Origin: Fulvivirga sp. | Lineage (GTDB): Bacteria; Bacteroidota; Bacteroidia; Cytophagales; Cyclobacteriaceae | Length of the DNA stretch: 43,749 bases | Direction: 5' to 3' | Assembly: GCA_028280565.1 (NCBI GenBank) | Contig: JANQLQ010000152.1 | Location: 1 to 43,749, forward strand | Part shown: positions 1-43,749 of the stretch, piece after piece | Numbering within the stretch: the stretch's first letter is position 1 | Layout: every line of letters begins with the position of its first letter | Notes under the pieces: generated by a model | Seen by the model: only the letters and a program-made list of their open reading frames with translations | The model's database searches: none | Told to the model about the DNA's origin: nothing | Position numbers and translations under genes: made by a program

Positions 1-164
1 GCAAGGAATGACGAGGGTAGAAAGTAAAGGATAACGTTCTTAGGTATGGGTGTTGGATGGATTTAGAACAGGATGTGGAGCACCCATCCTTTGCAACTCG
101 CTGGCAATAGGTTTGAAACTACAAACCTCATTATCAATTACTTAAACCTGGAAAAGTAGTCCTA
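1..164. other. 5' edge, non-coding
   Basis: No credible gene is visible here. The first 16 bases are identical to the last 16 bases of the window, where they form the outer end of a palindromic repeat, so the window probably begins at the tail of another copy of that repeat. The rest is unremarkable AT-rich sequence leading into the MITE-like element at 165. Confidence 0.5.
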
Positions 165-363
165 GTGTTAAGTTAAACCTTAAATGACGTACCGGGTACG
201 AGATGAGTAGGTTTGAGGTATTGAAAGGTTCTCGATCAGTCGGCAATTGGCAAAGGGCAGTAGGCAAAAAAAAGAAGGTTGCCGATTGCTCCTTGCCAAC
301 TGCCGACTTTAAAAACGAGATTGGAAAAAATAACCAACCGCCCAGGTACACTTAACTTAACAC
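165..363 (+). repeat. MITE-like palindromic element, copy 1
   Basis: An approximately 199-bp element bounded by inverted GTGTTAAGTTA-type ends (165-178 and 350-363). An internal imperfect inverted repeat (about 239-266 and 279-305) would fold into a long hairpin. The same sequence recurs at 43287-43486 in the same orientation and at 32233-32415 inverted. No transposase is encoded, so mobility in trans or a role as a structured intergenic repeat are both possible. The copies share TGACGT-type sequence just inside the ends and a GTTCTCGA stretch before the hairpin. The open frame across it (142-351, -) is judged spurious. Confidence 0.75.
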
Positions 364-523
364 CCGCTCTTCTTCCATTCCAAATGGTTTCCTGTTAGGG
401 TTTAGCGGATAATGTTACAATGGCACGACAGGTGATCTTAAAGATTTCTTAAACTGCAAGTTTCAATTTTGCGCTTTAGTTGCAGTTATTTGCGTAGTTA
501 CTCTGCAAACATTTTTTTGCTTT

Positions 524-2389
524 ATGAAAATAAAATCCACAAGCATTGAAAACAGTATCGAACAAACCCGTTTGATCCTGGAACAATTATACAAGGAAGA
601 GCAGATCCAAAAAGAATTTATAGAGCCCGTACACCCTTCGTTCCAAAAAAGTGCGCCGAACCTTGTACACTACAGGGCACTGCGCAGGATAGATATCACA
701 GGCTTGCAAAAAAAGCTTGGTAATCTCGGGCTTTCGAGAATAGCCCGGTCAGAACCGCATGTGGTGGCCAGCCTGCAAAATTGCAGGGATATCTTGAAGG
801 CACTGATCAAAGATAAATCGAAGGATGAGCGCCACAGGCGCATTTCAATAAAAAGGGCTAGGAAAGCATTGAATACCCATACCAAAGACCTGCTCGGGTA
901 CCGGTCTAAAGGCCGTAGGGTCAGGATAATGGTCACTCTACCCAGCCAAGCCGCTTATGATTATGAGCTTGTCCATGGCCTGATAGAATCAGGCATGAAT
1001 ACCGCACGGATCAACTGCGCACACGACGGCCCGGAAGAGTGGAAGAAAATGATCGATCATGTTTCCTTGGCTGGGAAACGGTTAAGAAAGAACTGTAAGA
1101 TATCCATGGATCTTGCCGGGCCGAAAATAAGAACGGGCGCTATCGAACCCGGCCCAAAGGTGCGCCGCTTTCGCCCGGTAAGAAACGATTATGGACAGGT
1201 AATAGAGCCGGCGGTAATAGTATTTACCACCGTCCTAAACAAGGGAATAGAAAATGAGCTTCCCGTGGATGAGTCATGGCTTAAAAATTTGAAAGCAGGG
1301 GATACGATAACCTTTACGGACGCCCGTGATAAACAACGGAGCTTTGCAGTCAAAGAGGCAGCAGCAGGGCAACGTGTTATTGCACACGCACTAGAAACAA
1401 GTTACCTCCAAACCGGGACTGAACTTACGGTACAAAACACGAACCAAATTAGCCATGTAGGTGACTTACCTCCTATTGAGCAATCACTCTTGTTGAAAGT
1501 AGGGGATGAACTTAGGATCACGAAAGATCCAATACCGGGCCGCCCCATACAATACGATGAAGAAGGGCAAGCCATAGAAAATGCATTCATCTCTTGTACT
1601 TCTCAAGAAGTTTTTAATGATGTAAAAGAGGGGCAAAAGATCCTATTTGATGATGGTAAGATCACGGGTTTGATCAAAAGCGTGGAACCGGGCCAAATAT
1701 TAGTCGAGATATTACATGCCAAATCTACTGGCTCCTCCTTAAAAGCGGACAAAGGCATTAACCTGCCGGAAACGGATCTCAAGATCAGCGGCCTAACAGA
1801 CAAAGACCGGGAAGACCTTAAGTTTGTCGTACGGTATGCTGATGTCATCAACTTTTCATTTGTAAACTCTGCCGAAGATGTACGTGAATTGCTGGAAGAG
1901 TTAAAGAAGTTGGACGCTGTAAATAAAATGGGGATCATACTCAAGATCGAGACGCAAAGCGCCTTTAATAACCTTACTTCGATCCTATTGGAAGGCATGA
2001 AAAATTATCCCTTGGGGGTAATGATCGCCCGGGGTGATCTAGCCATAGAATCCGGGTGGGAAAATATGGCCAGGATACAGCAAGAGATCTTGTCCTTATG
2101 CCATGCCGGTCATATCCCCGTGGTATGGGCCACCCAAGTATTAGAAACACTGGCTAAGAAAGGGATCCCTTCCCGCTCTGAGATCACGGATGCCGCTACC
2201 TCCCTGAATGCAGAGTGTGTCATGCTAAACAAAGGCCAATACATCCACCAGGCCATAGAGCTATTGGATTATATACTAAAGAGTTTAAACCAATACAGGG
2301 ATCAAAATGTAAAGTTATCGCCCGTGATGGAAGAAGCCAGTACGGTTAGCAGACGCATGGAATCCGTTGTGGTCGATCCTGATTTGTGA
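524..2389 (+). CDS. pyk: Pyruvate kinase, divergent long form
   Basis: A 621-residue pyruvate kinase homologue, expected to convert phosphoenolpyruvate and ADP to pyruvate and ATP. Core motifs seen: ARINCAHDG (161-169), DLAGPKIRT (196-204), LKIET with catalytic Lys and metal-binding Glu (473-477), IARGDLAIE (501-509) and WATQVLETL (535-543). Three departures from the family: about 130 extra N-terminal residues; an insertion of about 110 residues (roughly 207-318) before the recognisable B-domain; and only about 50 residues after the MLNKG motif (567-571), so the C-terminal effector domain is missing. Lys replaces the Glu of the usual GPEIR motif and Ala the Ser of RxNFSH, residues tied in this family to K+ independence. 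It lies 540 bp upstream of pta-ackA on the same strand, which suggests a shared role in fermentative ATP formation but not an obvious operon. The assignment is firm; substrate range and regulation are inferred. Confidence 0.85.
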   Translation: MKIKSTSIENSIEQTRLILEQLYKEEQIQKEFIEPVHPSFQKSAPNLVHYRALRRIDITGLQKKLGNLGLSRIARSEPHVVASLQNCRDILKALIKDKSKDERHRRISIKRARKALNTHTKDLLGYRSKGRRVRIMVTLPSQAAYDYELVHGLIESGMNTARINCAHDGPEEWKKMIDHVSLAGKRLRKNCKISMDLAGPKIRTGAIEPGPKVRRFRPVRNDYGQVIEPAVIVFTTVLNKGIENELPVDESWLKNLKAGDTITFTDARDKQRSFAVKEAAAGQRVIAHALETSYLQTGTELTVQNTNQISHVGDLPPIEQSLLLKVGDELRITKDPIPGRPIQYDEEGQAIENAFISCTSQEVFNDVKEGQKILFDDGKITGLIKSVEPGQILVEILHAKSTGSSLKADKGINLPETDLKISGLTDKDREDLKFVVRYADVINFSFVNSAEDVRELLEELKKLDAVNKMGIILKIETQSAFNNLTSILLEGMKNYPLGVMIARGDLAIESGWENMARIQQEILSLCHAGHIPVVWATQVLETLAKKGIPSRSEITDAATSLNAECVMLNKGQYIHQAIELLDYILKSLNQYRDQNVKLSPVMEEASTVSRRMESVVVDPDL

Positions 2390-2932
2390 AGAACATCAAA
2401 TTCAAAGGATTTAATCGAAAACCCGTGTTTTCCTAACAACGGGATCGTCAAAATTACCTAAAAACCTGAACTGGATAATCATTTATCACTTAGACGTTAC
2501 CCTGGGCTAGTTTGACCAGTAAGCTTGGTGACCCTTAGTGCATGTGAGTCTTGGTGGCCGAGGAAGCTTCGCCAGCAAGGCACCAAAGCTCAAAGAATCA
2601 CTAAGGGGTCTTCTTCACGATTTGATCTAGCCCCATTTTCTTATCGATTCAAAAGGTTTATTCCTCCAGTAAAGCAGCGCTCGAACGCTTGAACTAGTTC
2701 CATGGCTTACTACCATCAACCGCCTCGATAAAATACTTCCATGCCAATACGAATTACCCAGGTGACTAAAGTCATAAGAAAAAAGCCCGCTCCTGGGGAC
2801 TAAGGATGATGTATTGCTGTTTTTAAGTAGGACGAAGTAACTTTTGAGATTTAATAAAAAATTAATTCTTGAAAAAAGAGGGCAACCTCAACGAGTCCTA
2901 AATTCACGCGCAAGAACCCATTAATCTAAAAA
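2390..2932. other. Intergenic region between pyk and pta
   Basis: This 543-bp gap has no credible gene. It holds the imperfect palindrome at 2507-2630. Promoter elements for pta should lie in the AT-rich 3' part, but no clear match to the Bacteroidota -7/-33 consensus was found, and pta has no Shine-Dalgarno sequence. Confidence 0.5.
2507..2630. repeat. Degenerate long palindromic repeat
   Basis: The two halves are imperfect reverse complements: CTAG at 2507-2510 pairs with 2627-2630, CCCTTAGTG at 2532-2540 with 2599-2607, and TTGGTG at 2551-2556 with 2581-2586. The CTTAGTG/TTGGTG wording resembles the decayed dispersed palindromes often scattered between genes in Bacteroidota. It could fold into a large RNA hairpin after the pyk transcript. 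Function unknown. Confidence 0.6.
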
Positions 2933-5044
2933 ATGTCTAAATCCATTTACATTACCTCTGCGGAAGCTTATTGCGGAAAATCTCTCATCTCGTTAGGTAT
3001 CACCGAGCATATTCTCAAAAAGACCAGGCGGCTGAGTGTCTTTCGACCCATTATTACTTCCAATGATAAAACAAAACGAGATAAGAACATTGATCTTTTA
3101 TTAACTCAATTCAATTTAGAGCAAGACTACCAAGAAACCTATGCCTTTCGCACCCGGGAGGCGCAAGAGCTTATCTCTTCCGGGGATACCGCTAAGCTGT
3201 TGGATAAGATCATCCGGATGTACAAGGCGCTGGAAGAAAAAAGCGACTTCATCATTTGCGAAGGTACCGACTTCATTTCCGAGAGTAGCAATTTTGAATT
3301 TGGCCTGAATGTAGAGATCGCCAAGAATTTAGGAAGCCCGGTATTGATCGTAGGCAGGGCGGATTTGGATCGATCGGAAGAAGAGATCATCAACCCGATC
3401 CAGATCGCGGTAGAAAGTTTTGTAGAGAATGACTGCCAAGTAGTAGGGGCTATTCTAAACAAGGCCAAAGCAGGACAGGTGGAAAGCCTGCACAAAAGCA
3501 TGGAGCAGGATTTGGTCATAAAAGATCTTTTCCTGTCGGTCATCCCGGAGAACGAGGTGCTCAAAAGCCCCACCGTAAAAGAGGTGGTGGACCATATGAA
3601 TGCCGAAGTGCTCTACGGAGAACATCAATTGAAAAATTCAGTGGCCAGGTACTCCATAGCCGCCATGAATTTGGAAAACTACTTGAACAAGTTATCCAAT
3701 AATTGCCTGGTCATTACACCAGGTGATAGGGGTGAGATCATCTTAGGTACTTTGCAAGCCCATAATTCCATTAATTATCCGATCATTTCTGCCATTGTGC
3801 TAACGACGGGTCTTAAACCTGATGCGTCCATCCTCAAGCTCTTGGATGGCCTGCCCCAGCAAGTACCGATCCTTTCGGTCAAGCCGAACACGTATGAAAC
3901 CGCCGCTAAACTTAGCCAGATCCATTCCCACATCACGCCGGAAAATAACGCCAAAATAGCCGAGAGTTTGCGATTTTTTGAAACCCATATCGATGCGGAG
4001 AAAATCGTAGAGCGATTCAGTAAGATCAAAGTCCGTGGCATGACCCCACGGATGTTCCAATATAATCTTACCCAGCAAGCCAAGAAGCATAAAAAAAGAA
4101 TTGTACTGGCGGAAGGTGAAGATGAACGCGTACTTAAAGCTACGGAGATACTAGTCGAAAAAGACGCTGTAGCGATTACGCTTTTAGGAAACGAGAATAA
4201 AATAGTCGAAAGGATCGCGAAACAAGGCCTTCATATTGACACCGACAAAATTTCCATCATGGAACCTCGTTCATCCGAACATTTTGAAACGTACGCCACT
4301 CACTTCTATGAGCTGCGAAAACATAAAGGCGTGAACATGGACATGGCAAGGGATGTCATGAGTGATGTCTCGTATTTTGGTACGATGATGGTATACCAAG
4401 GGGACGTGGATGGCATGGTATCCGGCGCAGTTCACACCACCCAGCATACGATTCGGCCTGCATTACAATTTGTAAAAACAAAGCCGGGGTTTTCCGTGGT
4501 ATCGTCAGTATTCTTTATGTGCTTGGATGACCGTGTTTTAGTTTACGGGGATTGTGCGATAAACCCGAATCCCGATGCCCAACAATTAGCCGAGATCGCA
4601 AGCTCATCTGCCGAAACCGCGCGGGCATTCGGTATTGAACCTAAAATAGCCATGCTTTCTTATTCGTCCGGGGAATCCGGTAAGGGCGCTGATGTTGAAA
4701 AAGTAAGGGAGGCCACCCATATTGTCAAAGCCTCAAACCCGGACTTTAAGATCGAAGGCCCCATCCAGTACGATGCAGCGGTAGACCTGGAAGTGGGGTT
4801 AAAGAAAATACCGGGATCGGAAGTGGCCGGCCAAGCTTCAGTACTTATCTTTCCTGATCTTAATACGGGGAACAATACCTACAAGGCCATCCAGCGGGAA
4901 ACCGGGGCGATAGCCATTGGCCCGGTACTTCAAGGTCTGAATAGGCCTGTTAATGATCTTAGCAGGGGTTGCACGGTCACGGATATTGTAAATACAGTGA
5001 TCATCACCGCGATCCAAGCTCAAAATGAAACTTCCTTAGCATGA
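2933..5044 (+). CDS. pta: Phosphate acetyltransferase, long form
   Basis: A 703-residue long-form Pta that interconverts acetyl-CoA plus phosphate and acetyl phosphate plus CoA in the cytoplasm. The N-terminal third is a BioD/CobQ-like P-loop domain (AEAYCGKS near residue 10), the middle is a DRTGG-type domain, and the catalytic PTA_PTB domain begins near residue 365 (KRIVLAEGEDERVLKATEIL) and includes SYSSGESGKG. The length matches the E. coli-type enzyme rather than short single-domain forms. Its stop codon overlaps the ackA start in an ATGA arrangement (5041-5044), so the two are almost certainly co-transcribed and translationally coupled. Confidence 0.95.
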   Translation: MSKSIYITSAEAYCGKSLISLGITEHILKKTRRLSVFRPIITSNDKTKRDKNIDLLLTQFNLEQDYQETYAFRTREAQELISSGDTAKLLDKIIRMYKALEEKSDFIICEGTDFISESSNFEFGLNVEIAKNLGSPVLIVGRADLDRSEEEIINPIQIAVESFVENDCQVVGAILNKAKAGQVESLHKSMEQDLVIKDLFLSVIPENEVLKSPTVKEVVDHMNAEVLYGEHQLKNSVARYSIAAMNLENYLNKLSNNCLVITPGDRGEIILGTLQAHNSINYPIISAIVLTTGLKPDASILKLLDGLPQQVPILSVKPNTYETAAKLSQIHSHITPENNAKIAESLRFFETHIDAEKIVERFSKIKVRGMTPRMFQYNLTQQAKKHKKRIVLAEGEDERVLKATEILVEKDAVAITLLGNENKIVERIAKQGLHIDTDKISIMEPRSSEHFETYATHFYELRKHKGVNMDMARDVMSDVSYFGTMMVYQGDVDGMVSGAVHTTQHTIRPALQFVKTKPGFSVVSSVFFMCLDDRVLVYGDCAINPNPDAQQLAEIASSSAETARAFGIEPKIAMLSYSSGESGKGADVEKVREATHIVKASNPDFKIEGPIQYDAAVDLEVGLKKIPGSEVAGQASVLIFPDLNTGNNTYKAIQRETGAIAIGPVLQGLNRPVNDLSRGCTVTDIVNTVIITAIQAQNETSLA

Positions 5045-6240
5045 AAATATTGATCTTAAACGCAGGCAGCTCTTCGTTAAAATACCAGCTGTTTGAGTTC
5101 CCCGGTAAGAAAGTCTTAGTATCCGGGCTAATAGAAAAAATCGGTGAAACTTCGGGCCGGGTAAAACACAAACTTACTACTTCAGGAGATTCTGTTGAGT
5201 ACGAAATACAAGTACCTAACCATCAAATCGCATTAGAAGAAGTGGCATCACTCCTGCTCAAGGGAGAAAATGCCGTAGTCCAAGATACGAGTGAAATAGA
5301 GGCTGTCGGGCATCGCGTGGTCCATGGAGCAGAAAAATTCAGTGCGCCTACGCTCATCCATTCAGAAGATATGCTGGAAGAGCTGCGGAATTTATCGTAT
5401 TTAGCCCCGTTGCACAACCCCGCCAATATAACAGGTATTGAAGTGTCGATGCGTGTTTTCCAAAATGCGAAGCAAATCGCTGTTTTCGATACGGCCTTTC
5501 ACCAGACCTTACCCAGCCATGTTTATCGCTATGCAATACCCAACGCGCTTTATACCGAGCATGGGCTTCGCGCCTACGGTTTCCATGGCACCTCGCATCA
5601 ATATGTAGCGCGGGAAGGAGCCGAGTTCCTGGGTATGGATCCTGGCCGGTTCAACGCTATATCGATTCACCTTGGAAATGGTTGCAGTATGACCGCTGTC
5701 AAAGAAGGTAAAAGTGTAGACACATCGATGGGATTAACACCAATGGGCGGGCTGATCATGGGATCACGGCCCGGTGATTTTGATCCGTCACTCATACTTT
5801 TCTTGGCGAAGACTTTGAAAATGGACCTGGGTGAGGTGGATAATCTATTAAATAAGAAAAGTGGATTAAAAGGCTTGGCAGGTGAAAACGATTTGAGGGA
5901 AATACTCAAACGCTACGATAATAACCATCCGCTCGCGCAACTGGCAATTCATATGTATATCTACAGGATACGAAAATATATCGGGGCTTACGCGGTAGTT
6001 CTGGGTAAAGTTGACGCCCTGATTTTCACGGCTGGGGTGGGTGAAAACAGCGCGTTCATCCGCGAAGGTGTTTGCAAAGACCTGGATATTTTGGGCATTA
6101 AATTAGATCAGCAACTTAACTCAGCAAATACGAAAACAACCCGGGAAATTCAGCAGGCTGATAGTCGTGTAAAAGTATTGGTGGTACCTACTAACGAAGA
6201 ACTGGAAATAGCAAATGAAACGGTGAAGTTATTGGTTTGA
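5041..6240 (+). CDS. ackA: Acetate kinase
   Basis: A 399-residue acetate kinase that transfers phosphate from acetyl phosphate to ADP, giving acetate and ATP; with Pta it forms the reversible acetate pathway. Signature sequences seen: ILNAGSSSLKYQLFEF (5-20), HRVVHG with Arg92, VFDTAFHQTLP with Asp150, YGFHGTSHQYV with His182, GSRPGDFDPS with Arg243, and FTAGVGENSAFIREGV near 330-346. These are the ASKHA-fold phosphate loops and catalytic residues of the family. The start is fixed by the ATGA overlap with pta. Full length, no anomaly seen. Confidence 0.96.
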   Translation: MKILILNAGSSSLKYQLFEFPGKKVLVSGLIEKIGETSGRVKHKLTTSGDSVEYEIQVPNHQIALEEVASLLLKGENAVVQDTSEIEAVGHRVVHGAEKFSAPTLIHSEDMLEELRNLSYLAPLHNPANITGIEVSMRVFQNAKQIAVFDTAFHQTLPSHVYRYAIPNALYTEHGLRAYGFHGTSHQYVAREGAEFLGMDPGRFNAISIHLGNGCSMTAVKEGKSVDTSMGLTPMGGLIMGSRPGDFDPSLILFLAKTLKMDLGEVDNLLNKKSGLKGLAGENDLREILKRYDNNHPLAQLAIHMYIYRIRKYIGAYAVVLGKVDALIFTAGVGENSAFIREGVCKDLDILGIKLDQQLNSANTKTTREIQQADSRVKVLVVPTNEELEIANETVKLLV

Positions 6241-6310
6241 AATTCAAATGGCTTAGGAAGGAGAGACATCCAGGGACAACGCGGCTCATTTGCTGACTCG
6301 TCCTAAAATA

Positions 6311-6353
6311 ATGTGAGTTTTGGGTTAATCAACCCACCTGGAATACCTCACAT
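6311..6353 (+). terminator. Nested hairpin downstream of ackA
   Basis: ATGTGAG (6311-6317) pairs with CTCACAT (6347-6353), and inside it TGGGTT (6321-6326) pairs with AACCCA (6331-6336) around a four-base loop. Lying 71 bp after ackA, it may protect or terminate the pta-ackA mRNA. No U-run follows, so intrinsic termination is uncertain. Confidence 0.4.
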
Positions 6354-6378
6354 AAATGCAAAGTATTGAAAACCAGCT

Positions 6379-6467
6379 TTTAACCGCAGGGGACACGGTG
6401 AATACGCGGAGGATACGGGGTAATCCCTGTGACGCTCGGGGGTCTTCCCCGTTTTTTTCGCGGTTTA
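6379..6467. repeat. Imperfect palindromic repeat with AACCGC ends
   Basis: The arms start with TTAACCGC and end with GCGGTTTA and are partly complementary across the element (6379-6420 against 6425-6467). The internal GGACACGG / GCGGAGGATACGG wording resembles decayed AACCGCAGAGG-type dispersed repeats common between bacterial genes. The right arm contains CCCCG followed by seven T, so it could also help terminate ackA transcription. Along with the hairpin at 6311-6353 this accounts for most of the 292-bp gap. Confidence 0.5.
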
Positions 6468-6532
6468 AACCATTGACTACTGGATAATTAAACCCAAACC
6501 CTCTTTAAAAAAGTGGACAGGTTAGACAAATA

Positions 6533-7506
6533 CTAATTTCGCTTCAATACCATTACTTTGCCGCCACGCAGTATTGTCATTTGAAAAGGATCATTCTCTT
6601 TTAAATTTTCAACGCTGCTGGCAATTTTGTCCAGGGTCTCGTCCGAAATATCAAAAGGGATCCCGTTCAAAGAAAGTATGATGTCACCCCCTAAGATCAA
6701 CTTCTCACCGGCAATGACCGCCTCGATGGTCCCGCCTTGCAGTCCAAGCGTACCGAAAGAGGACAGGAATACTACCTTTTGGACGAGTAAGCCGGCTGGC
6801 TGTGGTAAATTAAAAAGTTTGGCCAGGTCACCCGTTAGGGGTACGGCATCCATACCGGTCCAGAGAATGTGCCTTTCTAAGAGTAAGTATTTAGCAAGGT
6901 TAGAAGTAGCTGCAAAGCCGATCCCTTGAAAGCCGCCGGATTCTGATAAAATTTGACTGACCACGCCAATGACCTCACCCTCCATATTAAACATCGGGCC
7001 TCCCGAATTGCCGTGATTAATCGCAGCGTCCGTTTGTATAAATTCACTCATAGTAAATGGGTTTTTGGATTTTTTACCTGTCAACACTCCACTCACATAT
7101 CCTACAGAAAGGGAGTGACTAAGTCCATAAGGTGCACCTACTACGAACACTTCTTGTCCTATCTTCACTTTGTCCGAATCGCCCAAAGTGACGGTTACGG
7201 CATTTTTTCTTGGCCAAACCAACTCTAAAAGCGCAAGGTCCGCGTTTGCATAGGCTGACAGCACCTTGGCGGGAATAACCTCGCCGTCCACAAACTGTAC
7301 CATCACGTTTTCGGCCACCTTCACTACGTGAGACGCTGTGACCACTTGTTTTTCAGAAATCAAGAAACCAGTAGGACTACAACCGCTTGGTCCACTTTTT
7401 CATACAAAGAGGAAAGGTCCTGTGCCATCACGCAATTACAAATAAGTAGTGCTATAGCGGTCAAATAGTTTTTTGTGTTCAGTAGGTAGGGGAATGGAAG
7501 GTTCAT
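6533..7506 (-). pseudogene. HtrA/DegP-like trypsin protease with PDZ domain, frameshifted
   Basis: A secreted serine protease of the HtrA type split into two reading frames. The 5' part (ATG at 7506) encodes a signal peptide ending near NCVMAQ and the start of the protease fold (LYEKVDQAVVVL), then stops at 7360. The 3' part continues in another frame with GFLISEKQVVTASHVV, the catalytic His, ADLALL (Asp), INHGNSGGP (Ser) and a single C-terminal PDZ domain. The whole triad is intact, but the frame changes near 7365-7385 and the segment expected between the first beta strand and GSGF-like loop looks short, so a small deletion is likely. This is either a recent pseudogene or a sequencing/assembly error. 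Intact relatives act in periplasmic protein quality control. It follows the cyclase gene on the same strand. Confidence 0.7.
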
Positions 7507-7546
7507 GGTATATTTTTTATAGTAAGTGATGTTTAAAATTAACGTG

Positions 7547-8596
7547 CTATGATCGTCCGTCAATGGCATAAATATTTATGGATTTAACCTTTCCCTTTAG
7601 TTGTACTTCGCCTTTCAATTCGGCTTTAAGCGTATCAATGGTTTGGAGTTTATCCAATAAGTGCCCGGGCACCAATAGATCTGACCCCAAGCGGTTGCAT
7701 TCCCCTTGGATACGCGAAGCAGTATTTATAGTATCCCCGTGATAGGCGATCTCCCGCTTGAACTCCCCAACTTCTGTTATTGTTATTTTGCCCATGTTCA
7801 TGCCGGCTTTGAATACGGGTACTGTTTCATAATTCATTTTATAGTGATCTTTCCTTGAGTTCAAAACATCCCGGAAAGCATAAAATGCATGCAAACAATT
7901 ATGATGTTGCAGGCCGTCTTTCACATTCCAAGCCAGTACAACCTCGTCGCCAACATATTGATAAATTTCAGCTTTGTGATTGTGTACTACGGCAAGGTCA
8001 TAGAAACAGTCCTGGATCAGGCGACTATACTTTACATGACCCAGCTTTTCTGCGATAGTCGTAGATCCGCGCAGGTCCAAGAACATAAATATCCTTTCTT
8101 CTACCCTTGGCGTATAGAATTTGCCGGTGATTATTTTCCATAAGTTGCCATTTCCCAGCATCAGGTTTATGTAAATGAAAAGTACAATACTAAAATTGGT
8201 CAATAAAGCGAAGATGAAAGCAACGTGTATAACTTTTTGGGAGTAGAACTTGGATAAAGACACGTTGGCCTCTACAATTCCAAGATACCTGAACAGGAAA
8301 AACAAGCATGTTAACAAGGCAACACCTGTTATGAATTGTAAAGTAAGTGTGAAGGCAATCAGTTTGACAAACCGTACCTTCCCTTTGATGTAGTGCTCGA
8401 TAAGCAAATGGAGTGCGCCAAACCCTATGGCTTGGAACAACCACGCCAAAACAAAGATCGTCAACCTGCCTTGGAAGGTGGCTAGGTAGGCATTGACATC
8501 AACACGGTCGGTATTCCAAAGCAATTGCCAAATGACGCTGGCTAAGAACCAGCCAATAAAATAACTTTGGATCACGTTTTTATCCTTAAACGTCAC
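7547..8596 (-). CDS. Membrane-anchored class III adenylate/guanylate cyclase
   Basis: A 349-residue protein with about four hydrophobic segments in residues 10-148 followed by a cytoplasmic class III cyclase domain (about 165-345). Metal-binding Asp residues are visible in FMFLDLRGST (Asp174) and YVGDEVV (Asp217), and the transition-state Asn and Arg in TINTASRIQ (Asn291, Arg295), so catalysis is plausible. Whether ATP or GTP is the substrate cannot be settled. No ATG is near the N-terminus; the best start is GTG at 8596, somewhat uncertain. Its membrane part could sense a signal or just localise the enzyme. The frameshifted protease starts about 40 bp downstream on the same strand. Confidence 0.82.
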   Translation of the reverse strand: MTFKDKNVIQSYFIGWFLASVIWQLLWNTDRVDVNAYLATFQGRLTIFVLAWLFQAIGFGALHLLIEHYIKGKVRFVKLIAFTLTLQFITGVALLTCLFFLFRYLGIVEANVSLSKFYSQKVIHVAFIFALLTNFSIVLFIYINLMLGNGNLWKIITGKFYTPRVEERIFMFLDLRGSTTIAEKLGHVKYSRLIQDCFYDLAVVHNHKAEIYQYVGDEVVLAWNVKDGLQHHNCLHAFYAFRDVLNSRKDHYKMNYETVPVFKAGMNMGKITITEVGEFKREIAYHGDTINTASRIQGECNRLGSDLLVPGHLLDKLQTIDTLKAELKGEVQLKGKVKSINIYAIDGRS

Positions 8597-8713
8597 AGTT
8601 AAGATCTTTCTCTTCTTTGAAGATATTGTATTCTTAAGTTGAAATCAATTTAAACATTATGCAAAAGCAAGAGGAGATGTAGGCATCGCTTGACCTGGGC
8701 ATGGGCGGTTTCT

Positions 8714-9226
8714 TCAAGAAGATAAGCTTTGCCGCTTTCCTGTTTCAATCCACTGGTTTAAGCCAGCTATGGGAAAGGGTTTCATTCCGCTTAAAACAAG
8801 ATGGTCTCCCTTGCATTGGCTTCCATAACGCTGGTAACTCTCCCAAGTATGGTCCAGGTACCAGCGTGGTTCCACGCCCCACCTCGTTTCTTTTGCCCGG
8901 CGTTCAAGAAATTCATTTCTATCGATCTGTAAAAGTATCCTCCGGTCAAAAAGATCGTTCACCCTCGCATCATGAAATACCAGTATACCTTCCACGATCA
9001 CGATTGTATACGATTCACCCATTTTCTCGGTGGCCTGTAAAAGAAGATCGAAGTTATAGGCCCCGGGTACTTCCCAATCGTAAAGACCATTTACTTTTGG
9101 CAGCTTATCGTGCGGAAAGGTATAATCATCTAACGACAGGGAAATTGAATTTTCTAATTGGCGGCTCAGTAATCCGGCTAAGCTCGTTTTTCCGGAGCGA
9201 CTTACTCCCCCAATACCGATGATCAT
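8714..9226 (-). CDS. Uridine kinase / nicotinamide riboside kinase-like P-loop kinase
   Basis: A 170-residue small-molecule kinase. GGVSRSGKT at residues 6-14 is a Walker A loop at the very N-terminus, SLSLDDYTFP holds the likely catalytic Asp, and IVIVEGILVFHD and RRILLQIDRNEFLERR match the uridine kinase/NRK fold. The nucleoside or vitamin substrate is not resolved by sequence alone. ATG 9226 was chosen because it places the P-loop right after the start and leaves 10 bp after the acyl-CoA ligase stop; a TTG at 9256 would overlap that gene. It probably shares a transcript with the ligase. Confidence 0.75.
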   Translation of the reverse strand: MIIGIGGVSRSGKTSLAGLLSRQLENSISLSLDDYTFPHDKLPKVNGLYDWEVPGAYNFDLLLQATEKMGESYTIVIVEGILVFHDARVNDLFDRRILLQIDRNEFLERRAKETRWGVEPRWYLDHTWESYQRYGSQCKGDHLVLSGMKPFPIAGLNQWIETGKRQSLSS

Positions 9227-9236
9227 GGCCAAGGGC

Positions 9237-10994
9237 TTACTGGTAGATATCGTCAATTAGGGGTTTACTTCTTTCCAAGATCACCCTTCTTTTCATACTC
9301 AGCTTGGCAGTGAGCTCGCCGTCTTCTACGGTCCATGGCTTGGCAAGGAGGCGTATCTTCTTCACTTTTTGATACTGCGCAAAGCCTGTGTTCAATTGGT
9401 CTACTTCCATGCGGAATTTGGTAATGATCTCCTGTTTTGTTACCATTTCCTGGTCAGTCGTGTATTTTATGTCATGTAATGCGCACCAGTCCCTGAGCGC
9501 TTCAAAGGAAGGTACGATCAATGCAGCGGGAAATTTCTGGCCTTCACCGACTACCATCACCTGCTCGATCAGTAAGGATTCTTTTAATTTGTTTTCTAAA
9601 AGCTGGGGAGCTATGTATTTACCACCGGAGGTTTTAAATATTTCTTTTTTCCGATCCGTGATCTTCAAAAAGACATCTTCGACCATCTCCCCGATGTCAC
9701 CGGTATGGAACCAGCCGTCGGCATTGATCACTTTGTTTGTAAGGTCGGGCCTTTTGTAATATCCCATCATCACATTGGGACCCTTTACCAAGACCTCGCC
9801 GTCGTCGGCTATTCGGAGTTGTACCTGGTCGAGTAAGGGTCCTACTGAGCCGATGCGTATATCGTCGTATTTGGAAAAGGTAACGCCGGGGGAGGTCTCG
9901 GTTAATCCGTAGGCCTCCAGTATACGGATCTGCGCAGCCCAGAATATGGTAGCCAGCCTAGGTTGTAAAGCCGCGCCGGCTGATACGATAAAATATATGT
10001 TGCCTCCAAGGGCTTCACGCCATTTACTAAAGATCAATTTGTTGGCCCATTTGAGTTGAACGGCATACCACCAGCTTTGCTTTTCATGGGGTACGTAGCG
10101 CTGGCCCAGATGCAAGGCCCAAAAGAAGAGTTGTTTCTTGATGCCTTTCAGCTCATAGCCCGTTTTTAAAATTTTATCATATACCTTTTCCAACAGGCGT
10201 GGCACAGTGGCGAAAAAGTGGGGTTTCACTTCTTTCAGATTTTCTGCAATGGTGTCCATGCTTTCCGCGTAGTAGATGGATACACCACTATGCATGTAAG
10301 CATATAACCCCGTTCGCTCGAAAATATGGCTAAGCGGCAGGAAGCTTAATGTTTTCATGCCGGGTTCTATGGGCGGGATCACTTTTATCACCGAAGTAGC
10401 GCTACTCAGGATATTACTATGTGAAAGCATTACACCTTTAGGTTCACCAGTGGTGCCGGATGTGTAAATGATCGTAGCGAGATCTTCACCTTTGATATTT
10501 TCCTGGCGTCTTTTTATCTCTTCTAGACCGCCCGGCGTACATTGGACCAGCAGGTCTCGCCAATGCGGGATATTCGATATCCTCTCGAACGTGAAAAGCA
10601 AAGGTGGATTGGCCATGGAAGCCGTCGCTTCTTTTAACTTTTGATAAATGTCAGCATCGCCTGCAAAGATGAGTTTTACCTCGGCATGTTCAATAATAAA
10701 CTGGTAGTTATCAGGAGTGGAATTAGGATACATGGGCACGTTAATCCCGCCAATTTGTGAGATGGCATAATCGCAAAAAACCCACTCGGGCCGATTGTAG
10801 GAAACAATACCTACCTTATCTCCCGGCTGTATCTCTTTTCCTAGCAGGGCAAAGCTGAGGTTATTTACGATCTCTACGGTTTCGTTCGTGTTATAATACA
10901 CCCATTTTCCTTTATACTTACGGGCAAGGCAAGTATCTAACGGGTGATTTTCCCATTGATAGTATAAGCAATCAAATATCCTTTTTAACTCCAT
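9237..10994 (-). CDS. Long-chain fatty acid-CoA ligase
   Basis: A 585-residue AMP-forming acyl-CoA synthetase of the eukaryote-like long-chain (FAA/ACSL) subgroup. It activates fatty acids through an acyl-adenylate to acyl-CoA for beta-oxidation or lipid synthesis. Seen: the P-loop IIYTSGTTGEPKG (175-187), AYGLTETSPG, GWFHTGDIG, the DRKKEIFKTSGGKYIAP hinge motif, and the C-terminal LTAKLSMKRR with the catalytic Lys region. No membrane segment is evident; peripheral membrane association is usual. The P-loop kinase follows after 10 bp. Confidence 0.92.
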   Translation of the reverse strand: MELKRIFDCLYYQWENHPLDTCLARKYKGKWVYYNTNETVEIVNNLSFALLGKEIQPGDKVGIVSYNRPEWVFCDYAISQIGGINVPMYPNSTPDNYQFIIEHAEVKLIFAGDADIYQKLKEATASMANPPLLFTFERISNIPHWRDLLVQCTPGGLEEIKRRQENIKGEDLATIIYTSGTTGEPKGVMLSHSNILSSATSVIKVIPPIEPGMKTLSFLPLSHIFERTGLYAYMHSGVSIYYAESMDTIAENLKEVKPHFFATVPRLLEKVYDKILKTGYELKGIKKQLFFWALHLGQRYVPHEKQSWWYAVQLKWANKLIFSKWREALGGNIYFIVSAGAALQPRLATIFWAAQIRILEAYGLTETSPGVTFSKYDDIRIGSVGPLLDQVQLRIADDGEVLVKGPNVMMGYYKRPDLTNKVINADGWFHTGDIGEMVEDVFLKITDRKKEIFKTSGGKYIAPQLLENKLKESLLIEQVMVVGEGQKFPAALIVPSFEALRDWCALHDIKYTTDQEMVTKQEIITKFRMEVDQLNTGFAQYQKVKKIRLLAKPWTVEDGELTAKLSMKRRVILERSKPLIDDIYQ

Positions 10995-11225
10995 AAAATT
11001 CGGTAAATCAATTCACAAGCACCTTGGGGCATGAGTAATAAATCATGTCTTACATGAAATATATTAAATATTATACGGAGATCAAATGATATGTCAAATC
11101 CAGCCTTAGTTTGTTTCTCCTGCGTAAGGAAATGAGGAGAGGATTACAAGGTCAATTAGCAGGATCTCGAAGTCAGCCCGTAAATTTCATTTTCGAATCC
11201 CGGCATGTCCCCTACCAAAGGCTGA
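10995..11225. other. Short intergenic gap
   Basis: This 231-bp gap between the TPR gene and the acyl-CoA ligase gene has no gene, clear hairpin or repeat. It probably holds the ligase promoter, but no consensus was recognised. Confidence 0.4.
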
Positions 11226-13073
11226 TCAGTTCACCACGTTATGCTCTGGCTGCTGGAAATCGCCGCGCAATTGTCGAAATCGCTTTCGCGCTTCTGCTAC
11301 GTATACACTACCTGGATATAGCTTCAATAAATCACGATAAACTTCCATGGCTTTATCCGGCTGGTCCAAGTGCTTGTCGTAGATCTCACCGACCATAAAA
11401 AATGCGTCGTCGCTGAGGATATCGTAGTCATATTCTTCTACGATCTTTTGTAGCAGGACTACAGCCGTATCAAACTTACCAAGTTTCTTTTGGATGTCTG
11501 CCTCAAGCCAAAGCAATTCATCCGTCAAACTATGGTCGGGGTAAGTTTCTTTCATTTTGTTGATGGCCTGTAAGGCTTCTTCAATTTTATTTTGAAAAAG
11601 CATCCTGTCAATCGTGGCGTATTCCCGCATGGCTGATTCCGAGCTGTCCAACGCTATGTTATCTTTTATAAGAATACTGAGGGCCATGGCATCGTTAGCA
11701 ATCTCGCGGGTGGTGGCTTCTTTCAAAATATCGAGGTGCTCCTGGGCCAATTGGAACTCTCCCTTATAATAAGAGAGTTTTGCATTTCTCAACTTGGCCT
11801 CGTAACCCAAACTCTCTTCTTTATGGGACTTTTCTACTTGCGAGTAGAGCAACGTAGACTCCCAAGGTTCTTCCGTTAACAAGTAAATATCCCCGAGGTC
11901 AAGTTTACTCTTGGCTTTTATATCTGCATTGGCGCGAGGAGTGTTAATGATCTCCTGCAAAATGATCTTTGCAGAATCTTTCTCATCCAAGTAAAAAGCG
12001 TGGAGCAACGCTTTATTCCTGAGGGCTTCCAGTGTGTTACGGGTCACTCCCAATTCATTGATAAATATATTATAATCATTGATCAAGTTGCGGATCTCGC
12101 GCTTATCGATAGGATATGTATTTCTTACTCTTTTTTCATAGGACCGTATGAGGTACATCTTGGCCAGCAAATAATTATAGGAACTAGGGTACTCACGGAT
12201 CACATAAGCAAATATTTTGATCGCGTTATCATAGTCATTGTTATCTAAGGCGATCAAACCAATGCTAATGCTCCGGGACCCTTCTGATTTTAACCGGCGG
12301 TCGATGGCACGAGCTTGTAGAAAGGCACCATAGAAGTTCTTTTGTTGTAAGTTTACCCATATCAGTAGCTCGCCATAAATTTCACTGTTAGGATCTTCCT
12401 GTATCTTATCATATAATAAGTTTTCCAAACTTTCGAGTTCTCCCGGTTTTGCCAACAAATTTTGTAACGTATTTTTTACATAATTGAGGTTCGAAGGATT
12501 CTGGCTCACATAATTCAGGTACTCTTCCACCATCTGGTCCTTCTCATTCAGTATACGATAAATGTTAGCCATTTCGAGTGAATAAGAATAGGGATTATTC
12601 AACGCTTTCCTGCCGGCGCTAAACATTTCTACAGCATAGTTAGGCAGCTGTTTATTAACAAAGTAATCTGCCGTGATCCTGGTCCGATAAACATCTTTGC
12701 GGATCTCCTGTATGATGTTTTTGAAATACTGATCGGCTTTGGCCTCATCGCCGCGTTCTTTTAGTACAAGGCCTTGATCGAGGCGGTAATAAAGATTGTT
12801 AGGGAATTTCTTCGCCAACCGTTTAATATACTTCTCTGCATTTTCATATTGGCCTTGTTCGAGCAGGAGGAAAAAATAGTTATTGTGGATAAGGGGTATA
12901 TTCTCATAATTTTTCGAAAGATTATCGTACAGCATAAGTGCTTTATCATAATCCCCTTGTGTATAGTATTCGTTAGCCAATTGGATATCTGAATTTTTTT
13001 GCGCCCACGCTGTGACCACCAATAGGCTGAACAAGAAAGCGAATATGATTCTTGTTTTTTGACTTATCCCCAT
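11226..13073 (-). CDS. Secreted tetratricopeptide repeat protein
   Basis: A 615-residue protein with an N-terminal signal peptide (about 1-24, ending TAWAQ) and TPR-type helical pairs through most of its length. Clear repeats are NEYYTQGDYDKALMLYDNL and QGQYENAEKYIKRLAKKFP near the start and FMVGEIYDKHLDQPDKAMEV near the end. The last part resembles the YbgF/BamD-like TPR group of the periplasm, so a scaffold role in envelope assembly is plausible but unproven. No catalytic motif is seen. Its start codon faces the candidate replication origin, so its promoter must overlap that region. Confidence 0.82.
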   Translation of the reverse strand: MGISQKTRIIFAFLFSLLVVTAWAQKNSDIQLANEYYTQGDYDKALMLYDNLSKNYENIPLIHNNYFFLLLEQGQYENAEKYIKRLAKKFPNNLYYRLDQGLVLKERGDEAKADQYFKNIIQEIRKDVYRTRITADYFVNKQLPNYAVEMFSAGRKALNNPYSYSLEMANIYRILNEKDQMVEEYLNYVSQNPSNLNYVKNTLQNLLAKPGELESLENLLYDKIQEDPNSEIYGELLIWVNLQQKNFYGAFLQARAIDRRLKSEGSRSISIGLIALDNNDYDNAIKIFAYVIREYPSSYNYLLAKMYLIRSYEKRVRNTYPIDKREIRNLINDYNIFINELGVTRNTLEALRNKALLHAFYLDEKDSAKIILQEIINTPRANADIKAKSKLDLGDIYLLTEEPWESTLLYSQVEKSHKEESLGYEAKLRNAKLSYYKGEFQLAQEHLDILKEATTREIANDAMALSILIKDNIALDSSESAMREYATIDRMLFQNKIEEALQAINKMKETYPDHSLTDELLWLEADIQKKLGKFDTAVVLLQKIVEEYDYDILSDDAFFMVGEIYDKHLDQPDKAMEVYRDLLKLYPGSVYVAEARKRFRQLRGDFQQPEHNVVN

Positions 13074-13074
13074 G

Positions 13075-13441
13075 TTAACATCTTATGTATTAATAAATAA
13101 TATAATATTAAAATTATTATTGATTATTAGTATGTGGATACGTGGAAAACTAATAAAAAAATAATTTGGCCATATGATTTGTTAATAGAAGGTGAATGTT
13201 TGATATTTTTTCCACAGGTTTTAATTCTATAAGTAATTGATAACCAATAACTTAATTTATTATCCACACAACATATCCACGCTGTGGATAACTGTCTAAA
13301 AAGGAAAGGCTGTGGAAAGAATATGAATAATTATAAAGCTTGTTCACGTTCCCCAACATTACACCATACTTCCCATCTACTAACGTCAGAAGTTCACACT
13401 TAGTTGTAAATTTTCCACAGGGAATCTACGGGTTATTAACA
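13075..13441. other. oriC: Candidate chromosomal replication origin (oriC)
   Basis: This 367-bp intergenic region is unlike the others in the window. Two perfect DnaA boxes lie in opposite orientation: TTATCCACA at 13260-13268 (+) and its complement at 13283-13291 (-). Boxes with one mismatch are at 13133-13141 (-), 13208-13216 (+) and 13411-13419 (+), with weaker CCAC/GTGG matches at 13141-13149, 13273-13281 and 13311-13319. The part from about 13081 to 13170 is almost purely A/T with TAATAAATAATATAATATTA-like wording, suitable as a DNA unwinding element. mnmG (gidA), a frequent origin neighbour, and two parS sites lie within 5 kb. DnaA-regulated promoter activity for the TPR gene is an alternative or additional role. 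Confidence 0.72.
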
Positions 13442-15202
13442 CTAAAAAGTGATAGGATCGGGTACAATTTCAAAGTTTGCGCGAATGGTGATCTCTTGCT
13501 CATCGGTGGAGCTGTAGTAAAAAAGTATGGGTTCCGGTTCTGTGTTGGTCAGTATGTTTCCTGCATCCCACTGGCCGTTCTGGTTACTGTCGATGAGAAT
13601 GCGCATCCGGTATGCGCCAGGTTCAATGTACTTGAACTCAAAGTTTGCTAAGTTGTATGTTTCCTGTACTACTTGATTTTTTGAATCTAGGAGTTGTATG
13701 AAGTAGTTTGGCTCATCAGTTTGAATTTCTACAATTATGGTTCCGAACTGCTCGGGCTTACTGAAGGACAACTCTTGCTTGACAAGTTGAGAGGAGTCTT
13801 GTTCGGCGCTAATGAAGCTGGCAGCTGCTAAATAGATATGGGGAGGCTGTTCCGGTTTGGGGGGGGACTCTTCAGAATTTAAGGAATCCAAAGCAGGTGA
13901 TGTAGCTCCTAGGGAGTCGGGCGTAGAAGGTAGTGATTGAGAGGCAGGTTCTTGAGGTATTTCTTCTTCTTGCTTTTCTTGAAACAGGCTTTTGTCTAAT
14001 AGGTAAGAGATCTCCAATTTGTCCTTGTAAAAATTCCAAGTAAAGTGTGTGCTGTCAAGCGGGTAAATGTGAAGGGAATCAATATAGATGTAGGTACTGT
14101 CAAAGTTGATACGCTGGACGGGCTTTGAAAAATTAATGACGCCGTTGACTAACCGGCGATCGGTGATGATTTTCTCCAAACTAAGGGGTGTCTTAAATTC
14201 TGCGGGTTTTCTCCTGGTCTCTTCGAATTTGACATAGGCTGTGTCAATGACTTCGGTTTGTAAACTATCATAGGCCCTTACAAATACGGTTAAACTGTCG
14301 GCAATGGGGATGTTGTTGTAGATATTAATGATTTGATGAGTGTCGTCAGAAAAATTGCTGCTAATACGGAGCTCTGGATGATCTTCAGCCTCCAGTGAAT
14401 AGGAAGTAACGTGTTTGTTGAATTTTAGGATATATACTGTGCCAGACTGCCGGTCACTCTGCATTTCAAGTTCTCTTACATCAAGATGTTGAACGGGTAT
14501 ATTTAGTTCGGTTACTGAAGTATCCAATTGCAATAATTGAGAAGAAAAACCATAGCTTTCGGATTGCGATTGGTTAGTCAGGTTTTTATTACCATCGGCA
14601 AAGGCATATATCTTGTATTGATTCACTTTGATATTTTCAAAGGAGTAGTAGCCTTCTTCATCGGTGCGAGTAAAATATAGCGGTGGGCCAGTAAAGATAT
14701 CGAGGGTGTCATCAAAAGTATAAAGGGCAACGGTGATATCCGTGCCGGGGTCGTTGGTAAGAATGTAGTGGATTTTACCGTCAATGGACATGGAATCAAG
14801 GTAGTGCCCCGTGGAAAATGCAAGTTTGAGGTTATCGGGTGCATTGCCTTCGGTGATGTCTTGGATAGCTTCACGGAAGTTGAAAGTATACGTGGTACTA
14901 TCAGATAGTGGATCTTCAAAATCTATGATGACCTTGTTTTTCCGATATCTCGGCGTATACTCGGCATCTATCCGGGGTGTGATAATAAGTTGCTCTTTAA
15001 AACTATTTAGTTTGATGGCTTCGTTAAAGGTTAATTCGACTTGCCGGGTCTCGACATTAAGCTCACCTTGGGCAGGCTTTGAAGATTCTAGTTCGGGAGG
15101 CTCTTCATCCTGGGGTCCACCGGTGGGCTGGGTTTGGTTAGCACATTTACAGAATAATAAGGAAAGCAGAACAAGACATGAAAACTTGAAGACGTTGAGC
15201 AT
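13442..15202 (-). CDS. Ig-like domain envelope lipoprotein-type protein
   Basis: A 586-residue exported protein. The N-terminus has a hydrophobic signal followed by FCKCANQTQPTGGPQDEEPP, the Cys plus GGP-D-PP arrangement typical of a widespread Bacteroidota family carrying an SbsA-type Ig-like domain (about 35-135: VELTFNEAIKLN). Beta-rich sequence follows, including a prealbumin-like stretch near 180-205, and a Pro/Glu/Ser-rich linker at about 425-465 (EEEIPQEP, SEESPPKPEQPP). The lipobox is not canonical, so lipidation is probable but not certain. It starts 3 bp after the methyltransferase gene and is probably the last gene of the mnmG operon. Function unknown; structural envelope role likely. 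Confidence 0.75.
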   Translation of the reverse strand: MLNVFKFSCLVLLSLLFCKCANQTQPTGGPQDEEPPELESSKPAQGELNVETRQVELTFNEAIKLNSFKEQLIITPRIDAEYTPRYRKNKVIIDFEDPLSDSTTYTFNFREAIQDITEGNAPDNLKLAFSTGHYLDSMSIDGKIHYILTNDPGTDITVALYTFDDTLDIFTGPPLYFTRTDEEGYYSFENIKVNQYKIYAFADGNKNLTNQSQSESYGFSSQLLQLDTSVTELNIPVQHLDVRELEMQSDRQSGTVYILKFNKHVTSYSLEAEDHPELRISSNFSDDTHQIINIYNNIPIADSLTVFVRAYDSLQTEVIDTAYVKFEETRRKPAEFKTPLSLEKIITDRRLVNGVINFSKPVQRINFDSTYIYIDSLHIYPLDSTHFTWNFYKDKLEISYLLDKSLFQEKQEEEIPQEPASQSLPSTPDSLGATSPALDSLNSEESPPKPEQPPHIYLAAASFISAEQDSSQLVKQELSFSKPEQFGTIIVEIQTDEPNYFIQLLDSKNQVVQETYNLANFEFKYIEPGAYRMRILIDSNQNGQWDAGNILTNTEPEPILFYYSSTDEQEITIRANFEIVPDPITF

Positions 15203-15205
15203 CAG

Positions 15206-16090
15206 TTACTTCCTTTGGATAACGTAGATTAGGCTTGAATATTCCAGTTGATGTTTTTTTGCGTAACTATTTGATTTTAAACCAGTTAAGATCGAATTAG
15301 CATATCCTTTAATACCGGTGCGCAAATATTTTTCGCTGAGCAATGATACATAAAATGAATCAAGCTTCATGGGTATCGTATCAATGATTTTGAGTTGATG
15401 TTTTTCGAACAGCTTGGCAATGGTGTGCTGGTCAAAGTGATATAAATGTCTTGGTACATCATAGGCAGCCCAGTGTTCTTTATAGTGTGTAGCGTCATAG
15501 CTTTTATGATTGGGAACTGCCACAAAAATTGTACCTGAATCGGTTAACAGTTTTTTGAGGGTTGAAATGTAACGATTGAGGTCCGGCACATGTTCTAAGA
15601 CGTGCCAAAGAGTGATCATATTGAAGGTATGATCACCGAGGTCGTCGAGCGATTGGTAAATTGTATCGCGCAGAAGTTCCGATGCGATCGCTCTTGCTCC
15701 TGCATCCGGTTCGACGCCGGTGGTTTTCCACCCTGCGCTTTGGGCCTGCTGTAGAAAGTGTCCTGTGCCACAGCCAATGTCTATGATATGACCTTTGTGC
15801 TGGTACTTGTGTACAAGTTTGATCTTTGAACGCAACGTAAAATGCCGCGCCAGTTTATAGGCAAGATTAATAGGATTGGTAGCTTTATCTTTGTGCGATA
15901 TGTAGTCTTGTGACTGGTAGTACCTAGGTAGACGTGCGGTAGTGGGCCTGGGATTGGTAAATAAAAAAGAGCAGTGGGTACACTGGGTGATGATAAAATC
16001 CTCTTGCGAGATACTATGGTCTTTACAAGTAAGGTAATTGACAAAACTATGACTACCGCATACAGGGCAGACCTCTACTTTTTCGTACAT
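15206..16090 (-). CDS. Zinc-binding class I SAM-dependent methyltransferase
   Basis: A 294-residue protein. The N-terminus has two CxxC pairs (CPVC at about 8-11 and CTHC at 37-40) that should bind zinc, followed by a Rossmann-like methyltransferase domain with DIGCGTG (104-110), the SAM-binding motif I, and ITLWHVLEHVPD as a motif-IV-like segment. This architecture occurs in bacterial methyltransferases acting on sugars or polyketide-like substrates as well as unknown targets; the substrate cannot be named. ATG 16090 is preferred over TTG 16102 because it sits just after the mnmG stop (1-bp gap), consistent with an operon. Confidence 0.82.
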   Translation of the reverse strand: MYEKVEVCPVCGSHSFVNYLTCKDHSISQEDFIITQCTHCSFLFTNPRPTTARLPRYYQSQDYISHKDKATNPINLAYKLARHFTLRSKIKLVHKYQHKGHIIDIGCGTGHFLQQAQSAGWKTTGVEPDAGARAIASELLRDTIYQSLDDLGDHTFNMITLWHVLEHVPDLNRYISTLKKLLTDSGTIFVAVPNHKSYDATHYKEHWAAYDVPRHLYHFDQHTIAKLFEKHQLKIIDTIPMKLDSFYVSLLSEKYLRTGIKGYANSILTGLKSNSYAKKHQLEYSSLIYVIQRK

Positions 16091-16091
16091 A

Positions 16092-17954
16092 TTATTTGGC
16101 AAGATAGACCATAAGAATGGAGATATCAGCAGGTGATACTCCGCTGATTCTTGAGGCCTGGCCTATGGTTTGTGGTTGTATAGAATTAAGTTTTTGCCTG
16201 GCTTCGGCAGATAAGGCAGTTACCGAGTTGTAATCAAAGTTAGACCTGATCTTCTTATTTTCTAGTTGTTCCATTTTCATGGCGAGTTGCTTCTCTTTGT
16301 CTATATAGTTTTCATATTTAACCTGTATCTCTACCTGGTCCAAAATGTCATCTGGGTAAACGGATAAATAGTCTTGCAGGCTAGGATGGATTTTTTTCAA
16401 ATCGTGCAAGCTCAATTCTGGTCGCTTCACGAGGTTGATGATAGGACCTTGCTGTTTAAGGGTGGCTGTATTTAAGCTTTCGAGTGCTTCGTTAATTTCT
16501 AGTGGGACCGCACGTTTGTGTTTAAGATCATTGAAAAGACGAGCAATGTCGTTTTTTCGATCTAGCATGCGCTCTAACCGCTGGTCAGTGGCTAGGCCAA
16601 TGGAGTGGCCTTTTTCGGTGAGTCGAAGATCCGCATTGTCTTGTCGTAAGAGTATCCTGAATTCCGCGCGAGAGGTGAACATTCGATAAGGCTCATCAGT
16701 TCCTTTGTTAATGAGGTCATCGATAAGCACACCAATGTACGCCTCGGAACGTTTTAGCACAAAGTCTTCGAGATGATTGATCTTTCGATGGGCATTAATA
16801 CCTGCGATCAACCCTTGACATGCGGCTTCTTCATACCCGGTGGTACCATTGATCTGTCCGGCAAAATAGAGGTTATCTATGTTCTTAGTTTCAAGGGTAA
16901 GCTGGAGCTGTGTAGGAGGAAAGAAATCATATTCTATAGCATACCCGGGCCTGAACATTTTTGCCTTTTCAAAGCCAGGTATTCTTGTGAGTGCTTCGTG
17001 CTGTACATCCTCGGGTAATGAAGTAGAAAAGCCATTCACATAGATCTCAATAGTATTCCATCCTTCGGGTTCAACGAATATTTGGTGGCGATCCCTTTCT
17101 GCAAACCGGTTGATCTTATCTTCGATAGAAGGACAATAGCGCGGTCCCAAACCTTGGATGCGTCCATTGAACATCGGTGAGCGATCAAACCCCGTTTCTA
17201 ATATTTCGTGTACGGTAGGGTTGGTGTAGGTAATGTAACAACTACGCTGTTCTTGTAGCGATGTAGTGTCCATGAAAGAAAACTTTGCCGGTTTGTTGTC
17301 GCCTTGTTGTTCTTCCATTTTTTGGTAATCTAAAGAACGTCCATCTACCCTGGGAGGTGTGCCGGTCTTCATCCTACCGGCTTCAAAGCCGTGCTGGATA
17401 AGTTGTTCAGTGATGCCGGTAGCGGCTTTTTCCCCGGTACGACCACCACCGAACTGCTTTTCACCAATATGAATGAGACCATTGAGAAAAGTACCATTGG
17501 TAAGCACGACGGCTTTTGCTTGGATCTCCAAGCCCATACCGGTGATAATTCCTTTCACCTTGCCGTTGGCTACCTTTATACCGGTGACCATTTCCTGCCA
17601 AAAGTCGATGTTAGGAGTCTTTTCTAAAGCAAGGCGCCATTCTTCAGCAAAACGCATACGGTCGTTTTGGGTCCTGGGGCTCCACATGGCAGGTCCTTTG
17701 GATTTATTGAGCATGCGAAATTGGATCATAGACTTATCAGAGATTATACCGGATAAGCCTCCTAGCGCATCGATCTCCCGTACAATTTGACCTTTTGCTA
17801 CCCCACCCATGGCAGGATTACATGACATTTGTGCGATAGTATTCATATTCATGGTGACCAGCAGTACCTTGGATCCCATTTGCGCTGCTGCGTGGGCTGC
17901 CTCGCATCCGGCATGCCCCGCCCCTACTACTATTACATCATATGTTGTAAACAT
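16092..17954 (-). CDS. mnmG: tRNA U34 carboxymethylaminomethyl-modification enzyme MnmG (GidA)
   Basis: A 620-residue FAD enzyme that, with MnmE, installs the carboxymethylaminomethyl group on U34 of certain tRNAs, using methylene-tetrahydrofolate and NADH. The dinucleotide-binding VVGAGHAGCEAA (9-20) is followed by the family signature QMSCNPAMGGVAKG; GTPPRVDG, YFAGQINGTTGYEEAA and the helical C-terminal domain (INLVKRPE) are all present. Full length. The gene is often next to bacterial replication origins, here about 2.7 kb from the DnaA-box cluster. It heads a tight three-gene - strand group with the methyltransferase and Ig-like protein. Confidence 0.97.
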   Translation of the reverse strand: MFTTYDVIVVGAGHAGCEAAHAAAQMGSKVLLVTMNMNTIAQMSCNPAMGGVAKGQIVREIDALGGLSGIISDKSMIQFRMLNKSKGPAMWSPRTQNDRMRFAEEWRLALEKTPNIDFWQEMVTGIKVANGKVKGIITGMGLEIQAKAVVLTNGTFLNGLIHIGEKQFGGGRTGEKAATGITEQLIQHGFEAGRMKTGTPPRVDGRSLDYQKMEEQQGDNKPAKFSFMDTTSLQEQRSCYITYTNPTVHEILETGFDRSPMFNGRIQGLGPRYCPSIEDKINRFAERDRHQIFVEPEGWNTIEIYVNGFSTSLPEDVQHEALTRIPGFEKAKMFRPGYAIEYDFFPPTQLQLTLETKNIDNLYFAGQINGTTGYEEAACQGLIAGINAHRKINHLEDFVLKRSEAYIGVLIDDLINKGTDEPYRMFTSRAEFRILLRQDNADLRLTEKGHSIGLATDQRLERMLDRKNDIARLFNDLKHKRAVPLEINEALESLNTATLKQQGPIINLVKRPELSLHDLKKIHPSLQDYLSVYPDDILDQVEIQVKYENYIDKEKQLAMKMEQLENKKIRSNFDYNSVTALSAEARQKLNSIQPQTIGQASRISGVSPADISILMVYLAK

Positions 17955-17976
17955 CTCTTGTATTCTTATTTGCTAC

Positions 17977-17992
17977 TGTTCCACGTGGAACA
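17977..17992. promoter_or_regulatory. parS centromere-like site 1
   Basis: A perfect 16-bp palindrome TGTTCCACGTGGAACA, identical to the ParB-binding parS sequence known from Pseudomonas and close to the core known from Myxococcus. It lies 22 bp upstream of the mnmG start. ParB nucleation here would drive origin segregation. Part of the mnmG 5' region, so ParB binding could also affect its expression. Confidence 0.88.
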
Positions 17993-18076
17993 CTTGAAGT
18001 ATGAGTTTGTGATAGGAATGAGTGTCATTTCTTTTCAGCCATCTGAAATTTTCAGTTCATCCATCTCTCATCAATA

Positions 18077-18092
18077 TGTTCCACGTGGAACA
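18077..18092. promoter_or_regulatory. parS centromere-like site 2
   Basis: A second perfect copy of TGTTCCACGTGGAACA, exactly 100 bp from the first and followed by the same CTT. Both lie in the 155-bp gap between ybeY and mnmG. Two copies so close to gidA strongly favour a true chromosomal parS cluster over chance. Confidence 0.88.
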
Positions 18093-18109
18093 CTTCTAAC
18101 ACCCCTTAA

Positions 18110-18547
18110 TTATAGATTGTTCCTGGAAGTCCGCAAAGATAGGCAAGCCTCTTCTTTTTTACGCATACGATCTTTTTCTTCGTCACTTTTGTCGCTATAT
18201 CCCATAAGATGTAATACCCCGTGAATGATCACCCTATGTAGTTCCTCGTCGAGTTCCACATCAAGTTGATGGGCATTTTCTTTTACTCGCTCTATGCTTA
18301 TGAAAATGTCACCTTCTAAAAGGTTATGGCTATCTGATTGGTCAAAGGTGATAATGTCTGTAAATGTATCGTGGTCTAAGTAAGTTACATTTACTTGGTG
18401 GAGATACTTATCTGAACAAAAAATGAAATTCAGGCTCTCTATGGAGTAGCCTTCAGAGCCCGCTATGGTCAATATCCAGTCCGCAGTATGCTGCTCACCG
18501 GGAAGCCGGAAATCTACATCCTCCCGGTGAAAATGGACTTGGGACAT
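18110..18547 (-). CDS. ybeY: Endoribonuclease YbeY (rRNA maturation)
   Basis: A 145-residue YbeY-family metal-dependent endoribonuclease needed for 16S rRNA 3' maturation and ribosome quality control. The catalytic region reads IIHGVLHLMGYSD with His109 and His113; in the usual HxxxHxxxxxH motif the third His is here Asp119, followed by KSDEEKDRM. A GYxDK ending in place of GYDH is, to my knowledge, common in Bacteroidota YbeY proteins, so I do not read it as inactivation. The ATG shares one base with the stop of the upstream ATPase gene, indicating coupling. The two parS sites follow the gene. Confidence 0.9.
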   Translation of the reverse strand: MSQVHFHREDVDFRLPGEQHTADWILTIAGSEGYSIESLNFIFCSDKYLHQVNVTYLDHDTFTDIITFDQSDSHNLLEGDIFISIERVKENAHQLDVELDEELHRVIIHGVLHLMGYSDKSDEEKDRMRKKEEACLSLRTSRNNL

Positions 18548-18948
18548 TAATTGATGTAAAAATTGAGCTCTACTACTTTTCCATCCTGCTTAAAGGCTAC
18601 CTCGTCGCAAAGGTGCTTCATTAAGAATATGCCCCGTCCACCGGGCTTTTTTAAGTTTTCCGGGGCCGTGGGATCTGGCAGGTTTTGATAGTCAAAGCCG
18701 CTGCCCTCGTCAGAAATAGTAAATTTGATCTGGCTGTCTTCTAATGTGAGGGCAAGTGCTACATTTTTTGATTTATCGTTCCGATTTCCATGATGGATAG
18801 CGTTATTCACGGCCTCCGTCACCGCTATCATAATATTACCATAAATGTCATCATTAAGCTTGAACTTTTCTTTGGCGTTGTCAATAAAGCTTTCGATCAT
18901 CCTGATATTCTCAGCAAGTGACGGTATTTGTATCTTTATACTATTCAT
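18547..18948 (-). CDS. RsbW/SpoIIAB-like anti-sigma-type ATP-binding protein
   Basis: A 133-residue single-domain GHKL ATPase (HATPase_c_2). The N-box is EAVNNAIHHGN, the G1 box DEGSGFD and the G2 region GGRGIFLMK, all in family order. Relatives are serine kinases that phosphorylate anti-anti-sigma factors or bind sigma factors. No sigma factor or STAS partner is encoded nearby, so its target is unknown. It lies 5 bp after DUF4175 and overlaps ybeY by one base, so the three genes form one transcript. Confidence 0.85.
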   Translation of the reverse strand: MNSIKIQIPSLAENIRMIESFIDNAKEKFKLNDDIYGNIMIAVTEAVNNAIHHGNRNDKSKNVALALTLEDSQIKFTISDEGSGFDYQNLPDPTAPENLKKPGGRGIFLMKHLCDEVAFKQDGKVVELNFYIN

Positions 18949-18953
18949 TCTGA

Positions 18954-21900
18954 TTAATTAGTGGCGTCGTTTCCTATTCTTTTGAAATATTCGTTTACTT
19001 CTTTTCGATAGTAGGGATAGAGTTTAGGAGGTATGGTCTTTAGTAATTCTATTTCTTGTTCTTTCAGTTTGAAATATTCTTCAAAGGCTTTAGGGACTTG
19101 TTTTTCATAGTCTTTAGCCGTCTCCCCTTTCCGCTCTTCGTCTTTCTCTCTTTCTCTCAAGGCATCCTCCGCCTCTAAAAGCCGTGTCAGTATTTCTTTT
19201 TGCCGCATGATGGTTTCTTGGGTGATCTGCTTATTGACGAGATCCACCTCGGTTTCCTCCATTTTCTCTACTAAACCTTCCCCGGGTTTTTGTCCATTAT
19301 CACCTTCCCCGTATTTCTCTTGCATTTCTTGCAGGGCCTGTCGTATCCTTTCTTGTTCAGCCGCTAATTTAGCCAACTCTTCTGATAACTGCCTGCCCGA
19401 TTTACCACTGTCTTTTAAGTCTTGTATCTGCTGGTTGAGTTGTTGCTGGAGTTCTGCCATAGACGGCGTTTTGGGTTTTCCTTTCCCCTTTTGCGGTTTA
19501 CCCATGGCATCGGCAAGGCTTTCCTGCATTTGCTTTAAAACATCATCTAGTAGTAAGGCTAAATTATTCATAGCCGTCATGGTAAATTGCTGCTCGGAAA
19601 CGGCCAGTGGTTTTTTACGTTCTTTGATAGCTTCTACACTTTTATCCATGTGATCATTCATCTCACCTACTTCGCGTGTAACGAATGAAGCCAAAACAAA
19701 TACGCGGTTGGCCAATGACAGCAGGCTATCTTCTACGATCTGGGCGTCGTCCTTGAGCTTCAGCTGTTTTTGAGACAGTTCTACAAAACGCGGGTCGCTT
19801 TGTTTTACTTGGCCAAATTCGTTCATCAACTCTTCCTGGTCAAACGACAGCTTTAGCAGGTTATTCACAATGTCCCTTAAATCATCCAGGTTTTCCTGTG
19901 TCATAGAGATTTCCGAATTGCTTTGCATTTGCTGCATTTGCTGGGCCATTTTCTGCATCTGTTCCTTGGCCTTTTGCTGGGATTGGGACGATTTCTTCTT
20001 TTTATTTTGTTCCAGTGATTCTTTGCTTTGCTGCTGTTGGTCTTCTACCTCTTGTTGTTCTTCATCCATGTTGGGCAAAGATTCGGGTTGTTGTAGTTCT
20101 TGGTTCATTTCTTCAAGTTCCTCCATCTTTTCCTGGAATTCGTTGAATTCTTCCTGTAATTCTTCCTGCTCCTCTGCTAGCTCCTGTGCATCGGTATCCT
20201 TTTGTTCTGTCTTTTCTTGTAATTCCTCCTGTTGCTCGATCTGCTCGTTGAGGTCATTGATAGATTCGTTCAGCTCATACTCAAACTGCATTCGTTTAAA
20301 AAGCTCTAAGGTACGTTCAAGCTCTTTTTCTAAGTTGTTTTCTTTTTTGTCCAGCCGATCGAGTATGTCTTGGATGTCCTCGATATTCTGCTGCTCGTCC
20401 AATAGCTTTTGTAGTTCTTCGTAGAGCTTTTTTGTTTCATCATCTAAAAGATCATTCATTAGCTCTTGAAGCTTTTGTACCTTTTCTTTGATCCTTTCAT
20501 TTTGCGGGGTGAAACGCTCTCTTTTCTGATCTGTATTTTTATTTTGTTCCTTAAGCTCTTCGATCGCCTTGTTCAACTCCTCTCTTCTTTGTAAAATATC
20601 TTTTATTAGGTTCTCATCCTGCCAGTTCATTTCTTTCTTGCCTTTTAAGCGATTTTCCGCTTCTTCGATCTCTTCTTTTAATTCCTTGGCCTCTTGTAAG
20701 GTTTTATCTATATCTTTTTGCGTGCGTTGGGTCTCGCTGGTTACCTGCTCACGAAGCTCTTTTTTTGAGGGAACTTTGAAGGAATAAATGCCAGTTTTAG
20801 TTGATTTTCTTCCATTTACCGCGTCATTGTCCCATACCTGCATATAGTATCTTATTTGATTCCCATCTTTGACATATAGAGAATCAAACTGCCACTGGTA
20901 ATAATACCGCTGGGCATTTTGCGAACGGTTTATGGGTATGTCAAGGGATTCGAAACTCTTTGCTGAAGATTCAAACTGGTAAAAAAGCTTGAGCTGTGTA
21001 AGCCCGTAATCATCTGAAATGTCACCACCTAAAGCTACGAAACTGAACAGTGTAGTATCCTGGAAAGAGTTAACGGAAATTTCAGGGTATTTATCAGGAA
21101 CAACTTCTATGTTGTAAACAATCGGTTGTTTGTTTTCACCGAATTCGTTTTGAAGCTGGATGGTGTATTGATCTGAATTTTTTATCGTTTTCTCTAATAC
21201 GAAAACATCGTCCTCTAGGCGCCGAGGTATAACGCTTGTATCCTCTGTAGCGAAGCGTAGACTTACTTCGTCGGTAGTGGTGGCGCTGAGCTCCCAGCGA
21301 ACGTTTGTTCCTTCCGGGATCTGTAAGTTGCCAACGTTACTCAACCTTTCGTTTTTCCGTTCTAAATACTTAGGATAATCTAAATATACATTGAATGTTT
21401 TAAGAGCCGGGCGGCTTACTACATTAACACGATAGGAAACTGACTCAAAGCCGGCCGCTTCAAAGCGTAGGGTCTTTGGATCTTGTATCTTCCTGAAAAC
21501 GTATTCATACAACCCGTCGCCAGCGGCAGCCATTTTAAACTTCCGATCCTTGCTTACCAGGTAGGCATTCAAAGGCAGGGCCTCCCCCACTAATTGTAAG
21601 CGGACAGTAAAATCTTCATTTTTGAAGGCCTGCAGCTCATCGTTGAGCAGCTGAAAATTAAAGGGTGCTACGGGTTTAAAATCTTCGTTGAATTTAATGA
21701 TCCGTGTGGTGCTGGAGGTAATAAAGCCCGGGCTCACGATAAACAAAACGAGCAGCACTAAGAAAGGCGCAGCCAGGTACTGCATATAGCGCCTGTTATT
21801 TTTTAATGGTACCGCTTCTTCAAACACAACGCCTTCCAATGCCTTGCTTTTTTGGGCAATGCCCGCTTCAACGAGGGAAGGATCGTGGTACTTAATTTGC

Positions 21901-22247
21901 TTTAACTGTATGATATTCAGTAACTTATCTCCTACTTGTGGGAAAAAGCTCCCAACATTTTTAGCTGCTATTTCGTCCTTCATGCTATCATCACTTTTAA
22001 GCAGCTTGTAAAGCGGGGTGATTACATAACGCGTTAAGAAATACAGCGTGGTGAGGATCAATACCAGCAGCAGTACCCCACGGACCAACGTATCGAATCT
22101 CATAGAGTACTCCAAGGTGTTGATGACCAAGAACATACTCAGGATGAAGGTCAGTGAGATCAACGACCCGCGGATCGCTAAATTCACGAAATACTTCCTT
22201 TTGTACTTTTTAAGCCTGCTGTAGATTATTTTTTCTTGATCACTCAT
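18954..22247 (-). CDS. DUF4175 family giant membrane-anchored coiled-coil protein
   Basis: A 1097-residue protein. Three hydrophobic segments (about 20-45, 53-75 and 155-176) anchor it in the inner membrane; the first region ahead of TM3 is short and probably cytoplasmic. After TM3 come beta-rich, Ig-like extracytoplasmic segments (about 190-490), then a very long Glu/Gln/Lys-rich coiled coil (about 500-900) with low-complexity runs such as QQMQQMQ. The tail (about 900-1097) is also helical and charged. It matches the Bacteroidota DUF4175 family, whose role is unknown; a structural or force-bearing envelope function is an inference from the coil. First gene of the group with the RsbW-like protein and ybeY. 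Confidence 0.88.
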   Translation of the reverse strand: MSDQEKIIYSRLKKYKRKYFVNLAIRGSLISLTFILSMFLVINTLEYSMRFDTLVRGVLLLVLILTTLYFLTRYVITPLYKLLKSDDSMKDEIAAKNVGSFFPQVGDKLLNIIQLKQIKYHDPSLVEAGIAQKSKALEGVVFEEAVPLKNNRRYMQYLAAPFLVLLVLFIVSPGFITSSTTRIIKFNEDFKPVAPFNFQLLNDELQAFKNEDFTVRLQLVGEALPLNAYLVSKDRKFKMAAAGDGLYEYVFRKIQDPKTLRFEAAGFESVSYRVNVVSRPALKTFNVYLDYPKYLERKNERLSNVGNLQIPEGTNVRWELSATTTDEVSLRFATEDTSVIPRRLEDDVFVLEKTIKNSDQYTIQLQNEFGENKQPIVYNIEVVPDKYPEISVNSFQDTTLFSFVALGGDISDDYGLTQLKLFYQFESSAKSFESLDIPINRSQNAQRYYYQWQFDSLYVKDGNQIRYYMQVWDNDAVNGRKSTKTGIYSFKVPSKKELREQVTSETQRTQKDIDKTLQEAKELKEEIEEAENRLKGKKEMNWQDENLIKDILQRREELNKAIEELKEQNKNTDQKRERFTPQNERIKEKVQKLQELMNDLLDDETKKLYEELQKLLDEQQNIEDIQDILDRLDKKENNLEKELERTLELFKRMQFEYELNESINDLNEQIEQQEELQEKTEQKDTDAQELAEEQEELQEEFNEFQEKMEELEEMNQELQQPESLPNMDEEQQEVEDQQQQSKESLEQNKKKKSSQSQQKAKEQMQKMAQQMQQMQSNSEISMTQENLDDLRDIVNNLLKLSFDQEELMNEFGQVKQSDPRFVELSQKQLKLKDDAQIVEDSLLSLANRVFVLASFVTREVGEMNDHMDKSVEAIKERKKPLAVSEQQFTMTAMNNLALLLDDVLKQMQESLADAMGKPQKGKGKPKTPSMAELQQQLNQQIQDLKDSGKSGRQLSEELAKLAAEQERIRQALQEMQEKYGEGDNGQKPGEGLVEKMEETEVDLVNKQITQETIMRQKEILTRLLEAEDALREREKDEERKGETAKDYEKQVPKAFEEYFKLKEQEIELLKTIPPKLYPYYRKEVNEYFKRIGNDATN

Positions 22248-22449
22248 ATCACCTTTATTGCTTGTCCAAAGTATTAAGTATACGCATACGGCTCGATCAT
22301 AGTTTGGTGTACATGTTATTTTGAAGTGAGCACATCTTTACGGTAAAAATAACAGTGGAAGGCCAAGAAGACTAAACATTAAAAGACTTGGTAAACACTG
22401 TAACGTAACAATCCAGTAATTTCTTGTGACATCGTGTACTACACTGCAG

Positions 22450-22830
22450 TTAGCGTTCTTCTTGTTCATTTTTTAAGTGCATATCGAGCTCTTTCTCAAA
22501 GTATTCAATAATGTGCATTTTTAGTAGCTTTTCTTGCTCTAAAAGATCAAAGTGGGGTAATTTCTTTACCAGTTTCCAGTGAGGCCAGCCCTCTTCGTCT
22601 AATCCCTCTAGCTCATAAAACCCGGATAAGCTTAAGACTTTGCAAATTGCAATGTGCATAAGGTCCTGCTTTTCCTCTTTTGAAAATGTTTTTTTGCCCT
22701 TTCCAAGCTCTTGCACACCGATCAAGAAGAGAACCGCATTAAGATCTTTGGGTTTTTTGCCAATGGCGGCTTCCAATTCATTTAGTAGCAACTGCCACGA
22801 CCTTTCTAAAGCTAAGTCTTTTTTGATCAT
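22450..22830 (-). CDS. Conserved-looking small protein of unknown function
   Basis: A 126-residue soluble, charged, mostly helical protein that I cannot assign to a named family. It starts MIKKDLALERSW and includes a stretch around FLIGVQELGKGKK. The ATG at 22830 is preferred because it forms an ATGA overlap with the stop of the upstream AhpD-like gene, which implies translational coupling; an extension to 22857 would need a non-ATG codon inside that gene. No signal peptide or membrane segment is seen. Confidence 0.65.
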   Translation of the reverse strand: MIKKDLALERSWQLLLNELEAAIGKKPKDLNAVLFLIGVQELGKGKKTFSKEEKQDLMHIAICKVLSLSGFYELEGLDEEGWPHWKLVKKLPHFDLLEQEKLLKMHIIEYFEKELDMHLKNEQEER

Positions 22831-23174
22831 TCTTCTTGCTTCTCCAGTTCTTCCCAATATTCTACAGCTCTTCTTAAATGGGGGATAACGATGGTTCCCC
22901 CCACTAAATTGGCAATAGCAAAAGCTTCGTAGATCTCTTCTTTACTAAACCCCAACGCATAGCACTTGCCTAGGTGATATTTAACACAATCGTCGCACCT
23001 CAGCACCATGGAGCAAGCTAAACCCAAGAGCTCTTTGGTTTTCGTCTCCAATGCTCCTTCGGCATAGGCGTTGGTATCCAGGTTGAATAGTCTTTTGATC
23101 ACCTTATTATCAGCCTCCATGATCTTTTCATTCATCATGGTACGGTAATGATTAAATTCTTCGACTTTATTCAT
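22827..23174 (-). CDS. Carboxymuconolactone decarboxylase / AhpD-like protein
   Basis: A 115-residue all-helical protein of the carboxymuconolactone decarboxylase (CMD) fold. The redox motif RCDDCVKYH gives a CxxC pair (Cys60, Cys63) with His67 nearby, the AhpD-type peroxidase arrangement, so a thiol-based peroxidase or oxidoreductase role is more likely than decarboxylation. It overlaps the next small gene by ATGA and is divergent from comF, 41 bp away, so their promoters must lie in that short gap. Confidence 0.82.
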   Translation of the reverse strand: MNKVEEFNHYRTMMNEKIMEADNKVIKRLFNLDTNAYAEGALETKTKELLGLACSMVLRCDDCVKYHLGKCYALGFSKEEIYEAFAIANLVGGTIVIPHLRRAVEYWEELEKQEE

Positions 23175-23215
23175 TAACTTTTAACTTTATCAAGTAAAGA
23201 TATCCATTCCTATCT

Positions 23216-23896
23216 ATGCTGTCAGACTTTTTAGCCCTCTTCTTTCCCAGGTTCTGCGCGGCGTGTGAGGGTGCGCTGGCCAAGGGAGAAAAAGTGATCT
23301 GCCTGCAGTGTGACTATAAGATGGCCAAAGCGGGTGGTCTTACCGATAATAATAATTTTGTAGCAAAAAAGTTTTTCGGTAGGGTACACCTGCAATATGC
23401 TTGGGCGTATTACTTGTTCAATAAACGAGGGCGTATCCAGCGGCTTGTTCACCGGATGAAATATGATCAAATGCCCGAGATCGGTGAATTTGTGGGACAC
23501 AAACTCGGCGCTGCCCTATTACGGCAGGGACTACAACACGAATTTGACGTGGTAATACCCATCCCTTTGCACAAAAGTAAGCTAAAGAAACGAGGCTATA
23601 ATCAAAGTGAATATTTCGGATCAGGAATATCAAAGGCACTGGAAGTACCCCTCGACGCAGGGGCCGTGGTTCGTACGGTGAACACGGCAAGCCAGACGAA
23701 GAAGTCCCGGCTGGCTCGTTGGAAAAATGTGGATAGTATATTTGATGTGAAAGATATGGCTCATGTTAGGGACAAACATATTTTACTGGTAGATGATGTG
23801 ATCACCACGGGATCTACCATAGAAGCCTGTGCCTTATCACTCCAGCACGCCGGAGCGGCTTCTGTTTCCGTGGCGGCTATGGCAGCGGCAAAGTAA
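23216..23896 (+). CDS. comF: ComF family phosphoribosyltransferase-like protein
   Basis: A 226-residue ComF homologue. The N-terminus carries cysteines in a zinc-ribbon-like arrangement (FCAACEG and CLQC, about residues 14-36). The C-terminal phosphoribosyltransferase domain includes VVIPIPLHKSKLKKRGYNQS and the PRPP loop ILLVDDVITTGSTIEAC. Family members take part in DNA uptake during natural transformation (ComFC), although many genomes keep the gene without known competence; no other competence gene is present here. Divergent from the AhpD-like gene. Confidence 0.9.
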   Translation: MLSDFLALFFPRFCAACEGALAKGEKVICLQCDYKMAKAGGLTDNNNFVAKKFFGRVHLQYAWAYYLFNKRGRIQRLVHRMKYDQMPEIGEFVGHKLGAALLRQGLQHEFDVVIPIPLHKSKLKKRGYNQSEYFGSGISKALEVPLDAGAVVRTVNTASQTKKSRLARWKNVDSIFDVKDMAHVRDKHILLVDDVITTGSTIEACALSLQHAGAASVSVAAMAAAK

Positions 23897-24306
23897 GGGA
23901 TTTACAGTTTACCAACTTCTAAAGGCGATATCTTAGTACGTCGTCTTTAGAAATTAGGGCATCCTTGAAAATTAGATTTGCTAATAAACGTCTATGTTTA
24001 GCAAATTGAGCGACATTTTTAAGATGTTCCGGGTAGTGCAAACCTAGCAATGAGTAGTTTAAGCGGCATTTCGAGGTTTTAAGTCCGTGTTCATTTTCTT
24101 TTGCACGCCCATGCCATAGGCATCCCTCCGGGAAAGAAAACGGACCCAAAGAAAAAGGCGCCGGCAACCAAGCCCATTTTCCCTGCAAAACGCACTATCC
24201 AGCCCCTATAGGCCGCTTACCCCACGAGCCTCAAATGGACCGCGCTGTTCATGGATGTCTCCCCTCTATACGCCACTTGAATTTTCGAGGATGTCTTATC
24301 CAAAAC
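23897..24306. other. Intergenic region with palindromic debris
   Basis: This gap of about 410 bp before the gldJ terminator holds no credible gene. An open frame on the - strand (23919-24188) has a composition that looks like translated repeat, and it begins without ATG support. Around 24086-24155 GTCCGT...TTTTCTTT and AAAGAAAACGGAC form the arms of an imperfect hairpin. I read this as repeat remnants. Confidence 0.4.
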
Positions 24307-24336
24307 AAAAAACCCTGCCACTTGAGAGTGGCAGGG
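24303..24336 (-). terminator. Intrinsic terminator of gldJ
   Basis: A perfect 10-bp stem (CCCTGCCACT 24313-24322 with AGTGGCAGGG 24327-24336) around a TGAG loop. On the - strand it is followed by six U (24307-24312), and it lies 26 bp after the gldJ stop: a textbook Rho-independent terminator. Confidence 0.9.
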
Positions 24337-24362
24337 CTTAAAATTTTTTGAATAAACTACAG

Positions 24363-25613
24363 CTAGTAATTTGACCCTGCGCGGATCATTGCGCAACGGA
24401 AGCCTATGGTAGAGGTAGAAGAATCCTGGTCAAGATATCTTCGTGTTCCCGGCGACAGCCAATAAGCGATGTCCTTCCAAGAACCTCCTTTATATACCCT
24501 AGCCTGGTCGGTGATCATGGAAGTAAAGCCTTCCGGGTTATTCTCGAAATCACTGTTGTAATATTCTTCACCCGTATTGGGGTTTTTTACCTCATCCAGG
24601 TAACCGTCCCTTCTTATCGGGTTCAGGTCATCAAAATCTTGGAACGACATCGGACGATATACATCAAGTACCCACTCGTTCACGTTGCCGGCCATGTTGT
24701 ATAAACCGAAATCATTAGGAGGGAACTCGTAAATGTAAGAGGTGATCAATGCCCCGTCGTTCAGCTTACCTGCGATACCGGCATAGTCACCACGGCCTCT
24801 TTTGAAGTTAGCGAGGAAATATCCCATTTCTTTGCCGTAAGGATTTCTTAAGGCATGACCGTCCCAAGGGTAAAGTCTTTGGTGCGTTTGGTTTTCATCT
24901 AACCATTGTGTTCCGATAAGGGCAGTAGCCGCATATTCCCATTCTGCTTCCGAAGGCAGGCGGTAGTTAGGCAATACCACACCTGATTCCAATGGAATAC
25001 GACCTCCAGTAGTTTCAGGCAGTTCCTCACCGGAATCTTCCAACAGTTTCATATTTACTGCTTGTGTTCTCCAATCTGCGTAATTGTTAGCCTGTACCCA
25101 GCTCACACCTACTACAGGGAAATACCGGAAACCGGGATACCGCAGGTAGTGATCCGTGTAGGGGTCGTTATACGCTAAACGAGCTTCCCAGACCGTAGTA
25201 TCCGGAAGAGCAGAGATGTATACTTCCCTGGAAGAATCGGAAACATTAAGATAATGCAAGTACTCCAGCCAGTGGATATTGGCAATCTCTGTTTCATCCA
25301 TGTAGAAGGAAGCCACAGAAACGGTTCGCTCCAGGTTGTCCCTCCTATTCAAAATATCTTCTTCAAAAGACCCCACCACAGCGCGTCCGCCTTCTATAAA
25401 GACCAAGTTAGGTCCTTCCGGCTGACCACTGTACGGGTTTACCATAAACCCGTTGTTGTCTTCGTCATTGTAAGCCAAACCTGTGGCCGTACTTACTGCA
25501 CCCGGGTGCACGCTGGTAGGCTTGCCGCCTCCTCCGCCTAAACAAGATGCAAGTAACATGGAACCACCGACAACGAAAAAAGCACTTTTAATTAAGCTCG
25601 CAGTTCTGTTCAT
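24363..25613 (-). CDS. gldJ: GldJ-like gliding motility / T9SS lipoprotein
   Basis: A 416-residue lipoprotein with signal peptide and lipobox LLASC (Cys24), then a formylglycine-generating-enzyme (SUMF1-like) fold. GGRAVVG, SFYMDETEI, FPVVGVSWVQAN, YRLPSEAEWEYAA, MAGNVNEWV and FRCAM are in the order expected for the GldJ/GldK group; the two-part insertion (YLHYLNVSDSS, DTTVWEARLAYNDPY) favours GldJ. In Flavobacterium GldJ is needed for gliding and for stability of GldK in the type IX secretion system. It is a lone gene, flanked by its own terminator and a 427-bp upstream region. Between GldJ and GldK the call is probable rather than certain. Confidence 0.8.
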   Translation of the reverse strand: MNRTASLIKSAFFVVGGSMLLASCLGGGGGKPTSVHPGAVSTATGLAYNDEDNNGFMVNPYSGQPEGPNLVFIEGGRAVVGSFEEDILNRRDNLERTVSVASFYMDETEIANIHWLEYLHYLNVSDSSREVYISALPDTTVWEARLAYNDPYTDHYLRYPGFRYFPVVGVSWVQANNYADWRTQAVNMKLLEDSGEELPETTGGRIPLESGVVLPNYRLPSEAEWEYAATALIGTQWLDENQTHQRLYPWDGHALRNPYGKEMGYFLANFKRGRGDYAGIAGKLNDGALITSYIYEFPPNDFGLYNMAGNVNEWVLDVYRPMSFQDFDDLNPIRRDGYLDEVKNPNTGEEYYNSDFENNPEGFTSMITDQARVYKGGSWKDIAYWLSPGTRRYLDQDSSTSTIGFRCAMIRAGSNY

Positions 25614-25974
25614 ACCTGTAGTATTTACTCAAAAAAATAAGAACACCCTTAAAGTAGTGACGTTCAATAATAAGTTTCCAATCAACAAAGTGGCAAAATA
25701 ACACTTCTATTTGACAATTTTCACACAAAAAAATAAAAATTTATCAATGAGCGCTCTTTCACCAGCTTAGGGGTGTTTGTGAATAACTGTTTTTGAAAAG
25801 ATATATTATACACCAGTCCGTATTTTTATAAAAACTCACGGGTAAGATTCTACCTTTTAACCCGTATCATCTACCGCCAATTCAGCAGATAGACCCCAAA
25901 TTGATCCTATACCTTAATTTTATCTTAGTATTAACAGTCACAAAACCACATATAACACGAAAAACCAAAGACTA
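25614..25974. other. Divergent intergenic region, gldJ and lytS
   Basis: An AT-rich region between two divergent genes with no ORF. It must hold the gldJ promoter and probably that of the LytS-type kinase, but no confident -7/-33 pair was found. The adjoining tandem array begins at about 25975. Confidence 0.45.
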
Positions 25975-26038
25975 TAACACTAACCCACTTCAACACCCTA
26001 ACACTTTAACACATTAGGCACTTGAGCACCTTAACACT
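25975..26038 (+). repeat. 8-bp-period tandem array directly before lytS
   Basis: Six consecutive 8-base units from 25991 to 26038 read CAACACCC, TAACACTT, TAACACAT, TAGGCACT, TGAGCACC, TTAACACT, and less regular AACAC copies precede them (25954 and 25976). The array stops two bases before the start codon. It could be a slippage-prone microsatellite or an array of binding sites; the downstream operon encodes a LytTR regulator, a class known to bind short direct repeats. Autoregulation is inference. Confidence 0.6.
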
Positions 26039-26040
26039 CC

Positions 26041-27105
26041 ATGATCGATATCGATAGAATTAATAAGACCAAATTATATTGGATGTTCCAAGGCGGAGGA
26101 TGGACGTTGTTCTTTATCCTGTTCACCGCGGTAATTCTTTATTTTATAGGCTTTTATTGGGAGATTATTGGGACTTATGCCACGACTACGGTGGTCGGGT
26201 TCACCATGACCCACCTTTTCAGGGGGTACGTGATCAAGAAAAAAAACTGGGCCAAATACGGCATATTTAAGTTGGTGCTGATGGTCGGGTTCTCTTCTAT
26301 CCTGATGGGTTTGCTATGGTCGCTGATCGTTATACCGATTTCAAAGCTTTTGTTTCCATTGGAAATAGAGCAGCACCGGGAGTACAACTGGTTCATCGAA
26401 ATAATTCTCACCTCGGTAAACCTGTCCTTTACCCTTTTAGGCTGGCAACTGCTTTATTTTGTATTCCAGCTCTTTTTCAATTTTCGCCGTAGCGAGGTAG
26501 AGAAATGGAAGCTGGAGGCTGCCGTAAAAGACGCTGAATTGATCGCCTTGAAATCCCAGATCAACCCGCACTTTATTTTCAACAGCCTGAATAACATTCG
26601 CTCGCTGGTGGTAGAAAACCCCGAACGCGCCCGGGATATGATCACTCACCTGTCCGGGTTGCTGCGGTATTCCGTACAATTTAATAATAAGGAGAAGGTA
26701 AGTTTGGAATACGAGCTGGAAATTGTTCAAAACTACTTGAACCTGGAGTCGATCCAATTTGAAGATCGCTTGCAGTACAAGCTAGAAATAAAACCGGAGA
26801 CCTTGGAGATGAAGATCCCGCCTATGGCGATCCAGTTACTGGTAGAAAATGCGATCAAACACGGGATTGCGGACTTGCCCGGCGGTGGGAAGATCAAGAT
26901 AAGGTCTTACCTAGAGAATGACACCATGGCCGTAGAGGTGATCAACACAGGTCAGCTAAAAGCAAATACCGGTGGCACCGGCATAGGACTTAAAAATGCG
27001 TCGGATCGTTTGAAGCTCCTTTTTGGCAAACTTTCTGATCTGAAAATAGAGAACCTGGATCACCAGAATGTGCTGGCCAAATTTACCATACCCATAAATT
27101 ATTAG
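26041..27105 (+). CDS. LytS-type membrane sensor histidine kinase
   Basis: A 354-residue kinase of the His_kinase (PF06580) family. Residues 20-147 contain four hydrophobic segments. A short coiled region leads to the phosphoacceptor motif LKSQINPHFIFNSLNNI (His177); the ATP-binding part has LLVENAIKHGI (N-box) and GGTGIGLKNASDRL (G-box). It should phosphorylate the LytTR regulator encoded 7 bp downstream. The membrane part has no recognised ligand domain, so the signal is unknown. No Shine-Dalgarno sequence; the 8-bp repeat array ends just before the ATG. Confidence 0.92.
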   Translation: MIDIDRINKTKLYWMFQGGGWTLFFILFTAVILYFIGFYWEIIGTYATTTVVGFTMTHLFRGYVIKKKNWAKYGIFKLVLMVGFSSILMGLLWSLIVIPISKLLFPLEIEQHREYNWFIEIILTSVNLSFTLLGWQLLYFVFQLFFNFRRSEVEKWKLEAAVKDAELIALKSQINPHFIFNSLNNIRSLVVENPERARDMITHLSGLLRYSVQFNNKEKVSLEYELEIVQNYLNLESIQFEDRLQYKLEIKPETLEMKIPPMAIQLLVENAIKHGIADLPGGGKIKIRSYLENDTMAVEVINTGQLKANTGGTGIGLKNASDRLKLLFGKLSDLKIENLDHQNVLAKFTIPINY

Positions 27106-27112
27106 CCCTAGT

Positions 27113-27826
27113 ATGAAAGCATTAGTAGTAGACGACTCACGATTGGCACGGAACGAACTCAAACGCCTTTTAAAAGAATTTGATCATATAACGGTGATGG
27201 GCGAGGCGGCCAACGCCATGGAGGCCAAAGAGAAGATCGAAAATGAAAAACCTGACCTCGTGTTTTTGGACATACAAATGCCGGGTAAGAATGGTTTTGA
27301 GTTGCTGGAAGATTTGGAATATGTACCGGAGGTGATCTTTACCACGGCCTACGACGAATACGCCATAAAAGCATTTGAGTACAATGCCCTAGACTACCTG
27401 CAAAAACCCATTCAAAAAGACCGGCTGGCTGGGGCGCTAGGTAAGGTGACCGAAAAAAAAGAAAAGAAAGAGCTGGCCTTAGAAGACCGCATGACGGAAA
27501 ACGACCAGGTATTTGTAAAAGATGGCGAAAAGTGTTGGTTCGTACAGCTGGCAAATGTTAGGCTCTTCGAGGTAGACGGCAACTACACCAAGCTTTACTT
27601 CGACGACCAAAAACCGATGATCCCTCGTACCCTCAATTACCTCGAATCCCGCCTGGACCCAAAAACTTTTTTCAGGGCCAACCGGCAGCAAGTGATCAAC
27701 CTACGGTGGGTAGACCGGATCGAGCCCTGGTTCAGCGGTAGCATTAAGATCTTTATGAAGGGTGGCCATGAAGTGGATGTATCACGGCGGCAAACCCAAC
27801 GGTTTAAGGACTTGATGAGTTTTTAA
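27113..27826 (+). CDS. LytTR family response regulator
   Basis: A 237-residue response regulator. The receiver domain has VVDDSR (acidic pair Asp7, Asp8), phosphoacceptor Asp53 in LVFLDIQMPG, and YLQKPI with the conserved Lys near residue 102. The C-terminal LytTR DNA-binding domain covers about 135-235 (ARTLNYLES-like PRTLNYLESRLDP, FRANRQQVINLRWV). Partner of the preceding kinase (7-bp gap). LytTR proteins bind direct repeats upstream of their targets, often including their own operon. Confidence 0.93.
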   Translation: MKALVVDDSRLARNELKRLLKEFDHITVMGEAANAMEAKEKIENEKPDLVFLDIQMPGKNGFELLEDLEYVPEVIFTTAYDEYAIKAFEYNALDYLQKPIQKDRLAGALGKVTEKKEKKELALEDRMTENDQVFVKDGEKCWFVQLANVRLFEVDGNYTKLYFDDQKPMIPRTLNYLESRLDPKTFFRANRQQVINLRWVDRIEPWFSGSIKIFMKGGHEVDVSRRQTQRFKDLMSF

Positions 27827-27846
27827 GTTTAGCATCAACTTCCGCG

Positions 27847-27880
27847 AAACAGTCGTTCGGCAGAGCCAAGAGACTGTTTT
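27847..27880 (+). terminator. Terminator-like hairpin after the LytTR gene
   Basis: AAACAGTC (27847-27854) pairs with GACTGTTT (27872-27879) around a 17-base loop, followed by T-rich sequence TTTAGTTTTT. It begins 21 bp after the stop codon, so it is probably the operon terminator, although the loop is long. Confidence 0.55.
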
Positions 27881-27892
27881 TAGTTTTTCGAT

Positions 27893-28082
27893 CACCGAGC
27901 GGCTGTTCTCAAGATACTTTTGTGTGGGCGAATTTGACCAATTCATAAAGCTTTCCCTATCTTGCCACGAAAATCAGGCTGACCTGAATGCGTCCATACT
28001 CTTTGTGCTGTTGATCTTGATCCTGGGGCAAATCGTATTTGTTATTAACTTGGTCGGTGCGTTGGTGAGAAGACGTAGTTAA
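27893..28082 (+). pseudogene. Possible 3' remnant of cytochrome oxidase subunit I
   Basis: The frame ending with TAA at 28080-28082 is open back to 27819 but has no plausible start. Its last 60 residues include ERLFSRYFCVGEFDQF, then ADLN and a hydrophobic segment ILFVLLILILGQIVFVINL before a basic tail. The order R-Y-x-V-x-EF, ADLN, GQxxFxxN resembles the C-terminal end of Bacteroidota heme-copper oxidase subunit I. I infer a decayed gene end left by rearrangement. Similarity is by eye and short; a chance transmembrane-like frame is possible. Confidence 0.35.
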
Positions 28083-28147
28083 ATTATTTCCCTGCTCGTT
28101 CATACTCTGCATTCTTACCTATTCAGTACGAGGCATTTGTAAGGCCT

Positions 28148-28263
28148 TTAACCCGGATCATGCCGTCGCTCACCCTTAAAGGGGAACCAACTGCGCATGC
28201 CCCTTAAGGGGTGAGGGGTGCGATGGATATACCAAACTTAACGGCATTAGATCCGGGTTTAAC
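28148..28263. repeat. Palindromic intergenic element
   Basis: TAACCCGGATCATGCCGT (28149-28166) is nearly the reverse complement of 28241-28262, and inside it CGCTCACCCTTAAAGGGG-like sequence (28166-28184) pairs with CCCCTTAAGGGGTGAGGGG (28200-28218). The element would fold into a long interrupted hairpin. Probably another dispersed repeat family; it fills the gap between the oxidase remnant and the next gene. Confidence 0.6.
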
Positions 28264-28348
28264 AATTTCGTTGACACCGGATCGGTGTCTCTCAGTAAGA
28301 TCACTAACCCACTTTCGAAATCCTTGCTGAGACAGACAAACGACCCCT

Positions 28349-29428
28349 TTAGAAATTGATTCCAAATACAAGTTCAAAACCTATGTCCCTTCTATACACC
28401 CTGGAAGTCTGGAATTGTTGCAAAAAATCAGCCCCTATTACGACCCCGGTTTTTTCCCATGGGATTATTCTTATCCCTTGGCTCGCCCCGGCACCGATTA
28501 TGAAGTTGATGGAGTCATCGCCATCAACATCTTCCAACTCTTCATATCCCAAGGGCATGCTCAAGCTGAACGCTGCATAAAGGCCCGGGATTATTCTTTT
28601 GTACAAATAATAGAACCTAGGACGAATGGTCCTCAAGATGGCAGACTCGTATCCCCTATCCCTGGCTTCGCCTGGTTTCACATTTTCTTGACCTATGGAG
28701 AGCTCATAAGGCCGGATCAGCCCTTTTTTACGGTCTACAAAACCAGTGTAACCGACGGACCAGCCCTCGTGGTAGGTGGTGTTTATTACCTGTACGGTCA
28801 CTAAATTGATCCATCTATCCAGTCTCGAGCTAAAACCGGGGACGGATCCGTCTTTTGGAAAATGGATGGGTTGTATGTCATTTTTATCTCTTGGACGGTT
28901 ATCCACAAAGGCTAACAGGCAGTATTCCAATGCGGCCCGGACCCTCCGTTCGTGGGTATTAAATAGGCTCTCCGTATCGTCTAAACCGAAAACTTGGTCT
29001 TCATTATGTTTAATATGAAAAAGCTCTCGGCTTTCTCCGCCGCTTTCCTCTAAAAAGATCAACTCTACATGTGCCCTGGCAATAGCTACCACCCCCTCGT
29101 TCATTCTTCTCCTTGAATCTTGGATGTTCAAGGCTTTGATTTTGATGGTTATACCCTGGCTGGTTTCCTGCCTGGGGAGGGAAATGTCGGCAAATTCCCG
29201 GACCGCTTTTGAAGCTCCTCCATGTAACCTTAGCTTCACCTCGTATCCCTCCGGGTCTTTAAGCTTGCCCAGGTATTGTTCTTTCCTGCTGTCAATCACT
29301 TTATCAACATAAAACCAGGGGTCGTTTACCTCGAAAGGAACGGTTTTAAGCGAGAGGTTTTGCTGGGCCATTGTCTTAAAATGGACCAAGAAGAATATGA
29401 GAAAAAATAGGTGGCTATACTTCATCAT
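28349..29428 (-). CDS. Secreted protein of unknown function, possibly outer-membrane
   Basis: A protein of about 359 residues with a signal peptide starting MMKYSHLFFLIFFLVHFKTM and ending near MAQQ. I do not recognise a family. The C-terminal half is rich in alternating beta-type sequence (YLYKRIIPGLYAAFSLSMPLGY, VVIGADFLQQF) and it ends in Phe (LVFGINF), features seen in outer-membrane beta proteins. The ATG at 29428 is chosen because it puts the signal peptide at the N-terminus and sits 7 bp after the stop of the upstream gene; an upstream ATG at 29485 would overlap that gene. Confidence 0.6.
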   Translation of the reverse strand: MMKYSHLFFLIFFLVHFKTMAQQNLSLKTVPFEVNDPWFYVDKVIDSRKEQYLGKLKDPEGYEVKLRLHGGASKAVREFADISLPRQETSQGITIKIKALNIQDSRRRMNEGVVAIARAHVELIFLEESGGESRELFHIKHNEDQVFGLDDTESLFNTHERRVRAALEYCLLAFVDNRPRDKNDIQPIHFPKDGSVPGFSSRLDRWINLVTVQVINTTYHEGWSVGYTGFVDRKKGLIRPYELSIGQENVKPGEARDRGYESAILRTIRPRFYYLYKRIIPGLYAAFSLSMPLGYEELEDVDGDDSINFIIGAGASQGIRIIPWEKTGVVIGADFLQQFQTSRVYRRDIGFELVFGINF

Positions 29429-29435
29429 CGACCGG

Positions 29436-29831
29436 TTATTTACAGGATACATAATGCGCTTCATACTCCCTATATGCATCCACATCGTATATCAATACCA
29501 ATGTTTTTGAGGTGGAGTGGACGATGTATATTTTTTCCGACGAGCCCTTGTCATACTTTATTTCTATATAATTCCCATTGGTATTTAGCATCCACGTTCC
29601 TTGCCTTACCTCCCCTTCGGATCTTGACTCCGCCGTCATGTCCTCTTGCAAGAGGATGTAGTCTCCAATTTCTATCTTGGGTACTTTATAATAGTCTTCT
29701 GCATCGGAGTATTTATCTATGTACCAGGTATTGTACAGGTTGTTTTTGTCAATTTTTTGAGCTTGGATACTGTGTGCTGATAAAAACAACATTGCACCGG
29801 ATACAAGCATCTTTCTTACACTATCTATCAT
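29436..29831 (-). CDS. Small secreted protein, lipocalin-like composition
   Basis: A 131-residue exported protein with a signal peptide ending IQAQ (about residue 25). The mature part opens NLYNTWYIDKYSDAEDYY and continues with short beta-type segments (GTWMLNTNGNYIEIKYD), reminiscent of lipocalin-like domains in which an early Trp follows a signal peptide. No family can be named with confidence. It lies 7 bp upstream of the beta-rich secreted protein gene, so the pair is probably one unit. Confidence 0.6.
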   Translation of the reverse strand: MIDSVRKMLVSGAMLFLSAHSIQAQKIDKNNLYNTWYIDKYSDAEDYYKVPKIEIGDYILLQEDMTAESRSEGEVRQGTWMLNTNGNYIEIKYDKGSSEKIYIVHSTSKTLVLIYDVDAYREYEAHYVSCK

Positions 29832-29929
29832 AATTCACTTATTACAAATTTTGTGAGGGTCATTTGCATGCTATCCTAAAACCAGGCAGTCGCTGATCAA
29901 TGTCCTGTTTCTTGGATAGTAAACTATTT

Positions 29930-31093
29930 TCAACTTACAATTTTTTGAACGGCCTCTTTTGCGGATTGTGCTGCGCAGTGTACGCTGCCCCAATCTTCCC
30001 CAGTGGTGTAAGCATCGCCGGCAAAGTATACCTTATCTTCTACCGGCTCGGATAATACACGTACCGACCTCCAATCGGCATGATCGTTGAGATAAGCTCC
30101 CTCGATATAGGGTTCTTCTGACCAGTCCTGGGCGATATGGCGGATGTAATTTGATGTGGCCTGGCCTTGGAAGATCTCATCCAGCTCCGTCAAAATATAG
30201 CTTTGCAGGTCTTTATCGCTCAAAGTAAGATACCTTTTGGCAGGTTCACCTACGGCAAATAATCCCAGTATGTTTTTATCGGTTTTTTGCCCATAAGAAG
30301 CATCAAAGTAGGATACTTGTCCTGATGTTTCCGGGGTTATTTGGAAATCGATGTACGCTGGATAAAACCGCTCGGAAAACTCTAAGAAAACTTTTATTCC
30401 GTCCCATACTACCGTGTCGCTAATGGCTTTTAGTTTGTATTTGGGCAAGGGAGGGTTGAAGTTGATCCCATCATTTTGAAGGATGTTAAGCGGTACAGTC
30501 ACAATGACAGCGTCCGCTGTAAATTCGGCATCTGCTGTTTTTATTGTCACCCCCTTTCCCATGTAATCAATGGAATGTACCGGTGCCTCATATATAATAT
30601 CCTTCGCTACCGGTGGGATCACGTATTCTTCAAAAAAATCCAGCCAAGTGGCAGCTACAAATTTCCGGTAGTTAAAGGAGCCTAAGTCTGATAACAACAG
30701 CTTACCGTCTACCCAAATGCCATATTCGTCGTTTTGATTGTATCCTACGGTATCGACATTAACGGGTACCGTGCTGTCGTTGACAATCTCTTCAAAAATA
30801 CTGGTACTGACGGTAAGCCATTCTGCTCCTAGTGGAATTGGAAAATCGGCAAAATCATCAGTCTTTTTCATTCTCCCGCCATAGCCGGGCCTTGCCTCTA
30901 ATATCTTGAAATCAACCCCAAGCTGCTTCAATAAATACCCGGCGGAAAGCCCGGCTGCTCCTGCGCCAATTATGATCACCTTATCCGGGGAATTACGTAG
31001 CATAGCCATGCTTTTGGCACTGGCGTAAGCCGGAAAAGCGGACACTTGTATTCCTAGAATTGAGGCCAGTTTTAAAAACTCTTTTCTTGTCAT
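29930..31093 (-). CDS. Flavin-containing amine oxidase family protein
   Basis: A 387-residue FAD enzyme of the monoamine oxidase family. MTRKEFLKLASILGI is a Tat-like leader (RK in place of RR), so export is possible. Then come the dinucleotide-binding VIIIGAGAAGLSAGYLL (about 39-55), LEARPGYGGRM, and the C-terminal FAD-contact segment KVYFAGDAYTTGEDWGSVHCA. Substrate unknown: amines, amino acids and other hydride donors are all used in this family. At 387 residues it is slightly short but all key FAD motifs are present. Confidence 0.85.
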   Translation of the reverse strand: MTRKEFLKLASILGIQVSAFPAYASAKSMAMLRNSPDKVIIIGAGAAGLSAGYLLKQLGVDFKILEARPGYGGRMKKTDDFADFPIPLGAEWLTVSTSIFEEIVNDSTVPVNVDTVGYNQNDEYGIWVDGKLLLSDLGSFNYRKFVAATWLDFFEEYVIPPVAKDIIYEAPVHSIDYMGKGVTIKTADAEFTADAVIVTVPLNILQNDGINFNPPLPKYKLKAISDTVVWDGIKVFLEFSERFYPAYIDFQITPETSGQVSYFDASYGQKTDKNILGLFAVGEPAKRYLTLSDKDLQSYILTELDEIFQGQATSNYIRHIAQDWSEEPYIEGAYLNDHADWRSVRVLSEPVEDKVYFAGDAYTTGEDWGSVHCAAQSAKEAVQKIVS

Positions 31094-31233
31094 TATTATT
31101 ACGTTCAGCTTTCCTGGTGATATCCTATGCTTCTTGCGCGTATTTTACCGCAGTTTTATCTTTGTTTCCATCTTTCCCAGTCCTGGAACACCATCCTTTT
31201 CTATCGTGTCGTAAGGGAAATCAGACTTTTGTC

Positions 31234-31344
31234 TTATAGTGGATAAGGTACAAATGCTTCAGTGTTATTTTCGAGGCTCATCCAGCCCAAGAGAATGATA
31301 AACAATACTTGGGCCAAAAATAGTAGTGAATCAAAAAAGTTCAT
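31234..31344 (-). CDS. Candidate 36-residue single-pass membrane protein
   Basis: A short frame starting MNFFDSLLFLAQVLFI and continuing ILLGWMSLENN to TAA. Residues 7-24 form one transmembrane segment. The ATG lies 12 bp after the stop of the preceding - strand gene (31357), the spacing expected for a co-transcribed small protein. Support is only the clean start, length, hydrophobicity and position; no family is known to me. Confidence 0.4.
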   Translation of the reverse strand: MNFFDSLLFLAQVLFIILLGWMSLENNTEAFVPYPL

Positions 31345-31356
31345 TTAACGCCTTTT

Positions 31357-32085
31357 TTAGTTATACTCTTCTAACGCATTAACAAAGTGTTTGTCTTTGG
31401 CAGGGTTTATAAACCAAGGGATGTTAAGAGCTATTGCCCCAACGATCAACGTCGGGGGAACGCTGAAGCTCGTATCACCAGTGCCATCTAGTTCATCATC
31501 ATTTAAAATATCTGCGGCTCCTGCCACAACCAAGCCCGCACCCAAACCGTAAAGTAAAAGTTGGGTTATTCTAAGCTTGTTTCCTCTTTCCACATGTTGC
31601 ATGGACCCGGCATTATCGGCCAGGTCGATTTTCAGGTTGGAATAATTAAGCTTTTTTAAGGGCCTGCTGTCCTTTGAATATTGGAAATATTTACTCTTGT
31701 AATAACTGGCCCCTGTAAAACTCACCACATCTGTATAATAGATATCCACTCTTTCGGAATGGAAGGTTCTTTCTCCCCATATTTCACTACCCATTAATTG
31801 TATAGGTTTAAAGAATTTATACTGCCCGTTTTGATCGGTTCCTTCTACGTGAATCACTCTATCAATAGTTATTTTTTCCCCCTTTTTATCGTGTATTCTA
31901 ACAAATGGCCTTGAAAGAAAACTGTTGTTTGTTAGTAAAGCATATTGCGTTGAAAGAATGTCACCCGTTTTCAAATGCACATTGATCGGACCGTTTTGAG
32001 CCAAAACCAACGTGGGAGATAACACTAAGATTACGAGGTGAATTTTTATTTTGATATTACATTTTCGCCAGCACATCGCATGCAT
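31357..32085 (-). CDS. Exported protein of unknown function
   Basis: A 242-residue protein with an N-terminal signal segment (about 11-30, ending LVLAQ), a beta-rich body (VHLKTGDILSTQ, RIHDKKGEKITIDRVIHVEG) and two hydrophobic stretches near the C-terminus (LLLYGLGAGLVVAGAADIL and PTLIVGAIALNIPWFI). No family recognised. ATG 32085 is used; the ATG at residue 4 is equally possible. It precedes the candidate small membrane protein. Confidence 0.65.
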   Translation of the reverse strand: MHAMCWRKCNIKIKIHLVILVLSPTLVLAQNGPINVHLKTGDILSTQYALLTNNSFLSRPFVRIHDKKGEKITIDRVIHVEGTDQNGQYKFFKPIQLMGSEIWGERTFHSERVDIYYTDVVSFTGASYYKSKYFQYSKDSRPLKKLNYSNLKIDLADNAGSMQHVERGNKLRITQLLLYGLGAGLVVAGAADILNDDELDGTGDTSFSVPPTLIVGAIALNIPWFINPAKDKHFVNALEEYN

Positions 32086-32232
32086 TTTGATTGGTTTTAC
32101 CCGCCATTTTTTGAGCGCCCAAAGATAGCCCTAATGCATTGAAAAGGAGAGTTTTATACTTACGTCATTGAGCCTTTGATCTATTTCATCGATTATAGTT
32201 AAAGATCTATTTATTAATGGATCAATGGGACA

Positions 32233-32415
32233 ACGAGAAGTTAAGTGTAATTGGAAGGTTAATTGTTTTGCCAATCCCGTTCTTAAAGTCGGCAGTTGGC
32301 AATAAGCAATCGGCAACCCCCCTGTTTTGCCTACTGCTGACTGATCGAGAACCTTCCATTACCTGAAGCATAATCATCCTGTACCGGATACGTCATGCGA
32401 GGCTTAACTTAAGAA
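32233..32415 (-). repeat. MITE-like palindromic element, copy 2 (inverted)
   Basis: About 183 bp that match copy 1 when read on the - strand: the end with TTAAGTTAAGCC and TGACGT (32390-32415), the GGTTCTCGATCAGTC stretch (32337-32354), the internal hairpin and the ACACTTAACTT end (32238-32249). The outermost bases differ from GTGTT of the other copies, so this copy looks older. It occupies most of the 372-bp gap between the exported protein and the carbonic anhydrase; no gene is seen in the rest. Confidence 0.7.
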
Positions 32416-32457
32416 GAGACTCCGGGGACTGTTTATCCCAGGGCAGCGTCAACACCT

Positions 32458-33084
32458 TTAGTTTATCGTGTAGATGTCGGTCAATCCTTGAGTAGCGTCA
32501 TCTATGTCGATCTGCAAATCGACCAGGTGGCCGCTTTTAATATCAAATACCCACCCGTGCACTTCTAATGACCCTGCCCGGTAGGCCTTTTGGACGAAAG
32601 ACTTTTCCAATACATTAAGGCATTGCTCCTGTACATTGAGCTCTACCAGTCGTTTGTATTTTTTGTCATCGTCCTGGATAGAATTCAGCTCTTCCTTATG
32701 CAGCCGATAAACATCTTTAATATTTCGTAGGTGAGGGTTCAAAATCCCTAGATCTGTAGTGTCCATGGCAGCTTTTACTCCCCCGCAACCGTAGTGGCCG
32801 CAGACGATGATGTGTTTTACTTTTAAGTGTTCCACGGCATAATTGATTACTGAAAGGGTGTTGAGGTCATAGTTTGAGACTACGTTGGCAATATTTCGGT
32901 GAACAAAGACTTCACCAGGCTGCATCCCCATCATATCTTCTACCGTCACACGGCTATCCGAACAACCAATGTAAAGAAAGTCAGGATGCTGTCCTTTGGA
33001 TAAGTTTTCAAAGAATTTTGTATCTGCCTTCAGCCGTTCAGATACCCATTGTTTATTGTTTTCGAATATTTTTTGAATGTTCAT
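32458..33084 (-). CDS. can: Beta-class carbonic anhydrase
   Basis: A 208-residue zinc enzyme for reversible CO2 hydration in the cytoplasm. Zinc ligands are Cys41, His97 and Cys100 (CSDSR and CGHYGCGG), with the catalytic Asp43/Arg45 pair; HRNIANVV is also conserved. Full length. It lies 60 bp downstream of the bestrophin-like gene on the same strand; bestrophins conduct anions including bicarbonate, so a bicarbonate-handling pair is an attractive inference. Confidence 0.94.
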   Translation of the reverse strand: MNIQKIFENNKQWVSERLKADTKFFENLSKGQHPDFLYIGCSDSRVTVEDMMGMQPGEVFVHRNIANVVSNYDLNTLSVINYAVEHLKVKHIIVCGHYGCGGVKAAMDTTDLGILNPHLRNIKDVYRLHKEELNSIQDDDKKYKRLVELNVQEQCLNVLEKSFVQKAYRAGSLEVHGWVFDIKSGHLVDLQIDIDDATQGLTDIYTIN

Positions 33085-33143
33085 AATTGTGGTGTTTATT
33101 TTATGCGGGTTTACCTAGGTGTAAGTGTTGTTGAAAATGATAT

Positions 33144-34100
33144 TCAAAAAAGCACACCGTGTTCTACCGGTTGCTTTTCGGGTAGGCCAGGTTCTCGCAA
33201 TTGCTCTTTCATGTTACGTTCAATCGTCAAGCTCAGCGCTGTCATCGGGGTATCTTCCATCCTGTTTTCAAATGGATCTTGAGTGCGTTCCCCGAGAATA
33301 TCCAGTGAAAGAAAAACGAAAGAGACCAAGAAAGATACGGGGATCATCGCCCAGCCCAGGCCCCCCACAAGTGCAAAAGGGAGCAATGTGGCATGGATAA
33401 AGACAAACACCCTGGCAAAAAAACTGTAAGGCCTTGGCATAGGTGTATTTTTAATACGTTCGCTACGTCCTTGGATGTTGTTGAATTCTACTAAGGTTTT
33501 ATCGAGCTGTATGAAATGGAAGTCATTGATCCACCCATGATCTCTTGCATATTTGAGATCTTCACCCTGCTGTTGAAGTAAATAGTTCGGAGGGTTTTCC
33601 TTTTTTAAAAAGACGTCGTATTCCTGCTTGTCAAGGAGATGTGCAAGATCAGTGTATTCATTCCTTCCTACGATATATTCCGTTCTATCACGGTTATAGG
33701 CATGTTTCTTCCTCAAAAAAACCCTGAGGGCATGTACAAAAGCCGCGTGTCGCATCACCATTTTACGTTGTAGCGCTTTCCATTCTCCATTTTCCCGCGA
33801 CGCCGCAGGCACAAAGAGTGTGGTGACCTGCCTAGCCCATGCCCGGGAGTAATTGACCAGCAATCCCCATATCTTACGCGCCTCCCACCATCGGTCATAG
33901 GCCTGGTTATTATTGAAACCCAAGAAAATGGCTATGGCAGTGCTTAAAATGGTGATGGTGTATACTGGTAGCGAAACCCGGAGTGATTCCGAATAGGTGT
34001 GTATGAAAAATACACCCAGCGCAAGTATCATGTAGTAGACCAGGCTTTTCCACGCGTAAAGAAAAGTCAGCCTGGGGTCGAGATTTCTTCTAACAATCAT
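33144..34100 (-). CDS. Bestrophin-like chloride/anion channel family protein
   Basis: A 318-residue integral membrane protein (bestrophin/UPF0187). Hydrophobic segments lie near 19-38, 43-62 and in the C-terminal half (FIHATLLPFALVGGLGWAMI, SFLVSFVFLSLD). The family signature GFNNNQAYDRWWEARKIWG follows the second segment. Bacterial members form pentameric cation or anion channels; selectivity cannot be told from sequence. Neighbour of the carbonic anhydrase gene on the same strand. Confidence 0.88.
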   Translation of the reverse strand: MIVRRNLDPRLTFLYAWKSLVYYMILALGVFFIHTYSESLRVSLPVYTITILSTAIAIFLGFNNNQAYDRWWEARKIWGLLVNYSRAWARQVTTLFVPAASRENGEWKALQRKMVMRHAAFVHALRVFLRKKHAYNRDRTEYIVGRNEYTDLAHLLDKQEYDVFLKKENPPNYLLQQQGEDLKYARDHGWINDFHFIQLDKTLVEFNNIQGRSERIKNTPMPRPYSFFARVFVFIHATLLPFALVGGLGWAMIPVSFLVSFVFLSLDILGERTQDPFENRMEDTPMTALSLTIERNMKEQLREPGLPEKQPVEHGVLF

Positions 34101-34110
34101 CGCTGGGCTT

Positions 34111-34968
34111 TTAAAAGGTAGATGGGACGGGTTGTAACCCCACGAGCTTCATACTGATCGTCTTGAGCTTTTGCCTTGCGGTCGTATCGTACGCTTGAGC
34201 GTTAGCTTTAGCCAGGCGCTGGCCCTCAAAATACTTCCCTGTGACGTTGCCCCCTTCTTTTCCTACAGCCAAACGCTTAGTAGCCATAACACCCTCATCA
34301 ATAGAAGCCATACCATACCCAAAGGCTTCAAGGGTCATTTTGGTGGGCATTAAGGTGGCAGGGTGAAGTGCATTCACAGGTATGCCGTAGGGCTCCAGTT
34401 GCTCGGACAAGTCAAAACTGAACATGATCAAGGCTAACTTACTTTGACTGTAGGCATTGATCCCTGAATACCCTTGATCTAGCATCAAATTATCAAAATC
34501 GATCCTACGCTGGCCTACGGACGCGACATTGACGATCCTGGGACCTCCCTGTCCTTCTTGTCCATGAGTTGATGCCTTCAAAAGCGGGAGTAAAGAATGG
34601 GTAAGTAAAAATGCCCCAAGATAATTGACTTGTAAGCGAAGTTCGTAGCCATCTTGACTCAGCCGGCGACCTTCATGACTTTGCCCAGCCCCGACCCCGG
34701 CATTATTGATCAGTACGTGTAAGTTTCTTTCTTGGGCTAAAATATTTTGTGCCATTTGGCGCACGCTTTCCAAAGAAGAAAAGTCCGCTAAATAGGTACT
34801 AACTTTTGCTGCCGAATTCGCGGTTAGAACTTGATCGGCCACTTCTTCCAGCCGGCTTTGGTCCCTGCCGTGCAGCAGAAGATGGTAGCCTTTGTCCGCT
34901 AGATCCAACGCAAGGGCTTTGCCGAGTCCGTCGGTAGCCCCAGTGATAAGAATGTTTTGATGTTTCAT
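34111..34968 (-). CDS. Short-chain dehydrogenase/reductase
   Basis: A 285-residue SDR oxidoreductase of the retinol-dehydrogenase-like subgroup. TGATDGLGKAL near the N-terminus binds NAD(P); LINNAGVG, the Ser in NVASVGQ and the catalytic YSQSK are present. LLLHGRD suggests NADP preference. The substrate is unknown. ATG 34968 was chosen over a TTG at 34995 because it directly precedes the nucleotide-binding strand. It follows the AraC regulator on the same strand after a gap of about 80 bp, suggesting regulation by it. Confidence 0.88.
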   Translation of the reverse strand: MKHQNILITGATDGLGKALALDLADKGYHLLLHGRDQSRLEEVADQVLTANSAAKVSTYLADFSSLESVRQMAQNILAQERNLHVLINNAGVGAGQSHEGRRLSQDGYELRLQVNYLGAFLLTHSLLPLLKASTHGQEGQGGPRIVNVASVGQRRIDFDNLMLDQGYSGINAYSQSKLALIMFSFDLSEQLEPYGIPVNALHPATLMPTKMTLEAFGYGMASIDEGVMATKRLAVGKEGGNVTGKYFEGQRLAKANAQAYDTTARQKLKTISMKLVGLQPVPSTF

Positions 34969-35046
34969 CTTTTTACTCGTTTTTGTTAGGTACAAAGTAA
35001 AAAGGCGGGACCCCGAAAACGCTTATCCAGGTTTCGGAGTAAATTG

Positions 35047-35961
35047 TCAATTCTTCAGGTTGCCCCTGAATTGGCTCGGTGTGATACCCTTAGACATTTT
35101 TTTAAAAAACTTGGTAAAGTGCGCCGAGGAACTAAAATCCAACTCCATGGCTATTTCCTTTAAACTGAGCGAGGTATGGCGCAGGTAGTACTTGGTTTCT
35201 AAAAATATCCTTTTATGGATCCAGTAGAGCGGGCTGGCCCCGGTGCTTTGATGGATAAGTTCAGAAAGGTACTGTGGGGAAAGGCTCATATCCTGCGCAT
35301 ATTCTGCCACTTGCCTTTTCTGGATGAATTGTTTATCCACCATCTTTTTAAAGGTATCAGCGAGCGAATCGCGATGTGCGTTACTGCGCCTTTTCTCTTT
35401 TGGAAGAAACTGCATACAATAATACCGGTGGGCCTCCAGGTGGACTTGGTGCAAGCAAGACCAAATAACAGGATAAGCATCTTCCGATTGCTGCTTTTGC
35501 TCTAAGGCGATCCGCTGCACACACTTTTCTACCCGGTCGAATGTCTCCCCATCCAATTGGAACAATGGGGTGCCTTCACTCGAGTAAAAACCCAACGCTT
35601 TCAACCATGTTTTGTCCGCGTAGTATTGGTCATAAAATGCTTTTTGAAAGCATATATAATACCCGTCAATGTCATCAGAAAGGTTTGATAAAGTATGTAG
35701 CGTACCTGGGGCCAGGAAATGGATAGTCTTTGGTTTGATCTCGTAGTGAACCAATCCAATATCTTTATCTGCACTGCCATATCGATTAAGGGCCAACACA
35801 TAAAAATCCATACGGTTAGGATCGAAGCTTTCTCTCAGCCCCTGGTTAGGGAAAATTGCAATGCCTTGCTGTTCGAAAAGGATACTCCCTGTTTCTTGCT
35901 TCCTGTGCTGCCGGGAGGCTTGTGAAAAATCGTAAAAAGGGATAGGAGATTTGTCCACCAT
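35047..35961 (-). CDS. AraC family transcriptional regulator
   Basis: A 304-residue regulator. The N-terminal part has a cupin-type ligand-binding composition; the C-terminal 100 residues carry two helix-turn-helix units, with DMSLSPQYLSELIHQSTG in the first and LKEIAMELDFSSSAHFTKFF followed by TPSQFR in the second, the AraC signature. The inducer is unknown. The SDR gene downstream on the same strand is the natural candidate target. Confidence 0.9.
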   Translation of the reverse strand: MVDKSPIPFYDFSQASRQHRKQETGSILFEQQGIAIFPNQGLRESFDPNRMDFYVLALNRYGSADKDIGLVHYEIKPKTIHFLAPGTLHTLSNLSDDIDGYYICFQKAFYDQYYADKTWLKALGFYSSEGTPLFQLDGETFDRVEKCVQRIALEQKQQSEDAYPVIWSCLHQVHLEAHRYYCMQFLPKEKRRSNAHRDSLADTFKKMVDKQFIQKRQVAEYAQDMSLSPQYLSELIHQSTGASPLYWIHKRIFLETKYYLRHTSLSLKEIAMELDFSSSAHFTKFFKKMSKGITPSQFRGNLKN

Positions 35962-36143
35962 GAGTTATTAGGCTTTTCAAAGTAGCATTTAAATATCCAC
36001 AACGTGGTAGTATAGCATGTACACTAGGGCCTTTGCTAAAAATATCGGTTTTGCCTTGTATTTTCAAGTAGTTATCTAATGGCAGCAACCGCTAGACAGC
36101 CTAGGTACAGTTATTCTTTATCCCGGTGAAATGACTTGCGGGC

Positions 36144-37112
36144 CTAGCCCATTTCCGTAGTTTTTGGTTGGACCTCCATAGCTCTTCGGGTGGGAATCAC
36201 CCTAACCAGTACCTCGTTTAATATTTTGATCGATGCCTCAATCTCCTCTTTCCGGATCGATACACTTTCAATATTAAACCCAATAGGGATCCCTTTTTGA
36301 ATAGAAAAATCGAGCAGCTCCTCGGCAATGTTAACGGACGTACGGATGGAGGCTTCCAAAATATCTTTAGAATGTTTCAAGTCATTGTATAACCAATTAG
36401 GTACGTCTATACCTAGCCATTGCATGAATTTTAGCGTTTTAAACGAACCGCAAGGGCTAAGCGTAAAAATTATAGGTGCCATTTGGCTCTCCTTTTCAGA
36501 AGAAAAATAGAAATAGTCTGAAAGAAGGTTTTTTGCCTCGGTAATGCTGTAAACACATTGGGAAACAAAAAAACTGCAACCCCTTTCTTTTTTAGTGAAG
36601 AGTCTTTTGTGCTCATCGCCAGTTTCTCTGTGTCGTTCCGGTATGGTAACTCCCCCGAGTAGCAGGTGATTAAAGCTTTGTTGTCGTAAATTATAGGCGT
36701 CTGTCAGGGAAAAGTTCGTGTCTTCGACCTGTTGAGGGGATGAGGCACCCACGAAGACTACATTCTCTAGATCACGGTTTGCTACTAGCCAGTTATGGAA
36801 CATTTCTTTCGTGTGATTCGCGATGCTTTTATAAATTATCTTAGGCAATTTTAATCCTGTCAAATAATTTTTAGCATAATCACTGGGTGGAACGGTAGGT
36901 ATGTACGGAAAAGTCCGTTCTTCATTGGTTCGCAGGCTTTCATCTTGGATATCATATAAGATCAGCGCGTCAATTTCCAAGGCTGACAGTTGCTCAATTT
37001 GCCTATTGGCAATTACATCCAGTTTTGCCTCCTCCGTAGAGATTTTCGGCGGGGCAAAACTGTAAAATATCAACCCGCTTTCCTTATGTAAGACCTTGTC
37101 TTTAAAGTTCAT
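36144..37112 (-). CDS. MTHFR-like (MetF-related) protein
   Basis: A 322-residue protein with the TIM-barrel pattern of methylenetetrahydrofolate reductase. DALILYDIQDE, GGVTIPERH, KKERGCSFFVSQCVYS and GIPIGFNIESVS line up with family motifs. The active-site segment of MetF (FEFFPP) is here FYSFAPP (16-22), so the catalytic Glu is replaced by Ser18; ordinary reductase activity is therefore doubtful. It is a lone gene. It may be a paralogue with a changed reaction or a folate-binding protein. Family assignment is good, function open. Confidence 0.7.
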   Translation of the reverse strand: MNFKDKVLHKESGLIFYSFAPPKISTEEAKLDVIANRQIEQLSALEIDALILYDIQDESLRTNEERTFPYIPTVPPSDYAKNYLTGLKLPKIIYKSIANHTKEMFHNWLVANRDLENVVFVGASSPQQVEDTNFSLTDAYNLRQQSFNHLLLGGVTIPERHRETGDEHKRLFTKKERGCSFFVSQCVYSITEAKNLLSDYFYFSSEKESQMAPIIFTLSPCGSFKTLKFMQWLGIDVPNWLYNDLKHSKDILEASIRTSVNIAEELLDFSIQKGIPIGFNIESVSIRKEEIEASIKILNEVLVRVIPTRRAMEVQPKTTEMG

Positions 37113-37592
37113 TTTTAACTGGTTATATACATCTCTAATAATACATTAAAAAAGCAAAAAGGTTAAAGATAAACCTAGTGAATTGTCCCGGGTAGATTCG
37201 GGATATTTTGAAAAAATGCTTGAAGTTAGGATAACATAGGCCACTTTTCCAATCTAATCCAGGGGTGTGTTAGATACCCGCATTACAAATGCGGGCGTCA
37301 GTGCCCACATTGCTCAATGGGTTCACAGTTGCAGCGCGAACTAGTTTAAGAGTAAGGAGGTAAGGGGAAAATCTTAGACCTTGAATTTAAGACATTGATT
37401 ATCAAAATATTGTAATCGAATATGATGGAAATAGTGAGAAGAGGAATAAAAAGAAAACACGGCATTAACTTTCAAAGGCTGCCATTTTATCCTCCATTGA
37501 ATTGTACCTGGGCCAGTGCTTGATTTGGGTTAAACAAATATTCCCCTTTAATTGCGATTGTATTTCAGTATGAATAGTTTAAAGAGGATACC
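37113..37592. other. Long intergenic region upstream of the THI5-like kinase
   Basis: This 480-bp gap separates divergent genes and has no credible ORF. It has a perfect 8-bp stem with a three-base loop (CCCGCATT 37277-37284, AATGCGGG 37288-37295) without a U-run. A thiamin-pyrophosphate riboswitch was looked for because of the downstream domain and was not found. Near the 3' end, AAAGAGG at 37581-37587 precedes the GTG start of the kinase gene. Confidence 0.45.
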
Positions 37593-39344
37593 GTGTTGGC
37601 CAAAGAACTCCTGGTAATCGCTGTTTTAATTCCAATAATAAACTTTCTTAGTCCATCAAAAACTTTGGGGCAGTCAGCTCCTAAAGATAGTGTCACACTT
37701 TATTTAAGGTGGAAACACCAGTTCCAGTTTGCCGGGTACTACATAGCGGTAGAGAAAGGTTATTACCATGAAGCCGGCATACATGTCAACATCCGGGAGT
37801 TTGACGGTAAAAATAATGTCAGGAGTACGCTAGCCGGGGGTGGTGCCCAATATGGTAGCGAGCTGGGAGGCTTGATCTTGAGCGACCCGGCCAACTCAAA
37901 ATTATCCGTTTTGGGCACCGTTTACCAAAGGTCCCCGGTCATATTGTTAACGGTTGATCGTAGTATTGAATCTCTTACGGACTTGGCCGGCAAGAGGGTG
38001 ATGGGGCTCACCGAGGTAAGGGCGATGTTAAAAAGTGCCGGCATGATTGACAAAGTTAATTTTGTAAAAGGTTTCACGGACCTCGAAAGTTTGCTAAGTG
38101 GCGAGTTTGATGCTATAGGAGCACATATTGCTGATCAACCTCGCAGGCTAGAAAAAATGGGTATTCCTTACAAGATCTTCCGGCCGGAAGATTATGCTAT
38201 TGGTTTCTACGGGGAGTGTCTTATCACTACGCGGGAGGAAGTAGAAAACCATCCTAAGCGGGTAGATGAAATATTGAAGGCCTCGATGCAAGGGTGGAAA
38301 TATGCCATGGCACATCCCGAAGAAGTGGTGGAGCTGATCATGGATAAATACAACCCGGCACTACGTAAAGACGACCTGTTATTCCAGCACCGGGTACAGA
38401 AAAACCTGATCATGCCTGGTTTTTTTGAGATCGGCAGTATGAATCCTGACCGGTGGAGGATGATGTCGAACGTGCTGATGGGGCTTGGATTGTTGCCCGA
38501 TGACTTTGAAATTGAAGGTTTGATCTACGAAAGAGATGACACCCACTGGCTGGAGCGTTGGTCCTGGTTTATCCTTACGGGAGTAGGGGTAGCGGTACTT
38601 GGCTCAGGCGCCTTGCTTTTGTTTAATTTCAAACTCCGCAAAGCTGTGGCGACACAGACCGAAAGCTTAAAAAAGATCAATAGTGAGCTGGATAATTTTG
38701 TCTACAGCCTCTCTCATGATATACGCGCCCCCTTAGCTTCTATACAGGGACTAATTAACCTGTACCAGGTGGCACCTTTAGAAAGAGAGGAATGCATGCA
38801 TAGAATCGAAAACAGTGTCAGGAGACTAGACCAGTTCTTACTTGAAATCGTGGATCATTCAAAGAATATTCGAATGGCCATTGAGCCAATAGAAATAGAC
38901 ATCGAGAGCTTGATCGAGCAGGTCTACGAAGAGTTGCGTTATCAAAAAGGAGCTGAGCGGGTTAAGCTAGTGAAAGAATTGGATATACAGGCCAAGGTGG
39001 TCACGGATAAAAGACGGATGATCGTCTTGCTCCGTAATTTCATGTCTAACTCTATCCGCTATCGCAGGGCTAAGGTAGAGGAGCCTTTTGTAAAAGTGAG
39101 TTTCCATGCTACCCGGAACCAATTGGTACTAAAAGTCTCAGATAATGGACAGGGCATACCCACAGATCATTTGGATAAGATCTATAACATGTTTTACAGG
39201 GCCAACGAGTCCGAAAACGGCTCCGGGTTGGGGCTCTATATTGTAAAAGAAACCGTGGAGGGCATGAAAGGATACATTTCCGTAAGATCCATCATTGAAG
39301 AAGGTACGGAATTTAAAGTGACCCTGCCCAACTACACCTTTTGA
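37593..39344 (+). CDS. Histidine kinase with THI5/NMT1-like periplasmic binding domain
   Basis: A 583-residue fusion. Residues 1-27 are a signal or membrane segment, then a substrate-binding-protein fold of the THI5/NMT1 type (about 33-310) with the hallmark LRWKHQFQFAGYYIAVEKGYY. A transmembrane helix (about 325-347) leads to a HisKA dimerisation domain with His375 in YSLSHDIRAPLASI, and an HATPase domain with FMSNSIRY, SDNGQGI and GSGLGLYIVKE. It should sense a small molecule in the periplasm and phosphorylate an unlinked regulator; no receiver gene is adjacent. The start is GTG, with AGAGG eight bases upstream and an in-frame stop before it. Related fusions occur in other bacteria; the ligand here is unknown. 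Confidence 0.87.
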   Translation: MLAKELLVIAVLIPIINFLSPSKTLGQSAPKDSVTLYLRWKHQFQFAGYYIAVEKGYYHEAGIHVNIREFDGKNNVRSTLAGGGAQYGSELGGLILSDPANSKLSVLGTVYQRSPVILLTVDRSIESLTDLAGKRVMGLTEVRAMLKSAGMIDKVNFVKGFTDLESLLSGEFDAIGAHIADQPRRLEKMGIPYKIFRPEDYAIGFYGECLITTREEVENHPKRVDEILKASMQGWKYAMAHPEEVVELIMDKYNPALRKDDLLFQHRVQKNLIMPGFFEIGSMNPDRWRMMSNVLMGLGLLPDDFEIEGLIYERDDTHWLERWSWFILTGVGVAVLGSGALLLFNFKLRKAVATQTESLKKINSELDNFVYSLSHDIRAPLASIQGLINLYQVAPLEREECMHRIENSVRRLDQFLLEIVDHSKNIRMAIEPIEIDIESLIEQVYEELRYQKGAERVKLVKELDIQAKVVTDKRRMIVLLRNFMSNSIRYRRAKVEEPFVKVSFHATRNQLVLKVSDNGQGIPTDHLDKIYNMFYRANESENGSGLGLYIVKETVEGMKGYISVRSIIEEGTEFKVTLPNYTF

Positions 39345-39388
39345 TCCGTATTGCTCATGGTTTGAAAAACCCAGCCGGGGGCATGTTC

Positions 39389-40180
39389 CTAAAGATTTTC
39401 AGCTTCCGCAATTAACTCTGCCAGGTCTTTAACTTTTACCGAAGCTTCCTTTTCCTTGTTTTTGACCCCATCACTCATCATGGTCATACAGAAAGGGCAA
39501 GCTACGGCAATGGTATCTGCTCCTGTTTGAAGGGCCTCTTCTGTCCGTTCTATGTTCACCTCTTTCTTGCCTTGCTCAGCGTCTTTGAACATCTGGGCAC
39601 CACCAGCACCACAGCAAAACCCCTTGGTTTTACAACGTTTCATTTCAACAAGCTCGGCATCTAAGGCTTCCAGCACTTCCCTCGGCGCTTCATAAATGTT
39701 ATTGGCACGTCCTAAATAACAGGAGTCGTGGTAAGTAATTTTTTTGCCCTTGAACTCACCGCCTCCCTTTAATGATACTTTTCCATCATTGATCAATTGC
39801 TGTAAAAAAGTGGAATGGTGTATTACTTCGTAATTGCCTCCTAGCGCGGGGTATTCATTTTTAATGGTATTGAAGCAATGGGGGCAGGCAGTGACTACCT
39901 TTTTCACATTGTACCCGTTCATGACCTGGATATTGGAAATGGCTTGCATTTGAAAAAGGAATTCATTCCCTGCTCGCCGGGCCGGGTCGCCGGTGCACGT
40001 TTCTTCAGGGCCTAACACGGCGAAGGATACCCCCACTTTATTCAATATTTTTATAAAGGCCTTGGTCACATTCTTATAACGATCATCAAATGAACCGGCG
40101 CAACCCACCCAAAAAAGGATCTCCGGGGTGGTCCCATTGGCAGCCATATCCGCCATGGTAGGTATTTTTATCTCACTCAT
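39389..40180 (-). CDS. HdrB-like (CCG-domain) iron-sulfur oxidoreductase subunit
   Basis: A 263-residue cytoplasmic protein with two CCG (cysteine-rich) domains. The first has ILFWVGCAGSF and TACPHC, the second HDSCYLGR, GFCCGAGGAQMF and ACPFCMTMM. Such domains bind noncanonical 4Fe-4S clusters and occur in heterodisulfide reductase B, GlpC, LutA and SdhE. It lies 14 bp after its partner (TM plus ferredoxin domain), and the two probably form a membrane-bound electron-transfer complex; the substrate or electron donor (for example ETF) is inference. Confidence 0.88.
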   Translation of the reverse strand: MSEIKIPTMADMAANGTTPEILFWVGCAGSFDDRYKNVTKAFIKILNKVGVSFAVLGPEETCTGDPARRAGNEFLFQMQAISNIQVMNGYNVKKVVTACPHCFNTIKNEYPALGGNYEVIHHSTFLQQLINDGKVSLKGGGEFKGKKITYHDSCYLGRANNIYEAPREVLEALDAELVEMKRCKTKGFCCGAGGAQMFKDAEQGKKEVNIERTEEALQTGADTIAVACPFCMTMMSDGVKNKEKEASVKVKDLAELIAEAENL

Positions 40181-40194
40181 GTCTTACTCTTGAA

Positions 40195-41523
40195 TTACGA
40201 ATTTGATTCCTCTTTTAACTCTTGTGACCAGTTAAAACGGTCCGTGGGAGCAAACTTCCACGGGGCAAAACTAGTCTCAATATTCTGGAACATACTGTTC
40301 CATGAGGCAGGAGAGCCTGACTCTTCCATAGCCACATACCTCCGCAGCTCTAGGATGATTTCTAACGGATTGATATTGACAGGGCAAGCTTCTACGCAGG
40401 CATTACAACTGGTACAAGCATTTATTTCTTCTTGGGTAATGTAATCTCCTAAAAGCGATTTACCATCTTCGAGTCCCTTACCGCCTTTTGCCAAACTATT
40501 ACCAACTTCCTCGGCCCGGTCCCTCGTATCCATCATGATTTTGCGAGGAGACAGTTTTTTACCGGTTTGGTTGGCCGGGCACTCCGCGGTACAACGCCCA
40601 CATTCCGTGCACGCGTAGGCATTCATGATATTGAGCCAGCTGAGGTCATTCACATCTTTGGCCCCGAAACGACCCACCTCCGCAGGAGGAGCGGATTGAT
40701 CCGCCTGTATCCCCAGCATAATGTGAACTTCGTTAGTAACAGAATCCATATTATTCATCTCGCCTTTAGGCTTCAGGCTGGAATAGTAAGTATTAGGAAA
40801 AGCCATGAAGATATGCAGGTGCTTGGAATAAGTAACATATACTGCGAAGGCGAGTATACCTACGATATGGAACCACCAGGCGAACCGCTCTACGATGATC
40901 AAGGATGACGTGCTCATAGGTTCAAAAATAGGTACTAACAAGCCACTGAATATTAAGGGCCCGGTAGTCGTGTAGTGTGCGTCCCTACCTTGTAATATTT
41001 GGTCAGAAGCATTCATGGTGAGAATGGCTACCATCAGGATGATCTCGATCACCAATATCAGGTTAGCGTCTAGTTTTGGCCATGATGTCATTTCGGCCGA
41101 CTTAAATCGCTCGATCGGGAGTACATTTCTTCGGACCAGGAACGCCACACAAGAAACAAGCACCCCTATGGCCAGGCATTCAAAAACGTTCATCAAGAGG
41201 TTATAAAACCCTCCCAAGTATGGGGCAAATAGACGGTGTGTACCCAGGATACCATCTAGGATAAATTCCAGCACTTCTATATTGATCACCAAAAAACCTA
41301 CATAGATCAAAAGGTGCAGAAAAGCAGGGATCACCTTTTTAAACATCTTCTGCTGACCAAACGCAACCAGCAACATGTTTCTAAATCGCTGTGAGGGCTG
41401 GTTTGAAAGGTCAAGGTCTTTCCCGAGTTGAATGTTTCCCTTGATGGTCTTGATGCGCCTTGTTAAGATGTAGACCGCTATCGCTAGGGTTAAAACAAAC
41501 AATATTTGTTGTAAATAGGCCAT
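40195..41523 (-). CDS. Membrane-bound ferredoxin-domain electron-transfer subunit (HdrDE/GlpC-like)
   Basis: A 442-residue protein. The N-terminal half has about five hydrophobic helices in the arrangement of the NarI-like/HdrE cytochrome family, followed by two 4Fe-4S motifs, CTECGRCTAECP and CTSCNACVEACP (about 305-395). Histidines in the membrane part could bind heme. With the CCG protein encoded next it probably passes electrons between a cytoplasmic donor and the quinone pool. The pair is common in Bacteroidota, but the donor is not established from sequence. Confidence 0.87.
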   Translation of the reverse strand: MAYLQQILFVLTLAIAVYILTRRIKTIKGNIQLGKDLDLSNQPSQRFRNMLLVAFGQQKMFKKVIPAFLHLLIYVGFLVINIEVLEFILDGILGTHRLFAPYLGGFYNLLMNVFECLAIGVLVSCVAFLVRRNVLPIERFKSAEMTSWPKLDANLILVIEIILMVAILTMNASDQILQGRDAHYTTTGPLIFSGLLVPIFEPMSTSSLIIVERFAWWFHIVGILAFAVYVTYSKHLHIFMAFPNTYYSSLKPKGEMNNMDSVTNEVHIMLGIQADQSAPPAEVGRFGAKDVNDLSWLNIMNAYACTECGRCTAECPANQTGKKLSPRKIMMDTRDRAEEVGNSLAKGGKGLEDGKSLLGDYITQEEINACTSCNACVEACPVNINPLEIILELRRYVAMEESGSPASWNSMFQNIETSFAPWKFAPTDRFNWSQELKEESNS

Positions 41524-41609
41524 TGAGTCTTTAATTCTTGATGGTTACAATTTTAAACTTTTTGTTTGCACCATATCTAAATTTATATAGTTTTGCATCC
41601 ACTTTTGAC

Positions 41610-41682
41610 GGTGCTGTAGCTCAGTTGGTAGAGCATCGGACTGAAAATCCGTGAGTCGGTGGTTCGAGTCCACTCAGCACCA
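41610..41682 (+). tRNA. tRNA-Phe (GAA)
   Basis: A 73-nt cloverleaf. GGTGCTG pairs with CAGCACC in the acceptor stem with discriminator A; the D arm has AGCTCAGTTGGTAGAGC; the anticodon stem CGGA/TCCG encloses CTGAAAA, giving anticodon GAA; the T arm contains GGTTCGAGTCC. CCA is not encoded. It lies between the ferredoxin-domain gene and the second histidine kinase and has its own terminator. Confidence 0.96.
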
Positions 41683-41691
41683 CCTTTAAAG

Positions 41692-41715
41692 CCCAGGTTC
41701 TTAGCCTGGGTTTTT
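41692..41715 (+). terminator. Intrinsic terminator after tRNA-Phe
   Basis: CCCAGG (41692-41697) pairs with CCTGGG (41705-41710) and is followed by five T. Located 9 bp after the tRNA end, it is a clean Rho-independent terminator. Confidence 0.85.
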
Positions 41716-41770
41716 CATTTCCCTAGACTGCAAACGTTAGCAAGCCTCTAAAATAGTAGTTCTGACTCAG

Positions 41771-41794
41771 AAATAGTATGCAAGCATACTATTT
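41771..41794. promoter_or_regulatory. Perfect 11-bp inverted repeat upstream of histidine kinase
   Basis: AAATAGTATGC (41771-41781) and GCATACTATTT (41784-41794) are perfect complements around a two-base AA spacer. It is 106 bp before the kinase start. The symmetry and short spacer suit a dimeric regulator's operator; the T-rich sequence after it would also allow a weak terminator. A partial AAATAGTA copy occurs 21 bp upstream. Confidence 0.45.
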
Positions 41795-41900
41795 TCTTTT
41801 ATTTATAATATTTCTTAACTAACCCATTTGACATAAGAAAGTTAATTTTATGTCCTGAAATAAATTATGAATACTAATAAATTAGTTATATTTTCAATGG

Positions 41901-43316
41901 ATGTTCAATAGTGACGAGTTGGTATTAAGACTGGTATCAGTTTATGTTGCTCAAATGGGCCTGGCCGTTATTTTCGCCTGGGGATTTTTTTATTTCAGTA
42001 GACTTTATGCAAGACCTTTTTTATCCCGATGGGCCGTTAGCTGGGGGGCTTTTTTTTTCGTTTGCTTAGGCATGGCCTACTCCACTTTACCAAATTCCAT
42101 GCGATTTAATTCGGTATTTTTAAATTTTTTAGGTTCAGCTACCTATATGACGGGCGGATTTATACAATCCGCTTTTTTACTGTTAGGCACTTACGAATTA
42201 GTAAAAGAAACAAAGCTAAACAAGAAGGTAGTCACTAGGATCGTCCTGGTTACAATTGTCCTTGCTTTCGGGCTCACAGCGCTTTACGCTTTCGATAGTA
42301 CCAAATTCCAGCAGCGATATTTTATACGGATAGGCTTACGTTGCTTTATCACCGCTATTGTTTTCATAGGTTGCGGTGTGGTCACTTTGGTGAATCGCCA
42401 TTTCGGTGAGGCCAGTTTTGGAAAGAGGCTATTGGGCATTGCTTTTTTCCTGTATGGTGTAGAATTGATGGTCTACTTTGTCACCGTAGTGGTTAATGTA
42501 CTAGGGTATGATTTTACACTTACCTTGTCATTTTTCGGTGTGGTGGACCTATTTTTTATTACCCTTATGGGTTTAGGGATGATCATGTGGTTACTCGAAG
42601 ACGAAAGAATGAAACTCAAGCAGATGAACGCAGAGTTAGATAGTTTTTTTTACAACACTTCCCATGACTTACGGGCCCCCATTTCTTCTATTTTAGGACT
42701 CACCCACGTGGCCCGCTTAGAGACCGGTGATAAGACCATGGTCCACTACTTTAAGATGATAGAGTCGAAAATAAAGAAGCTGGATGAAGTGATTGGAGAT
42801 ATCCTCACCTTTTCTAAAAGCGCGAAACTAGAGATAAAAAAAGAAGAAATAGACTTCAACTTCCTGCTAAAAGAAATAAGATCAGACCTTAGGTTTAGCG
42901 AAGTGGCCACTAAAATAAGACCGGTATACCGGGCTAACTCTGCTAACGTGTTAAAGACCGATGCTGTGCAGTTAAAGATTATTCTCAATAATCTTATATC
43001 CAACGCTATTAAGTATCATGATCTTGACAAAGATGACCCATTCATAGAGGTCACTTTTGTAAAACTGGGCAACGAGGTAACCATAAAAGTGATTGATAAT
43101 GGCCGTGGGATAGAAAAGGAACATTTTGACAAAATATTTGATATGTTTTACCGCGCACCTTCGGACCTGGAAGGATCAGGCCTAGGGCTATTTATCGTAA
43201 AAGAAGCCGCAGGAAAGATTAACGGGACGGTAACCGTGGCATCTGAGCTTGGCAAGGGGAGCACATTTACACTCACTTTCCACGAAGTGTCGTGTCACGC
43301 CTCAATTGACGTATAG
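41901..43316 (+). CDS. Multi-pass membrane sensor histidine kinase (orphan)
   Basis: A 471-residue kinase. Seven hydrophobic segments fill residues 8-232, resembling 7TM-type sensor modules. A HisKA domain has His255 in YNTSHDLRAPISSILGL; the HATPase part has NLISNAIKY, VIDNGRGI and GSGLGLFIVKE. Its kinase core resembles that of the THI5-like kinase at 37593. No response regulator is adjacent. The last nine residues and the stop codon come from MITE-like element copy 3, so the natural C-terminus may have been trimmed or extended. ATG without Shine-Dalgarno sequence. Confidence 0.9.
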   Translation: MFNSDELVLRLVSVYVAQMGLAVIFAWGFFYFSRLYARPFLSRWAVSWGAFFFVCLGMAYSTLPNSMRFNSVFLNFLGSATYMTGGFIQSAFLLLGTYELVKETKLNKKVVTRIVLVTIVLAFGLTALYAFDSTKFQQRYFIRIGLRCFITAIVFIGCGVVTLVNRHFGEASFGKRLLGIAFFLYGVELMVYFVTVVVNVLGYDFTLTLSFFGVVDLFFITLMGLGMIMWLLEDERMKLKQMNAELDSFFYNTSHDLRAPISSILGLTHVARLETGDKTMVHYFKMIESKIKKLDEVIGDILTFSKSAKLEIKKEEIDFNFLLKEIRSDLRFSEVATKIRPVYRANSANVLKTDAVQLKIILNNLISNAIKYHDLDKDDPFIEVTFVKLGNEVTIKVIDNGRGIEKEHFDKIFDMFYRAPSDLEGSGLGLFIVKEAAGKINGTVTVASELGKGSTFTLTFHEVSCHASIDV

Positions 43317-43486
43317 GATTAAACAATGAACTCTCTTTGCCAAGTTGGGAAGTTCTCGACAAGTTAGCAATAGGCAAAGGGCAGTAGGCAAAATAGGGGG
43401 TTGCCGGCTGTTTACTGCCGACTGTCGACTTTGGGAACAAGACCGAAAAAAATAGCTTGAACGTCATTTGGGGCTTGACATGACAC
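43287..43486 (+). repeat. MITE-like palindromic element, copy 3
   Basis: A 200-bp element with terminal inverted repeats 43287-43312 and 43461-43486 that match at 22 of 26 positions (outer bases GTGTC and GACAC). The internal hairpin and GGCAAAGGGCAGTAGGCAAAA match copy 1. The left end lies inside the histidine kinase reading frame and supplies its last residues and stop. Just outside the right end, CTAGGACTACTTT is the reverse complement of the sequence just left of copy 1 (152-164), so the shared unit may be longer. Confidence 0.75.
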
Positions 43487-43577
43487 TAGGACTACTTTGT
43501 CACATTCAATTATTTGATAGACAGTGATTAAGCGAAAGATGAGCCCGTTAGGTATCCTCATCAAAAACGAAAAAAAA

Positions 43578-43749
43578 CCTCTTTATCGTCATTCCTGCCA
43601 GCCTTGCAGGGTGAGCGATGCGCAAGAGCAGGAATCTGCTGTGTCGTTGAACGTGAACCTTTTTTTGAGTATACTGGGTTTTCGTTTCACGACTTCGCAG
43701 ATTCCTTGTCACGCCTAGCCCAACGCACAGGCTGCAAGGAATGACGAGG
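43578..43749. repeat. Palindromic repeat at the window edge
   Basis: A nearly full-length palindrome of about 172 bp. CGTCATTCCTGCCAGCCTTG-type sequence (from 43587) pairs with the CAAGGAATGACG end (43734-43747), and GCAGGAATCTGC (about 43627-43639) pairs with GCAGATTCC (43697-43705). It resembles well-known CGTCATTCCTGC dispersed repeats of bacterial genomes. Its terminal 16 bases equal the first 16 bases of the window. Confidence 0.65.

Follow-up and report, generated by a model that had tools for sequence, protein, structure and literature searches.

In bacteria, the chromosomal replication origin (oriC) is frequently found adjoining dnaA. In Melioribacter roseus, a member of the Bacteroidetes/Chlorobi group, the origin was assigned between dnaA and dnaN (PMC3534657), and published figures for Porphyromonas gingivalis set oriC at dnaA (PMC5771137). 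According to authors citing DoriC, oriC commonly lies far from dnaA in the Bacteroidetes (PMC4755523). In their account of the first chromosome of Prevotella intermedia OMA14, Ori-Finder predicted an origin that resembles the locus described here, because multiple DnaA boxes sit at a GC-skew transition and dnaA is not nearby (PMC4755523). It differs in being a prediction for a different lineage of the phylum. Cytophaga hutchinsonii belongs to the same order as the present bacterium and has oriC plasmids in use (PMC5288383). The oriC of Escherichia coli lies between gidA and mioC (PMC4446571). Likewise, mnmG (gidA) is near the origin proposed here, but it begins 2.65 kb away, past an Ig-like and a methyltransferase gene. 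Titles and abstract openings of the open-licence literature on oriC and mnmG in Fulvivirga and Cytophagales hold no description of this origin address, and nothing in the open-licence literature surveyed joins DnaA-trios, oriC, and Bacteroidetes. The locus breaks no rule because origins far from dnaA have already been reported for the phylum; it is a well-supported further case.

The window, i.e., the whole stretch of DNA analysed (43,749 nucleotides), is one entire contig of a 9.05-Mb draft assembly in 337 contigs. NCBI taxonomy places Fulvivirga in Fulvivirgaceae, Cytophagales, Bacteroidota. A preliminary description of the window had proposed a probable chromosomal origin in a single intergenic region of 367 bp, with no dnaA nearby, gidA 2.7 kb away, and parS 4.7 kb away. 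The region is indeed a single gap between a TPR gene and an Ig-like gene, and its measured length is 368 bp. The GC content of the gap is 28.5%, compared to 43.5% for the window. With a probability of about 0.95, this gap is the oriC of this Fulvivirga-like bacterium. The proposal draws support from computed DnaA boxes, an AT-rich stretch, conservation that includes one tandem box pair per genome, the proximity of parS-type sites, GC skew in relatives, and dnaA loci that have no box cluster.

DnaA boxes and the AT-rich stretch of the gap

Five TTATCCACA-type DnaA boxes are present in the gap, two exact and three with one mismatch (Table 1). Dinucleotide shuffling of the gap, repeated 5000 times, never gave five or more boxes of zero or one mismatch (mean 0.22, maximum 3) and gave two or more exact boxes once. 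In other words, the gap contains a cluster of DnaA boxes beyond chance, as is expected of an oriC. Over the whole window, 21 matches to TTATCCACA with zero or one mismatch were counted, and away from this locus no 368-bp stretch has more than one. A looser pattern, TTATNCACA, with one mismatch allowed was not enriched across the window (48 matches against a mean of 43 expected); the boxes being clustered in the gap, the signal lies in the cluster and not in the total. Exact TTATCCACA boxes are also commoner in the 9.05-Mb genome than their reversed control, with 125 occurrences against 66. Among the first 100 listed of these 125, two within 400 bp of each other were found only on this contig. 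The two perfect opposing boxes and the three one-mismatch boxes are those of the preliminary description, and the box density of the genome, which it had offered as a check, agrees as far as seen.

Table 1. Positions of features in and around the gap (window coordinates)
Feature	Position	Strand	Sequence	Remarks
TPR-repeat protein gene, left neighbour	11226..13073	-		Pfam TPR_6, E 1.1e-23
DnaA box inside TPR gene (site F), possibly an outlying part	12884..12892	-		exact; at most one mismatch in 11/14 genomes
DnaA box (site E), overlaps TPR start codon region	13064..13072	+	TTATCCCCA	one mismatch; 7/14 genomes
Proposed oriC (the gap, which contains the box cluster and the AT-rich stretch)	13074..13441	.		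boxes vs shuffles, AT content, skew flanking the orthologous gap in 4 complete relatives, conservation
AT-rich stretch, probable DNA unwinding element	13080..13132	.		window's most AT-rich 50-mers and longest AT-only run
DnaA box (site D2), adjoins AT-rich stretch and points into it	13133..13141	-	GTATCCACA	one mismatch
Weaker DnaA box (site D1), one-base overlap with D2	13141..13149	-	TTTTCCACG	two mismatches
DnaA box (site C)	13208..13216	+	TTTTCCACA	one mismatch; at most one mismatch in 13/14 genomes
DnaA box (site B2)	13260..13268	+	TTATCCACA	exact; at most one mismatch in 7/14 genomes
DnaA box (site B)	13283..13291	-	TTATCCACA	exact; at most one mismatch in 13/14 genomes
DnaA box	13411..13419	+	TTTTCCACA	one mismatch
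Degenerate box (site A), right after Ig-like stop codon	13433..13441	+	TTATTAACA	two mismatches; no more than one in the 13 other genomes
Ig-like (Big_5) protein gene, right neighbour, locus marker	13442..15202	-		Pfam Big_5, E 1.1e-18
Methyltransferase gene	15206..16102	-		Pfam Methyltransf_23, E 5.5e-27
mnmG (gidA)	16092..17954	-		Pfam GIDA, E 6.4e-167
parS-type palindrome	17977..17992	.	TGTTCCACGTGGAACA	named by consensus
Second parS-type palindrome	18077..18092	.		named by consensus

An AT-rich element adjoins the boxes, which is a further mark of an oriC, and its predicted role is unwinding. The highest AT content over 50 bp in the window (94% AT) is reached by the 50-mers beginning at 13080, 13083, and 13084, and the window's longest AT-only run spans 34 bp (13088-13121). 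The stretch 13081-13130, previously described as AT-only, is AT-rich at 92% AT but not free of G and C. Nine alignment columns within 13110-13132 are invariant across 14 genomes of the genus. The AT-rich stretch sits immediately before the TPR start codon, so the TPR gene may have its transcription start within or next to the unwinding element.

How might such a stretch be opened? In the basal unwinding system described for Bacillus subtilis and others, DnaA-trios with the consensus 3'-GAT-5' come after a box (PMC8287927). The scheme was scored here as three or more DnaA-trios coming no more than 16 bp after one or more DnaA boxes. The window fits it with three trios (CTA-ATA-ATC) that come after D2 with a 2-base spacer. 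The gap resembles the published system in that tandem boxes aim into an AT-rich stretch a few bases off; it differs because the boxes overlap by one base and because just 5 of the 14 genomes had a run of at least three trios when spacers of 0-5 bases were allowed. With trio runs in this minority of genomes, the filament and unwinding step is a predicted one.

The most likely sequence of events would be as follows. DnaA, encoded by a distant gene, would bind the fixed box array and, from the tandem pair D1/D2, spread onto one strand of the AT-rich stretch. The filament seeded at D1/D2 would open the duplex, and helicase could then be loaded in both directions. ParB, acting at the two parS-type sites about 4.8 kb rightward, may gather the newly copied origin region for segregation.

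Conservation within the genus

Fifteen same-genus genomes including the bacterium's own were compared, and the gap was aligned in 14 of them. The Ig-like gene is present in the same number, missing only from G001, a 950-contig draft. The best-conserved 17-mer of the gap is 13133-13149, with a mean column identity of 0.96 compared to 0.66 for the whole gap in the 14-gap alignment. It is the tandem box pair itself, on the - strand with its one-base overlap and aimed into the AT-rich stretch. The pair sequence, TTWTCCACGTATNCACA, occurs exactly once in 13 of the 15 genomes, each time just past the end of the Ig-like gene, and its reversed control matched in none of the 15. The two genomes without it are G001 and G011, the latter with a variant pair, TTATCCACGTAATCACA, in the corresponding gap. 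A single copy per chromosome that is conserved in relatives is what an oriC should display.

Further evidence comes from the spacing of the boxes, counted from the Ig-like stop codon in 14 genomes. A box with at most one mismatch was found at +1 or +2 (site A) in every genome but this one, whose own site is degenerate. Likewise, 13 of 14 genomes carry such a box at +150 to +153 (site B) and at +226 to +229 (site C). The D1/D2 pair lies at +293 to +296 and +301 to +304, again in 13 of 14; the pair of G011 is ~10 bp nearer the stop codon. At the threshold of one mismatch, D1 was recognized in 8/14 genomes and D2 in 11/14, and most of the others have two mismatches. The background was ~0.0015 boxes per 8-position window (8 matches in 42455 positions of the Ig-like gene and its upstream region). 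Box places thus stay within ~3 bp while the boxes themselves change or weaken. The 11 neighbouring Ig-like proteins that were aligned are just 44-69% identical to that of the window. The conservation of boxes and gene order in relatives, also put forward at the outset as a check, agrees with an origin at the gap, the box places being nearly fixed across 14 genomes. This nearly fixed spacing is a concrete architecture that can be tested in vitro with purified DnaA.

GC skew, parS-type sites, and the distant dnaA gene

An excess of G on the + strand had been noted at 15.5-17.3 kb. Measurement showed that the excess peaks at 13-16 kb, falls off at 16-17 kb, and has disappeared by 17 kb. As had been described, the + strand is rich in G although the genes on this side are on the - strand: the codon-position-3 skew (in + strand terms) of the five genes at 13.4-18.9 kb is positive throughout, from +0.13 to +0.43. 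The left side is mixed, as it had looked by eye, with values between -0.06 and +0.12 in seven tabulated genes. The cumulative skew within the window, raw or at position 3, climbs sharply from the gap onward but reaches its minimum elsewhere. Taken by itself, the skew of the window is not decisive because gene orientation dominates the raw skew and the left side is weak. The genes from the Ig-like gene via mnmG and ybeY to a large coiled-coil gene (13442-22247) are all on the - strand although they lie near the proposed origin. Genes to its right, mnmG among them, would therefore be transcribed against a rightward fork.

Further evidence came from four complete single-contig congeners (G004, G005, G008, and G014), in which the check by GC skew was carried out on 20-kb samples, 39 per side. 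The skew was negative in 32/39 samples left of the gap and positive in 34/39 to its right, that is, it switched from negative to positive as expected at an oriC. By genome, the left side was negative in 10/10 (G004), 6/9 (G005), 9/10 (G008), and 7/10 (G014) samples, and the right side was positive in 7/10, 9/9, 9/10, and 9/10, respectively. The switch is blurred in G004, whose raw skew is negative at +10, +35, and +150 kb and whose position-3 skew is mixed up to +300 kb (negative at +35, +75, and +300 kb). G008 has a positive skew at -10 kb, and G014 and G005 have three positive left samples each. When the position-3 skew of the four congeners was pooled within 45 kb, in 3-kb bins of which two on each side were sampled in part, the cumulative minimum (-710) fell at the gap, and a second dip (-633) was present at +12 kb.

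The two palindromes in Table 1, which we take to be parS from the consensus of such sites, are 4.7 and 4.8 kb away, measured from mid-gap. The corresponding pattern, TGTTNCACGTGNAACA, has two sites in 13 of the 15 genomes, one in G011, and none in G001; its reversed control matched in G009 only, once per strand. The tandem pair and parS lie on one contig in 12 of the 13 pair-bearing genomes, the nearer site being 4.7-4.9 kb away, and on different contigs in the draft G003. Genome-wide counts and distances together indicate that the sites are confined to one neighbourhood per genome. Such a concentration of parS-type sites is expected near an origin, and ParB binding is predicted for them.

The bacterium's own genome has one Bac_DnaA match, on another contig; DnaA is thus encoded. 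In the complete congeners, dnaA is 0.90 (G004), 0.97 (G005), 1.32 (G008), and 1.21 Mb (G014) from the gap, in line with the earlier remark that dnaA is not nearby. Weak second Bac_DnaA matches are present in G003 and G010, and dnaA was not found in G013.

Could the origin nevertheless lie at dnaA, as in many bacteria? The frequency of that arrangement and the assignment in M. roseus favour it, but the dnaA loci of 14/15 same-genus genomes, own included, show no box cluster, with a maximum of two boxes per 368 bp. Furthermore, skew samples flanking dnaA, which lies 0.9-1.3 Mb to one side of the gap, are positive on both sides in G004, G005, and G014; in G008, the sample at +1000 kb is about zero (raw -0.005, position 3 -0.03) and that at +1500 kb is positive. 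An origin at dnaA was rejected on these box counts and this flanking skew, and its likelihood is negligible. A different reading treats the gap as a DnaA-titrating or regulatory locus, either datA-like or a DnaA-controlled TPR promoter, with the origin elsewhere nearby. Clusters of DnaA boxes also have titrating and regulatory roles in known bacteria, the AT-rich stretch could double as a promoter given its place immediately before the TPR start codon, and the skew of a single genome, G004, places the switch no better than to within tens of kilobases. However, the pooled position-3 minimum of the four congeners at the gap, the confinement of parS-type sites to its neighbourhood, and a tandem pair that is unique per genome in 13/15 make a purely regulatory locus very improbable.

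A third proposal refines the assignment of oriC to the gap and does not exclude it: the origin may be larger and bipartite, reaching into the TPR gene via the box at site F. This box is kept with at most one mismatch in most genomes and is exact in 7. However, its distance from the Ig-like stop codon ranges from +537 to +560, a spread of 23 bp that exceeds those of sites A, B, and C, and it encodes part of the TPR protein, so conservation of the protein may explain why the box is kept. A bipartite oriC appears rather unlikely on these grounds. The preferred reading, an oriC that occupies the gap, places the origin in an order where dnaA gives no clue to it. With the origin placed, there would be a correct reference point for origin plasmids, coverage-based growth-rate estimates, and genome starts.

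The locus in other Cytophagales

A search by the Ig-like family led to 27 named loci, of which 7 are from Fulvivirga and most others from other Cytophagales. Counted from -50 to +700 relative to where the Ig-like match ends, 24 of them have at least three boxes, as do 15 of 18 when nine loci that duplicate same-genus contigs are left out. The three that fall short are L132, L135, and L136, which is truncated. Box density elsewhere in the named loci is 0.06-0.65 per kb. The Ig-like protein itself was found in 117 of 118 sampled genomes of the order.

One genome from each of 20 other families was also analysed. At least three boxes within 450 bp after the Ig-like gene were found in 13 of the 20. 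Six families have at least eight (f5, f9, f11, f12, f16, and f17), and the weakest have three only (f6, f7, f13, and f19). A cluster of three boxes at the end of the Ig-like gene is absent in 7 of the 20 (f2, f4, f8, f10, f14, f20, and f21); in G023, the best 450-bp count was 2 boxes. Gene order was kept to a similar extent in the 20 fetched stretches, with mnmG upstream in 15 (in f3 at the edge only) and a TPR gene downstream in 11.

Much of the order probably inherited this origin address from a common ancestor, but the address is not universal. A more specific proposal, to which we would give even odds, is that the origin of the Cytophagales ancestor already lay between the Ig-like and TPR genes beside mnmG. 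The address would have been kept under selection while the boxes changed, and so would, in the Fulvivirga lineage, a fixed orisome geometry, which counted from the Ig-like stop codon has boxes at +1, +151, and +227 and, at ~+295/+303, a pair overlapping by one base. If the address is ancestral, the Ig-like gene could be used to locate oriC in draft genomes from this order.

For four complete genomes from other families, skew was measured in ten stretches per genome. G131 (f15) shows the switch clearly and G118 (f11) weakly. There is no switch in G057 (f12), where all ten samples are within 0.02 of zero, or in G018 (f5), where raw values close to the gap are positive to its left and about zero to its right and the position-3 skew favours no side (L188-L197 and L208-L217 are the G018/G057 samples). 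Despite this, 13 boxes are present within 800 bp after the Ig-like stop codon in each of these two genomes. Boxes are also dense in L175 (G022) and L177 (G118), which have 29 and 23 boxes in 10.5 kb, 12 and 14 of them within 800 bp after the Ig-like stop codon.
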